Source: Argopecten irradians (lineage: Eukaryota; Mollusca; Bivalvia; Pectinida; Pectinidae). From it: DNA of 64,000 nucleotides. This document shows positions 1 through 64,000 of the stretch, piece by piece. The stretch spans positions 6,562,255-6,626,254 of the forward strand of contig NC_091134.1 of NCBI RefSeq assembly GCF_041381155.1, in the 5' to 3' direction. The position numbers and the translations under genes were made by a program. Numbering within the stretch: the first letter of the stretch is position 1; each line of letters opens with the position of its first letter. The notes under the pieces were generated by a model that was not told the origin of the DNA, ran no database searches, and saw nothing but the letters and a program-made list of their open reading frames with translations.

Positions 1-1710
1 TGTTACCTGTTAGATCACCTTATCATATGACATTGTTACCTGTTATTAGATCACCTTATCATATGACATTGTTACCTGTTAGATCACCTTATCATATGAC
101 ATTGTTACCTGTTATTAGATCACCTTATCATATGACATTGTTACCTGTTATTAGATCACCTTATCATATGGCATTGTTACCTGTTAGATCACCTTATCAT
201 ATGGCATTGTTACCTGTTACTAGATCACCTATCATATGCATTGTTACCTGTATAGATCACCTATCATATGACATTGTTACCTGTTAGATCACCTTATCAT
301 ATGGCATTGTTATCTGTTAGATCACCTCATCATATGACATTGTTACCTGTTATTTCATCACCTCATCATATGACATTGTTACCTGTTATTAGATCACCTT
401 ATCATATGGCATTGTTACCTGTTATAGATCACTAGATCACCTCATCGTATGGCATTGTTACCTGTTACTAGATAACCTTATCATATGACATTATTGACTG
501 TTATTAGATCACCTTCTCATATGACATTGTTACCTGTTAAATCACCTTACATATGGCATTGTTACCTGTTAGATCACCTTATCATATGACATTGTTACCT
601 GTTATTAGATCACCTTATCATATGTCATTGCTACCTGTTATTTCATCACCTCATCATATGGCATTTTACCTGTTAGATCACCTTATCATATGACATTGTT
701 ACCTGTTAGGTCACCTTATCATATGACATTGTTACCTGTTATTAGATCACCTTATCATATGACATTGTTACCTGTTATTAGATCACCTTATCATATGGCA
801 TTGTTACCTGTTACTACATCACCTTATCATATGACATTGTTACCTGTTACTAGATCACCTTATCATATGGCATTGTTACCTGTTACTAGATCACCTTATC
901 ATATGGCATTGTTACCTGTTACTACATCACCTTATCATATGGCATTGTTACCTGTTATTTCATCACCTTATCATATGGCATTGTTACCTGTTAGATCACC
1001 TTATCATATGACATTGTTACCTGTTAGATCACCTTATCATATGGCATTGTTACCTGTTAGATCACCTTATCATATGACATTGTTACCTGTTACTAGATCA
1101 CCTTATCATATGGCATTGTTACCTGTTACTAGATCACCTTATCATATGGCATTGTTACCTGTTATTAGATCACCTTATCATATGGCATTGTTACCTGTTA
1201 CTACATCACCTTATCATATGGCATTGTTACCTGTTAGATCACCTTATCATATGACATTGCTACCTGTTATTTCATCACCTCATCATATGGCATTTTACCT
1301 GTAAGATCACCTTATCGTATGGCATTGTTACCTGTTAGATCACCTTATCATATGGCATTGTTACCTGTTAGATCACCTCATCATATGGCATTGTTACCTG
1401 TTACTACATCACCTTATCATATGACATTGTTACCTGTTACTAGATCACCTTATCATATGACATTGTTACCTGTTATTAGATCACCTTATCATATGGCATT
1501 GTTACCTGTTATTAGATCACCTTATCATATGACATTGCTACCTGTTATTTCATCACCTCATCATATGGCATTGTTACCTGTTAGATCACCTTATCATATG
1601 GCATTGTTACCTGTTAGATCACCTTATCATATGACATTGTTACCTGTTAGATAACCTTATCATATGGCATTGTTACCTGTTATTAAATCACCTTATCATA
1701 TGACATTGTT
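1..1710. repeat. 33/36-bp minisatellite, probably intronic in GAPDH
   Basis: About 50 head-to-tail copies of a unit containing TTATCATATGACATTGTTAC followed by CTGTTAGATCACC. Units are 33 bp, or 36 bp when ATT or ACT is inserted before AGATCACC; a few are shorter or scrambled. Each unit carries the palindrome CATATG. The array runs off the left edge and ends where unique sequence begins near 1711. Because the next feature is an internal GAPDH exon whose upstream exons are not in the window, the array is inferred to lie in a GAPDH intron. Both unit lengths are multiples of three and lack stops in one frame, so long open frames arise without implying a protein. Confidence 0.93.
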
Positions 1711-1989
1711 AACTAACTAATTTACCTGATTTGCGCCCTGCCAATGAAACTAGAGGGGACTACTGTACCTTAAAATACTGCACTCAAATTTTAGCGCTCT
1801 GAGTAGGTATTCACGCAACTACTACACTTCTATACCTCGACTGTCATTTGCTTGCCTGTACAGTTGAAAGATGAATATGTTGAAACTTTATAAAGTGGTA
1901 AGTTATGAGGTATCACAGCATAGAATTACATTCATATCAATTTTATAGCATAACAATGAAATTAAACAAAAGGCTTTACCATTTTCTAG
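1711..1989 (+). other. Intron sequence before the penultimate GAPDH exon
   Basis: Unique A/T-rich sequence between the minisatellite and the exon. It ends in a pyrimidine-rich tract and TTTTCTAG, a normal 3' splice site. Nothing else was recognised. Confidence 0.7.
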
Positions 1990-2678
<689 letters not shown>

Positions 2679-3120
2679 TTGTTTTTCAACGCTGGTACAA
2701 ATATATAGACAATTGTTTTATAAGAATTTTGAACTGGTAGTAACTTCAGAATTCGTCCACAAGATTAAGTCACCCCAATCTCAATTCTAAAAGTTCTCTA
2801 CTGCATGGATCCAAACTGGTTTGTTCAGTAATCTAGCTAATTTATGTCGTTTACAGTTCTCTGTTGTAGATTTTAAAGTGATAAAAACACTTAGACTGGC
2901 TGGAAATGAACAACACCAGAAAGGTTTTCAATTGAGCCAGGTCTCTTTCAACATTTTGTCCTCTTAACGCATATTTTAAGTGCTAGGTATATAAGTGCTA
3001 TATAACTTCTGTAACTTGAGATTATATATATATTGTTAGTGTTGGCCACACTATGATATTTATGTGGTAAAGTTGGTGTGTAATAGTGTTGGAATAAAAT
3101 GGTCTGTCACACAGCATTTG
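2679..3120 (+). terminator. GAPDH 3' UTR with poly(A) signal
   Basis: A canonical AATAAA lies at 3093-3098, about 415 bases past the stop, followed by a GT-rich stretch near 3120-3145. The first part of this UTR is repeated after the second GAPDH copy (35345-35500), but there the AATAAA is at 35539. Confidence 0.75.
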
Positions 3121-4186
3121 TCCGACTTATTTGTGGCTTTTAGCAAACCCATTAAAATCTTACAGTTCAATTAAAGTTGTATGGTCTATAACTTTCGCTC
3201 TTTTTGTCATAGTGAAAACTGTTTAAGTGTTATACATATTTTTCTCCGTCTGCCTGAGTTTTAAACTTTCTAAATTTACCACTTTTTATAAAGTTGCAGC
3301 ACTGGAAGTATCTTTAATTATAAAAACGTGTACACGTGAAAAATAGGCTCGAAAGATGCCGAATCATTCCGAACTGTTCCGAACATCGTCGCGACAATCT
3401 CGGAAGTAAAACGAGAGTTGTGAAACCAAGAGAAAACATCAACAATTTTTCATAAACAAAACATGTGGTCGACCTCATCAGACTCTATCTACAAAGAAAA
3501 TAATGCTCGCACATTACTATATTTGATACACACAATATTTTACGGTAATGTGCTCATATAAGCCAGAAGGAAAACGTAAACAAACACATGTGCGCTTACG
3601 CTAGTTATCTGGCTCACCACGTGCAGGTCGTGTCGAACGTCAGTCACGTGATACGATTCGGAATCCGAAGTCACTGAACATGGCGGTGATTGAAGGCGCT
3701 TTATTCAAAACCAGGAATATATGATTCCTAGATTTCGGCTCTCTTATAGGCCGACATGTGCTTTTGGGGAGCTAAATCATCAAGTTACATTTCAATGTTT
3801 AAATATCAAATGTTTAAGTTACATATCGTTACAGTTAAATTAGCAGCAATACAACTTTAAAGGGATAATTCAGTAAGGCTAATTCTGTTACATAACCAGG
3901 AAGCAAAATATGAGATAAAAAAGCTATTGTTACATTCCTGATGAAAAATAAAACCAATAATATTGACAAATTTGCAATATTCTTAACTAATTCACTTGAT
4001 CTATTGACATACAATGTACCAAATTGTACAACTAGTATACTATTAAGTACAGCATTTGCGCTATACCTATTCCAGAGCTTTCAGACATTGCTGATGCCAA
4101 CTACTCCGAACTCTCATTGGAGACTATTAATTTCCGAAATATATGCACATTTCGATGCAATCTTGGACTGAATTTTCCTTTTCAGC
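3121..4186. other. Intergenic, no gene recognised
   Basis: 3340-3700 is richer in CpG than its surroundings and has two CACGTG E-boxes (3618-3623 and 3645-3650), followed by ATGGCGGTGATT near 3679 in a good start context. That frame closes after about 14 codons with no obvious donor. It could be an old promoter or first exon, but there is no further support. The rest is A/T-rich with only short chance open frames. Confidence 0.3.
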
Positions 4187-5545
4187 GCTGTTACAATAAG
4201 CGTACGTGTGACGGGCAGTCTAGTAGGTGGTTCGCTTGATTGGTAGCTAGTCATTATTAGATCAGGTTGCATGGTAGCTAGTCAGTTTGCCAACGACAGT
4301 CAATAAGCTGTGTAAGCACGGCTCTCATTGGCTGTCGCTTCAATGTAGGGGCTGAGCTAAAACAGTTGGAAATGTTTGTCGTCGATTACTACATAAAATG
4401 ATCGGCATCGTAAGCTTCATAATGTAAAAAGGTTACACAAATACATTTAATTACCTCATGTATAGACTCTAAATCAGCGCTAATCAGTGAAGTATGGAAA
4501 GAGCTACTGTTGTAGCGGAAAAGTCGGTCAGAAATTATACGGAAAAGAAATCACCTGCTTCTGACTAATTATACATGTAACTTTACCGAAAGGTGTGTGA
4601 AACCAAATCGGGTACAATGTACAACTGACCATCGTGTCTTGCCAAAATATATTACGATAATACACGGCTTTGACACATACCTGAATGTTAGTAGGGGATG
4701 CTATTCCAGCTGTAGGCGTAGATTTTTTTTTAACTTTGTCACCATTAATCAGAGAGATGCATTTGAATCTAGTGTTGACAATTTCTCTGCTAAAATCAAC
4801 CTACATTTTGTAAACTACCGCCGCGCATGCGCCAACGTCCGAGAACATTACCTCGAATATGAATCAAATTAAATTATAAATATTTAGGGAATGCATACAA
4901 ATTCAAAGTCTACAACTAGAATTACATCCCCTACTATATGTAACATCCAGGTATGTATCAAAACCGTGTTTGATCGGAATATATTCTGATAAGACAATCT
5001 ATTGTCAGCCGTACCCGATTTGTTTTTCCACACCAAACGGACCTTGCAGCGGAAAAGTCGGTCAGAAAGTACAACCGTTGTTATGTTAGATTCGGCTGTG
5101 ACATTACATGTAACATGATACATAACGTTACGCTACAGTATGACTACTCCCCGAAGTCGAGAGAAATGGCCAATAGTTTATGAACAAAACATCCTCAAAA
5201 CATTCGCTTAATAAGTGAAACAAAATAATTACGAATTTTTAATATGGTGATTGAATGTATACATTGTAAAAAATTAAATAGTACACAACGTGATCAAACA
5301 AATTGTACAACAGAGTCGGGTATGAACATCAAAGATCCGCTGGCTCCGCCTACTTCTCAATGTTGTCAGTCAGGGGGCAATCAGTCGGGCTGCCGATGCT
5401 TCAGCCAATCAGTGCCTTCGTTACATGCCACCTAAAATTTAATCTACTGCATGAGTTACCAGCCTACTAGATCAGCTACCAGCCAACGTGTCTATCGAGT
5501 GAATGAATGTAAACAGGAACACTTGTTGTAACGGCGCTGTAAATC
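4187..5545. repeat. Decayed long inverted-repeat (foldback-like) element
   Basis: Two arms in inverted orientation can be aligned by eye. The outer ends are CAGCGCTGTTACAATAAG (about 4186) against its diverged complement near 5540. Inner blocks pair about 4590-4706 with 4925-5045, sharing AAATCGGGTAC, ATACCTG and TAGTAGGGGATG. A 19-bp string CGGAAAAGTCGGTCAGAAA also occurs in direct orientation near 4517 and 5050. No transposase frame is visible. It is absent from the same place in the second duplicate (35.6-36.3 kb), so it is either a later insertion or was lost there. Confidence 0.5.
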
Positions 5546-5815
5546 ATCACCAGTATCAGATAATCTACCTTAAAATTTCTTTTGGTAGTTATTAATTTCT
5601 ACTAAAATGTGATGATAATTCTGTTGGTTATGAATGATTGGTTAAGAAAAAAAACCGTTAGACGACACAGTTACAAATTTACACTCTCAATTTGATAGCA
5701 TAGATGAGCTTAAATTGATTTGGTCGGACATTTCTCGAGAAGGGAATGAAGAAAAGAAGCAGATGATAATCTACACTAACTTCAATATATACTATACTCA
5801 ATAAATACTGTATTG

Positions 5816-6153
5816 TTAAAGATGCTCCACCGCTGATAAACGGTATTTTTTCTATATCAAGTACAGGACCAGGCGATTTAGTATTTTTCTTCAGTTACAA
5901 AAGTTACTTACTTTACACCATTACCACCATTGAAAATCTTGAGCTTCTCATTTCACTTCAAGAGGCACTATATCAGTGGCACTATACATGTATCCTATAT
6001 TGAATGAAGTACTGTTTGCGCATGCACCAAAATCAAAATAAATCATTTCGTATTATTTTGTGTTAATTAGACATACATATACACGATTAAACACCAATTG
6101 TAGTTCAAATGATTAGTATCGTTTATGGTCCGTCGGCGGTGGAGCATCTTTAA
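5816..6153. mobile_element. TTAA-flanked MITE, copy 1
   Basis: A 338-bp non-coding element with perfect 14-bp terminal inverted repeats AGATGCTCCACCGC / GCGGTGGAGCATCT, bounded at both ends by TTAA (5816-5819 and 6150-6153). TTAA duplication is the mark of piggyBac transposition, but the ends do not start with the CCC usual for piggyBac, so superfamily is left open. A diverged copy sits at the matching place in the second duplicate (36312-36617). Confidence 0.65.
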
Positions 6154-6370
6154 GTGATATTTTGCAATCCTAGATATCACTTCTTATAGGTGTATTAAAA
6201 CATAACTAAGCTGTTAAAAAGTGTGTACCGGGTATCCATCAGAGCTAGCATTAGGTACTATTTCTTTGTCATGCATATGGCGATTGTGAACTACATCATG
6301 ATAATATTTGTGGAAATGCGCTTAAAATCATTAATGAAATATATTTGTCATAAAAACAACATTGTCACTA
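6154..6370. other. Unique A/T-rich spacer
   Basis: No gene or repeat was recognised between the MITE and the hairpin. Confidence 0.4.
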
Positions 6371-6447
6371 TGTTCCAATAACATAACATTGAATAAGTGA
6401 TTTGGTACAACACCAAATTACTTATTCAATGTTATGTTTTTGGAACA
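6371..6447. repeat. 36-bp-stem hairpin at the edge of the 39-bp minisatellite
   Basis: Arms 6371-6406 and 6412-6447 are complementary over 36 bp with about two mismatches and a 5-base loop. The right arm contains the ATG (6434) of the open frame that runs into the tandem array. Confidence 0.85.
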
Positions 6448-7380
6448 CAGTGCAGATACAGTACCATACGTCATAAAACCTGTTGATGTAGTCGATGCAG
6501 TAGAATACATCGTAGAACATGCTAATGAAACCGATACAACAATATACATGTACGTCATAGAACCTCTTGGTGATGTCAATACCATATGTCACATAGAACC
6601 TGTTGATGAAGCAAATATAGCACCGCACATTGAACATGTTGATGAAGCCAATACCGAACCATTTGTCATAGAACCTATTGATAAAGGCAATAAAACACCA
6701 TACGCCATAGAACCTGTTGATGAAACCAATACAGAACCATTTGTCATAGAACCTGTTGATGAAGTCAATACAGAACCATACGTCATAGAACCTGTTGATG
6801 AAGTCAATACAGAACCATACGTCATAGAACCTGTTGATGAAGTATACAGAATACAGAACCATACGTCATAGAACCTGTTGATGAAGTCAGTCAATACAGA
6901 ACCATACGTCATAAAACCTGTTGATGAAGTCAATACAGAACCCATCATAACGTACGAACCTACGTCATAGAACCTGTTGATGAAGTCAATACAGAACCAT
7001 ACGTCATAGAACCTGTTGATGAAGTCAATACAGACAGATGAATAGTCAATACAACGTCATAAAACCTGTTGGATGAAGTCAATACAGAACCATACGTCAT
7101 AGAACCTGTTGATGAAGTCAATACAGAACCATACGTCATAGAACCTGTTGATGAAGTCAATACAGAACCATACGTCATAGAACCTGTTGATGAAGTCAAT
7201 ACAGAACCATACGTCATAGAACCTGTTGATGAAGTCAATACAGAACCATACGTCATAGAACCTGTTGATGAAGTCAATACAGAACCATACGTCATAGAAC
7301 CTGTTGATGAAGTCAATACAGAACCATACGTCATAGAACCTGTTGATGCAGCCAATACAACACCATACGTCAAAAAATAA
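6434..7380 (+). repeat. 39-bp minisatellite; possible acidic 13-residue repeat protein
   Basis: About 22 copies of a 39-bp unit. Read on the + strand each unit gives EPYVIEPVDEVNT. Units at the left are diverged yet stay open (for example HIEPVDEANIAP and FVIEPIDKGNKT), the middle is irregular around 6850-7070, and the right part (7069-7380) is nearly perfect, ending VDAANTTPYVKK and a stop. Predicted product: strongly acidic, low complexity, no signal peptide at the visible ATG. The - strand is also open in two frames (unit SSTGSMTYGSVLT), so openness alone does not prove coding. Because 39 is divisible by three, any stop-free unit would look like this. I recognise no family. Confidence 0.85.
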
Positions 7381-7599
7381 CCTTTTCCCATCTTATCATC
7401 ACATTAACTTAACATTTTATCGTTTCATCAAAATTGCGCATGAATTTCTCATTATTTTAGCCAAAACTTTTTACCCAAACATTCTTTTTAGAAAATTTAA
7501 ATTTGCAGTCTGTGTTTAAGTTCTTAATTGCCAATGTCTTATACTGATGGTTTATTTTTTTTATCCTTTCACTAATGTTTTAACTTGTAGTTTTGCCTG

Positions 7600-7652
7600 A
7601 AATGACCCTAGCTGTCGACGGGCCGTAAAACTCAAACAAACAATCAAATTCT
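7600..7652 (+). repeat. SINE 3'-tail fragment
   Basis: ATGACCCTAGCTGTCGACGG followed by GTAAAAC and a CAAA-rich tail resembles the 3' end of the SINE at 53.6 kb (TGACCATAGCTGTTAATAGG then CAAACAAA). Only the tail is present. Confidence 0.45.
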
Positions 7653-7743
7653 AGATCAAATGGGTTACTTAATCAATCATCAGTACAGACGCTGTCCTGG
7701 TAGAACAAGTCTACTGGTATAACATGTGCTGAACAGAATGGTA

Positions 7744-8362
7744 ACAAGAGGCCCAGAGGGCCTGTATCGCTCACCTGGTTTGTAATGCAAAGTAAGGTTC
7801 TAAAAACAGGTTCATTGTTTCTTTTCTGAAGGAAATCTAATATTTACCTCTAATTCCCCTATTGGGCCCCACCACTCCTGCCCTGGGGAATCAGAGCCAA
7901 ACTTTATACAAGTTCTGTTTCCCTTCCCCCATGGATGTTTGTGGCCACATTTGGTCACAATCCATGCAGAACTCTAGGACAAGTAGCGATTTATAGGATT
8001 TACCTCTATTTCCCCTATTGGGCCCAACCCCTCCTGTCCCTGGGGGGTCAGAGCCAAACTTTATACAAGTTCTGTTCCCCTTTCCCCATAGATGTTTGTG
8101 GCCAAATTTGGTCACAATCCATGCAGAACTCTAGGACAAGTAGCGATTTATAGGATTCACCTCAAATTTCCCTATTGGGTCCCGCCCCTGCTGCCCCCGG
8201 GGGCCAGAACCAAAATTTATACAAGTTCTGTGGCCGAATTTGGTTACAATCCATGCAGAACTCTATGACTAGTAGAGATTTAAAGGAAATGTTGACGGAC
8301 GGACGACGGACGCCGCGCCATGACATAAGCTCACAGGCCCTTCGGGCCAGGTGAGCTAAAAA
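7744..8362. mobile_element. Bivalve-type interspersed repeat with hairpin ends
   Basis: It starts near GAGGCCCAGAGGGCCT and GCTCACCTGG (7769-7778) and ends with GGCCCTTCGGGCC and CCAGGTGAGC (8347-8356), so the ends match in inverted orientation. Inside are three direct copies of about 155 bp (about 7845-7996, 7997-8158, 8159-8285), each with a CCCTATTGGG box and CAATCCATGCAGAACTCTA. A GACGGACGACGGACGCC stretch precedes the right end. From memory this end structure is very common in bivalve genomes. Class is uncertain: the 3' hairpin followed by CTAA would also suit a non-autonomous Helitron. Open frames inside are incidental. Confidence 0.7.
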
Positions 8363-8509
8363 TGAACGCAACCTTTCTATTTTTGTTTATTTAATTATTT
8401 TTATTTATTTATTATCATTTTTGTTATTTTCAGCATCTTATACCTATCTGGTTTATAAGTGATGAATTATTTGTATAGTAGGGTTTTTATAACACATAAG
8501 GAACTGTGT

Positions 8510-8640
8510 TTTTAAGTTAGAGATAAGCCTCAAACTGTACTACATTTATATGTGTGAGAAGGTATAGCACTCGGCCCTAACGGGCTTCGTAGCTGTACAC
8601 ATGTAGCACAGTTTTAGGCTTATATCCTTTACTTATAATG
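8510..8640. repeat. Short hairpin repeat (MITE-like)
   Basis: Inverted arms near 8522-8548 (ATAAGCCTCAAACTGTACTA) and 8601-8628 flank a CGGCCCTAACGGGC loop. No target duplication was identified. Confidence 0.45.
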
Positions 8641-10774
8641 CCGACCAACTAACTCATTCTATAGCCTTTTCTGACCCATAAAGAGGTATTCTGCTTAGAT
8701 ATTATGAGTTGCCCAAATATAAAACGAAATATTGGTAGGCTGAACCAATATGAAATACATTGCATAGCAAATGATAGCAAAAACATGTAATGGAATACTT
8801 TAAGGGCTGGCTTTGGTAGTGATAATAGTACATTGTACCATTTCCTCGGAACAAAAGTGCAGACTTAAGTTAAAACTGTAGTGTTTTTACCTTATGTAAA
8901 TTATGTCAGTTTTCGACTTGTTTGTTTCGGGAACTGGTGGCTAGTTCAACTTTTGGTCAGGTTCCTTGTGGAACAGTTGCCACTGAGTATAGTACACGAG
9001 TCTACTAGTGTTATAAAACTATTATTTTATGTTTTTATTTAACATTAGAAATACGCCATACATTTTATGTTTTTATTTAACATTAGAAATACGCCATACA
9101 TTTTATGTTTTTATTTAACATTAGAAATACGCCATACATTTATAAAGATGTAGCTTAACACAATTCTATTTCGCTTGATATTAATGTCAGTACGTGTTTT
9201 TATTCATGTACCTTCTTGGCTAAATATCAACACCTTTTGTCTCCGGATAGAATACGATCGTATCGTTTAATTAAATACTCTATGATTTAATTAGGACAGA
9301 CAGCTGGAATAGCCACGTAAGGCATCAGATGTCACAAACCACGTGCTTATAGTACAGACAACTCCAGGTCCTTTCAAAGACCACAGACAGAATCGGGAAT
9401 TTTAAAATATTTCACTAAGATTGAATTCAAGGTCAAAATATTTATTTTGTTGTTTGTTTGTTTTGTGCATCAGATTGTAACTAAAACAAACATAACGTGT
9501 TGCGTAATTAATTATTATTTCATATTTGTCCAAAATAACTTTTTGTTCCACTTTTGGGAGTAAGATTAACACCAATGGTAACGAAACCCAATTCCTAATT
9601 CAGATTTAACGGCTATGTCATCAAAGTAGAGAGTTGTGCATTTGTTTTAAGAAAACAAATTCTTAAACGGAAAAACTGCTGTATTAAAATCAACCACATT
9701 CGCTATACAGGTCCAGAATACACTCCTTTATAGATCTGGTACAGTTTGTATTTTAATTTTCTTACTTTCCAAATGTGTATGATATGCTGTAGTATATACT
9801 ATATATTTATATTGACAGCTGCAGTGTCAGGTTAAAAATGAAGACCCCGTTTTTGGTGGACATTAGTATTTTGAAGAATTTTGTTTCATATGACATTACT
9901 GGGTTAAGTGCTTAAATATCTTTAATTTTGACGAGAAAGGTTTTTTAGTCACGAAAACTTTATTATGTACAATTTATAATGTATCTTTATCATATACAAT
10001 GTAGTTATTAGAATTGGGTTATAACTGTTGGAGATGAGTTAAGCATTTCAGACATTCAGCGTGACAAAGGCTTAAACATTTTGATAGAATTTTAAACAAT
10101 TCTCACAAATATGTTTTGTGTCGTTGCATAATATATTGTGATGCATGATTATCCTAAAATCGAATTTGTCTGACTTAAACATGTTTATATACCAAATAAT
10201 AAGACACGTTGAGACAGAACATTCATGATAAATGTCAGTCCCCTCAAAGCTGTCCACAGTCTTGTTGCGTTAGAGCATATTAAGCAAATATTAAAGTGTT
10301 TGAAACGTATTTATCAAGTTAGACATTTTGTCTACATCTGAATATTTTTCTACGTGTATTTTGAATGAGAAGCATATCAAAACAAACTCTATTGTAGATA
10401 AATTAAAGCCTCTTTATGTTTTTGGTTTTTTACGTATAATTTAACGTTTTGAATAGTACAACGAGAACTTAGCCTATGTAGATTAAGTACTCTTTATGGC
10501 GCCATTTGCCGCACAGAACTACACTTTTTATAGTTGATAGCTTATCTTGCAAAATGAGAATATGATTTTCGTAATAACATGTTCCCAGCCAATACGTAAT
10601 ATACAATGCTATTTAAATAAGGATACAAACCATTTCCTCACTAATACATTGATTACTAATGATACTTCATATAAAGAAACCATTACGAGTTCAGCTTAAT
10701 TCTTTCTAGTTGATATAGTCGTGATGATATAAAATACATATGTTATTATGTACAATGAAACCAATACGAATGAT
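8641..10774. other. Intergenic DNA of the duplicated segment; 38-bp triplet at 9024-9139
   Basis: No gene was recognised. At 9024-9139 a 38-bp unit (core GTTTTTATTTAACATTAGAA) occurs three times in tandem without visible change. About 9226-9500 aligns with 37262-37560 in the second duplicate (shared GTCTCCGGATAGAATACGAT). Confidence 0.5.
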
Positions 10775-11900
10775 TTGATTTAAAGACAGATTTATTACAC
10801 TGCTCCAATGATATTTGTCGTAGAAACAAATAAGTAACATGAATAGCACCTTACACTATAAAGATGATGATAAAATAAATTAATGAAATAAATAAATGTA
10901 TATATACACAGAATTAATGAAAATATAGATAACATTTGATGTATTACAACATTAAGCACATACAGTATTGCGCTATTCTATAATATCACACAAAGACCGA
11001 CAAACGTGATGGTGGCGAATTATAATTTTGCTCAAATCAAAATCCCTAAACATAAGATAAACTAAAAAAAACTATGACCTGACCGATCATAGTTGTTATT
11101 ATTGCTTTAACGGAATGTTTCAGTACGAATGGGTCCTCGCTGCGAGATATCTATATGGATACATTGTATATATGTCAATGGTATGGTAGTAGTGTGTATC
11201 ATAAAATGTTTGTCCATAATACTACACTTACGTGTTGCCTGGCTGTAAAATACATTTCAGCAAATTTTGTTACTTTGTACATTTTCACTAAGGTATAAAA
11301 TTACAAATATTATGAATTTCGATATAAAGGTCCACTGAAATAGCAGAGTTAAACTTGATAAAATACTGTCCGTCTATCCGGGTCTTGTCGATAGGGTTTT
11401 GAAATATGTTCTTTTAAAGACTATAATCACGAAATAACGCATAAAACTATCAATGTCAATTCTGAATGATTACACATTAATGTTCACATATTAGAAATCT
11501 TAAACAAAATTTACACACATATACGTTCGTCTCCCATACACTTTGAATGATCTCTGAATGTTTTATGGCGTCTATATAAACCTGTCACAAAATAGAACCA
11601 CTATATCATGGACACGTCATGAAAACTATGTCTTCCAATGTGGATATTGGGCATCTAAAAGTCTCTTCAAATCCCTATTATGACGATAAATTGTGTTTAC
11701 TGTCACATTTCTCCATGTTTCCAAATACATGATTATCGCGAAACTTTGTATTCACTAAGGCATAAAAGTCATACCCAATAACGACTAATGTGGTCATTTG
11801 AAATACAGTTTCCTTTAATTCTAATAAGGAAGAATAAAGAGAAACATTTCACTTCTTCTGCACCTGAAACGTCTTTCATAGCTAACAACCCAGTTTATGT
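10775..11900 (-). terminator. Probable 3' UTR and poly(A) signal of the 174-residue gene
   Basis: On the - strand an AATAAA lies at 10796-10791, about 1.1 kb past the stop. Some 170 bp around it are nearly identical in the second duplicate (38880-39060, signal 38945-38940), while much of the intervening UTR is poorly conserved. That fits retention of a 3'-end processing site. Another AATAAA overlaps the stop codon itself, so a very short UTR is also possible. Confidence 0.45.
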
Positions 11901-12425
11901 TTATTTGACCATGACGATGTTGAAGCTGGGTGTTGTCACGGCAGGTTTGTGTAAATGATGATCATGTCCTTGCCATGCAAAACTCCCCATTAGTCCACGA
12001 TTATAACGAGTGTATGAACGAACCGTCCTTTTATTGTCTGTCTTCTCTGTGATAGATTTGGATCTGGAGAGTCTGTCTACCATATTGCCGATATCACGAA
12101 CTGACATCTTTTTATTTCCGGTAAATCGCGTGCGTTTTGGAATCTGGTTATTGTCGTCTGGTTGGGTGTTCTCTTGTGAAATTTGCCGTCTAGGTGACTT
12201 TGAAGACACGATTTTATCCTCAGCATTGGTATTTTCTCGTACGCTGGGTCTAGAAGTTTTCGGCTTTGAAAGTCTGTTCACAAGTGAATCTATTTCCTTT
12301 TTGCTTACGCCTTCAATGCCGAGATATTTTCTACTCAAACCGGAAACTGGAAGCAGAGGGCGAGGACTAACAGTGAGTTTGGGAGCGAGGTTGACGTGAG
12401 GAAGTCCAATTTCCAAATAATTCAT
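11901..12425 (-). CDS. Unknown basic 174-residue protein, copy 1
   Basis: An intact single-exon frame starting MNYLEIGLPHVNLAPKLTVS and ending TTPSFNIVMVK. I do not recognise the family. The protein is rich in Lys, Arg and Ser, with no signal peptide or membrane segment. It has two related short motifs: VSKKEIDSLVNRLSKPKT near residues 40-57 and VRDIGNMVDRLSRSKS near residues 108-123, sharing I..[LM]V[ND]RLS[KR].K[TS]. The C-terminal part has an aromatic and His-rich patch, FAWQGHDHHLHKP. The ATG at 12425 is chosen because both genomic copies share it and conservation begins there. The 175-residue copy at 39902-40429 differs at about 11 residues, while UTR and flanks differ much more, which argues for selection on the protein. 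The repeated short motif loosely recalls small axonemal or testis proteins, but that is only a guess. Confidence 0.8.
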   Translation of the reverse strand: MNYLEIGLPHVNLAPKLTVSPRPLLPVSGLSRKYLGIEGVSKKEIDSLVNRLSKPKTSRPSVRENTNAEDKIVSSKSPRRQISQENTQPDDNNQIPKRTRFTGNKKMSVRDIGNMVDRLSRSKSITEKTDNKRTVRSYTRYNRGLMGSFAWQGHDHHLHKPAVTTPSFNIVMVK

Positions 12426-12599
12426 GGCGAATAATTGTATTGCCCGATGTCCTTTTGCCAGATTCTTGTTCTTTCGTTTAAATTGCCCAAAATTGGTTTG
12501 ATTTAGTTTTGCTATATCCCTGAAGAAGGACCGGACACACCTACTTTAGGCAAGAGCTATAACCCATATTTGAAATGTAAAAATTTATCTGTTATGCTG

Positions 12600-12850
12600 T
12601 TCTCTCACTGAACATTGACGGAATATGTCAGGCTGTCGGTGTACTTTAAACGTTTGAAACGACCTTTACCTTGTTCATTCACACGCGGATACGTTCTTCT
12701 CTTCCATCTGATTGGCTGATCTGGAATCGGACACCGATGATTCCTGAGGTGATCAGTCAATGATAAAACAAACAAAAGAACATGATTATATTGTATTTTA
12801 AAAACAAATGTCGAATGAATTGTCAGCTTCATTAGTCCAATGACACCACT
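12600..12850 (-). promoter_or_regulatory. Conserved upstream block of the 174-residue gene
   Basis: About 250 bp, 175-425 bases upstream of the ATG, are highly similar to 40600-40865 upstream of the second copy. On the - strand it has a CCAAT box (12715-12711, within AGCCAATCAG). A 75-codon open frame here is closed by a stop in the other copy, so this is conserved non-coding sequence, probably promoter or 5' UTR. No clear TATA box was seen. Confidence 0.45.
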
Positions 12851-15536
12851 TTGAACATTTGTATTGGTAAAAGGTCAAAAAGAATATAGATATATCATTT
12901 TGTATTGTTCATAAGTTTGTATCCATAAACATCAAAATGTGAAGTAAACTGAAAAACAAACCATTTTATACGCTTTGTAAAGATGACAGACCCCCACCAT
13001 AGGCTGGGAGATATACTGAGTATTTCGTCACGTTGTATTGATTGTACAGGTTTCCACAATGTTTAAATCTAATTCAAACCTATTGTTTCACAGATTACAT
13101 CTCTAATCCAGTCGTTATCTTATTAATTTATTAGGGGAAAAATAAAGAATTATTTCATACAGTTATCTTGATAAAAAGAATAAACAAAACATATGCAAGA
13201 AGCTTTAATTTACAAACTTATCAAGATTTTCCCATACACTTAACAACATTTGTAGGACACACATTTACACATGCACAATAATCAAGTGGGAAATCTAGTA
13301 AGTCGTGTCTATCCCATTAGCGTCGCACTTGTTTTGTAACAATGCAGAAAGCGAAAAGCACGTTTTAATCCAAGTGTTGCGCTGTTGATAAGTATGATCA
13401 GGTAACAATTATCTTATGCCTTCGCTGTTCAAAGGGTGTCTTTAAGCATTATTTTTACATACCTGACTACAATTACTGTAGATATAGCGGAATAAAGAAA
13501 CTCTATACTAGAACATACTAAATTCTATGTTGTCTATACTTGTCCTAGATACAGAGCAACAAAATGTAGGTGTCACATTCTGATTCTGATCAGACCGTGT
13601 AAAATCATTTAGACCATCTGCTTGTTTTGTGTTGTAGTGGTAGATTCTTTGTTGATCTGTAGGTGATGACAATTGTAAACGATAGATGATAATTCAAGAT
13701 ACAATTATGTGTAGTATCAATATGTGGGGGTGACAATACACAAACTGATAGGTCGAGGCGAGGGTGTCGACAACCTCATGTGGACCCTGGTCCTGACATT
13801 GTACCTTTAAATCAGAAGACAGGGGTCTGTCTGTCTGTCTTTGTTTTTGATATTTTTATGTAGCATTCCTACAAAACTGCCTAACAAATGAGTGGTCAGT
13901 TAACACATACTCTACTTATCGAGTTATTTTCTAACGGATGTTTTTTTGTTTTGGTAACTGTTTGTATTAATGAATATGTTGAGTTAAAAGTTTTCTCCTT
14001 AGAAGAACATTTAAAAATATGAACGTGTCATTTCTATTGAAAATATATGAATATATTCCAGTAGTTATATCCAAACAAAATCACACTTTTGTTCCCACAG
14101 CTATTCGGGAAAAAATAAAACCTGAGTTTATGGGTTTAATGGAATTTGTGGTCAATGTGAATGTGTACTCATCACACATGTTTGGTTAACTCAGTGGGTT
14201 CTGTGGAAATGGTTCATCAGTTATAGTGGATTAGCACTATATGACACGATTTAAGGATAGGTCACATTAAAAGGATGGGCTCATGGTACTTTCAAACGTG
14301 AAAGAACGGAAATAAATATTTTCAATGTTGAAGTCCTAATTAATTAAATATTTGAGTAGAAATTATTTTTTGCTTGTACAATTTGTACAAATTTTGGTTT
14401 CTGAACTTTAGCTGAGAAAATATCATATGTTCTGAATAGCATGTAGTATGCGGCTGGCACTAAGGTATCTCTATATAAAATAATTTGCTTATCACTGAGG
14501 ACAAGTTGCTTTGATTGTATAGTTAGGAGGCTAGCTTCTCTATTTTTCTATATGTTGGTTAAAGATGAGGTTGATGTTGAATGTTCCTCTTGTGTCTTAA
14601 AGTGAACTCCAAACTCTTTTCTTGTAATGCTAACTAAATGATACTAAGACAATTGCTGGTCGTCTCAGTCATATGCCTCCTATGTCAGGGAAATGTTTCT
14701 CTTTACATTACCGTTTTGAACTAGGAAAACTGATTGCTTGATCTCCTAAACAAATTAGATTTAGAATAATGAACTATATAAGCTTAATGACGTCCTTTAA
14801 ACAAGATTATCTGCCAGCAATATTTCTGATCAGCGGTTAGTAGATCGATATACCCGTAATCTTTGTGATCAATTATCGGATCGTTTATCAATTGATAAGC
14901 TATTCGATCAGAGGAACGTGTCAGTCAAAACCGAATAGTGTTAAAATATCCTCTTAACATAACCACATTATCAAACGTCTCAGTTTGATAATAATTAACA
15001 ACGAATTTTATCCTAAATCAAATATCTACTTTAATTGACCATGTTATATTTAGCCCCAGACAACGAAGTGACTCTTATTTAAATGGATTGCTGATTAATG
15101 AACCGAAAGACAAATAGAACTTTGTTAGATTAAACGCCATTTAAAGAATTGATTTAACAAATTAATAACGCATTTGTTTTAATGTGACATTCCATTCTGA
15201 ATTTCTATAAAACGTTTGATAAAAAAATCCATTGTTCAAGAACTCATCATGCGGACTAGAACGAATATACGTACCCGACCTTCTATACTTTTCGGCCGGG
15301 TACGAATTGGTCCTTATGTGTCGCAGTGGAGCACTGCCTCCGAGAATCACTTGGGCATAGTTTTCTATACTTTTTTTTGTAGGTTTCCAATTATTTTATG
15401 CGTATACATACATTTACATATCATTTTTGTCCAAAACAAACATAACTACCATCCTTAATATCTACCGTACCGCTCACAAGACGTCAAATTCACAATTTGT
15501 GGACTTGCCGTATAAATTCCCTTGAGAAAGACCTTC
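12851..15536. other. Intergenic; end of duplication near 13140, then unique DNA
   Basis: 12851-13140 still aligns with 40866-41150 (shared GAGTATTTCGTCACGTTGTA and a TTGTTTCACAGAT block). 13140-15536 is unique A/T-rich sequence with a short CTGT microsatellite near 13828. A small inverted pair CGTACCCG/CGGGTACG sits at 15270-15305. No gene was recognised. Confidence 0.5.
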
Positions 15537-15540
15537 ATAT

Positions 15541-16238
15541 TGTTATGTATGACACTAAATACATGTTGCTATTAGATAAGGGAGATAACTCCTATAGCTT
15601 TATTATCAATACATCCGATAAAGGTCATATCATTGATTTAGGTCATAGAACTTTCTTGAATATTATGTATAAACAAATATGTTTGTAAACATGTTGATTA
15701 TAAGTAGAGATCTAGAATTATCTATTTCCAGAAAGTTCTGTGTGTTTATTTGTTTACTGTTTTTAGTTAGATGTTTCTAGAAGTAGAAGGTTCTCCAATA
15801 TTCTTGAATTAGGGTTTAGCTATATATACTCCAGCTGTCCAAGGCTAATCAGAACTGTAATGAGACCTGTAATGAGACATATCAAGAATTGTACAGTGCC
15901 ATATTAGATTCTATTGGGAGAGCTATTGTGACTTTATCTGTGGATTATTACAACACTTTGTGTGTATTTATTCATATTGCCTGGAACTTTACAAATCATC
16001 TGTGGACATTCATTTCCTTGTGGATTTGTGATTATTGTTGATTTGAAACCTGGAAGGATCAAGGATTATACCAGGACATTTGCATACAGATAAGTAACAC
16101 TTTAAATCATCGTATTACTCTTGTACCACCACCAATTACTTTAGATATTTTAAACCATCTCTGTATAATATTGTATATATAATTAGTGTTTTGAATTAAG
16201 CTGCTGGTTTCTCATTTCTGTTATTCGTTCTTGTAACA
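15541..16238 (+). repeat. 5' LTR of the Gmr1-like element
   Basis: 698 bp, TGTTATG...TGTAACA. It contains a TATA-like TATATATA at 15821-15828, a plausible promoter within U3. Confidence 0.93.
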
Positions 16239-16243
16239 GAAAT

Positions 16244-16261
16244 TGGGGGTTCGTGTCCGAG
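16244..16261 (+). other. Primer binding site, tRNA-Pro-like
   Basis: TGGGGGTTCGTGTCCGAG starts five bases after the LTR. It closely resembles the classic proline-tRNA site TGGGGGCTCGTCCGGGAT with a small shift in the middle. Confidence 0.55.
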
Positions 16262-16368
16262 ATCGTTGTTTTAATTTGTGAAATCTAACTTTGAAAAATT
16301 ATTTAAGAAATTTTCAAAATTTGTGTAAAAACTTGGAGTTTACATTTGAAACCAACAGCTAGATAAAC

Positions 16369-17560
16369 ATGACTACTATGCAGGTAGAACAGTTTGTTAA
16401 AGCGCCATCCCTGGATGTTCTTTTGCAAGTTAGTAAAAAGGATTTACTGTTATTGGGTAAACATTTAGGCCTTACTATCAAAACTAATTTGAGGAAAGCT
16501 GAAATTAGGAATGTAATTATAAGATATTTTGTTGACAATGGCAAATTTGACTCTAGTGCATTAGATAGTATAGAGGAAACAGTCAGTTCAGAAATTCAAA
16601 TTAGACAAATGGAACTTGAACATGAAATGAAACTAAGACAAATGGAAATAGAGAAAGAAATGAGAGAAAGAGAAATATAGAAAAAGAGTTAAGAGAAACA
16701 GATAAAGACAGAGAATTAAAAGAATAAGAGATCGAGAGAGATCAGATGTTAGAACTAGAGAAGCAGAAAATTCAAGCTGAAACAGAACTTAGAATTAAAG
16801 AATTAGAGCTAGCTTCTCAGCACAGTTCAAGTAATCCAATTTTTAGGGGTTTACAAGGAAACAGAGGTTTTGATGTCAGTAGAAACATTAGGTTAGTTCC
16901 TCCTTTTCAAGAGAAAGAAGTTGACAAATATTTTCTGCATTTTGAGAAAATAGCTGACAGTATGAAATGGCCTGAAGATAAGCTTACAATGCTTCTTCAG
17001 AGTGTCCTGATTGGTAAAGCTAGAGACATTTATTCTTCGTTATCTGTTGATGACATTTCAAATTACCAAGTAGTCAAGAAAGCTATTTTGAAAGCTTAGA
17101 GATGATGAGGATTTCGGTAAATTGAGGCAATTATTGTTGATAGAGGAGTTTAAACGTTGTGTCCACATAAACATAAAAACTCATTTAGATGAGAGAAAAG
17201 TTGAAACACTTAGTGAAGCAGCTACAATGGCTGATGATTACGCTCTCACCCACAAAAGTTAAAAACAGTTCTCAAGACAAAATCAGTACCACAGGTACTA
17301 GTAAATTTGGTCAGCCTAGGAACCCAACCTTTAGTGGCCCTTCTAACGACAAACCTAAATTAGGTGGCAAGACTAAGTCTGATTCTAAAACAAATCACAG
17401 GGAAGGTGTGGGGTCTTCTTCTGCTCCTGTTTGTAATTACTGCAAGAAAGTAGTGCATACTACGTCTGAATGTTATTCTCTCCAGCGTAAGGAACAAAGG
17501 CGTAAACAGTCAGTTCCTTCTGCGTTAGCTATGTCAAAGCCTAGTCAGAAACTTAGTGAT
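16369..17560 (+). mobile_element. gag region of the LTR element (fossil)
   Basis: A charged coiled-coil stretch rich in Glu, Met and Arg is followed by a capsid-like domain (RLVPPFQEKEVDKYFLHFEK, LLQSVLIGKARDIYSSLS) as found in many animal Gypsy-type gag proteins. A CCHC-type zinc knuckle, CNYCKKVVHTTSEC, comes near 17430. Broken. Confidence 0.85.
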
Positions 17561-17639
17561 ATTGTGGAAGATTCTAAAGTGTCTGTTGAGATTAAGAGCT
17601 CAGAGTCTGATAGCGCCTTGGAGAAGTACTCTCCCTTCA

Positions 17640-17960
17640 TTTCTGAAGGTTTTGTTTCACTTACTAGTGATATTACCAACTTAAAACCGGTGAAGATTTT
17701 GAGAGATACTGGGGCTTCTCAGTCTTTAATATTAGATGGCGTAGTGCCTTTGTCTGAGGAGACCTCATGTGGTAGTAGTGTTTTGCTTCAAGATGTAGAG
17801 TTAGGTTTTGTTAATGTGCCTCTCCATTGTGTTTATTTAAAGTCAGACTTAGTAACTGGGCCTGTCACCATTGGTGTTAGACCGGAACTTCCCATAGAGG
17901 GCGTGTCGCTCATTTTAGGCAATGACTTGGCTGGAGAGAAATTTAGGGTAGATCCCTTAG
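17640..17960 (+). mobile_element. Aspartic protease domain of the LTR element (fossil)
   Basis: RDTGASQSLI near 17702 is the retropepsin active-site motif, followed by the usual beta-rich segment and LILGNDLAGEKF near 17910. Confidence 0.8.
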
Positions 17961-18369
17961 TGTCCAGTATCCCTGATAAAACAGGCGATGCTGAGACTAT
18001 TCAACAGGAATTTGAATTCAATGAGTAAGAAGGTTTCTGATGTTGCAGTAGTTGAGGATCATTATAGTCCAGGGTTAGGTGACACTTTCTTGGCTCATGA
18101 TATAGAGGATGTCGGGGGAAAGTGTGATCTTTTGAGCAATCCTGTAGACTTCGATAGTGATAGAGTTGTTCCTAACAAGGATACTTCTTTGGCTGACATG
18201 ATGAATAAATCATCTTTGTCTAGAGAGGAGCTTATAGTAGAACAGGAAAAAGATCCTGAAATCTCCTTATTGTGTAATCGTGCATTGAGTGAGGAAGAGA
18301 CTGAGAAAGTCCCAGTTTGTTACTTCCGTAAGTCAGGTGTGTTGATGCGCAAGTGGTGCCCCCCCTGAT

Positions 18370-19420
18370 GTGTCTCCTGAAGAAGACTGGAAGGTTGCCA
18401 ATCAAATAGTTGTCCCACCGAGGCATAGGCAAGATATTCTGAGTTTGTCTCATGACGTACCTATGGCAGGGCATTTAGGTGTGACTAAGACTTATAACAG
18501 GATCTTAGATCACTTCTTTTGGCCCAAGTTGAAACGGGATGTGGCTGATTTTTGTAGATCTTGTCATACTTGCCAGGTGGTAGGGAAACCTAATCAGAAA
18601 ATCCCTGTGGCACCTCTGCACCCATTTCAGCATTTGAGGAACCATTTAGTAGAGTCATTATAGACTGTGTAGGTCCTCTACCCTTTAACTCTTATGTGTG
18701 CTTCCACACGCTTTCCGGAAGCCATTCTACTCAGAAATATTAAGGCCCCTAACATAGTCAAGGCTTTGGTTAAATTCTTTACACTGGTTGGTCTTCCAAA
18801 AGCTGTCCAATCGGACCAAGGTTCGAATTTCATGTCTGGTATTTTTCAACAAGTCATGTACCAGCTCCAGCTTTAGAAGATTCTAAAGTGAATCTCTTAG
18901 AGTATGTGTCTAATTTTAAGCAAAGGTTGACAAGGGATTGTGAATTAGCAAAAGAAAATTTGGCCGTTACTCAAACCAAAATGAAAACATGGTATGATAA
19001 AGATGCCCGTACAAGAAGTTTTGTGGTGACAAAAGTTTGGCTCTATTACCAATACCGGGTCAGCCTTTGCAAGCTAGATATTTTGGACCTTATATTGTTG
19101 AGAAAAAGGTCGATGATGTTAACTACATTGTACAAACTCCAGGGAGGCGCAAGAAAACTCAATTATGTCATGTTAATATGCTTAAGAAATATGTAGATAG
19201 AGAAGAGAGCAAGACCTCTCAACCTATTGCTACTTTGGCCTCTGTACCACCACAAAATGAAAGTACAGCTGATATTTGTAAATTAGACTTAGATGGTGGT
19301 GTACAAGATGTAGGTTTAGACTGTGGTGTTAAGTTACGGAACTCAGATGTGATCGCGAACTTGGACAAGAAACTATGTCATCTATCGGAAAAGGAACGCA
19401 ATGAACTGAAACAATCTAAT
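18370..19420 (+). mobile_element. Integrase region of the LTR element (fossil)
   Basis: An HHCC zinc domain (GHLGVTKTYNRI, CRSCHTCQ) is followed by part of the catalytic core (GLPKAVQSDQGSNFMSGIF, bearing the second Asp) and a C-terminal GPY/F-type module (LLPIPGQPLQARYFGPYIVE). Part of the core is missing. It lies upstream of RT, the reverse of ordinary Gypsy order. Confidence 0.85.
19401..19410. repeat. 10-bp target duplication, left side of the foldback element
   Basis: TGAACTGAAA here recurs at 30590-30599 directly after the right end of the inverted-arm element. Confidence 0.85.
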
Positions 19421-19460
19421 TAAAATTAGACTTGTAATTCCGCTCCACTACGATACTCTA

Positions 19461-19687
19461 CGTTACGCTCCAATACAAGATCTAACGATGCCCCGTTCGG
19501 GGTCACCTCAGCATGACCCCTATGGTTAGCCAATCAGCGTGTCGCCTACGGTATCTTCGGTTTGGTTGATTCATTCGGAAGTGTAAACGGATAAAAGTAC
19601 ATCCCGAGATGTTCCAATTCTAGGCCAGAGGTCATGCTGAGGTGACCTCAAACGGGGCATCGTAAGATCTTGTATTGGAGCGTAACG
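19461..19687. mobile_element. 227-bp MITE inside the left foldback arm
   Basis: Terminal inverted repeats of about 60 bp start CGTTACGCTCCAATACAAGA; the element is flanked by TA on both sides (19459-19460 and 19688-19689). The right arm lacks it, which proves insertion after the foldback element formed. No coding capacity. The TA flanks would suit a Tc1/mariner-type MITE, but the flank could be fortuitous. Confidence 0.75.
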
Positions 19688-19786
19688 TATAGGTCATGGG
19701 CTAGGAGGGTCCCACATGCACCCCCCAAAACCTCCGAACCAATAATTTTCTTAACCCTTATGACCCACTGATCACAAATCAAAATG

Positions 19787-20466
19787 TTAACATTGCATGA
19801 GTTGGGATGAACTTCCTGTTATGACGTCATCAAGATGGCCGCCATCTCGAATTTCACTAAAAATTGAAAAATAGTCATAACATTGACATTTTTCAACCGA
19901 AGTAGACAAATTAGGTATCAAATGACCATAATAGAACAACAAATACATATCAGGACCAACTAATCCAATATATGTAGTGATTTATACGCAGGAAGTGAAA
20001 AAATATGATTTTTAGCTCAAAAATGGTAATTTTTCAGCAAATTTTTCATATATGGCTTGCCGCAGAAAAAATGTTTCCCAACAGCAAATTGTTACTTCTA
20101 ATCAGTTTTTGACCACTTTTCAATCAGTTTAAACAACAACAACAACAACAAAAACCAATGTTAACATTGTATAAGTTCCGGTTATGACGTCACCAAAATG
20201 GCCGCCATCTCAAATTTCACTAAAAATTGAGATATAGTCGTAACATTGATATTTTCAGCCGAAGTAGACAAATGAGGTATCAAAATCACCACAATAGAAC
20301 AACAAATACATATCAGGACCAAATAATCCAATATATGTAGCGATTTGTACGCAGGAAATGAAAAAATAAGATTTAAGCTAAAAAATGGTAAATTTTCCGT
20401 AAATTTTTCATATTTGGCTTGACGCAGCAAAAATGTTTCCAAACAACAAATTATCATTTGTAATCA
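19787..20466. repeat. Two tandem repeats of the left foldback arm
   Basis: Copies start near 19783 and 20157 (GTTAACATTG). Each has TGACGTCA (19822-19829, 20185-20192), then an ATGGCCGCCATCT box, and a CCAATATATGTAG segment. A CAACAACAACAA run links the two copies. Confidence 0.85.
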
Positions 20467-20955
20467 GTTATTTGATGTCTTGTCAAACAGTAATAACAAA
20501 AATATACATAAATGCAAAAGAGAATTATTGTTATACCCTCATTATAGGTTTACAAAACATCAGCGGGTGCGTATAATGGGCATATGCTATTTTTCAAACT
20601 CCAAACAGCTGACCCTACAGTTTTCTTTAATAGAACATTGACTATTGACGATTTATAAGTAGAAAAAAAATAATGTAAAGTTGACAGAATATCTAGATGG
20701 GACAAGTCACAGTTTAACATAGTCCATTTTCATATTTAAAATTTTGGAGATTAGCAGTGTCTCAAAAATAATTATTACAGCACAACACCTACTGAAAGCG
20801 TAACAAATGTAACCGAAGCTAAGCCTGTGTTTCCGTTAATATCAGTTTCCAGAACATTTGTGTCTGTGAAATTGAGCACATTCATTGTTTATTTCCTATA
20901 CATAGCATAAGCAAAATGTCAGATGGATACTACAGTGTCACATATTTCTTTCACT

Positions 20956-21791
20956 GGCTCTGAATGACAACCATTATCATTGTGCGTGCTTTTCGTCTCA
21001 CTGCTCTATCCACTGAAGAGACTCAGCATATCTGCTAGCTGGTAGTCCAAATCAGAGAAATCGAGATATCAGTATCAAATTCGTCGAAAGCCAGAGCGTC
21101 GTCTTCAATGTCGATGAGCTAATGTGACACTACATTACCAGTGTTGTTCTAGCCTGTCATCTTTCATGAGTTCATATCAGGAATAACAGGTTCAGAGATG
21201 TGGGATCTCCCTCAGATAGTAACATATCGTAAATGCTGTTTCAGACTTCTCCGGCAAAATGGAAATTACACCAGATACACATTCTTCGAATGATGGTTCT
21301 CCTTAGCACATAATTCGCATGAAGTACCATGCATCAATCTTGTGGACCCTCGTACGACCATCAATGACACAGGGGATATCATCGGGGTCATTAATGTTAA
21401 ATGTTTTTCATTGGTCTGACTTTTCCCACTCGCTTGAAATATGCGTAAAGATACCATTGAAGACTCTCTAGAAAAAAATTCTCTACAGTGTTTTCCAGAC
21501 CTGGCAAATTGTGGAACTTCACTGCAGACCTCATTTATGACCTCAAAGAATTCACCTGTGCCATCTAAGGTCACTGAGGGTTCACAAGAATGAGGAATTG
21601 TGCTTCATAGGAACTAAGGAGAACCAGCTCAACCCTTCGCAGAATTTGGATCTGGTGTCTTTTCCATCATGCTGGGGAAGTCTGGAACATCATATACGAT
21701 TTGTGAATCACTAGATTGGAAAGTTATGACCACGACGGTAACCCGGTAATGGAATGACATATCAGCTCATCGCCATCGAAGACAAAGAACT
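20956..21791. other. Loop of the foldback element, cargo not recognised
   Basis: About 836 bp not paired between the arms. The - strand has an open stretch at 21574-21266 of about 100 codons, rich in Ser, and a second frame includes NINDPDDIPCVIDGRTRVH. Codon choice is not informative by eye. It could be a remnant of a transposase or of captured host sequence; I recognise neither. Confidence 0.4.
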
Positions 21792-22593
21792 AGTGAAAGA
21801 AATATGTGACACTGTAGTAACTATCTGACATTTCCTTACGTTATACACAGGAAATAACAATGGATGTGCTCATTCTAAAAGGCACAGAACGTTTCGGAAA
21901 GTGTCATGGTATTAACGTAATGGCAGGCTTACCTCAGTTTTAATTTGATACTATATAGCTATTAGTTGACGTTTTGCTGTAATAATTCAGTTTTAGACGC
22001 TACTAGTCTACAAAATTTCGAACATGAAAATTGATTATTTTAAATTCCCACTTAGATATTCAGCCAACTTTAAATTCAAATTTGTTTAGATCTAAATCGT
22101 CAATAGCCAATATTATATTCAGGAAATTCTAAGACACCAGGAAACTGTAGTGTCGGTGGTTTGGAAAAATAACAATCATATGCCCTGTATACGCATCCGA
22201 TGATGTTTTGTAAAACAAATGATGGTATAACAATAATTCTCTTTTGCATTTATATATATTTGTTTTTGTTTTTACTGTTTGACAAGATATCAAATAACTG
22301 AAAAGTAGTCAAAAAACTGATAAGAAGTAAAAGTTTGCTGTTGGGAAACATTTTTTCTGCGGCAAGCCATATGTGAAAAATTTGCTGAAAAATTACCATT
22401 TTTGAGCTTAAAATCCGATTTTTTTCACTTCCTGTGTACAAATCGCTACATATATTGGATTATTTGGTCCTGATATGTATTTGTTGTTCTATTGTGGTCA
22501 TTTTGATACCTCATTTGGCTACTTCGGTTGAAAAATATCAATGTTACGACTATATCTCAATTTTTAATGAAATTTGAGATGGCGGCCATTTTA

Positions 22594-22668
22594 GACATAT
22601 CCTAAGTTATATCACACTCTCGATAACTGGAATATATTGAGTTTTGGATGATTAAAATTAGGTTAATT
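22594..22668 (-). repeat. Split direct repeat B2 (outer end)
   Basis: 75 bp starting GACATATCCTAAGTTATATC on the + strand; identical by eye to 22829-22903. Confidence 0.9.
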
Positions 22669-22758
22669 CCTGTTACCCAGAGTGTTTTTTTTTTGTTTTT
22701 TTTTTCTCCAGGACCTGGATCATAGATCTAGCAGTCATGTCGTCTGTGCCTATCTCCA

Positions 22759-22903
22759 GCTTCTTCAAAAGTGTGACGTCATAATTTGGAAATCTCGTGA
22801 TCTCGCGTGTGATTTGACTTAAGATATCGACATATCCTAAGTTATATCACACTCTCGATAACTGGAATATATTGAGTTTTGGATGATTAAAATTAGGTTA
22901 ATT
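22759..22903 (-). repeat. Split direct repeats A2 (22759-22827) and B1 (22829-22903), abutting
   Basis: A2 is a 69-bp match to 29630-29698; B1 is a 75-bp match to 22594-22668. They touch with one base between. This junction is what a circular intermediate would present to the recombinase. Confidence 0.9.
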
Positions 22904-23412
22904 TCCCAGTAACCCCATTCTACCTTTAACATTCTACAAAATTCCCAAAACTAAACCCAATACTCATCCAAAACTCATTAAATTTCAGTTATTCACCACA
23001 ACTTCTTCCCGATGCAAAATTCTTGATGTCAGTGATGTCATCAATTGATCTTCGACTATAAACTTTCATTTCTGATGACCTTTACTCCTATTAAGTTGGC
23101 AGCAGATCATAATTTGGTATCATCTGCCTTGCATCAACTTCTCATTTTTTTTAAAACAAAAAGAGATAATTATTAACTTTAGTCAATGCATTTTATTCAT
23201 CACATGTATTATATCTTAATCATACTAGCATACATAACAGTCATTCTGTGCCAGAAAAAATATCTATTGTTGTTACACATTTAATATCGGGTAAATGCAC
23301 ATTTTTTAACTCACTCGCAAAACTGAGAATCAACTTATATGCATTATTAAGTATCATGCAGATTCAATCATTATAGAACATAACACAACTATGACTACAA
23401 ACTTCCTAAAAT

Positions 23413-24732
23413 TTATGGGAAAGCTTTCACCATGCGCCCAACATCACCCAATCTCTCATATATTCTATCCGCTCTGTCTGGGACATTAACTACATTTCTC
23501 AACATATTCCCAACAACACCATTCTGTGCCATCCGTGCCATTCGAGAATACCTGTCTAAGCTACCTTTCGTGCGCCACCCAACGTGCTCCATAATTTCAC
23601 TTGATTTGCCGTAACCAGACACTGCCAAGGTAACAGCACAACCCCCTCTTAGACTGTGAGTTGTTTCCCCTTGATCCAAACCCAAAGATTTTAGGTAATG
23701 CTTCAACCTACTATACATAAGGGCTGTGGAAACTGGGCAATCAAGGACTTGTTTGTTTGAGTGGTCCAGTGGTCTGAACAGATAACCATATCTTAAATCA
23801 ACCCCCATATCCTTACTGCTACTTACGAATTTCTCTAGCCCGGAAACGGGACAAACTACCCGGTTATTCGAGCGCATCACTGTAAATTCGTTTGTCTTTC
23901 CATTATTCAACGTTTTCCCTACAGTGTGTACAAATGTGAAACCTGAATCATCTGGTAAGCGTTTTACCTCCTGCGCAACACACTGGGCTAAGTCACCTGC
24001 TCTGTCCCCGCCGAAGAACTGTATTTTAAAAAATGCCTGGTCTCGAAGCAAAACAAACTTTTCTGCTAATGTGTGGCTACTGTTTTCCAATTCATGATCT
24101 ATATGTTCAGAAATTCTCAAGAGTTTCGGAAAGAAAAGAGGTTTTGCTTGATGAACCCTGACCCTAGCTCTTGCTTGCTCACGATTTACAGCTTTTACAT
24201 ACTTTTTAACTCTAAAACTGTCAGCCGGATTTCCAGATAAAGTAGCCCCATTCCACGTTTCCCCCCGTCCCAGTTGGTCAAAGATCGATTTAATTTGTCC
24301 CACAAAAGATTGTACAGTACCAGCAGACAGACGCTTTGGGCAATCACATCCTGTTACTGTAGTTCCTAAATTAGGACAATTGAGGTGATGAATTTTTGTC
24401 TTTCCCTTTATGTCCTTGTGTACTAGGAATTCACAAATATCATCTGGTGTGACTAGAGCTAAAGACATATCAGACACCTTAAGAAAGGTACACAACTCTT
24501 TCTCAAGAGCAGTTTTCTTTCTATTGTACTCTGAGTCGTCAACTAAACTGTCCAAAAACTTCAACCGTTCTTTGGTGATAAAATTCTGCCCTCCTCTTAA
24601 TGATGATGAGTCAGATTTCTTACCACAAGATTGGCAAAACCTGTGCCCCTCGTCGTTGGGGTACATACAAGCCTCACAAGATACTGTTGGGGACCAGATC
24701 TTTGGAGTTCCACGCCGTGCCTGGAATATCAA
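23413..24732 (-). CDS. Tyrosine recombinase of the YR retroelement
   Basis: About 439 residues, the DNA integration enzyme of the element. N-terminal Cys motifs (CEACMYPNDEGHRFCQSCGK) suggest a zinc ribbon. The C-terminal catalytic domain shows the tetrad of the family: Arg in FFGGDRAGDL, H-x-x-R in THSLRGG, His in HVGWR and the nucleophile Tyr in LDRYSR. The frame overlaps the end of the RT frame by a few bases and has no ATG at its start. A good splice-acceptor-like sequence (GATATTCCAG, ending 24721) lies there, so expression by splicing or read-through is likely. It differs from DDE integrases and explains the absence of a target duplication. Confidence 0.93.
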   Translation of the reverse strand: MIFQARRGTPKIWSPTVSCEACMYPNDEGHRFCQSCGKKSDSSSLRGGQNFITKERLKFLDSLVDDSEYNRKKTALEKELCTFLKVSDMSLALVTPDDICEFLVHKDIKGKTKIHHLNCPNLGTTVTGCDCPKRLSAGTVQSFVGQIKSIFDQLGRGETWNGATLSGNPADSFRVKKYVKAVNREQARARVRVHQAKPLFFPKLLRISEHIDHELENSSHTLAEKFVLLRDQAFFKIQFFGGDRAGDLAQCVAQEVKRLPDDSGFTFVHTVGKTLNNGKTNEFTVMRSNNRVVCPVSGLEKFVSSSKDMGVDLRYGYLFRPLDHSNKQVLDCPVSTALMYSRLKHYLKSLGLDQGETTHSLRGGCAVTLAVSGYGKSSEIMEHVGWRTKGSLDRYSRMARMAQNGVVGNMLRNVVNVPDRADRIYERLGDVGRMVKAFP

Positions 24733-26969
24733 AAGAACACCAACTTAGCTGCAAACAGGTCATGAGCTAGAGCTCTAGGGCAAAAACCTGCCTTTGATGG
24801 TCCCAAAATAACATCCTTATCCCCTTTCCTGCCTAACAGCATGTGGTCAGTGGTGCGAGACCAAATCACCGGCCACCAATGTGGGAGAGGTGTGAGGCGT
24901 GGGAAAATAAATGTACAAGCCTTACATTTTTGTTCTACCAAGTACTTTAGAGCCACTGAGATGAGACAGAATGGTGGGAAGATGTATCCTGCTGTGTCCC
25001 CAGTGATTTCCTGTGCAAAGAAGTTTACCCCATCTGTATGTACTGTAGGACAGGGTGTATAATGTCGCAAGTTGTTCCCCTTTTGGTCTACCATAACATT
25101 GGAATCTAAGGACATGTAATCTATCAAATGAGGTCCAAACCTTTTCTGGACATCCTCCCATGATTTCTCTGAAAGTGTACAATCTTGTAACGATAATCTG
25201 CGGGACTCTATATCTGCCGGGTTAAGTTTTGATGGGATATAGCTAACCTTCAAATCTATGTTGGCCCGTTGAGTGAGTTTAAATAAGTCCTTAATGAACT
25301 TAACCAGCTCTGGACACTTACACCCTTGCCCCTCCCATGCAGCAACTACTGCCTTATTGTCCACCATAGCATCCACCCTATGATTCTCCAGTTTATCCTC
25401 CAATGCAAGGATAGTCTGGTACAATGCTTCAGCTTCCTTAACATGGATGGGTCGAGAGTCGCCGCGAAGAAAGAAATCCCCCAGTGCCTCTCCCTCTACA
25501 ACTGCGCCCCACCGAAACAGAGAAGCGTCTGTGGCAAGATTTACCTGCAAGTGCTTCTCTACTCTCCATGGCACAAAACCTGACCAGCTATCAATAAACT
25601 TCCAATGCTCAATTTCACTTCGAAGTTCTCCACAAACCTGTACCTGTCTACTGTTTTTGGAGGCCACCCCTATTGCTCTGTTTATATCCCTGATGTAAAG
25701 CCTAGCAGCAGGCACCGCTAACATGAATGATATACACTTACCTGCAAACCTCTGGAGTGTCTTCACATCTACGTATTGACACTGGAGAATACTTTCCCTT
25801 AATGACTGAAACACCTGCTTTTTCTCCTCTGGTACACAGAATGTCTGTCGGACTGCATCAACAAACATGCCCAAAAACCTGATAGTCTGACAAGGAACAA
25901 ACACAGACTTTTCTATGCCTATAAAGTAGCCCAACCGTGTTAGGACTTCGCAAACGATGAACAACGCCCTTTCTGCCTGCAGTATCCCAGGCTGTTGTGA
26001 AGGGCCAGAACTACTCAACAGCTCCGCTATTAGCCTATCGTCAATATACTGTAGACATGGCACTCCCAATCCCCGACAGTATCCTGTTGCTGCCATACCC
26101 ATGGTATGGTATATGTAAGCACTTGGCTTGAACCCAAAAGGTAACGTGTTATAGGTATAATACCAACCTGCGAATTGAACCCCAAAGTATTTTTTAGAGT
26201 CGTCATCCAGCTTCACATGATCATAACCAGACTTATCATCCACCGATGTCATGAAGCAACTATGGGAAATAATCCTAGGCACTTCTTTTAAAGTGTCGAG
26301 GGCAAATGGCAAATCACGTATCCACAGGTTTAGAAAACGTTCATCATGACACAGTCGTGGTTTGGTTGGCTCCACCGTGAGTGGCATGACCAGATGTGGG
26401 GGGTCAACTTCTCCCACTTTCCCCCAGACAGACATGGATCCATTACATACCCTTTCTCTCAATGATTCTACAATGAAATCCTCATGGCCTATACAAGTGT
26501 TAGCATTAGAGAAATACATGGGTGGTGGAACATCCGAATCGTATGACTTTCCTTTAAAATTCCCCTTAAACGGACGAAGGTAAGTGCTCACGTTAACCCC
26601 TGACGATATCCACCCAATAACCTCGTCAGTAGCCCCGATATTCTCCCAAAATCTAACATAGTCATGCACATTACCAGCTAAGTAAAACCCAGGCTTTCTC
26701 AATGGCAAACTATCCAAATCAAAACTTTTACCAGCAGCAACCTCCTCAGCCGTGGCATGGAAGAATGGAGGCTGGAGAGTTTTCCCTCTGTAGTTCACCC
26801 ACTGTGTCTCACGATTCCTGAACTGTACAGTGGTTGGGTCAAAATTTACCCTCCTCTCCCAATCGGGAATATCTGGATAGAATTTTGCTCTTTTCTCACC
26901 ATTCTGGAAAAGCCAAGTATCGAAAAGAAAAGATTTACAGAGGTAAAAACTCCCCAGCCTCCATTCCAC
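24729..26969 (-). CDS. Reverse transcriptase-RNase H of the YR retroelement
   Basis: An open frame of about 746 residues. RT motifs: TSVDDKSGYDHV (motif A Asp), LPFGFKPSAYIYH, and LQYIDDR (motif C YIDD). RNase H motifs follow: LATDASLFRWGAVV, KEAEAL and VDNKAVVAAW, then a SYIPSKLNPAD box typical of this group. The last 170 residues (DYMSLDSNV, DGVNFFAQE, PPFCLISVAL, HWWPVIW) form the extra C-terminal domain commonly seen after RNase H in animal DIRS-order elements. The first in-frame codon listed is GTG, and the frame stays open to about 27015, where a TTTCACCTAG acceptor-like site sits, so the true 5' boundary is probably a splice site rather than a start codon. Confidence 0.93.
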   Translation of the reverse strand: MEWRLGSFYLCKSFLFDTWLFQNGEKRAKFYPDIPDWERRVNFDPTTVQFRNRETQWVNYRGKTLQPPFFHATAEEVAAGKSFDLDSLPLRKPGFYLAGNVHDYVRFWENIGATDEVIGWISSGVNVSTYLRPFKGNFKGKSYDSDVPPPMYFSNANTCIGHEDFIVESLRERVCNGSMSVWGKVGEVDPPHLVMPLTVEPTKPRLCHDERFLNLWIRDLPFALDTLKEVPRIISHSCFMTSVDDKSGYDHVKLDDDSKKYFGVQFAGWYYTYNTLPFGFKPSAYIYHTMGMAATGYCRGLGVPCLQYIDDRLIAELLSSSGPSQQPGILQAERALFIVCEVLTRLGYFIGIEKSVFVPCQTIRFLGMFVDAVRQTFCVPEEKKQVFQSLRESILQCQYVDVKTLQRFAGKCISFMLAVPAARLYIRDINRAIGVASKNSRQVQVCGELRSEIEHWKFIDSWSGFVPWRVEKHLQVNLATDASLFRWGAVVEGEALGDFFLRGDSRPIHVKEAEALYQTILALEDKLENHRVDAMVDNKAVVAAWEGQGCKCPELVKFIKDLFKLTQRANIDLKVSYIPSKLNPADIESRRLSLQDCTLSEKSWEDVQKRFGPHLIDYMSLDSNVMVDQKGNNLRHYTPCPTVHTDGVNFFAQEITGDTAGYIFPPFCLISVALKYLVEQKCKACTFIFPRLTPLPHWWPVIWSRTTDHMLLGRKGDKDVILGPSKAGFCPRALAHDLFAAKLVFF

Positions 26970-27137
26970 GTGACAGAATATGCCACTAAAGGATAAGTTC
27001 CTCCGGAATGAAAGCTAGGTGAAATTAACATTAATCGATTAGAGCCAAGACAATGATTGCACTCTACCTGAGCAGAAAAACCTAAAATACAGCATGATAC
27101 AGTACGAAAACTCGCAGAAAAAATCTTCTAAAGTTTA

Positions 27138-27812
27138 CTAGTCTTTCTTAATTTTTGGACAGTCACTGACAAAGTGTCCCTGTTCCTTACAATAAAAACA
27201 AGAACCCCTACCTCGAGGGTTCCTATCCCCCTTGTTCCTCCTACCCTGCCTGAAAGAGTGCCCTCCCTGGGGAGATAATGGATGGGGATATGGCATATAA
27301 CTATAGGGGCTACCTACTCCTGGCACCCCTGGAAGGATTGGGCCCGGTGCTGCCATTGTTGAAAAATTCTGGCTTGGGTGCATCATGTGCGGGTAAAACA
27401 TGGGGGAAATGGGGGTTGGAACTTTACCCACCGCATTCTCACTTTTCTCTCTCTCACTCATGACCTCAGAACATTTCACCCAATCTGCCACAGTCGCACT
27501 GATTTTTCGGTCCTCATTTGACCCTAACAATTTCATGCAGAGACCACAAATGTCTGGATGTGCCTCAAATTGCCTACATGCCGATAAAGCTTTGGCATAA
27601 AAGTCTGCCTCAGAGTGCCCAGCTTTTATAGCATTCTCCACTAGGATTTCCATTGCTGTAACCAGGGCCGGCCCTTTTGTCAATGACGGCTTGCTTGCCA
27701 GGGACCTTACGTGTTTTAGTGATCCTTCCACCGTTTTTTGCGACATCAGCTTCAAGTCTTCCTCCATCCGCTGCATGCGGACCTCCATATCTGTTGATAT
27801 AATAAAATTCAA
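27138..27812 (-). CDS. Gag-like protein of the YR retroelement
   Basis: The nucleic-acid-binding structural protein of the element. A helical N-terminal part (MEVRMQRMEEDLKLMSQK) is followed by a middle domain around ADFYAKALSACRQF, a Pro/Gly/Met-rich linker, a basic RQGRRNKGDRNPRGRG patch, and a C-terminal CCHC knuckle CFYCKEQGHFVSDC. It is the promoter-proximal frame on the - strand, directly upstream of RT. An acceptor-like site at about 27791 suggests the frame may start upstream, as noted for the leader exons. Confidence 0.85.
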   Translation of the reverse strand: MNFIISTDMEVRMQRMEEDLKLMSQKTVEGSLKHVRSLASKPSLTKGPALVTAMEILVENAIKAGHSEADFYAKALSACRQFEAHPDICGLCMKLLGSNEDRKISATVADWVKCSEVMSEREKSENAVGKVPTPISPMFYPHMMHPSQNFSTMAAPGPILPGVPGVGSPYSYMPYPHPLSPQGGHSFRQGRRNKGDRNPRGRGSCFYCKEQGHFVSDCPKIKKD

Positions 27813-27927
27813 TTAACAAATCAATCAACCGTAGCATTTATCTGTAGTCCGAGCAGCATAAAAAATCAAATGACAGTCAATGTGAAATACGCCAGTCCAG
27901 ACCTTTTAGACAAGGTCCAAATTTTAC

Positions 27928-28591
27928 CTGTTGGCGTTGCTTTGGCCGTCTTATCTCCCTTCTCGTTTACTACAGTAATTCGAGTTGACTTGTCGCTCGT
28001 ACTTGTCCCAGATTGTAGGGTTGTTCCCCTTGGTGCCCCCACCTCGTTTGCGTGTATAATTGCAACATGCAGAAGGAACCTTAATGATATGTCTGTCAAA
28101 TTTGTTCCCGCCAGCGAAAGGACCAAACTTGCCTCTTGTCCTGTAAACCACAATATAAACACCAGGTCTCAATATTTACCCAAAACTAACACACTTAAAA
28201 CATAAAACTACCTTTCTTAGGATCATAAAACCACAAATTGAAGCAAGGTATAAAATAAATAGTCAATGAATCTCAGCCAAATTTATATTACATAAAACAA
28301 GATATTAACCGTTAAAATGAAACATATTCTAAACATTTAATCGGTGACCTGGTAATTTATACTAAAACATTTGTTTCATCCATTAAACTATGATTTTTAC
28401 CTACCAGTGAGTTTTTTAAATTCTTTTTGTAATTCGGCTGTCGAATATCCAGAGAGAGGGTGGTCCTTTTTCAGCCTCGCAGTGACTAAGTCCCCCATCT
28501 CCTCCTCCAACGTTGCCTTCACTTCCAAAATAACTGGCAAGATATCCTTTTCCACTAAGCAATGCCTAGCTTTCAGTATTTGGTATGTCAT
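27928..28591 (-). other. Candidate spliced leader exons of the YR retroelement gag
   Basis: Two open blocks, 28591-28405 and 28140-27928, are each bounded by AG acceptor and GT donor sequences of good quality (donors ACTG/GTAGGT and ACAG/GTAAAA). The first begins with ATG right after its acceptor. Their phases agree with one another and with gag across 27790. Introns have been described in DIRS-order retroelements. This is inference from splice-site appearance only. Confidence 0.5.
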
Positions 28592-29629
28592 CTGTAAAAA
28601 CACATTCCCAAAATTAGGAATTGAACTAACCCCAGTTTCATAAGGTGTTTTTAATACATATAATACAAATTATTTTCTCATATTAAGATAGGTATACTTG
28701 TGATAATTGCATCCTTAATCTCGTGTAACTTGGTAGTTGTATTAAATACCAGACACTCGAAAAATTGGCATAAGACAATTCGCCCCTAAATAAATATCAT
28801 GTGGGCGAAACGTCCCATTGTTCAACAAGCCAATCCCCGACTGCACGAGTTAATATTTCATTATCAGCTTCAAAACAGATTACCGTGAGTTGTGACAGCC
28901 TCGTCAATATAAAACGAAAATCACCACACTTCAGCTAACATACCATAACACGTAATATTTCTGAAGGCTTTCATAATCGATGCTTGTTTTCTCTGCCATG
29001 TGCCTGTGACACTTTCTGTCACTTGTGATCAACCGCCCGTGACCTTGCCCTCGACCGCATGGGGCGTGAAATTTTGAAACAAGAATTATCCGGAGAAAAA
29101 CTAACCACGAATCGTTATAAAAAGAATGAAAAATGAATAATAATGAAATGGTCATACATATATTGCCCGCAAATTGAAAACCAGAAAATAAATCTCGACT
29201 TTCACTCGTCGGTCTCCTCTCGTTGGCCAGCACCACGCTTTGGCGCCCTTGCTACTTATACCAAAAAATTTACAAAGTCCTCGTGCCTGATAAAATTAAT
29301 CATTTAAATAATCATACTCCAAAAAATGTGTCTACGGCTTGACCTCCTGACACAACCATATCGCCAGCCCACGACTTGTGGCGACCAATATTATTTTTCC
29401 CTGGCCCCGCCATCAACTTAATCGAGAAATCCAAACACGTGGTCTGTGGGGAAAACGCCTCGTGGATTAAATTTACGAAGCAATATAGAAAATAACCCTG
29501 CGTACATCCCACATCATACTACACATGTCTCCGGCCGAACCTCCTGACATGTAAATAAATGGCTAGAAAGTGAAAAATTTAAAACTTCTTACCGTCTCAC
29601 TCATCAGACGTGGCGTCCAGCTTCGAGGT
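28592..29629 (-). other. 5' untranslated region of the YR retroelement
   Basis: No convincing coding sequence was seen between the A1 repeat and the leader exons; only short chance frames. Confidence 0.5.
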
Positions 29630-29698
29630 GCTTCTTCAAAAGTGTGACGTCATAATTTGGAAATCTCGTGATCTCGCGTGTGATTTGACTTAAGATAT
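29630..29698 (-). repeat. Split direct repeat A1 (5' end of the YR element)
   Basis: 69 bp, identical by eye to 22759-22827; core GTGTGACGTCATAATTTGG. Confidence 0.9.
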
Positions 29699-30440
29699 GG
29701 TGATGTCATAACCGGAACTTATACAACGTCAACATTGGTTTTTGTTGTTGTTGTTTAAACTGATTGAAAAGTGTTCAAAAACTTGTTAGAAGTAACAGTT
29801 TGCTGTTGGGAAACATTTTTTCTGCGGCAAGCCATATATGAAAAATTTGCTGAAAAATTACCATTTTTGAGCTTAAAATTCTATTTTTTCACTTCCTGCG
29901 TACAAATCGCTACATATATTGGATTATTTGGTCCTGATATGTATTTGTTGTTCTATTGTGGTCATTTTGATACCTCATTTGGCTACTTCGGTTGAAAAGT
30001 ATCAATGTTACGACTATATCTCAATTTTTAGTGAAATTTGAGATGGCGGCCATTTTGGTGACGTCATAACCGGAACTTATACAATGTTAACATTGGTTTT
30101 TGTTGTTGTTGTTGTTGTTTAAACTGATTGAAAAGTGGTCAAAAACTGATTAGAAGTAACGATTTGCTGTTGGGAAACATTTTTTTCTGCGGCAAGCCAT
30201 ATATGAAAAAATTTGCTGAAAAATTACCATTCACCAAGATCAAGATCACTACATATATTGGATTAGTTGGTCCTGATTTGTGTTTGTTGTTCTATTGTGG
30301 TCATTTTGATACCTAATTTGTCTACTTCGGTTGAAAAATGTCAATGTTATGACTATTTTTCAATTTTTAGTGAAATTCGAGATGGCGGCCATCTTGATGA
30401 CGTCATAACCGGAAGTTCATCCTAACTTATGCAATGTTAA
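29699..30440. repeat. Tandem repeats of the right foldback arm
   Basis: In inverted orientation to 19787-20466. The copies have TGACGTCA at 30398-30405 and 30059-30066; a third copy with TGATGTCA at 29701 is the one split by the YR element. CAACAA-type linkers (as GTTGTTGTT here) separate the copies. Confidence 0.85.
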
Positions 30441-30589
30441 CATTTTGATTTGTGATCAGTGGGTCATAAGGGTTAAGAAAAATATTGGTTCGGAGGTTTT
30501 GGGGGGGGTGCATGTGGGACCCTCCTAGCCCATGGCCTAGTAGAGTATCGTATTGGAGCAGATTTACAAGTCTAATTTTAATTAGATTG

Positions 30590-30599
30590 TGAACTGAAA
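30590..30599. repeat. 10-bp target duplication, right side of the foldback element
   Basis: TGAACTGAAA, matching 19401-19410. Confidence 0.85.
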
Positions 30600-30602
30600 G
30601 AT

Positions 30603-31300
30603 TTGATACTTGAGTATAAACATTTGTTTCCGGATACACCATGCCAAACAGATGCTATCTATCACGACGTGGATGTGGTGGATGCGACACCTGTTAAGCA
30701 ACATCCTTACCGTGTCAATCCTTTGAAAGAAGAACATTTAAAGAAAGAAATCCAATACATGTTGGACAATGCTATTATTGAACCAAGCAAAAGTGAATGG
30801 AGCCCCTCATGTGTTCTGGTGCCAAAGCCAGACAAGACATACCGATTCTGTACTGACTTCAGAGAAGTAAACTCTGTCAGTAAAACAGACTCTTATCCAA
30901 TTCCAAGGATTGACTCATGTACTGACAAATTTCGCAAAGCCAAGTACGTAAGCAAGTTTGACCTGTTGAAAGGATATTGGCAGATGCCATTAACAGAAAG
31001 AGCTAAAGAAGTGTCGACATTTGTAACCTCACATGGTTTGTACCAGTACAAAGTTATGCCGTTTGGTATGAAGAATGCCCCGGCAACATTTCAACGTCTT
31101 CTTAACAGCGTGATATCAGACCTGGAAGGCTGTGAAGGATACATTGATGACGTCATCAACTACCACGACACGTGGGAAGACTATCTACGCGGGATTCGTG
31201 AATTCTTCGAAAGACTCACTACCATGAAATTGACTGTAAACTTATTGAAATGTGAATTTGTCATGCAACTGTTCAATTTTTAGGCCATGTTGTAGGACAG
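30603..31300 (+). mobile_element. Reverse transcriptase region of the Gmr1-like LTR element (fossil)
   Basis: Typical Gypsy-type RT: VKQHPYRVNPLKEEHLKKEI, FCTDFREVNSVSK, FDLLKGYWQMPL, MPFGMKNAPATFQRLLN and the YIDDV active site at about 31141. It is separated from the upstream part of the element by the foldback insertion. Confidence 0.92.
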
Positions 31301-31559
31301 GGGCAGGTTTAACCTGTTCAGGCCAAAGTAGAATCAATTATAGATTTTGCAACTCCTGGAGGCAAGAGAGAGCTGATGAGATTTCTTGGTATGGCTGGAT
31401 ACTACAGGAAATTTTGTCAAATTTTTTTCTGTTAAAGCAGCTCCACTTACTGCTTTGTTAAAGAAAAATGTCAAATTTGTCTGGTCAGACGAATGTAAGT
31501 CTGCCTTTGAGAAATTGAAAGCCATACTATCAAACTAACCAGTTCTGACTGCTCCAGAT

Positions 31560-31943
31560 TTTAATAAACAGTTTAAACTGTTTGTTGACACCAGCGATGT
31601 AGGTGTTGGTGCTGTTTTGATGCAAGAAGGTTCTGAACAAATTGACCATCGAATTTGTTATTTCTCGAAAAAGTTTGACAAACACCAGAGAAATTATTCC
31701 ACCATTGAGAAAGAATGTTTAGCTTTGATTTTGGCCTTGAACCAATTTGATGTGTATCTCTGCACTACAGTTGCGCCTGTGTTGGTCTTCACCGACCACA
31801 ACCCTTTAACATTCATTGGGAAAATGAAAAACAAAAATCAAAGAATTCTCAGGTGGAGTTTGGCTTTGCAAGAGTACAACCTTGACATCAAACATATCAA
31901 AGGGAAAGACAATATTCTGGCTGATGCTTTATCAAGGATTTAA
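31560..31943 (+). mobile_element. RNase H region of the LTR element (fossil)
   Basis: FVDTSDVGVGAVLMQEG near 31580, HRICYFSKKFDKHQRNYSTI, LALILALNQFDVYL, FTDHNPLTFI and HIKGKDNILADALSRI are characteristic Gypsy-type RNase H motifs. It closes the coding part, just before the polypurine tract. Confidence 0.92.
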
Positions 31944-31997
31944 TTGTTACTTGATATTTTAAGAAAGTTTCATTCCCAAGAAAACTTTCTTTTCTTT

Positions 31998-32006
31998 AAA
32001 GAGGGG
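31998..32006 (+). other. Polypurine tract
   Basis: AAAGAGGGG two bases before the 3' LTR, in the usual place for plus-strand priming. Confidence 0.75.
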
Positions 32007-32008
32007 TG

Positions 32009-32692
32009 TGTTATGTATGACACTAAATACATGTTGTTATAAGATAAGGGAGATAACTCCTATAGCTGTATTATCAATACATCCTATAAAGGTGATATCA
32101 TTGATTTAGGTTATAGAATATTATCATGTATAAACAAACATGTTTGTAAACATGTTGATTATAAGTAGAGATCTAGAATGATCTATTTCCAGAAAGTTCT
32201 GTGTGTTTATTTGTTTACTGTTTTTAGTTAGATATTTCTAGAAGTAGAAGGTTCTCCAATATTCTTGAATTAGGGTTTAGCTATATATACTCCAGCTGTC
32301 CAAGGCTAATCAGAACTGTAATGAGACCTGTAATGAGACATATCAAGAATTGTACAGTGCCATATTAGATTCTATTGTGACTTTATTTGTGGATTATTAC
32401 AACACTTTGTGTGGATTCATTCATATTGCCTGGAACTTTACAAATCATCGGTGGACATTCATTTTCCTTGTGGATTTGTGATTATTGTTGATTTGAAACC
32501 TGGAAGGATCAAGGATTATACCAGGACATTAGCATACAGATAAGTAACACTTTAAATCATCGTATTACTCTTGTGCCACCACCAATTACTTTAGATATTG
32601 TAAACCATCTCTGTATAATATTATATACATAATTAAATTGTGTTTTGAATTAAGCTGCTGGTTTCTCATTTCTGTTATTCGTTCTTGTAACA
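32009..32692 (+). repeat. 3' LTR of the Gmr1-like element
   Basis: 684 bp, TGTTATG...TGTAACA, same orientation as 15541-16238 and slightly shorter because of small indels. Followed by ATAT. Confidence 0.93.
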
Positions 32693-32696
32693 ATAT

Positions 32697-34040
32697 GTAA
32701 AAAAAATGCCTCGATGAGAATTTCATATTTTATATGGTTGAGTTTTATTGCCTAGTAGGTAAGCGATATCAAACAAGTACGTAAAAATGCAAACAAACGT
32801 TTTATAATGGTTTGCATAATCATTACTTTGCTCCATTAGCAGTAATAGGCACCAATTGTAGCTCTAAAGACGACACCATTTTCTGTCAAAAAGTCTTTTG
32901 AGCTACAATATTGCAGCTACATGCGGACCAAACGAAGGTTGCTTAGTGGAAACAAAAACATTCCCAGTCGAATTACTTAAAGGTCGTGACCCAATGATCT
33001 TAGATGTTAACAGATCAGAGTCGCAGGTCAAGGCCAGTAGATTCTTGGTCTAAAATTGATAATGTCTAATGCTAGGCAAATCGTATTTGTTTCATAGTGA
33101 CAATCTGTGACCTTTTTCTCACTTAACTTGACATTTAATTAACAAAAACAGAAAATGATAAAGAAAAGTCTAAAATGAAATTTTTACAAAAATCACAGAT
33201 TTTCACATTGAAATTTGTCTCAAATATATGTAGTTACCGTTAGGTATCACCAAATAATAGCTGACTTCTTTTCACACCGAAATTTTATTTAAATGAGGAC
33301 ATGAAATGATGAAACAAATAATTTTTTTTTTAATTGAAAGCGAAAGCTGAAAATTAGAAATCAAAAATGAAAATGTAAGTAAAGAGAGGTCCATTAACTG
33401 TAATACGTAATTTAAGTTAGTTAACATTTGTACACATGACTTTTGTTTTACATCTTGCTAATATTGTTTCATGTAACAATCTACAACGTTAATGACGGGA
33501 ATAACAGTCGTCCATTCTATAAACAGGCAGTGTCATTTACTGACGTACCGCAGGCACAATGAAATAGGGTATGTAACTGTAGTTACCCTTCTGGTTATTC
33601 CCTGTGATGTATGTAAGATGTACATGTATATGAGTGTTCTTTGTTTTATAGAGGGGTTACCTCCCTCTACTTTATATGTGTAGTATTTTTGTATTTTACG
33701 AAAATTTCATGCTTTTGTGGATCACGATGGGAAAAAATTGTTTTAGGTTAAACAACCGACCAAAAACGAATGTTGATTGAGTTTCCTATTGCAGTAGACA
33801 AAGAATTGTATCGTAAAGTAAAAAAGAGGTGAATAAAGTTATTTTTTGTGGAGAAAAAAAACATAAAAGAGTGCTTGTAATAATCAATATTGCTAGACAA
33901 TGCAAGCAAATTGTGGGACCATGCTAATGGTATCTATGTATACATTCATTTTTGAAGGGTTCAAAAATGTGACGATAATATAATTAACTCAAATTACATG
34001 GTTATAGACTCTTATAAATACATTTATATAATAAATTGTA
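32697..34040. other. Unique A/T-rich DNA, no gene recognised
   Basis: Flank of the LTR element. Only short frames; no upstream GAPDH exon was found here although a GAPDH tail follows at 34860. Confidence 0.45.
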
Positions 34041-34322
34041 GGTATGTCGTGGCTGAGTTGTATAATGACTTGTATGTATGTAGTTTCTGAGTTGTATAAT
34101 GACTTGTATGTTTGTAGTTGCAGAGTTATATAATAACTTGTATCTATGTAGTTGCAGAGTTGTATTATAACTTGTATCTATGTAGTTGCAGAGTTGTATT
34201 ATAACTTGTATGTATGTATTGGCTGAATTGTATTATGACCTGTATGTACATTTGTATGTAGTGACTGAATTGTATAATGACTTGTATGCACGTAGTGGCT
34301 GAGTTGTATAATAACTTGTATG
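34041..34322. repeat. 34-bp minisatellite, about eight units
   Basis: Diverged tandem copies with core GAGTTGTATAATGACTTGTA and TGTATGTAG linkers. Confidence 0.85.
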
Positions 34323-34361
34323 AAATATCAAAGAAACACAATTTAACAAAGCATGACAATT

Positions 34362-34466
34362 TATTGACTCGTCCACTATCCGGGCCTCGAACTCACGATC
34401 TACGGCACCCAATCGCCTAGCCAAACATAGCTGCGCCTTCTACCACTGCGCCACATCCACATCCCC
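34362..34466 (-). repeat. tRNA-derived SINE head (fragment)
   Basis: The - strand has a pol III A box, TGGCGCAGTGGTAGAAGG (about 34453-34436), and a B box, GAGTTCGAGGC (34394-34384), about 45 bases apart, in the layout of a tRNA-like SINE head. The anticodon region does not fold into a normal cloverleaf, so it is not called as a tRNA gene. Confidence 0.6.
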
Positions 34467-34859
34467 AAAAAAGGATGTTTCAATGACGAAGTGATAGTCG
34501 GTTCGATTAAGATCAAAGTCACTATTGTTTTTTATCGAAAATCATAGTCATCACGTCTGTCTTCATTTATGTATTGATTTTCACTGTTCAAAAATCGGCT
34601 GAGAACATGTATTAGGATAGCAATACTTAAAATACTTGTTATAATATATTTATATTTACAGTAAAACTGATGTTCCTTTCAACGAATGGCCAAAGTACAT
34701 TATTTTAAGTATATTACAGTGTTGTCTCTGAACACCGCCCCAATTTCCTCGGGCGATAACGAGTGGGCCTAATGTCATATTTATTGCAACATCAAAATGA
34801 GCGATACTGGAGTTTGATAGCGTGAAAGTAGAATTAAATAAAACATTTTGATTTTCTAG
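34467..34859. other. Unique DNA ending in the splice acceptor of the second GAPDH tail
   Basis: No gene was recognised. The last 30 bases resemble the end of the intron at 1960-1989 and finish in TTTTCTAG. Confidence 0.4.
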
Positions 34860-35344
<485 letters not shown>

Positions 35345-35560
35345 TTGTTTTTCAACGCTGGTACAAATATAAAGACAATTTAAAAAAACCCATTTGAACT
35401 GGTAGTAACTTTAGAATTCATCCACAAGATTAAGTCATCCCAATCTCAATTATAAAAGTTATCTGCTGCATGGATCCCAACTGGTTTGTTCAGAAATCCT
35501 CTGTTGTAGATGTTGATGTGGAGTTGTCATATCAAACAAATAAAAGCAGACAGTAGTTTT
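35345..35560 (+). other. Former GAPDH 3' UTR, copy 2
   Basis: Aligns with 2679-2900 (CAACGCTGGTACAAATATA, GAACTGGTAGTAACTT). AATAAA at 35539-35544. Confidence 0.65.
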
Positions 35561-36311
35561 CTTAGCTGCCATGCCGTCCACATCTTTATTCAAAGAGAGG
35601 CTTGGTTTCATATAAATTTAGGAATAGCGAATTATAGAAATGATATTCCGGATCTCGATATTTTACGGAACGAAATTAGATAATGTTCAACAGTAGATTT
35701 TAAAGGATAGACTATTTTACCGGGTGAAGACGAACAAGATCTCCTTTATCATTTAGCATTATATTGTATATTAGTGAAGTATCCTTATACTAAGTGTTGT
35801 AAGATTGTCATATCGTGTAACTTTAGATTATGTACGAACCGGCTGCAAGTTAGGCCCATAAAATAAAATATCGATTAGAGCAGTTTTTGTTAATAATGTA
35901 TAGATAATAAGGATAACAATTGTATTCAAAATTTTGCAATGTATATAAAATTAAGGATGTGCCACTTGATTGAGTATATAACTGATATTGCTCTTTTTAA
36001 CGTAACTTTGGCGATCTCATCGTTTAAGTTAATTAAGTGTACCATGTCTTCAAGCATCCAAACATAATGTAGATACTGTTTTTATTTCGCGTGCTTTCAG
36101 TTATTTAGCTTGATTAAGCCGTAAAAAGTTATATGTGCTTTAATTTTCATACCCACAAATCAAGATGAGCTTTTAATATGTTATTCACCACCAAAAATAA
36201 CCAACATCTTGAAAATTACAATTCCTTCAATGCATAGGTTTAAATTTTACAAGTACAAATAAAAGCTGGATTTTTGGCAGTACTGCATTAATTCTGTGTT
36301 GTAAATAATGT
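35561..36311. other. Intergenic, copy 2
   Basis: A/T-rich sequence with no gene recognised. The foldback-like repeat of copy 1 (4187-5545) is not present. Confidence 0.4.
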
Positions 36312-36617
36312 TTATGCTCCACCGCTGACAATTGGTATTTTTTCACTATCAAAAACAGCAGCAGACGATTTAGTATTTTTATGCAGTTACAAAAGTTACA
36401 TACTTTACACCATTACCGCTATTGATTGCATCCCGAAAAAATTCCGTGGCACTATATCCTATATGGAATGAAGTACTGATTGCTCATGACCAAAAGGCAA
36501 AACGAATTATTTTATATTATTTTTGTGTTAATTAGACTTTTGTACACACGATTAAACACTAATTATTGTTCAAATGATGAATATCATTTAAACCCTGTCG
36601 GCCGTGGAGCATCTTTA
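36312..36617. mobile_element. TTAA-type MITE, copy 2
   Basis: Ends ATGCTCCACCGCTGACA and GGAGCATCTTTAA match the element at 5816-6153. Its interior also aligns (CGATTTAGTATTTTT, AGTTACAAAAGTTACATACT). It occupies the corresponding place, so the insertion predates the duplication. Confidence 0.6.
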
Positions 36618-38930
36618 ATGATTTTAACAGTCTTGTCATTTCACATGATGGTGTTCAATAAATTACTGAAGAAAAAATAGCCTGTCACAATTTTCACTCA
36701 GTTACGGCACATATAACTTTAAAAGACAATCTAGATGTAACTATAAAATATGATTGTATGGTCTTAGTTAGCCACTGTGCTAACATGTATCATTGTATTA
36801 CCCAGTGGTGTAATCTTACACATAAAAGTGACTTCTCCATAATGATGTGACCCTATTATACAAAACATGGCTGTAGATGGCAGACGACGATCTACACAAG
36901 TCCTACTTAACAACCCCTCTATACAATTACATCGGTATGATTAAAGCTTCTGTCCAACAAGGGGTACACTCAATTTATTGTATTGTAAGCTGACAGTCTA
37001 TCAAATTAGGAATGTACATATAGACGTTCCAGTATTACAAATTTTATACAACATGCATTGTTAGCTTTCATTCTCTTAACTGAAGATTCGTGGTTAGATT
37101 CTATCTTTCATTTTTAATCAATTTTGATGCATGGTTGATAACAACATCCCCTTTCATCACTTAAAATATATTTTAATGTATATAAACAAAGTAGCTTATT
37201 GCCAATTATAGTTCACGTGACATTAGTGCCAGTAGGTGTGTTTATACATCGACATTCTTGGCTAAATATCAACACCTTTTTGTCTCCGGATAGAATACGA
37301 TCGTATCCTTTAATTAATTACTCTATGATTTAATTAGGACATCCTTCTATAATAGCCAGGTAAGGCATCAGATGTTCCTAAACTCGTGCTTATAGTAAAT
37401 ACCACGACATGTCCTTACAAAGACCACAGACAGAATCGGGGATTTTAAAATATTTTACTAAGATTGAATTCAAAGTCGAAATATTCATTTTGTTGTTTGT
37501 TTGTTTGTTGTTTTTGTGCGTCACATTGTAGCTAAAACAAACATACCATATTGCGTAATTAATGATCATTGAGTATGTTCTACTTCGATATTAACTATAA
37601 CAACAATACTAACGAAACCCTATTCCAATTTCAAATACAACGAAAAAAAATGTCATCAAAATAGTAAGTCTGGAAATGCAAAAAATGAAATACTGTAACA
37701 GTACTATAAACAAAGAGGATAACTCTGTATTTGAATCAAACACGTACTGTTCAAATACAGGTTATGGATGTAGTTGCATAGTATGGGAGACAACTCGTTG
37801 TATTTTAACACATTATTCGTTTGAAGTTGTGAATAAATTATTTCATATTTTCCATGCAAACATAATAACATATCATTTCGCCTGTGTTTGTATTCTGACA
37901 TCTGCAAGCCATGCCAGATGAAACATAAGATAACGAATTTATGCTTCCGTAATCACTCTATTTTGTCTTTTGTGATAAATACAAAAATAACAATAAAAAA
38001 TATGAATATCTGGAATTAGGATTGTTTATCAAATAAATTCTGATGAGAAAACTAAAATGATTTTGAATGATTTAATAAAACTCAAATTTCAACTGCTGGG
38101 CTACAATTTTTGGAGCTAAATTAAATATTGTTGGTTCCGGTTCCTTAGATTGCCATCCAGCATGACATAAGCTCACAATACATTTCAAACTATTTTTCGA
38201 AACTCTCTTAAATATTTTTTTCTGTATGTACACCATAAAAATTGCGATGGGTAATAAGTCTAAAAGTAGTATTTGTTTGACTCGTTTATCCTTTGAAATG
38301 GATGCTGAATGTCAGTTTCGTATAATGCATAAAAGGTAATATAATAAGCATGGTGTTGGAGAAAATTGTAAGCTGGAAAACGTCTTTATCAAGTATATTT
38401 TCTCTCTATCTCTCTATCTATCTCGATATTCTACGTGTATTTTGGTAAATAGGTTGAATGATAATTAATTAACCGACATAACAAAACCGTATTAACCATA
38501 AACTTCTAGGGGGGAAATATATTAAAACTGATCGATTAAAGCATCATGATGTTGTTGCAATAGAAATGATTTTCGTATGGCTTTTAAAATGTATAACGAG
38601 AAGTTTGACTATTAGGTCATTTTTACTTTATGGCGACATTTGCTGCATGGAATAGGTCACTAGCTAAAATGGAAATCGGATAAGGACAGAAAAAGATAAA
38701 GTTTGATTTCGTATCACAATAAGTACCTGCTTATCTCGCCCAATGAGGTCACATTTTATCACTAATTGATTAAGGATTAAACGATAAGTTGACGCGCTGA
38801 ATTATTCATCTGATCGAAATTCGTGTAAACAAACCATCATGAGTTCACCCCATTTTTTCAGTTTGTATAATTGCAATAATATAGAAATATGTTATTATGT
38901 ACAATGAAACCAATACAAATGATTTGATTT
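36618..38930. other. Intergenic, copy 2, aligned in part with 9.1-10.8 kb
   Basis: 37262-37560 matches 9226-9500. No gene was recognised. A short CTAT/CTCT microsatellite lies near 38400-38425. Confidence 0.45.
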
Positions 38931-39901
38931 AAAGACAGATTTATTACACTGCTCCAATGATATTTGTCGTAGAAACAAATAAGTAACATGAATAGCACCT
39001 TAAACTATAAAGATGATGATAAAATAAATTAATGAAATAAATAAATGTGTATATACACAGAATTAATGAATATATAAATGTATATACACACAGAGTAAAT
39101 GAATATATAGATAAAATTATAGATTTAACGTTCAAATTATCACATCAAGAATTACACAGCTTATAGCCTTATTTCTTTATACATTTTACACAGATAATGA
39201 CATGTAATCTTTCAATTTTATACAGCAACCATAGTAACTATGAATTCTAATTTTTCGCACATTAAAATCAATCAAACATTAAAATAACTATACTATGATC
39301 TAACATTAACGGATGTGTCAGTCCGAATAAGAGTTTAATATAATTGGCTGTAATATATAACATACTCGTAAAATATTAGACGATTACACTACACTTACGT
39401 GCTGTTTGGTCTGTAAAGTACATTTTTTAAACATCCTGTTAATGTTCCCATTTGCTCTAAGGCGTGGAAATAATAAATGTAACTTTCAGTGTAAGTGCTG
39501 TTGCAATATTTTCGCCTATCTTATTGATCGCTTATCATCAACACGAATCAACGAAATAACGTCATAGAGCTGTCTCAATAATTCCGCATGTTCATACATT
39601 CGGTTCATGAATTATATGTTTTACACACAATTTTGTCATATGCATTAATTTCTCTCACACTTTTGAATATTTGAATGAAGTTTTTTGGTTTGTTTCACAG
39701 AACAGCATTACTATTTCATTAATGTACCATGGAAATGATTCTCTTCTAGCCACATGGTTGCTCTTGGTCACCGTAAGCGTGTTTTTAAATTCTTTGATAA
39801 TTACGAAAAATATTTTGTTTTAAGGCATCAGATTAGTAGTAGAGAAACATTATACGTCTACACCTGAAACGTCTTTCATGGATTAACAACCCAGTTTATG
39901 T
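38931..39901 (-). terminator. Probable 3' UTR and poly(A) signal of copy 2 gene
   Basis: An AATAAA on the - strand at 38945-38940 lies in a block nearly identical to 10740-10900. The rest of this UTR is diverged from copy 1. Confidence 0.45.
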
Positions 39902-40429
39902 TTACTTGACCATGACGATGTTGAAGCTGGGTGTTGTCACGGCAGGTTTGTGTAAATGATGATCATGTCCTTGCCATGCATAACTCCCCATTAGTCCACG
40001 ATTATAACGACTATATGAACGAACCGTCCGTTTAATGTCTGTCTTCTCTTTAGTAGATTTGGATCTGGTGAGTCTGTCTACCATATTGCCGATATCACGG
40101 ACTGACATCTTTTTATTTCCGGTAAATCGCGTGCGTTTTGGAATCTGATTATTGTCGTCTGGTTGGGTGTTCTCTTGTTGTGAAATTTGCCGTCTAGGTG
40201 ACTTTGAAGACGCGATTTTATCCTCAGCATTGGTATTTTCTCGTACGCTGGGTCTAGGAGTTTTCGGCTTTGAAAGTCTGTTCACAAGTGAATCCACCTC
40301 CTTCTTGCTTACGCCTTCAATGCCGAGATATTTTCTACTCAAACCGGAAACTGGTAGCAGAGGGCGAGGACTAACAGTGAGTTTTGGAGCGAGGTTGACG
40401 TGAGGAAGTCCAATTTCCAAATAATTCAT
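39902..40429 (-). CDS. Unknown basic 175-residue protein, copy 2
   Basis: An intact single-exon frame, paralogous to 11901-12425 with one extra Gln (QISQQENTQPDDNNQ) and about ten substitutions, mostly mild (I to V, S to T, F to Y). Both copies keep the paired RLS/RLT-K motifs (VSKKEVDSLVNRLSKPKT and VRDIGNMVDRLTRSKS), the AWQGHDHHLHKP patch and the TTPSFNIVMVK end. The in-frame 3-bp indel and mild changes against poorly conserved flanks suggest that both genes are under selection. No family was recognised and no signal peptide or membrane segment is seen. It lies tail to tail with the GAPDH remnant, as in copy 1. Confidence 0.8.
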   Translation of the reverse strand: MNYLEIGLPHVNLAPKLTVSPRPLLPVSGLSRKYLGIEGVSKKEVDSLVNRLSKPKTPRPSVRENTNAEDKIASSKSPRRQISQQENTQPDDNNQIPKRTRFTGNKKMSVRDIGNMVDRLTRSKSTKEKTDIKRTVRSYSRYNRGLMGSYAWQGHDHHLHKPAVTTPSFNIVMVK

Positions 40430-40599
40430 GGCGAATAATTGTATTGCCTGATTTGTGGATCCTTGTTCTTCTGTTTCAATTACCTATATTCACTTGATTT
40501 AGTTTTGGTATATCACCGAAGAAGGGCTAAGCACAACTACTTGTGGCAAGCAAGAAAAATCATATCTAAGATGCAAAAGTCTTCTGTACGTTGTTCTCT

Positions 40600-40865
40600 T
40601 ATCGAACACTGACGAAGTGAGTAATGTGGACAGGCTGTATGTGTACTTTAAACGTTTGAAACGACCTTAACCTTGTTCGTTTACACGCGGATACGTTCTT
40701 CTCTTCCATCTGATTGGCTGATCTGGAATCGGACACCGATGATTCCTGAGGTGATCAGTCAATGATAAAACAAACAAAAGAACATAATTATATTGTATTT
40801 TAAAAACAAATGTCGAATGAATTGTCAGCTTCATTAGTCCAATGACACCACTTTAGTACAATGAC
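40600..40865 (-). promoter_or_regulatory. Conserved upstream block, copy 2
   Basis: Counterpart of 12600-12850, with the CCAAT box at 40717-40713. Confidence 0.45.
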
Positions 40866-41315
40866 ACCACCTTGATTATTTGTATTGGTAAAACGTCATA
40901 AGGAATGTAGATATACCATTTTGTATTGTAAGTTTGTGTCCATAAACACCAAAAGGTGAAGTAAACTGAAAAAAACACAAGCCATTTGATACACTTTATA
41001 AAGATAACAGACCATAGGCCGGGAAATATACTGAGTATTTCGTCACGTTGTATTATTAGGACAGATTTGCACAATGTTTAAATTGAATTCAAACCTTTTG
41101 TTTCACAGATAAGATCGTTAACCCAGCCGATATCTTATTGATTTATAAAAAAAACCTTAAAGCATTTTAAAAATATACAAAACATACATATATCAGGATT
41201 TCCGAATACACTACATTTGTCAGATAATAACGAAATGACTGACGTAAGTACGTTTGTAGAAAATAAAGAAATAATGCATGCCTATCCCAAAACATCGCAG
41301 GTGGGCACAATAATA
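40866..41315. other. End of the duplicated segment, then junction to the satellite
   Basis: Homology to 12851-13140 stops near 41150; about 165 bp of unique sequence lead to the satellite. Confidence 0.55.
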
Positions 41316-44300
41316 AAGAAAAGAAGAGCCTTAATACTAGAATTCTACTTCGGTACATACCACTTCTGCTAATGAAAAAAAGGAAGAGCCTGAATACTAG
41401 AATTCTACTTCGGTATATACCACTTCTGCTAATGAAGAAAAGAAAGAGCCTCAATACTAGAATTCTACTTAGGTTCATACCAATTCTGCTAATGAAAAAA
41501 GGAAGAGCCTGAATACTAAAATTATACTTCGGTACATACCACTTCTGTTAATGAAGAAAAGAAAGAGCCTACATACTACAATTCTATTTAGGTACATACC
41601 ACTTCTTCTAATGAAAAAAGGAAGAGCCTAAATACTAGAATTCTACTTTGGTAGATACCATTTCTGCTAATTAAAAAAGGAAGAAACTAAATACTAAAAT
41701 TCTACTTCGGTACATACCACTTCTGCTGATGGAAAAAGGAAGAGCCTAAATACTAGAATTCTACTTAGGTACATATCACTTCTGCTAATGAAGAAAAGAA
41801 AAACCTAAATACTAGAATTCTACTTCGGTACATACCACTTCTGCTAATGAAGAAAAGAAGAGCCTAAATACTAGAAATCTACTTGTGTACATACCACTTC
41901 TGCTAATGAAGAAAAAAAAAGAGCCTAAATACTAGAATTCTACTTAGGTATATACCATTTCTGCTAATGAAGAAAAGAATAGCCTAAATTCTAGAATTCT
42001 ACTTCTGTACATACCACTTCTGCTAATGAATAAAAATAAGAGCCTTAATACTAGAATTCTACTAAGGTACATACCACTTCTGCTAATGAAGAAAAAAAGA
42101 GCCTTAATACTAGAATTCTACCTAGGTACATACCACTTCTGCTAATGAAGAAAAGAAAGAGCCTAAATATTAGAATCCTAATTCGGTACATACCACTTCT
42201 GCTAATGAAGAAAAGAAGAGCCTAAATACCAGAATTCTACTTCGGTAGATACCACTTCTGCTAATGAAAAAAGGAAGAGCTAAATACTTCAATTCGACTT
42301 CGGAATATACCACTTCTGCTAATGAAAAAAGGAAGAACTAAATACTAGAATTCTATTTCGGAATATACCACTTCTGCTAATGAAAAAAGGAAGAGCCTAA
42401 ATACTAGAATTCTACTTCAGTACACACCACTTCTGCTAATGAATAAAAGAAAGAGCCTAAATACTAGAATTCTACTTCGGTAGATACCACTTCTGCTAAT
42501 TAAAAAACGAAGAAACTAAATACTAGAATTCTACTTCGGTACATACCACTTCTGCTAATGAAGAAAAGAAGAGCCTAAATACTAGAATTCTACTTAGGTA
42601 CATACCACTTCTGCTAATGAAAAAAGGAAGAACCTAATTACTAGAATTCTACTTAGGAATATACCACTTATGCTAATGAAAAAGGGAAGATACTAAATAC
42701 TAGAATTCTACTTAGGTACATGCCTTTTCTGCTAATGTAAAAAGGAAGAGCATAAATACTAGAATTCTACTTCAGTACACATCACTTCTGCTAATGAATA
42801 AAAGAAAGATCCTAAATACTAGAATTCTACTTCGGTAGATACCACTTCTGCTAATGAAGAAAAGAAGAGTCTAAATACTAGAATTCTACTTAGGTACATA
42901 CCACTTCTGCTAATGAAAAAAGGAAGAACCTAATTACTAGAATTCTACTTAGGAATATATCACTTCTACTAATGAAAAAGGGAAGAGACTAAATACTAGA
43001 ATTCTACTTAGGTACATGCCATTTCTACTAATGTAAAAAGGAAGAGCATAAATACTAGAATTCTACTTCAGTACACATCACTTCTGCTAATGAATAAAAG
43101 AAAGATCCTAAATACTAGAATTCTACTTCGGTAGATACCACTTCTGCTAATTAAAAAACGAAGAAACTAAATACTAGAATTCTACTTCGGTACAGACCAC
43201 TTCTGCTAATGAAGAAAAGAAAGAGCCTAAATACTAGAATTCTACTTCGGTAGATACCACTTCTGCTAATGAAAAAAGGAAGAACCTAAATACTAGAATT
43301 CTACTTCGGTACATACCACTTCTGCTGATGGAAAAAGGAAGAGCCTATATACTAGAATTCTACTTAGGTACATATCACTTGTGCTAATGAAGAAAAGAAA
43401 AACCTAAATACTTGAATTCTACTTCGGTACATACCACTTCTGCTAATGAAGAAAAGAAGAGCCTAAATACTAGAAATCTACTTGTGTACAAACCACTTCA
43501 GCTAATGAAGAAAAAAAAGAGCCTAAATACTAGAATTCTACTTCGGTAGATACCACTTCTGCTAATGAAGAAAAGAAAGAGCCTAAATATTAGAATCCTA
43601 ATTCGGTACATACCACTTCTGCTAATGAAGAAAAGAAGAGCCTAAATACTAGAAATCTACTTCGGTACATACCACTTCTGCTAATGAAGAAAAGAAGAGC
43701 CTAAATACTAGAATTCTACTTAGGTACATACCACTTCTGCTAATGAAAAAAGGAAGAACCTAAATACTAGAATTCTACTTCGGTACATACCACTTCTGCT
43801 GATGAAAAAAGGAAGAGCCTATATACTAGAATTCTACTTAGGTACATATCACTTCTGCTAATGAAGAAAAGAAAAACCTAAATACTAGAATTCATACTTC
43901 GGTACATACCACTTCTGCTAATGAAGAAAAGAAGAGCCTAAATACTAGAATTCTACTTCGTGTACATACCACTTCTGCTAATGAAGAAAAAAAGAGCCTA
44001 AATACTAGAATTCTACTTCGGTAGATACCACTTCTGCTAATGAAAAAAGAAAGAGCCTAAATATTAGAATCTATTCGGTCATACCACTTCTGCTAATGAA
44101 GAAAAGAGAGCTAAATACTAAATCTACTTCGGTAATACCACTTCTGCTAATGAAGAAAAGAAGAGCCTAAATACTAGAAATTACCACTTCTAATGAAAAA
44201 GAGTACTAATACTAGAATTCTACTTCTGAATACCACTTCTGCTATGAAAAAAGGAAGAGCCTAAATACTTGAATTCTACTTCGGTACAATACCACTTCTG

Positions 44301-45409
44301 CTAATGAAAAAAAGAAGAGCCTAAATACTAGAATTCTACTTCGGTATATACCACTTCTGCTAATGAAAAAGGAAGAGCCTAAATACTAGAATTCTACTTC
44401 AGTACATACCACTTCTGCTAATGAAGAAAAGAAAGAGCCTAAATACTAGAATTCTACTTCGGTAGATACCACTTCTGCTAATTAAAAAAGAAGACCTAAA
44501 TACTAGAATTCTACTTCGGTACATACCACTTCTGCTAATGAAGAAAAAGAAGAGCCTAAATACTAGAAATTCTACTTCGGTAAATACCACTTCTGCTAAT
44601 GAAAAAAGAAGATATTAAATACTAGAATTCTACTTCAGTGCATACCACTTCTGCTAATGAAAAAAGGAAGAGCCTAAATACTAGAATTCTACTTCGGTAC
44701 ATACCACTATCTGCTAATGCTAAAAAAAGAAGAGCCTAAATACTAGAATTCTACTTAGGTACATACCACTTCTGCTAATGAAAAAGGAAGAGCCTAAATA
44801 CTAGAATTCTACTTCGGTAATATACCACTTCTGCTAATGAAAAAAAGAAGAGCCTAAATACTAGAATTCTACTTTCGGTACATACCACTTCTGCTAATGA
44901 AAAAAAGGAAGAGCCTAAATACTAGAATTCTACTTCGGTACATACCACTTCTGCTAATGAATAAAAGAAAGAGCCTAAATACTAGAATTCTACTTCGGTA
45001 GATACCACTTCTGCTAATAAAAAAGAAGAAACTAAATACTAGAATTCTACTTCGGTACATACCACTTCTGCTAATGAAGAAAAGAAGAGCCTAAATACTA
45101 GAATTCTACTTCGGTAATACCACTTCTGCTAATAAAAAAAAGAAGAGCCTAAATACTAGAATTCTACTTCGGTACATACCACTTCTGCTAATGAAAAAAG
45201 AAGAGCCTAAATACTAGAATTCTACTTCGGTATATACCACTTCTGCTAATGAAAAAAGAAGAGCCTAAATACTAGAATTCTACTTACTTCGGTACATACC
45301 ACTTCTGCTAATGAAAAAAGGAAGAATTAAACCACTTTCTAATGAAAAAAGGAAAAAGCTAAATACTAAATTCTACTTTAGAATTCTAAAAAAAAAAAAT
45401 AAAAAAGAA

Positions 45410-45443
<34 letters not shown>

Positions 45444-45706
45444 TAGAAAAAGTAAAACTTTCTAATGAAAATCTTGAAAAAAAAAAAAAAAAAGAAAAAA
45501 ACTAATTCTAATTCACGGAAAGTAAAAAGAAATGCTAAAAAAAAAAAAAAGACTAAATAACTAGAATTCTATTTGAATTCACTTCAAGTATAAAAAAAAA
45601 ACACTTCTGCTAAAAAAAAAAAAGAAGTTAAAACTAGAAACTACTTCGGTAAAAAATAAAAAAAAAAAAAAAAAGAAAAGAAAAGTTTGTAGATTACTTG
45701 TAATAC

Positions 45707-45747
<41 letters not shown>

Positions 45748-48700
45748 AGCCTAAATACTAGAATTTACTTCGGTAAATAACACTTCTTGCTAAAAAAAAA
45801 AAAGAAAAAAAGGAATATGCTAAATACTAAAAGTTCTACTTTTCGTGTACATACCACTTCTCGCTAATGTGAAAAAAAAAAAAGCCTAAATACTAGAATT
45901 CCTACATCAGGTACATACCACTTCTGCTAATGAAAAAAAAAAAAATGGAAGAGAAACTAAAATACTGAAAATTCTACTTCGGTACAATACCACAACTGGT
46001 ATGCTAATGAAAAAAGAAAAGAGCCTAAATACTAGAATTCTATTTCGTACATACTTACTTCTGAACAAACCACTTCCGCTCATAAAAAAAGTAAGAAGCC
46101 TAAAATACTAGAATTCTACTTCGGTAAATACCACTTCTGCTAATGAAAAAAAGGACATGGCCTAAAAAAATACTATAATTCTACTTCGGTACATACCACT
46201 TCTTAAAAAAGGTATGAATAAATCCCGAACTAAAAAAAAAAAAGATCTAACAACTTACTAAGAATTCTAAAAGGTAAATACCCTATTTTCTGCTAAAAAA
46301 AAAAAAGGAAAAGCCTAAATACTAGAAAAACTTAGGTATATACCATTCTGCTAATGAAAAAGAAAAAGAGCCTAAAAACTAAAATTCTACTTGAAAAAAA
46401 AAAAAGAAAATTAAAAATTTAAAAAAAAAAAAAAAAAAACACTTCTGCTAATTGAAAAAAAAGAAAAAAAAAAATACTAGAATTCTACTAAATTTCGGTA
46501 AAACTATACCACTTCTGCTAAAAAAAAAAGAAGAAAAATACTAGAAATTCTTACTCGCTTAAAAAAAAAAAAAAAAAAAATTTACTAACTAACTTCTGCT
46601 AATGAAAAAAAAAAAAAAAAGCTAAAAAGGAAAAAATTCTACTTCGGTAAAATTTCTTGATTTCTAATGAAAAAAAAAAAAAAAGCCTAAATACAAGAAT
46701 TAAAAATTCTACTTCGGTTAGTAAGAAATATAAAAAAAAACTTCTGCTAATGAAAAAAAAAAAGAAGCCTAAAAAAGAAACTAGAATTCTACTTCTAGGT
46801 AATAAACTTCTGCTAATGAATAAAAAGAAGTAAAAAGAAACTCTACTAGAATTTACTTCGGTAAAAAGCTAATGAAAAAAAGAAAAAAAATAAATACTAA
46901 ATAAAAAAAAAAAAAAGAAAAATAAAGTTACATACCAAAAAAAAGAAAAAAAAAAAAGAAAAAAAATAGAACTACTTCGGTAATAAAAAAAAGAAGAAAT
47001 AAAAAAGAAAAAAAACTAAATAAAAAAGAATAAAAAAAATTTAAATAAAAAAAAAAGAAACTTATTTAACTAAAAAAAAAAAAAAAAAAAAAAAAAATAC
47101 TAAAAAAAAATTCTACTTCGGAAATATAACTTCTGATAATAGAAAAAAAAAAGAGCTAAAATACTAGAAAAACTTCGGTAAATACCAATGAAAAAAAGAA
47201 GAAAAGCTAATAAAAAAAAAAAAAGAAAGCCTAAATAAAAAAATTCTACTTAATAAATACATAAAAAACTTCTGCTAAAAAAAAAAAAAAAAAAAAAAAA
47301 ATAAAAAAAATACTTAGAAAAGCTAAGAAGGAAAATAAAAAAAAAAACTTCGGTACATACCACTAATGCTAAAAAAAAAAAAAAAAAAGAAAAAATAAGA
47401 ATTCTATAAACTTAAATAATACCACTTCTGCTAAAAAAAAAAAAAAAAAAAAAATACTAAAAAAAAAAAAAAAAAAAAGAATACCTACTTCTGTAAAAAA
47501 AAAAGAAAAATTAAATAAGAAATTATACTTTTAAATTGCTAAAAAAAAAAAGCCTAAAAAAAAATAAAAAAAAAAAAAAAAAAAGCCTAAAATAACTAGA
47601 ATTCTACTTGGAAAAAAAAAAGTTAAATTTACTTCTGCTAATGAAAAAAAAAAGAGCCTAAATACTAGAATTCTACTCGGTACAAAAACTTCGGTAATGA
47701 AAAAAAAAAATCTAAATACCTACTTGTAATAATGTAAAAAAAAAGAGCCTAAATACTAGAATTCTAAAAGGAACATACCACTTCTGCTAATGAAAAAAAG
47801 AAAGAGCCTAAAAAGAAATACCACTTCTAGAAAAAACTCAAAAATTCTACTTAATATATAAAAAAGAAAAAATACCAAAATAGATAAAAAAAAAAAAAAG
47901 AGCCTAAACAAAAAATAAAAAATTCTACTTCGGTAATAATACTAGAATAAACTAAAATTCTGCTAAAAAAAAAAAGAGCCTAAAATAAAAATATAAAAAA
48001 AAAAAAAAAAAAGAAAAAATAAAACTTCGGTAAACCACTTCTGCTAAAAAAAAAAAAAAAAAAATAAAAAAATTCTACTTAAAAAGTACTAAATACCATT
48101 TTCTGCTAATGAAAAAAAAAAGCCTAAATACTAGAATTCTAAAGGTAAAAAAAAAAAAGAAACTAATAAGAACTAAAATAAAAAAAAAAAAAAAGAAAAA
48201 CCTAAAATACTAGAATTCTACTTCGGTACATACCACTTCTGCTAATGCTAAATTACTAAAAAAAAAGAAAAAGAAACTAAATAATAAAATTCTAAAAAAA
48301 AAAAAAATAAATAACTTCTGCTAAAAAAAAAAAAAATAAGAAAAAAAAAAAAAAAAAATAAAAAAAATGAAAAAAAACTAAAACTAAATTCTACTTCTAA
48401 AAAAAAAATAAAACTAAACATACCACTTCTGCTAAAATGAAAAAAAAAAAAAAAGAAAAATACTAAAATTCTAACTTCGGTAAATACATACATACCACTT
48501 CTGCTAATGAAAAAAAAAAAAAACTAGAAAAAAACAAAAAAAAATAAATTCTACTTCGGTAATACCAAATGAAAAAAAAAGAGCCTAAATACTAGAAAAA
48601 CTTCGGTTAAATACCACTTCTGCTAAAAAAAAGGAAAGCTAAAACTAGAATACTAAATAAAAAAAAAAATTAAAAAAAAGACTAGAGACTTCGTAATACT

Positions 48701-49414
48701 AAAAAAAAAAAATGAAAAAAAAAAAAAAAAAAGCCTAAATAAAAAAAGAATTCTAAAAAAAAAAAAAAATACATAGAACCACTTCTGCTAAAAAAAAAAA
48801 AAAAAAATAAAAAGAAAGAGAAAAAAAAAAAAAAAAAAGAAAAAAAAACTAAAAAAAAAAGGAAAAAAAAAAAAAACTTACTAAATACTTCGGTACCAAA
48901 AAGAAAAAAAAAAAAACTTCTGCTAAAAAAAAAGAAAAGAAAAAAAAATACTAGAATTCTTCTAAATGGTACATACCAAAAACTTAATGAAAAAAGAAAA
49001 AAAAAAGAAAAATACTAGAAAAAAGTAACTAGAAACCAAAAATGAAAAAAGAAAGAACTAAAAAAATACTAAAAATTCTACTTCGGTACATACCAGAAAA
49101 AAAAAAAAAGAAAAAGCCTAAAATAAAAAAAAAAAGAATTCTACTTCGGTACATACCAAAAATGAAAAAAAAAAAAGAGCCTAAATACTAGAATTCTACT
49201 TCGGTACATTCACTTCTAACTAATCTAAAGAAAAAAAAAAAAGAATTCTAAATAACCACTTCTGCATAATGCTAATGAAAAAAAAAAAAAAAAAGAAAAA
49301 AAAAAAAAGAAAAAGAGCCTAAATACTAGAATTCTACTTCGGTACATACCACTTCTGCTAATGAAAAAAGAAAGAGCCTAAATACTAGAATTCTACTTCG
49401 GTACATAAACACTT

Positions 49415-49458
<44 letters not shown>

Positions 49459-50632
49459 TCGGAAAAAATGAAAAAAAAAGAGCTAAAAAAACTAAAATAA
49501 AACTAGAATTCTACTTTCGGTAATAATACCACTTCTTCTGCTAATGAAAAAAAAAAAAGAAAATACTAGAATTCTACTTCTGTTTTAGGTACATACATAC
49601 CACTTCTGTATGAAAAAAAAAAAAAATAAGAATAAATAAAATTCTACTTCGGTACTAACCACTTTCTGCTAAAAAAAAAAAAAAACTAAATACTAAAATT
49701 CTACTTCGGTACATACCACACTTCTGCTAAATGAAAAAAAAAAAAACTAAATACTAGAATTCTAAAAAAGGTACATACCACTTCTGCTAAATGAAAAAAA
49801 AAAGAGCCTAAACTAAATAAAAAAATTTCTACTTCGGTACATACCACTTCTGCTAAAAAAAAGCCTAATAAAAAGAAAACTAAAAAAAAAAAAAACTAGG
49901 AATTCTACTTCGGTACATACCATTCTACTTAGCAAGTAGCATCGGTAATACCACTTCCGCTAATGAAAAAAGAAAAGCCTACTAATTTCTACTAGAATTC
50001 TACTTCGGTAGATACCACTTCTGCTAATGAAAGAAAGCCTTAATACCCTAGAATTCTACTTCGGTAGATACCACTTCTGCTAAATGAAAAAAGAGCCTAA
50101 ATACTAGAATTCTACTTCGGTATATACACCACTTCTGCTAATCGGCAAAAAACTTCTGCTAATCCAAAAAAAGAGCCTAAATACTAGTATTATACTTTGT
50201 TATATACAACTTCTGCTAATGAACAAAAGAAAAAAGCCTAAATACTACCAATTCTACTTTGGTAATACCATTTCTGCTAATTAAAAAAGGAAGAAACTAA
50301 ATACTAGAATTCTACTTCGTTACATGCCACTTCTGCTAATGAATAAAAGGAAGAGCCTAAATACTAGAATTTACTTAGGTAGATACACAGTTTCTGCTAA
50401 TTGAAAAAAAGGAAGAAACTAAATTCTAGAATTCAACTTCGGTAGATACATTTTCTAAATGAAAAAAGAAGAGCCTAAATACTAGAATTCTACTTCGGTA
50501 ATACATTTTCTGCTAATGAATAAAAGGAACGAGCCTAAATACCTAGAATTTCTACTTCTGTAAATACCATTTGTTTTCTGCTAATAAAAAAGAAAGAGAG
50601 CCTAAATACTAGAATTCTACTTCTGTACATAA
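41316..50632. repeat. 59-bp satellite, array A
   Basis: Head-to-tail copies of a 59-bp unit with core AATACTAGAATTCTACTTCG, GTACATACCACTTCTGCTAA and an A/G-rich stretch (TGAAAAAAGGAAGAGCCT). Every good unit has an EcoRI site. Local multi-unit patterns recur (for example blocks starting near 41715, 43310 and 43787). Open frames across it are incidental. Confidence 0.95.
45311..49990. other. A-run-corrupted part of satellite array A
   Basis: Recognisable 59-bp unit pieces (CTTCTGCTAA, GAATTCTACTTCGG) are broken up by runs of A of variable length, with loss of other bases. No comparable runs of C, G or T appear. Units decay gradually from about 44050. A failed consensus is more likely than real sequence. 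Confidence 0.8.
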
Positions 50633-53060
50633 CCCATAGGCTAGTCCAGATACTGGTTTCAATCCGGCAAAATTGCAAAAGAATTTATTTTTAATACAAT
50701 CGAAAGAAAAATGTATTTTGAATTATATGTAAAAAGTCCCAAAAGAATCTATAATGGGAAAGTTGTCAGATTGATTGTCAAAGTTTGCCTATTTTCGCTT
50801 ATTTTACGTGTTGTGTATGGTCCTCCATACATGTGAAATGGTGAACTTCCGGTTACGACGACACGACATGCCATTGTCTCTTGAAACGATTGTAATGCAA
50901 CTAAACACTATAAATCACATCTTGATTATCATAGTTTAGTCAGTATTAACTGTTTATATGTGCAATTACGACAGCTATGACTTTAAAAGGTGATTATTAC
51001 TCTATAGTGGAAACATTTTTAAAAAATCGTCTGCTTCGACCGAGTGATGCCGCTTGAGCACTATCAAAACAAAATAGATTAGGGCCTACTGACTTAAAGT
51101 TTGTTAAATTAAATCAGTGAATGGTAATAACGAAATCAAATCATACATTGATGAAATTGTGTCACGATATGTTTATTACTAGCGGTTTTGAAATGTAAAC
51201 ATTGAATAAAAAGTTGTTGGTCACAGCCATAGAAATATTGTATGGAAGCCTGTGGTTGCCGTTCCTTGCCATTTTTAGGTTTTGCGTACTTTATTTGCAA
51301 GATCAAATAACACTTTTAAAGGACATTTATCGTTGTTTAAATATGTTCTGTTTTATTTTTATAAGATGTAATTTATAAATTTTATGTTTTAATTATTTTA
51401 ATGTGTATAACATGTCTCGAATTTAAAAAGAAAACAACATTTTGGCTTAATCTTTCTGACAGCACATACTTTTCCGTCATGTACACGTAAGGTAAGGGAT
51501 ATTCAGGGCACATATATAGGTTGTTGTAGTTCAGTAATAGCATGCATCATAATTTTGTGCTGTATTGTATACGAGATTTTATTAATGTCTCTTTGTTTTG
51601 TCACAAGACTCGCAAAATATTACTGCTTAGTAGAAATGACGTCACTATAGAATTACTTGACGTCATGAAAGATTTGCGTGACGTCATGAATAGGAGATAC
51701 ATTAACGTGACCAAAGAGTTGCCTCATGGCTGTTGTATCTTCACAACTCATTCTGACGTTATCTTCTTCAATAATCAGGTAGTTTTATAAGTTATATACA
51801 CCAGGAAGTGAGTTTAAATTTACTTCAATTGATCCATTAAAACACTAATATATGTAGGTATGCATATGTCTATGTTATTGTCTAATACAAATGTATGGAA
51901 TTTCTTTGTATTGAATTCTTTTACTTAACGATTGGTTCGACATATTTTTATTCAATTTTCATTCTTAGCAAGTATTATATGTTTCTGTTTGGTATTTTCC
52001 TGACTGTATAACTTATAAGGTTTGTGTTAAGTTAACACCGAATTTATCAAGTAATTCAAAATATCGGTTACTAAAAGATTTATCGTTTTCTCATAATTAT
52101 TTCAAACCTAAAATGTAAACAAAATAGCAAATGAACCCTTAAATGCTAATACTTTACAAATTATTGGCATTAACACAAAGCTCAAAACTTCTAAAAACCG
52201 GGAAAATGAAAAAATAAAACACATACACGCACACGAACAGAAAAATAAAAGTGCTTGCTTAACACTGAACGTAAATATGCTGGATTCCATCTTCACAGGA
52301 GTTTACGAGATTTTAGCGAATCGGAATTGCGCTTTCATAACCATTTATTATATATATGTATGTAGAGTTTGTGTTTTTTAAATATTAATTTCGAAAATTA
52401 ATATACATGACGCATTCAAGTATTCAGGACAATGGAGCCAGTTTGGGACAATTACTTATAGTTAATTTAATTTTATCCTGAGCCATAGGATGGGAAATGA
52501 TTGAAGAGTCGGCTTTTATGATCAAGATCGTGCATATCACAACCAGGGATATAAAGAAAACAGGATATGTGCAAAATGTATGTTTATTTAACAGAATATA
52601 TATATATATTAAATACCTTCCTATTTTCCACTATTCTCATTGGATAATACATGGTCACGTGACGGTCAATATTCCTTTGTGAACTCCATTGCACAAACGC
52701 TGCATTCTTCAGGGTGCCGTTCTTTGACAAACGCTTTTCTTTTGATTACTATGCACATTCGAAATTACGACATTTGTTGAAGAAACGACATATCTAAAAT
52801 AAAAATTAAGGACCCCCTCGGTCATTATTTGAAATTCTACTCAACAAAGGTTCAAAAATGAAAAATAAGTTTTATTGCTGAATTCTGATTTTTTTTTAGA
52901 AATACTTTCAGTGTACATGTATGTCTGGTACTTTGTGGACTACTTGATAGTCAAGAATAAGTACGAACAGAAAAGTGATCATTAAGCCATCGGTAACCAA
53001 AAAACCCACCAATCAGAGTGTTCATAGACCATTTTAGAGGTCTTAGGTCTAAGGATGTAG
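50633..53060. other. Unique island between satellite arrays, left part
   Basis: A/T-rich, no recognised gene. An 82-codon frame at 51542-51790 contains the triple TGACGTCA motif described separately. Confidence 0.45.
51637..51686. promoter_or_regulatory. Three perfect CRE palindromes 21 bp apart
   Basis: TGACGTCA at 51637-51644, 51658-51665 and 51679-51686, each exactly 21 bp from the next. This is the binding site of CREB/ATF factors, at two helical turns. It could be a chance product of a 21-bp repeat; in one frame it reads as a heptad DV(T/M). Confidence 0.4.
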
Positions 53061-53063
53061 ATC

Positions 53064-53617
53064 AAAACTCGGTAAAACTCAGGCCCTGCAGGTAGGGCGT
53101 TAGAATTGTACCTGCTGCCCCTATTGCATGATCGTAAAAGGCGACTAAATTTAGGATCTTATCTTTTCTATTCTTCCTAACTGACTTTATCCTTCCTAAT
53201 GCTTCCCTTGGCACCGCCTCACTTTTGGCCTTGAGTTAAGCGTTCGCCCCTGTGAGGAAGGCTCTGGGTTCTGTCCCCTGGCCGAGACACACCAAAGTCT
53301 ATAAAAGTGGTAGTTTCTGCTCCTGCTTAGCGCTCAGCAAAAAAAGTGGGACGACTGGTTCGCCCGTTGTCAGTATAATGTGACCGGGTGGGGTGTGTTG
53401 CTTGGTGTCTTCGGCGGCATGCTCCAGTGATATAGCACTATAAAAAGGGCAAAAGTTTCACTATACAAGAAGACACAACTTGAATATACCGCAGTCTCCC
53501 GAAACACGCACCTCGCACAACATACACGCAACACACCGCATACATGGGAGGCCGTCCTTACATGACCATAGCTGTTAATAGGACGTTAATTAATCAAACA
53601 AACAAACAAACAAATAT
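53064..53617 (+). mobile_element. Mollusc-type SINE
   Basis: It contains GTTCGCCCCTGTGAGGAAGG, a B-box-like GGGTTCTGTCCC, GGGACGACTGGTTCGCCCG, GTGACCGGGTGGGGTGTG, and an ending ATAGCTGTTAATAGGACGTT with a (CAAA)n tail at 53597-53617. From memory this composite is widespread in bivalves and gastropods; exact family name and 5' end are not certain. Confidence 0.7.
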
Positions 53618-54269
53618 TCTACATGGATATATCATACGTAGTACAAGAAAGTTCACCGAGACAAAAAATCTCCCCCACCATGTTGATTTAAAAGCTTTCG
53701 GTTCTCAGCGGATATTCAGTCTTCAGAAAAACGGTTGCAGTACTACCGTTGGAAAGATCGATCATTTGTCGTCCAAAATCATCCTAAACAACAAAGTGTC
53801 GTCCCTAAGAGGATAGCAGCCTCGTTCCAAACAAAAATGACACAAAAATGTCCTCAATTGGATTTTGTATAAGGTAATCGCTTTAATCTCACTGGCTGAC
53901 TGAAAATGAAAGATAGTATGCTCATTGTGGGACACATGCATTGCCGTTTATCTCTGGTGTAACACACACATCAGAGACATTCGTGAAAATGCATACTTAA
54001 TGTATAAATTGTAAATTATTCTCAAACCTCTGTGTTTCGTGTGTCATAGGTGGCTCACTTTGAAATTAGTGATAGAGCGTGCAAGTGTCTACATCCTCCA
54101 AAGCGATACATATAAGATCATTATTTATGATTTTTGAATACACGTATAATATTTATTAAATTATTGAAAAGGCATTTTAATTTTTTTATTGTTTTAGTGC
54201 TAATTCAAAACCGAACATCATTGTATCAGTATTGACTTTGGCTATAAATGGTTATAAAGTTATATGTGG
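53618..54269. other. Unique DNA, nothing recognised
   Basis: Only short chance frames. Confidence 0.4.
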
Positions 54270-55113
54270 AGTGTGTATGAGTTCCGGAAATAGCGATCGC
54301 CGAAGCTAGCGATTAAAAAAAACCCAGATTTGTAGGTTTGTCTTAGATACAATATTGTATTTGCAACCGGTATGATATGATAAATATTGGTATCCTATTC
54401 TTAAACTCACATAATCCACCTCTAAACACCAAAACTTTCATTCGAGTTTACTATTTATACAATTCTAATAGTATATCTGATGAATTACAAAAGGATTCAG
54501 AACTGGTTTTTTTTCATAATGGATGTATGGGGAAACAATCAAACGTAATGGACGTGAAGTTACTCGCAGAAATGCCTGGATTGAGTACAATCGCAATCAA
54601 TCGCAGGCTACTGTATGGTTTGTTGCCAAAATTGCTATCAACATACAGTGAAGGTGCTATAAAGTCGAGGACGTAAATAGCTTATAAATCCTTGATATAT
54701 AAACCATACGTTAACTTGTCGAAGGGTGATATTTAAATCACATCTTACACTACTTTTAAATGTCTATTTTTTTATCTTTGAATACCAGTTTTGAAACGAG
54801 AAATAGTCCAAATGCGAGAAAATACATACATTTTCTTAGAGTCAAGGTCTACGGGTAATTCTTGTATGAAAATTAGCGGGATAACCGACTCAAGGCAAGA
54901 TGACTGTGCTGATTCGGTCCATTTTTATGTGTTAATTAGTATTGTTGTTAGAATATTTTCAGTTTATTTCATAGATAATTTAGTCTTAATCATTTCACAT
55001 CCATTTTCATAATAATGATAATATGTAGTAAACATCGTATTGATCCAATTAGGTCACTTTCTTCAACAATATATCTCACTTCGGCGATCGCTTATTTCCG
55101 GAATTCATACAGT
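54270..55113. mobile_element. Inverted-repeat element, candidate
   Basis: Ends carry GTTCCGGAAATAGCGATCGC (about 54281) and its near-complement at 55084-55105, inverted over about 30 bp. Short + strand frames of 99 and 73 codons lie inside (54377-54676, 54791-55012); neither is recognised. Target duplication was not resolved. Confidence 0.4.
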
Positions 55114-55939
55114 GCACTTCGACCACTTTGAGATATTTTGAGTGTCTATGAAAAAACAACACTTCTTAGGTTGCCCTTCCAGTAGAACTGACGAAGATGT
55201 TTTTTATTTAATTTGTTATGCAATATGGTGTCTATTGTAGTCACCATGGATTTCGTACTGACCCATGAAATGACAACACTTGGTTAGAAGCATGTCGGGA
55301 TTATTTCAAGCAATTTTCAGCAAAATCGCACTTCCAGAACTTGAAAAATATCAAAATTGTGTTTTCGAAATGGCAGCCGTGGCGGCCATCTTAGATTTAG
55401 TATCGACCCATGAAAAAAATGTTTAGTTTGGACCATGTAAGGATCATATCAGACAACTTTCAGCTCAATATCACCAGTAGAACTTTAGAAAAGAGGTTTA
55501 AAATGTGAAAAGTTTACATACTGCTGACGACGGCTCAGGACGATGGAAAACGCACGATCGAGATTTGATTTCCGGAAGCACGCGCATGCGCATATCGCGA
55601 CATCTGCTGTAAATCTTTAATTAATCTAATATGAAGTCTACTGTGCTTCGAGTAAAACCAAGCAAGAACAAAAAAGATTGTTTTCAAGAGAAAAATAACG
55701 ATTTGCAATTATTATTGATAAGAAACACTTATAAACGTCTTATCCGTTTTGCTGCATTTTTATGGAAAATAGTGGATGCTATTGTCATCTCTGGAGGCTA
55801 TTTTTTAGCATTTTCCCCTTCTCAAAATTCTTGGGACTTTTTAATATAGTAAGACAGTATATTCTAGATTTAAAATGTGTATAAATAAATTCTTTTGCAA
55901 TTTTGTCAGATTACTCCTTATTTTTGGGGTAAATATACT
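55114..55939. other. Unique or diverged repetitive DNA before satellite array B
   Basis: 55130-55600 contains paired similar sentences (ACCCATGAAATGACAACACT, ACCCATGAAAAAAATG) and ends with GACGACGGCTCAGGACGATG, suggestive of an old interspersed repeat. No gene was recognised. Confidence 0.35.
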
Positions 55940-58900
55940 AGCCTAAAAGAGCCTAAATACTAGAATTCTACTTAGGTACATGCCACTTATGCTAATGAAT
56001 AAAAGGAAGAGCCTAAATAACTATAATTCTACTTCGGTATATACCACTTCTGCTAATGAAAAAAGGAAAGACCTAAATACTAAAATTATTCTTAGGTACA
56101 TACCACTTCTGCTAATGAAAAAAGGAAAAGCCTAAATACAAGAATTCTACTTCGGTAGATACCACGTTCTGCTTATGAAGGAAAGAAGAGCCTAAATACT
56201 ACAATTCTACTTAGGTACATACAAATTTATCTAATGAAAAAAGGAAGAGCCTAAATGATAGAATTCTACTTCGTAGATACCATTTCTGCTAATTAAAAAG
56301 GAAAAGACTAAATACTAGAATTCTACTTAGGTAAATACCACTTCTGCTAATGAATAAAAGGAAGAGTCTAAATACTAGAATTCTACTTCGGTAGATACCA
56401 TTTCTGGTTGTGAAAAAAGAAAGAAACTGAATACTAAAATTCTTCTTCAGTTCATACCACTTCTGCTTATGAATAAAAGGAAAGAGCCTAATTACTAGAA
56501 TTCTACTTAGGTACATACCACTTGTGCTAATTAAAAAACAAACAAACTAAATACTAAAATTCTACTTCGGTACATACCACTTAGGCTAATAAAAAAAGAA
56601 GATCCTAAAGACTAGAATTCTACTTCGGTACATACCACTTCTGCTAATTAAAAAACAAACAAACTAAATACTAAAATTCTACTTCGGAATATACCACTTC
56701 TGGTTATGAAGGTAAGAAGAACCTAAATACTGCAATTCTACTTAGGTACATACAAATTCTTCTAATGAAAAAAGGAAGAGCCTAAATAATAGAATTCTAC
56801 TTCGGTAGATACCATTTCTGCTAATTAAAAAGGAAAAAACTAAATACTAGAATTCTACTTAGGTACATACCACTTCTGCTAATGAATAAAAGGAAGAGTC
56901 TAAATACTAGAATTCTACTTCGGTAGATACCATTTCTGGTTGTGAAAAAAGAAAGAAACTGAATACTAAAATTCTTCTTCAGTTCATACCACTTCTGCTT
57001 ATGAATAAAAGGAAGAGCCTAATTACTAGAATTCTACTTCGGAATATACCACTTCTGCTAATGAAAAAAGGAAGAGCCAAAATACTAGAATCCTACTTCG
57101 GTACATACCACTTCTGCTAATTAAGAAAAGAAAGAGCATAAATATTAGAATTCTACATCGGTAGATACCACTTCTGCTAATTAAGAAAGGAAGAAATTAA
57201 ATACTAGAATTCTACTTCGGTACATACCACTTCTGCTAGTGAAGAAAAGAAAAAAGCCTTAATAACTAGAATTCTACTTAGGTACATACCACTTCTGGTT
57301 ATGAAGGAAAGAAGAGCCTAAATACTAGATTTCTACTTCAGTACATACCACTTCCGCTAATGAAATAAAGAAGAGCCTTAATTCTAGAATTCTACTTCGG
57401 TAGATACCACTTCTGCTAATGAAAAAAGGAAAACCTAAATACTAGAATTCTACTTCGGTATATACCACTTCTGCTAATGAAGAAAAGAAAGAGCCTAAAT
57501 ACTAGAATTCTACTTCGGTAGATACCACTTCTGCTAATCAAAAAAGGAAGAAATTAAATACTAGTATTCTACTTTGTTATATACAACTTCTGCTAATGAA
57601 CAAAAGAAAAAGCCTAAATACTACAATTCTACTTTGGTAGATACCATTTCTGCTAATTAAAAAAGGAAGAAACGAAATACTAGAATTCTACTTCAGTACA
57701 TACCACTTCTGCTAATGAATAAAAGGAAGAGCCTAAATACTAGAAGTCTACTTCGGTAGATACCATTTCTGCTTAATAAAAAAGTAAGAAACTAAATACT
57801 AGAATTCTACTTCGTTACATGCCACTTCTGCTAATGAATAAAAGGAAGAGCCTAAATACTAGAATTCTACTTAGGTAGATACCATTTCTGCTAATTAAAA
57901 AAGGAAGAAAACTAAATTCTAGAATTCTACTTCGGTACATACATTTTCTGCTAATGAATAAAAGGAAGAGCCTAAATACTAGAATTCTACTTCGGTAGAT
58001 ACATTTTCTGCTAATGAATAAAAGGAAGAGCCTAAATTCTAGAATTCTACTTCTGTAGATACTATTTCTGCTTAATAAAAAAGTAAGAAACTAAATACTA
58101 GAATTCTACTTCGTTACATACCACTTCTGCTAATGAATAAAAGGAAGAGCATAGATACTAGAATTCTACTTCGGTAGATACCACTTCTGCTAATGAAGAA
58201 AAGAAAGAGCCTAAATACTAGAATTCTACTTAGGTACATGCCACTTATGCTAATGAATAAAAGGAATGAGCCTAAATACTATAATTCTACTTCGGTATAT
58301 ACCACTTCTGCTAATGAAAAAAGGAAGACCTAAATACTAAAATTATTCTTAGGTACATACCACTTATGCTAATGAAAAAAAGAAAAGCCTAAATACAAGA
58401 ATTCTACTTCGGTAGATACCACGTCTGCTTATGAAGGAAAGAAGAGCCTAAATACTACAATTCTACTTAGGTACATACAAATTCTTCTAATGAAAAAAGG
58501 AAGAGCCTAAATAATAGAATTCTACTTCGGTAGATACCATTTCTGCTAATTAAAAAGGAAAAGACTAAATACTAGAATTCTACTTAGGTAAATACCACTT
58601 CTGCTAATGAATAAAAGGAAGAGTCTAAATACTAGAATTCTACTTCGGTAGATACCATTTCTGGTTGTGAAAAAGAAAGAAACTGAATACTAAAATTCTT
58701 CTTCAGTTCATACCACTTCTGCTTATGAATAAAAGGAAGAGCCTAATTACTAGAATTCTACTTAGGTACATACCACTTGTGCTAATTAAAAAACAACACA
58801 AACTAAAAATACTAAAATTCTACTTCAGGTACATACCACTTAGGCTAATAAAAAAAGAAGATCCTAAAGACTAGAATTACTACTTCGGTACATACCACTT

Positions 58901-61900
58901 CTGCTAATTAAAAAACAAACAAACTAAATACTAAAATTCTACTTCGGAATATACCACTTCTGGTTATGAAGGTAAGAAGAACCTAAATACTGCAATTCTA
59001 CTTAGGTACATACAAATTCTTCTAATGAAAAAAGGAAGAGCCTAAATAATAGAAATTCTACTTCGGTAGATACCATTTCTGCTAATTAAAAAGGAAAAAA
59101 CTAGAAATACTAGAATTCTACTTAGGTTACATACCACTTCTTGCTAATGAATAAAAGGAAGAGTCTAAATACTAGAATTCTACTTCGGTAGATACCATTT
59201 CTGGTTGTGAAAAAATGAAAGAAAACTGAATACTAAAAATTCTTCTTCAGTATCATCACCAACTTTCTGCTTATGAATAAAAGGATCGAGCCCCTAATTA
59301 CTAGAATTCTACTTCGGTTACATACCCCCACTTATGCTAATGAAGAAAAGAAGATCCTAAAGACTAGGATTTTTCCTACTTCGGCTACATACGCACTTCT
59401 GCTAAATAAAATAAACAAACAAACTAAATAAATTACCTAAAATTCTACTTCGGTACAATACCACTTTCTGCTAATGAAGAAAAGGAGAAAGAGCCTAAAT
59501 ACTAGAATTCTACTTCGGAAATATACCACTTCTGCTAATGAAACAAGGAAGAGCCACAAAATACTAGAATCCTACTTTCGGTACAATACCACTTCTGCTA
59601 ATTAAGAAAAGAAAGAGCATAAATATTAGAATTCTACATCGGTAGATACCACTTCTGCTAATTAAGAAAGGAAGAAATTAAATACTAGAATTCTACTTCG
59701 GTACATACCACTTCTGCTAGTGAAGAAAAGAAAAAGCCTTAATACTAGAATTCTACTTAGGTACATACCACTTCTGGTTATGAAGGAAAGAAGAGCCTAA
59801 ATACTAGATTTCTACTTCAGTACATACCACTTCCGCTAATGAAATAAAGAAGAGCCTTAATTCTAGAATTCTACTTCGGTAGATACCACTTCTGCTAATG
59901 AAAAAAGGAAAACCTAAATACTAGAATTCTACTTCGGTATATACCACTTCTGCTAATGAAGAAAAGAAAGAGCCTAAATACTAGAATTCTACTTCGGTAG
60001 ATACCACTTCTGCTAATCAAAAAAGGAAGAAATTAAATACTAGTATTCTACTTTGTTATATACAACTTCTGCTAATGAACAAAAGAAAAAGCCTAAATAC
60101 TACAATTCTACTTTGGTAGATACCATTTCTGCTAATTAAAAAAGGAAGAAACGAAATACTAGAAATCTACTTCGGTACATACCACTTCTGCTAATGAATA
60201 AAAGGAAGAGCCTAAAATACTAGAATTCTACTTCGGTAGATACCATTTCTGCTTAATAAAAAAGTAAGAAACTAAATACTAGAATTCTACTTCGTTACAT
60301 GCCACTTCTGCTAATGAATAAAAGGAAGAGCCTAAATACTAGAATTCTACTTAGGTAGATTACCATTTCTGCTAATTAAAAAAGGAAGAAACTAAATTCT
60401 AGAATTCTACTTCGGTACATACATTTTCTGCTAATGAATAAAAGGAAGAGCCTAAATACTAGAATTCTACTTCGGTAGATACATTTTCTGCTAATGAATA
60501 AAAGGAAGAGCCTAAATTCTAGAATTCTACTTCTGTAGGTACCATTTCTGCTTAATAAAAAAGTAAGAAACTAAATACTAGAATTCTACTTCGTTACATA
60601 CCACTTCTGCTAATGAATAAAAGGAAGAGCATAGATACTAGAATTCTACTTCGGTAGATACCACTTCTGCTAATGAAGAAAAGAAAGAGCCTAAATACTA
60701 GAATTCTACTTAGGTACATGCCACTTATGCTAATGAATAAAAGGAAGAGCCTAAAATACTATAATTCTACTTCGGTATATACCACTTCTGCTAATGAAAA
60801 AAAGGAAGACCTAAATACTAAAATTATTCTTAGGTACATACCACTTCTGCTAATGAAAAAAAGGAAAAGCCTAAATACAAGAATTCTACTTCGGTAGATA
60901 CCACGTCTGCTTATGAAGGAAAGAAGAGCCTAAATACTACAATTCTACTTAGGTACATACAAATTCTTCTAATGAAAAAAGGAAGAGCCTAAATAATAGA
61001 ATTCTACTTCGGTAGATACCATTTCTGCTAATTAAAAAGGAAAAAGACTAAATACTAGAATTCTACTTAGGTAAATACCACTTCTGCTAATGAATAAAAG
61101 GAAGAGTCTAAATACTAGAATTCTACTTCGGTAGATACCATTTCTGGTTGTGAAAAAAGAAAGAAACTGAATACTAAAATTCTTCTTTCAGTTTCATACC
61201 ACTTCTGCTTATGAATAAAAGGAAGAGCCTAATTACTAGAATTCTACTTAGGTACATACCACTTGTGCTAATTAAAAAACAAACAAACTAAATACTAAAA
61301 TTCTACTTCGGTACATACCACTTAGGCTAATAAAAAAAGAAGATCCTAAAGACTAGAATTCTACTTCGGTACATACCACTTCTGCTAATTAAAAAAACAA
61401 ACAAACTAAATACTAAAATTCTACTTCGGAATATACCACTTCAGGGTTATGAAGGTAAGAAGAACCTAAATACTGCAATTCTACTTAGGTACATACAAAT
61501 TCTTCTAATGAAAAAAGGAAGAGCCTAAATAATAGAATTCTACTTCGGTAGATACCATTTCTGCTAATTAAAAAGGAAAAAACTAAATACTAGAATTCTA
61601 CTTAGGTACATACCACTTCTGCTAATGAATAAAAGGAAGAGTCTAAATACTAGAATTCTACTTCGGGTAGATACCATTTTCTGGTGTGAAAAAAGAAAGA
61701 AACTGAATACTAAAATTCTTCTTCAGTTCATACCACTTCTGCTTATGAATAAAAGGAAGAGCCTAATTACTAGAATTCCCTACTTAGGTACATACCACTT
61801 ATGCTAATGAAGAAAAGATGAGATCCTAAAGACTAGAATTCTACTTCGGTACATACCACTTCTGCTAAATAAAAAACAAACAAACTAAATACTAAAATTC

Positions 61901-62785
61901 TACTTCGGTACATACCACTTCTGCTAATGAAGAAAAGAAAGAGCCTAAATACTAGAATTCTACTTCGGAATTTACCACTTCTGCTAATGAAAAAAGGAAG
62001 AGCCAAAATACTAGAATCCTACTTCGGTACATACCACTTCTGCTAATTAAGAAAAGAAAGAGCATAAATATTAGAATTCTACATCGGTAGATACCACTTC
62101 TGCTAATTAAGAAAGGAAGAAATTAAATACTAGAATTCTACTTCGGTACATACCACTTCTGCTAGTGAAGAAAAGAAAAAGCCTTAATACTAGATTCTAC
62201 TTAGGTACATACCACTTCTGGTTATGAAGGAAAGAAGAGCCTAAATACTAGATTTCTACTTCAGTACATACCACTTCCGCTAATGAAATAAAGAAGAGCC
62301 TTAATTCTAGAATTCTACTTCGGTAGATACCACTTCTGCTAATGAAAAAAGGAAAACCTAAATACTAGAATTCTACTTCGGTATATACCACTTCTGCTAA
62401 TGAAGAAAAGAAAGAGCCTAAATACTAGAATTCTACTTCGGTAGATACCACTTCTGCTAATTCAAAAAAGGAAGAAATTAAATACTAGTAATCTACTTTG
62501 TTATATACAACTTCCTGCTAATGAACAAAAGAAAAAGCCTAACATACTACAATTCTACTTTGGTAGATACCATTTCTGCTAATTAAAAAAGGAAGAAACG
62601 AAATACTAGAAATCTACTTCGGTACATTACCACTTCTGCTAATGAAATAAAAGGAAGAGCCTAAATACTAGAATTCTACTTCGGTAGATACCATTTCTGC
62701 TTAATAAAAAAGTAAGAAACTAAATACTAAATAGAAAAAAAAAAAGAATTAAAAGAAAAAAAAAAAAAAAAGATACATTTTTCTG

Positions 62786-62822
<37 letters not shown>

Positions 62823-63165
62823 AAAAAAAAAGAAATACAACTTCTAATGAAAAAAAGAAAGAAAAAAAAAAAAAAAAGAATTAAAAAAAAACTTCGTTAC
62901 AAAACTTCTGCTAAAAAAAAGGAAGAAAAAAAATACTAAAAAAAAAATTCTAAAAAATACCAAAAAAAAAATGAAAAAAAAAAAAAAGCCTAAAAGAAAA
63001 AAAAAAAAAACTTAGGTACAAACTTCTGCTAATGAAAAAAAGAAAGAGAAAAAAATAAAAAAAATTTTACTTCGGTAAATACCACTTCTGCTAAAAAAAA
63101 AAAAAAAAAAAAAAAAAAATACTAAAATTAAAAAAAAAGGTAAAATAAAAACTTCTGCTAAAAGA

Positions 63166-63201
<36 letters not shown>

Positions 63202-63245
63202 CTACTTCGGTAGAAAAAAAAGAAAGCCTACAATACTAGAATTCT

Positions 63246-63276
<31 letters not shown>

Positions 63277-64000
63277 ACTTCGGAATATACCACTTTCTTA
63301 GGTGCTAATGAAAAAAGGAAGAGCCATTTCTGGAAAAACTAAACTCCTACTTCGGTACATACCACTTCTGCTAATTAAGAAAAGAAAGAGCATAAATATT
63401 GAGAATAGCTAAAAATTCTACATCGGTAGATACCACTTCCTGTCTGCTAATTAAGAAAGGAAGAAAAATTAAATACTAGAATTCTACTTCGGTACATACC
63501 ACTTCTGCTAGTGAAGAAAAGAAAAAGCCTTAATACTAGAATTCTACTTAGGTACATACCACTTCTGGTTATGAAGGAAAGAAGAGCCTAAATACTAGAT
63601 TTCTACTTCAGTACATACCACTTCCGCTAATGAAATAAAGAAGAGCCTTAATTCTAGAATTCTACTTCGGTAGATACCACTTCTGCTAATGAAAAAAGGA
63701 AAACCTAAATACTAGAATTCTACTTCGGTATATACCACTTCTGCTAATGAAGAAAAGAAAGAGCCTAAATACTAGAATTCTACTTCGGTAGATACCACTT
63801 CTGCTAATCAAAAAAGGAAGAAATTAAATACTAGTATTCTACTTTGTTATATACAACTTCTGCTAATGAACAAAAGAAAAAGCCTAAATACTACAATTCT
63901 ACTTTGGTAGATACCATTTCTGCTAATTAAAAAAGGAAGAAACGAAATACTAGAAATCTACTTCGGTACATACCACTTCTGCTAATGAATAAAAGGAAGA
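55940..64000. repeat. 59-bp satellite, array B, with higher-order structure
   Basis: The same 59-bp unit as array A, continuing past the right edge. Distinct variants recur at long intervals: TGCCACTTATGCTAATGAAT at 55981, 58239 and 60719 (spacings 2258 and 2480), and a GAGCCAAAATACTAGAATCC block near 57073, 59550 and 61993. This indicates a higher-order repeat of about 38-42 units. Confidence 0.93.
62726..63300. other. A-run-corrupted part of satellite array B
   Basis: The same A-only corruption as 45311-49990. It falls where the fourth higher-order repeat should begin. Confidence 0.75.

Follow-up and report, generated by a model that had tools for sequence, protein, structure and literature searches.

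The window (the whole stretch of 64,000 nucleotides that was analysed) carries on its minus strand a 7106-bp element which, together with the cycle proposed for it below, we consider likely to be an apparently intact ALOG-class retrotransposon of the DIRS order with PAT-like split direct repeats. This reading is drawn from the sequence of its termini and repeats, from empty insertion sites, from gag introns identified by comparison and selection, and from a palindromic junction found in four lineages. The preliminary description had taken it for an apparently whole and young retroelement of the tyrosine-recombinase type whose direct repeats are split, and the repeats and the open RT and recombinase (YR) frames agree with an apparently whole and fairly young element. 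The features of the element and its flanks are as follows.

22593..29698, minus strand: whole element, 7106 bp, A1-body-B1A2-B2, bounded by the repeats and by the empty site of the neighbouring repeat unit
29630..29698, minus strand: A1 split direct repeat (element 5′ end), from repeat comparison
29593..29698, minus strand: predicted 5′ leader exon, whose donor |GTAAGAAG begins at 29592; the transcription start is predicted
28592..29592, minus strand: predicted intron 1, ending at the gag ATG, with AG directly before that ATG in 4/4 lineages
28405..28591, minus strand: gag exon b (ATG start), from comparison of copies and lineages
28141..28404, minus strand: intron 2, phase 1, present in the window family and its sister family
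27928..28140, minus strand: gag exon c, from comparison of copies and lineages
27791..27927, minus strand: intron 3, from comparison of copies
27138..27790, minus strand: gag exon d with CCHC zinc knuckle and stop, from the ORF and Pfam zf-CCHC
24729..26903, minus strand: RT, RNase H and MT-like coding region, from the phase-0 3′ splice-site-like CAG|AAT to the stop
23413..24720, minus strand: YR (zinc ribbon, ALOG domain, tyrosine recombinase), from the phase-0 3′ splice-site-like CAG|GCA
22828..22903, minus strand: B1, 76 bp, its last base unlike that of B2, from repeat comparison
22800..22859, minus strand: predicted recombinase site at B1/A2, with 28-nt arms (22/28 complementary) and a 4-nt core
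22759..22827, minus strand: A2, from repeat comparison
22669..22758, minus strand: 90-bp spacer separating A2 from B2
22593..22668, minus strand: B2, 76 bp, element 3′ end, from repeat comparison
22270..22592, plus strand: left part of the ~360-bp repeat unit hit by the insertion, from repeat comparison
29699..30410, plus strand: remainder of the interrupted unit on the right, together with the neighbouring unit that has the empty site, from repeat comparison

Read from the repeats, the order on the minus strand is A1-body-B1A2-90 bp-B2, which bears out the arrangement A-body-BA-B proposed earlier. The 69 bp of A1 (29630-29698) are identical to A2 (22759-22827), as are 75 bp of B1 (22829-22903) to B2 (22594-22668). 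In three other copies (C566, C1:25.4M and C1:53.3M) GTC is followed by T at the 3′ end and at the internal junction alike; in the window copy that base is T closing B2 (22593) and G closing B1 (22828). Because the other three copies carry the extra T, we take the B unit to be 76 bp with one B1/B2 mismatch in the window copy. Therefore the claim that both repeats are identical stands for the 69-bp A and for 75 bp of B but fails at one site of the full 76-bp B, and 144/145 repeat positions are identical in all.

The flanks of the element are the two halves of one ~360-bp repeat unit, and the neighbouring unit has the empty site near 30050-30063 (ccatttt|ggtgacg, where the filled site here reads ccatttt-[element]-ggtgatg). 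Since the neighbouring unit is uninterrupted, nothing was duplicated and nothing lost at the window insertion. Further copies, for which a genome search had been suggested, do exist: near-full ones at C1:25.4M, C566 and C1:53.3M, with remnants at other places. For C1:25.4M/C566, 10 of the 15 matches listed to the joined flanks continue across the join, nine of them at 96-99% and one at 95%; of the rest, 4 are both copies' own flanks and the last lies on the right side, its start 5 bases ahead of the join. All of the 8 empty sites inspected for this insertion are uninterrupted across the join, and the repeat hosting it has a 581-aa frame that by eye appears to be a Gypsy-like integrase gene. 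For C1:53.3M, where the best 40 of 2598 candidates were scored, 41 of the 43 matches listed cross the join (38 at 86-91% and 3 shorter ones at 78-80%), the other 2 being its own flanks, and the 3 empty sites fetched are all without a gap at the join. The flanks of C1:25.4M and C566 agree at 99% on one side; on the other they agree at 93%, with 54 positions in gaps. These two copies may be alleles and, because they share flanks, were counted as one insertion. The absence of a target duplication, as claimed before, is thus upheld by uninterrupted empty sites for three independent insertions. As to whether copies are polymorphic, a nested 1.57-kb insert present in C1:25.4M and lacking in C566 distinguishes these same-flank copies. 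No haplotype free of the window insertion was found, its left flank being a repeat with 155 matches.

The frames said earlier to be open are so for RT (24729-26969) and YR (23413-24732), both without stops, but Gag becomes a 350-aa open frame only after three exons are joined. The pol frame has a Pfam RVT_1 match and none to the RNase H and MT families; where these two regions lie, and how they align with DIRS-like polyproteins encoded in this genome, is the basis for assigning them, the latter as MT-like. The MT-like region lies 3′ of RNase H and aligns with these polyproteins up to residues 688-707, its motif FPPFCLI being shared exactly by L053 and L054, with NPPFCLI in L051. In YR the ALOG domain matches PF04852 at E 7.3e-16, above the Pfam cut-off, with the zinc-ribbon insert motifs HxxxC and CxC of this domain present as HHLNC and CDC, and the region matches the ALOG domain of plant LSH3 (PDB 8p5q; phmmer E 1.1e-5). 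An N-terminal zinc ribbon is seen as CEAC..CQSC within the first 40 residues; the Pfam zinc-ribbon matches are below cut-off, as is the Phage_integrase match (E 0.0046). The sequence also contains GDRAGDL, HSLR, HVGW and LDRY, fitting the R..H-x-x-R..Y of tyrosine recombinases, and these we take, using the YR alignment as well, to be the catalytic motifs.

Of the label PAT/Ngaro-type given to the element before, the PAT-like layout holds, but the presence of an MT-like region argues against Ngaro, and the domain content suggests that the label be refined to an ALOG-class DIRS1-type element with a PAT-like layout. This class of retroposons was described by Iyer and Aravind 2012 (PMC3537659), and the window element resembles it as described there in its zinc-knuckle Gag, its RT and direct repeats as bounds, and in a YR having an N-terminal zinc ribbon and an ALOG domain (HxxxC, CxC). 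Its putative RNase H and MT-like regions would correspond to the RNase H and the inactive adenine-methylase-like domain of the class. The Ectocarpus ALOG element in that account is >9 kb, ends in direct repeats of 159 bp and has additional ORFs on its 5′ side. The window copy, in contrast, is 7.1 kb and apparently intact; its split repeats are resolved, its gag has introns and its junction is palindromic. The echinoderm PAT-like elements, going by PMC4157794, share the split direct repeats, the Gag zinc finger and probably the MT domain, and presumably also internal repeats 3′ of YR, but they differ from the window element with its ALOG-type recombinase and gag introns. Within the same genome, the non-ALOG PAT-like L050 (C2:46.08M) has the same repeat layout (A of 162 bp, B of 76 bp), a Gag zinc knuckle (by eye), RT-RH-MT-like and YR; it differs in having Gag in a single 271-aa frame, in lying outside the 26 PF04852 matches and in a junction palindrome that is not significant.

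The YR query gave 59 matches in the genome, and PF04852 was found at 26 places against 0/14 control genomes. Stop-free RT and YR matches occur in the window copy, C696, C9:5.96M and C7:8.36M, one per ALOG lineage (n=4), those of C696 beginning at query residues 25 (RT) and 55 (YR). For an RT tree 19 rows were prepared and L040 was dropped as it had no RT match; among the remaining 18 rows, 13 ALOG rows split from L050-L054 (support 100/100) in a tree flagged for long branches. Two scans confirmed no relatives in viral contigs. Wnt genes, which are not known outside animals, have 42 matches in the genome against 0/14 control genomes, and the host is therefore very probably an animal. Bivalve DIRS and Ngaro are reported at low copy number in PMC10294476.

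The gag interruptions are taken as spliceosomal introns, for which comparison and selection at the sequence level provide the support. In the family copies the gaps fall at the same places with GT..AG borders. AG stands directly 5′ of the gag ATG in 4/4 lineages (in L049 that ATG precedes the M of MPTTLKK by two codons), and the zinc knuckle of the spliced product matches zf-CCHC at E 2.1e-5. The distance between exons b and c is 264 nt in the window copy and about 550-565 nt in L046/L047, and the two exons are continuous at the same residue in L048 and L049. Among 29 gag places scored from genome-search rows, taking the best candidates, exons b and c are apart at 12 (window family 4, sister family 8), while at 17, some of which possibly lie outside ALOG elements, one match spans the junction with no intron 2. 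C7:39.03M falls outside both counts, having an exon b match alone though intron 2 matches there. The intron 2 sequence itself has 5 matches in the genome, all of them copies of the window family, and the idea of a dispersed 'introner' was rejected, none being found beyond these copies. Aligned to L009 and L010, introns 1-3 contain indels and the gag exons none; some of the exon borders used in this comparison are misplaced by a few bases. Synonymous to non-synonymous changes in spliced gag between copies are 24:13, 21:14 and 23:21, where the expected synonymous fraction is 0.28; in exon b the changes are all synonymous in L009 (8/8) and L010 (6/6), and are 8 synonymous and 6 non-synonymous in L011. 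The best RT+YR tree nests the intron-2-bearing clade (support 82/74), and the AU test does not reject the alternative in which intron 2 was lost once at the base (p-AU 0.211). An extra exon MAEKTSIDYESLQKYYVLW (28943-28999), kept in L009 and L011, was discarded, as its phase misfits exon b and it is cut short in L010; it had no match inside elements of other families.

Splice-like sites are also found where RT and YR would be joined to a leader. All four lineages have a donor-like sequence at 95-136 nt from where the element starts, scoring 5.1-8.7 on matrices of consensus values. It is weakest in L046/L047: the leader donor of L046 reaches 5.1 and is outscored by other donors close by. The start of RT homology is preceded, at a distance of 0-51 nt, by a phase-0 3′ splice-like site in 4/4 lineages, and such a site is present within 51 nt of the YR start in 3/4, as also in L031 and L039. 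The acceptor range and threshold were picked after the sites were seen, and at this threshold the chance of an acceptor-like site is 0.04-0.065 per start. The YR scan missed L049 along with L032, a duplicate of that locus, where the acceptor is at a distance of 69 nt, as well as the degraded L014, and found none in phase within 51 nt in L046/L018 and L022, whose matches start late. In L009, L010 and L011 a stop codon and then three codons stand 5′ of the RT acceptor, and across the leaders of L010, L046, L047, L048 and L049 we found no conserved RT or YR start codon. A coding leader with an ATG in phase with both acceptors is true of the window copy; we rejected it as a general rule because these five loci do not share the ATG, which is not retained in L010, in another phase in L049 and absent from L046, L047 and L048.

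At the B1/A2 junction the inverted arms are complementary at 22/28 positions in the window copy, 12/12 in L046, 16/20 in L048 and 17/20 in L049, around cores of 2-6 nt. In each of the 4 ALOG lineages 0/2000 shuffles gave as good a palindrome, and control windows along the four ALOG loci reached its score in 0/547, 0/678, 1/685 and 0/685 cases. For the junction of L050, the one non-ALOG element compared, 344/2000 shuffles and 151/463 windows were as good. The imperfect palindrome is probably the recombinase site. Its letters diverge between lineages with the symmetry kept, as might be expected if it co-evolves with the recombinase.

On weighing other readings, the B1/A2 palindrome could be a promoter or transcription-factor site instead of a recombinase site, as A1 also sits at the expected transcription start. 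This we consider improbable, since the palindrome is centred on the predicted circle junction, keeps its symmetry in 4 lineages despite the diverged letters, and has the general form of a YR site; tyrosine recombinases typically use two 11-13 bp inverted repeats flanking 6-8 bp, as given in PMC3212892. That the gag gaps arose by decay of the gene, as accidental frame breaks or as insertions, gains something from L011, where the frame breaks at the end of exon b, but is scarcely credible given the recurrence of the same GT..AG gaps among family copies, the continuity of the exons at that residue in other families, and exons that have an excess of synonymous changes and, against L009 and L010, no indels.

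An ordinary Ngaro element, with no MT and a classical recombinase, would share the layout A1-body-B1A2-B2, which PMC8547959 and PMC6681497 give for both Ngaro and PAT. Yet it is a very improbable reading of an element whose recombinase has an ALOG domain and whose RNase H is followed by an MT-like region, recognised by the polyprotein alignment though not named by Pfam. Somewhat more weight, though still a minor share, goes to an element that is dead or intact by chance only: the copies diverge by about 2.6-2.7% (168/6467 and 185/6959 aligned positions) and B1 and B2 differ at one base. Set against this are the near-identity of the repeats, the open RT, YR and spliced Gag, and the synonymous excess in gag. 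All metazoan ALOG retroposon copies were inferred inactive in 2012 (PMC3537659), and an apparently intact ALOG element challenges that inference of universal inactivity in animals.

In the cycle proposed for an intact and possibly active element, transcription would start in or near A1. The unspliced RNA would serve as the genome for reverse transcription, and spliced forms would give Gag and probably RT and YR too. The cDNA would form a circle where B2 meets A1, with the internal B1A2 copy as template; ALOG-YR would bind the inverted half-sites flanking the B/A junction and, by recombination, integrate the circle at a chromosomal site without duplicating the target. We suggest only tentatively, as something rather short of an even chance, that a new spliceosomal intron was gained in gag and spread by retrotransposition, and that a single short leader starting in the A repeat is alternatively spliced to give all three of Gag, RT and YR. 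The intron could spread in this way because the RNA that is reverse transcribed would be kept unspliced. If true, an element with a tyrosine recombinase would divide its labour much as retroviruses do. The related families with and without one intron at the same position would offer a natural case of introns persisting through RNA-mediated copying. The words 'intron', 'splic', 'palindrom' and 'inverted repeat' have 0 occurrences in the main text of PMC3537659, and 'intron' is absent from the main texts of PMC3266345, PMC2685390, PMC3783388, PMC4157794, PMC6681497 and PMC9210276 (open-licence PubMed Central); the introns or junction symmetry of such elements may already be in print.

The candidate recombinase site is concrete enough for tests with purified protein and for comparison with the binding of plant ALOG factors, for which a presumed binding-motif string was found in none of a limited set of open-licence PubMed Central papers. 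The plant ALOG/LSH transcription factors such as LSH3 (PDB 8p5q) have the ALOG domain in common with the window element and, as described in PMC3537659, are host regulators without a recombinase domain. The recombinase shares its DNA-binding domain with some plant developmental regulators.

A 32-nt segment of the main element (window 22961-22992), which in the element sense lies a short way upstream of B1, is 88% complementary to part of both copies of the B repeat (B1 and B2). Also present inside the element is a short open stretch, MAEKTSIDYESLQKYYVLW (window 28943-28999), followed by a donor-like site. Among other genomic copies of the family, this stretch is conserved in L009 (C566) and L011 (C1:25.43M) and truncated in L010, and no counterpart of it was found inside the elements of other families. 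L009 and L011 have the same flanks, and a 1.57-kb nested insert is present in L011 and absent from L009; about 15 bp of the element is repeated at either side of this insert.

The left flank of the main element (window 21200-22200) is a widespread repeat with 155 matches in the genome, and it matches itself in inverted orientation as well. On the right side, window 30603-31283, next to the ~360-bp repeat units, was taken by eye for a Gypsy-like reverse transcriptase fragment. Elsewhere in the genome we found a second PAT-like element, which is non-ALOG (L050, C2:46082500-46089500), whose Gag, RT-RH-MT-like and YR frames are open and whose split repeats (A, 162 bp; B, 76 bp) show 98.7-99.4% identity between copies.
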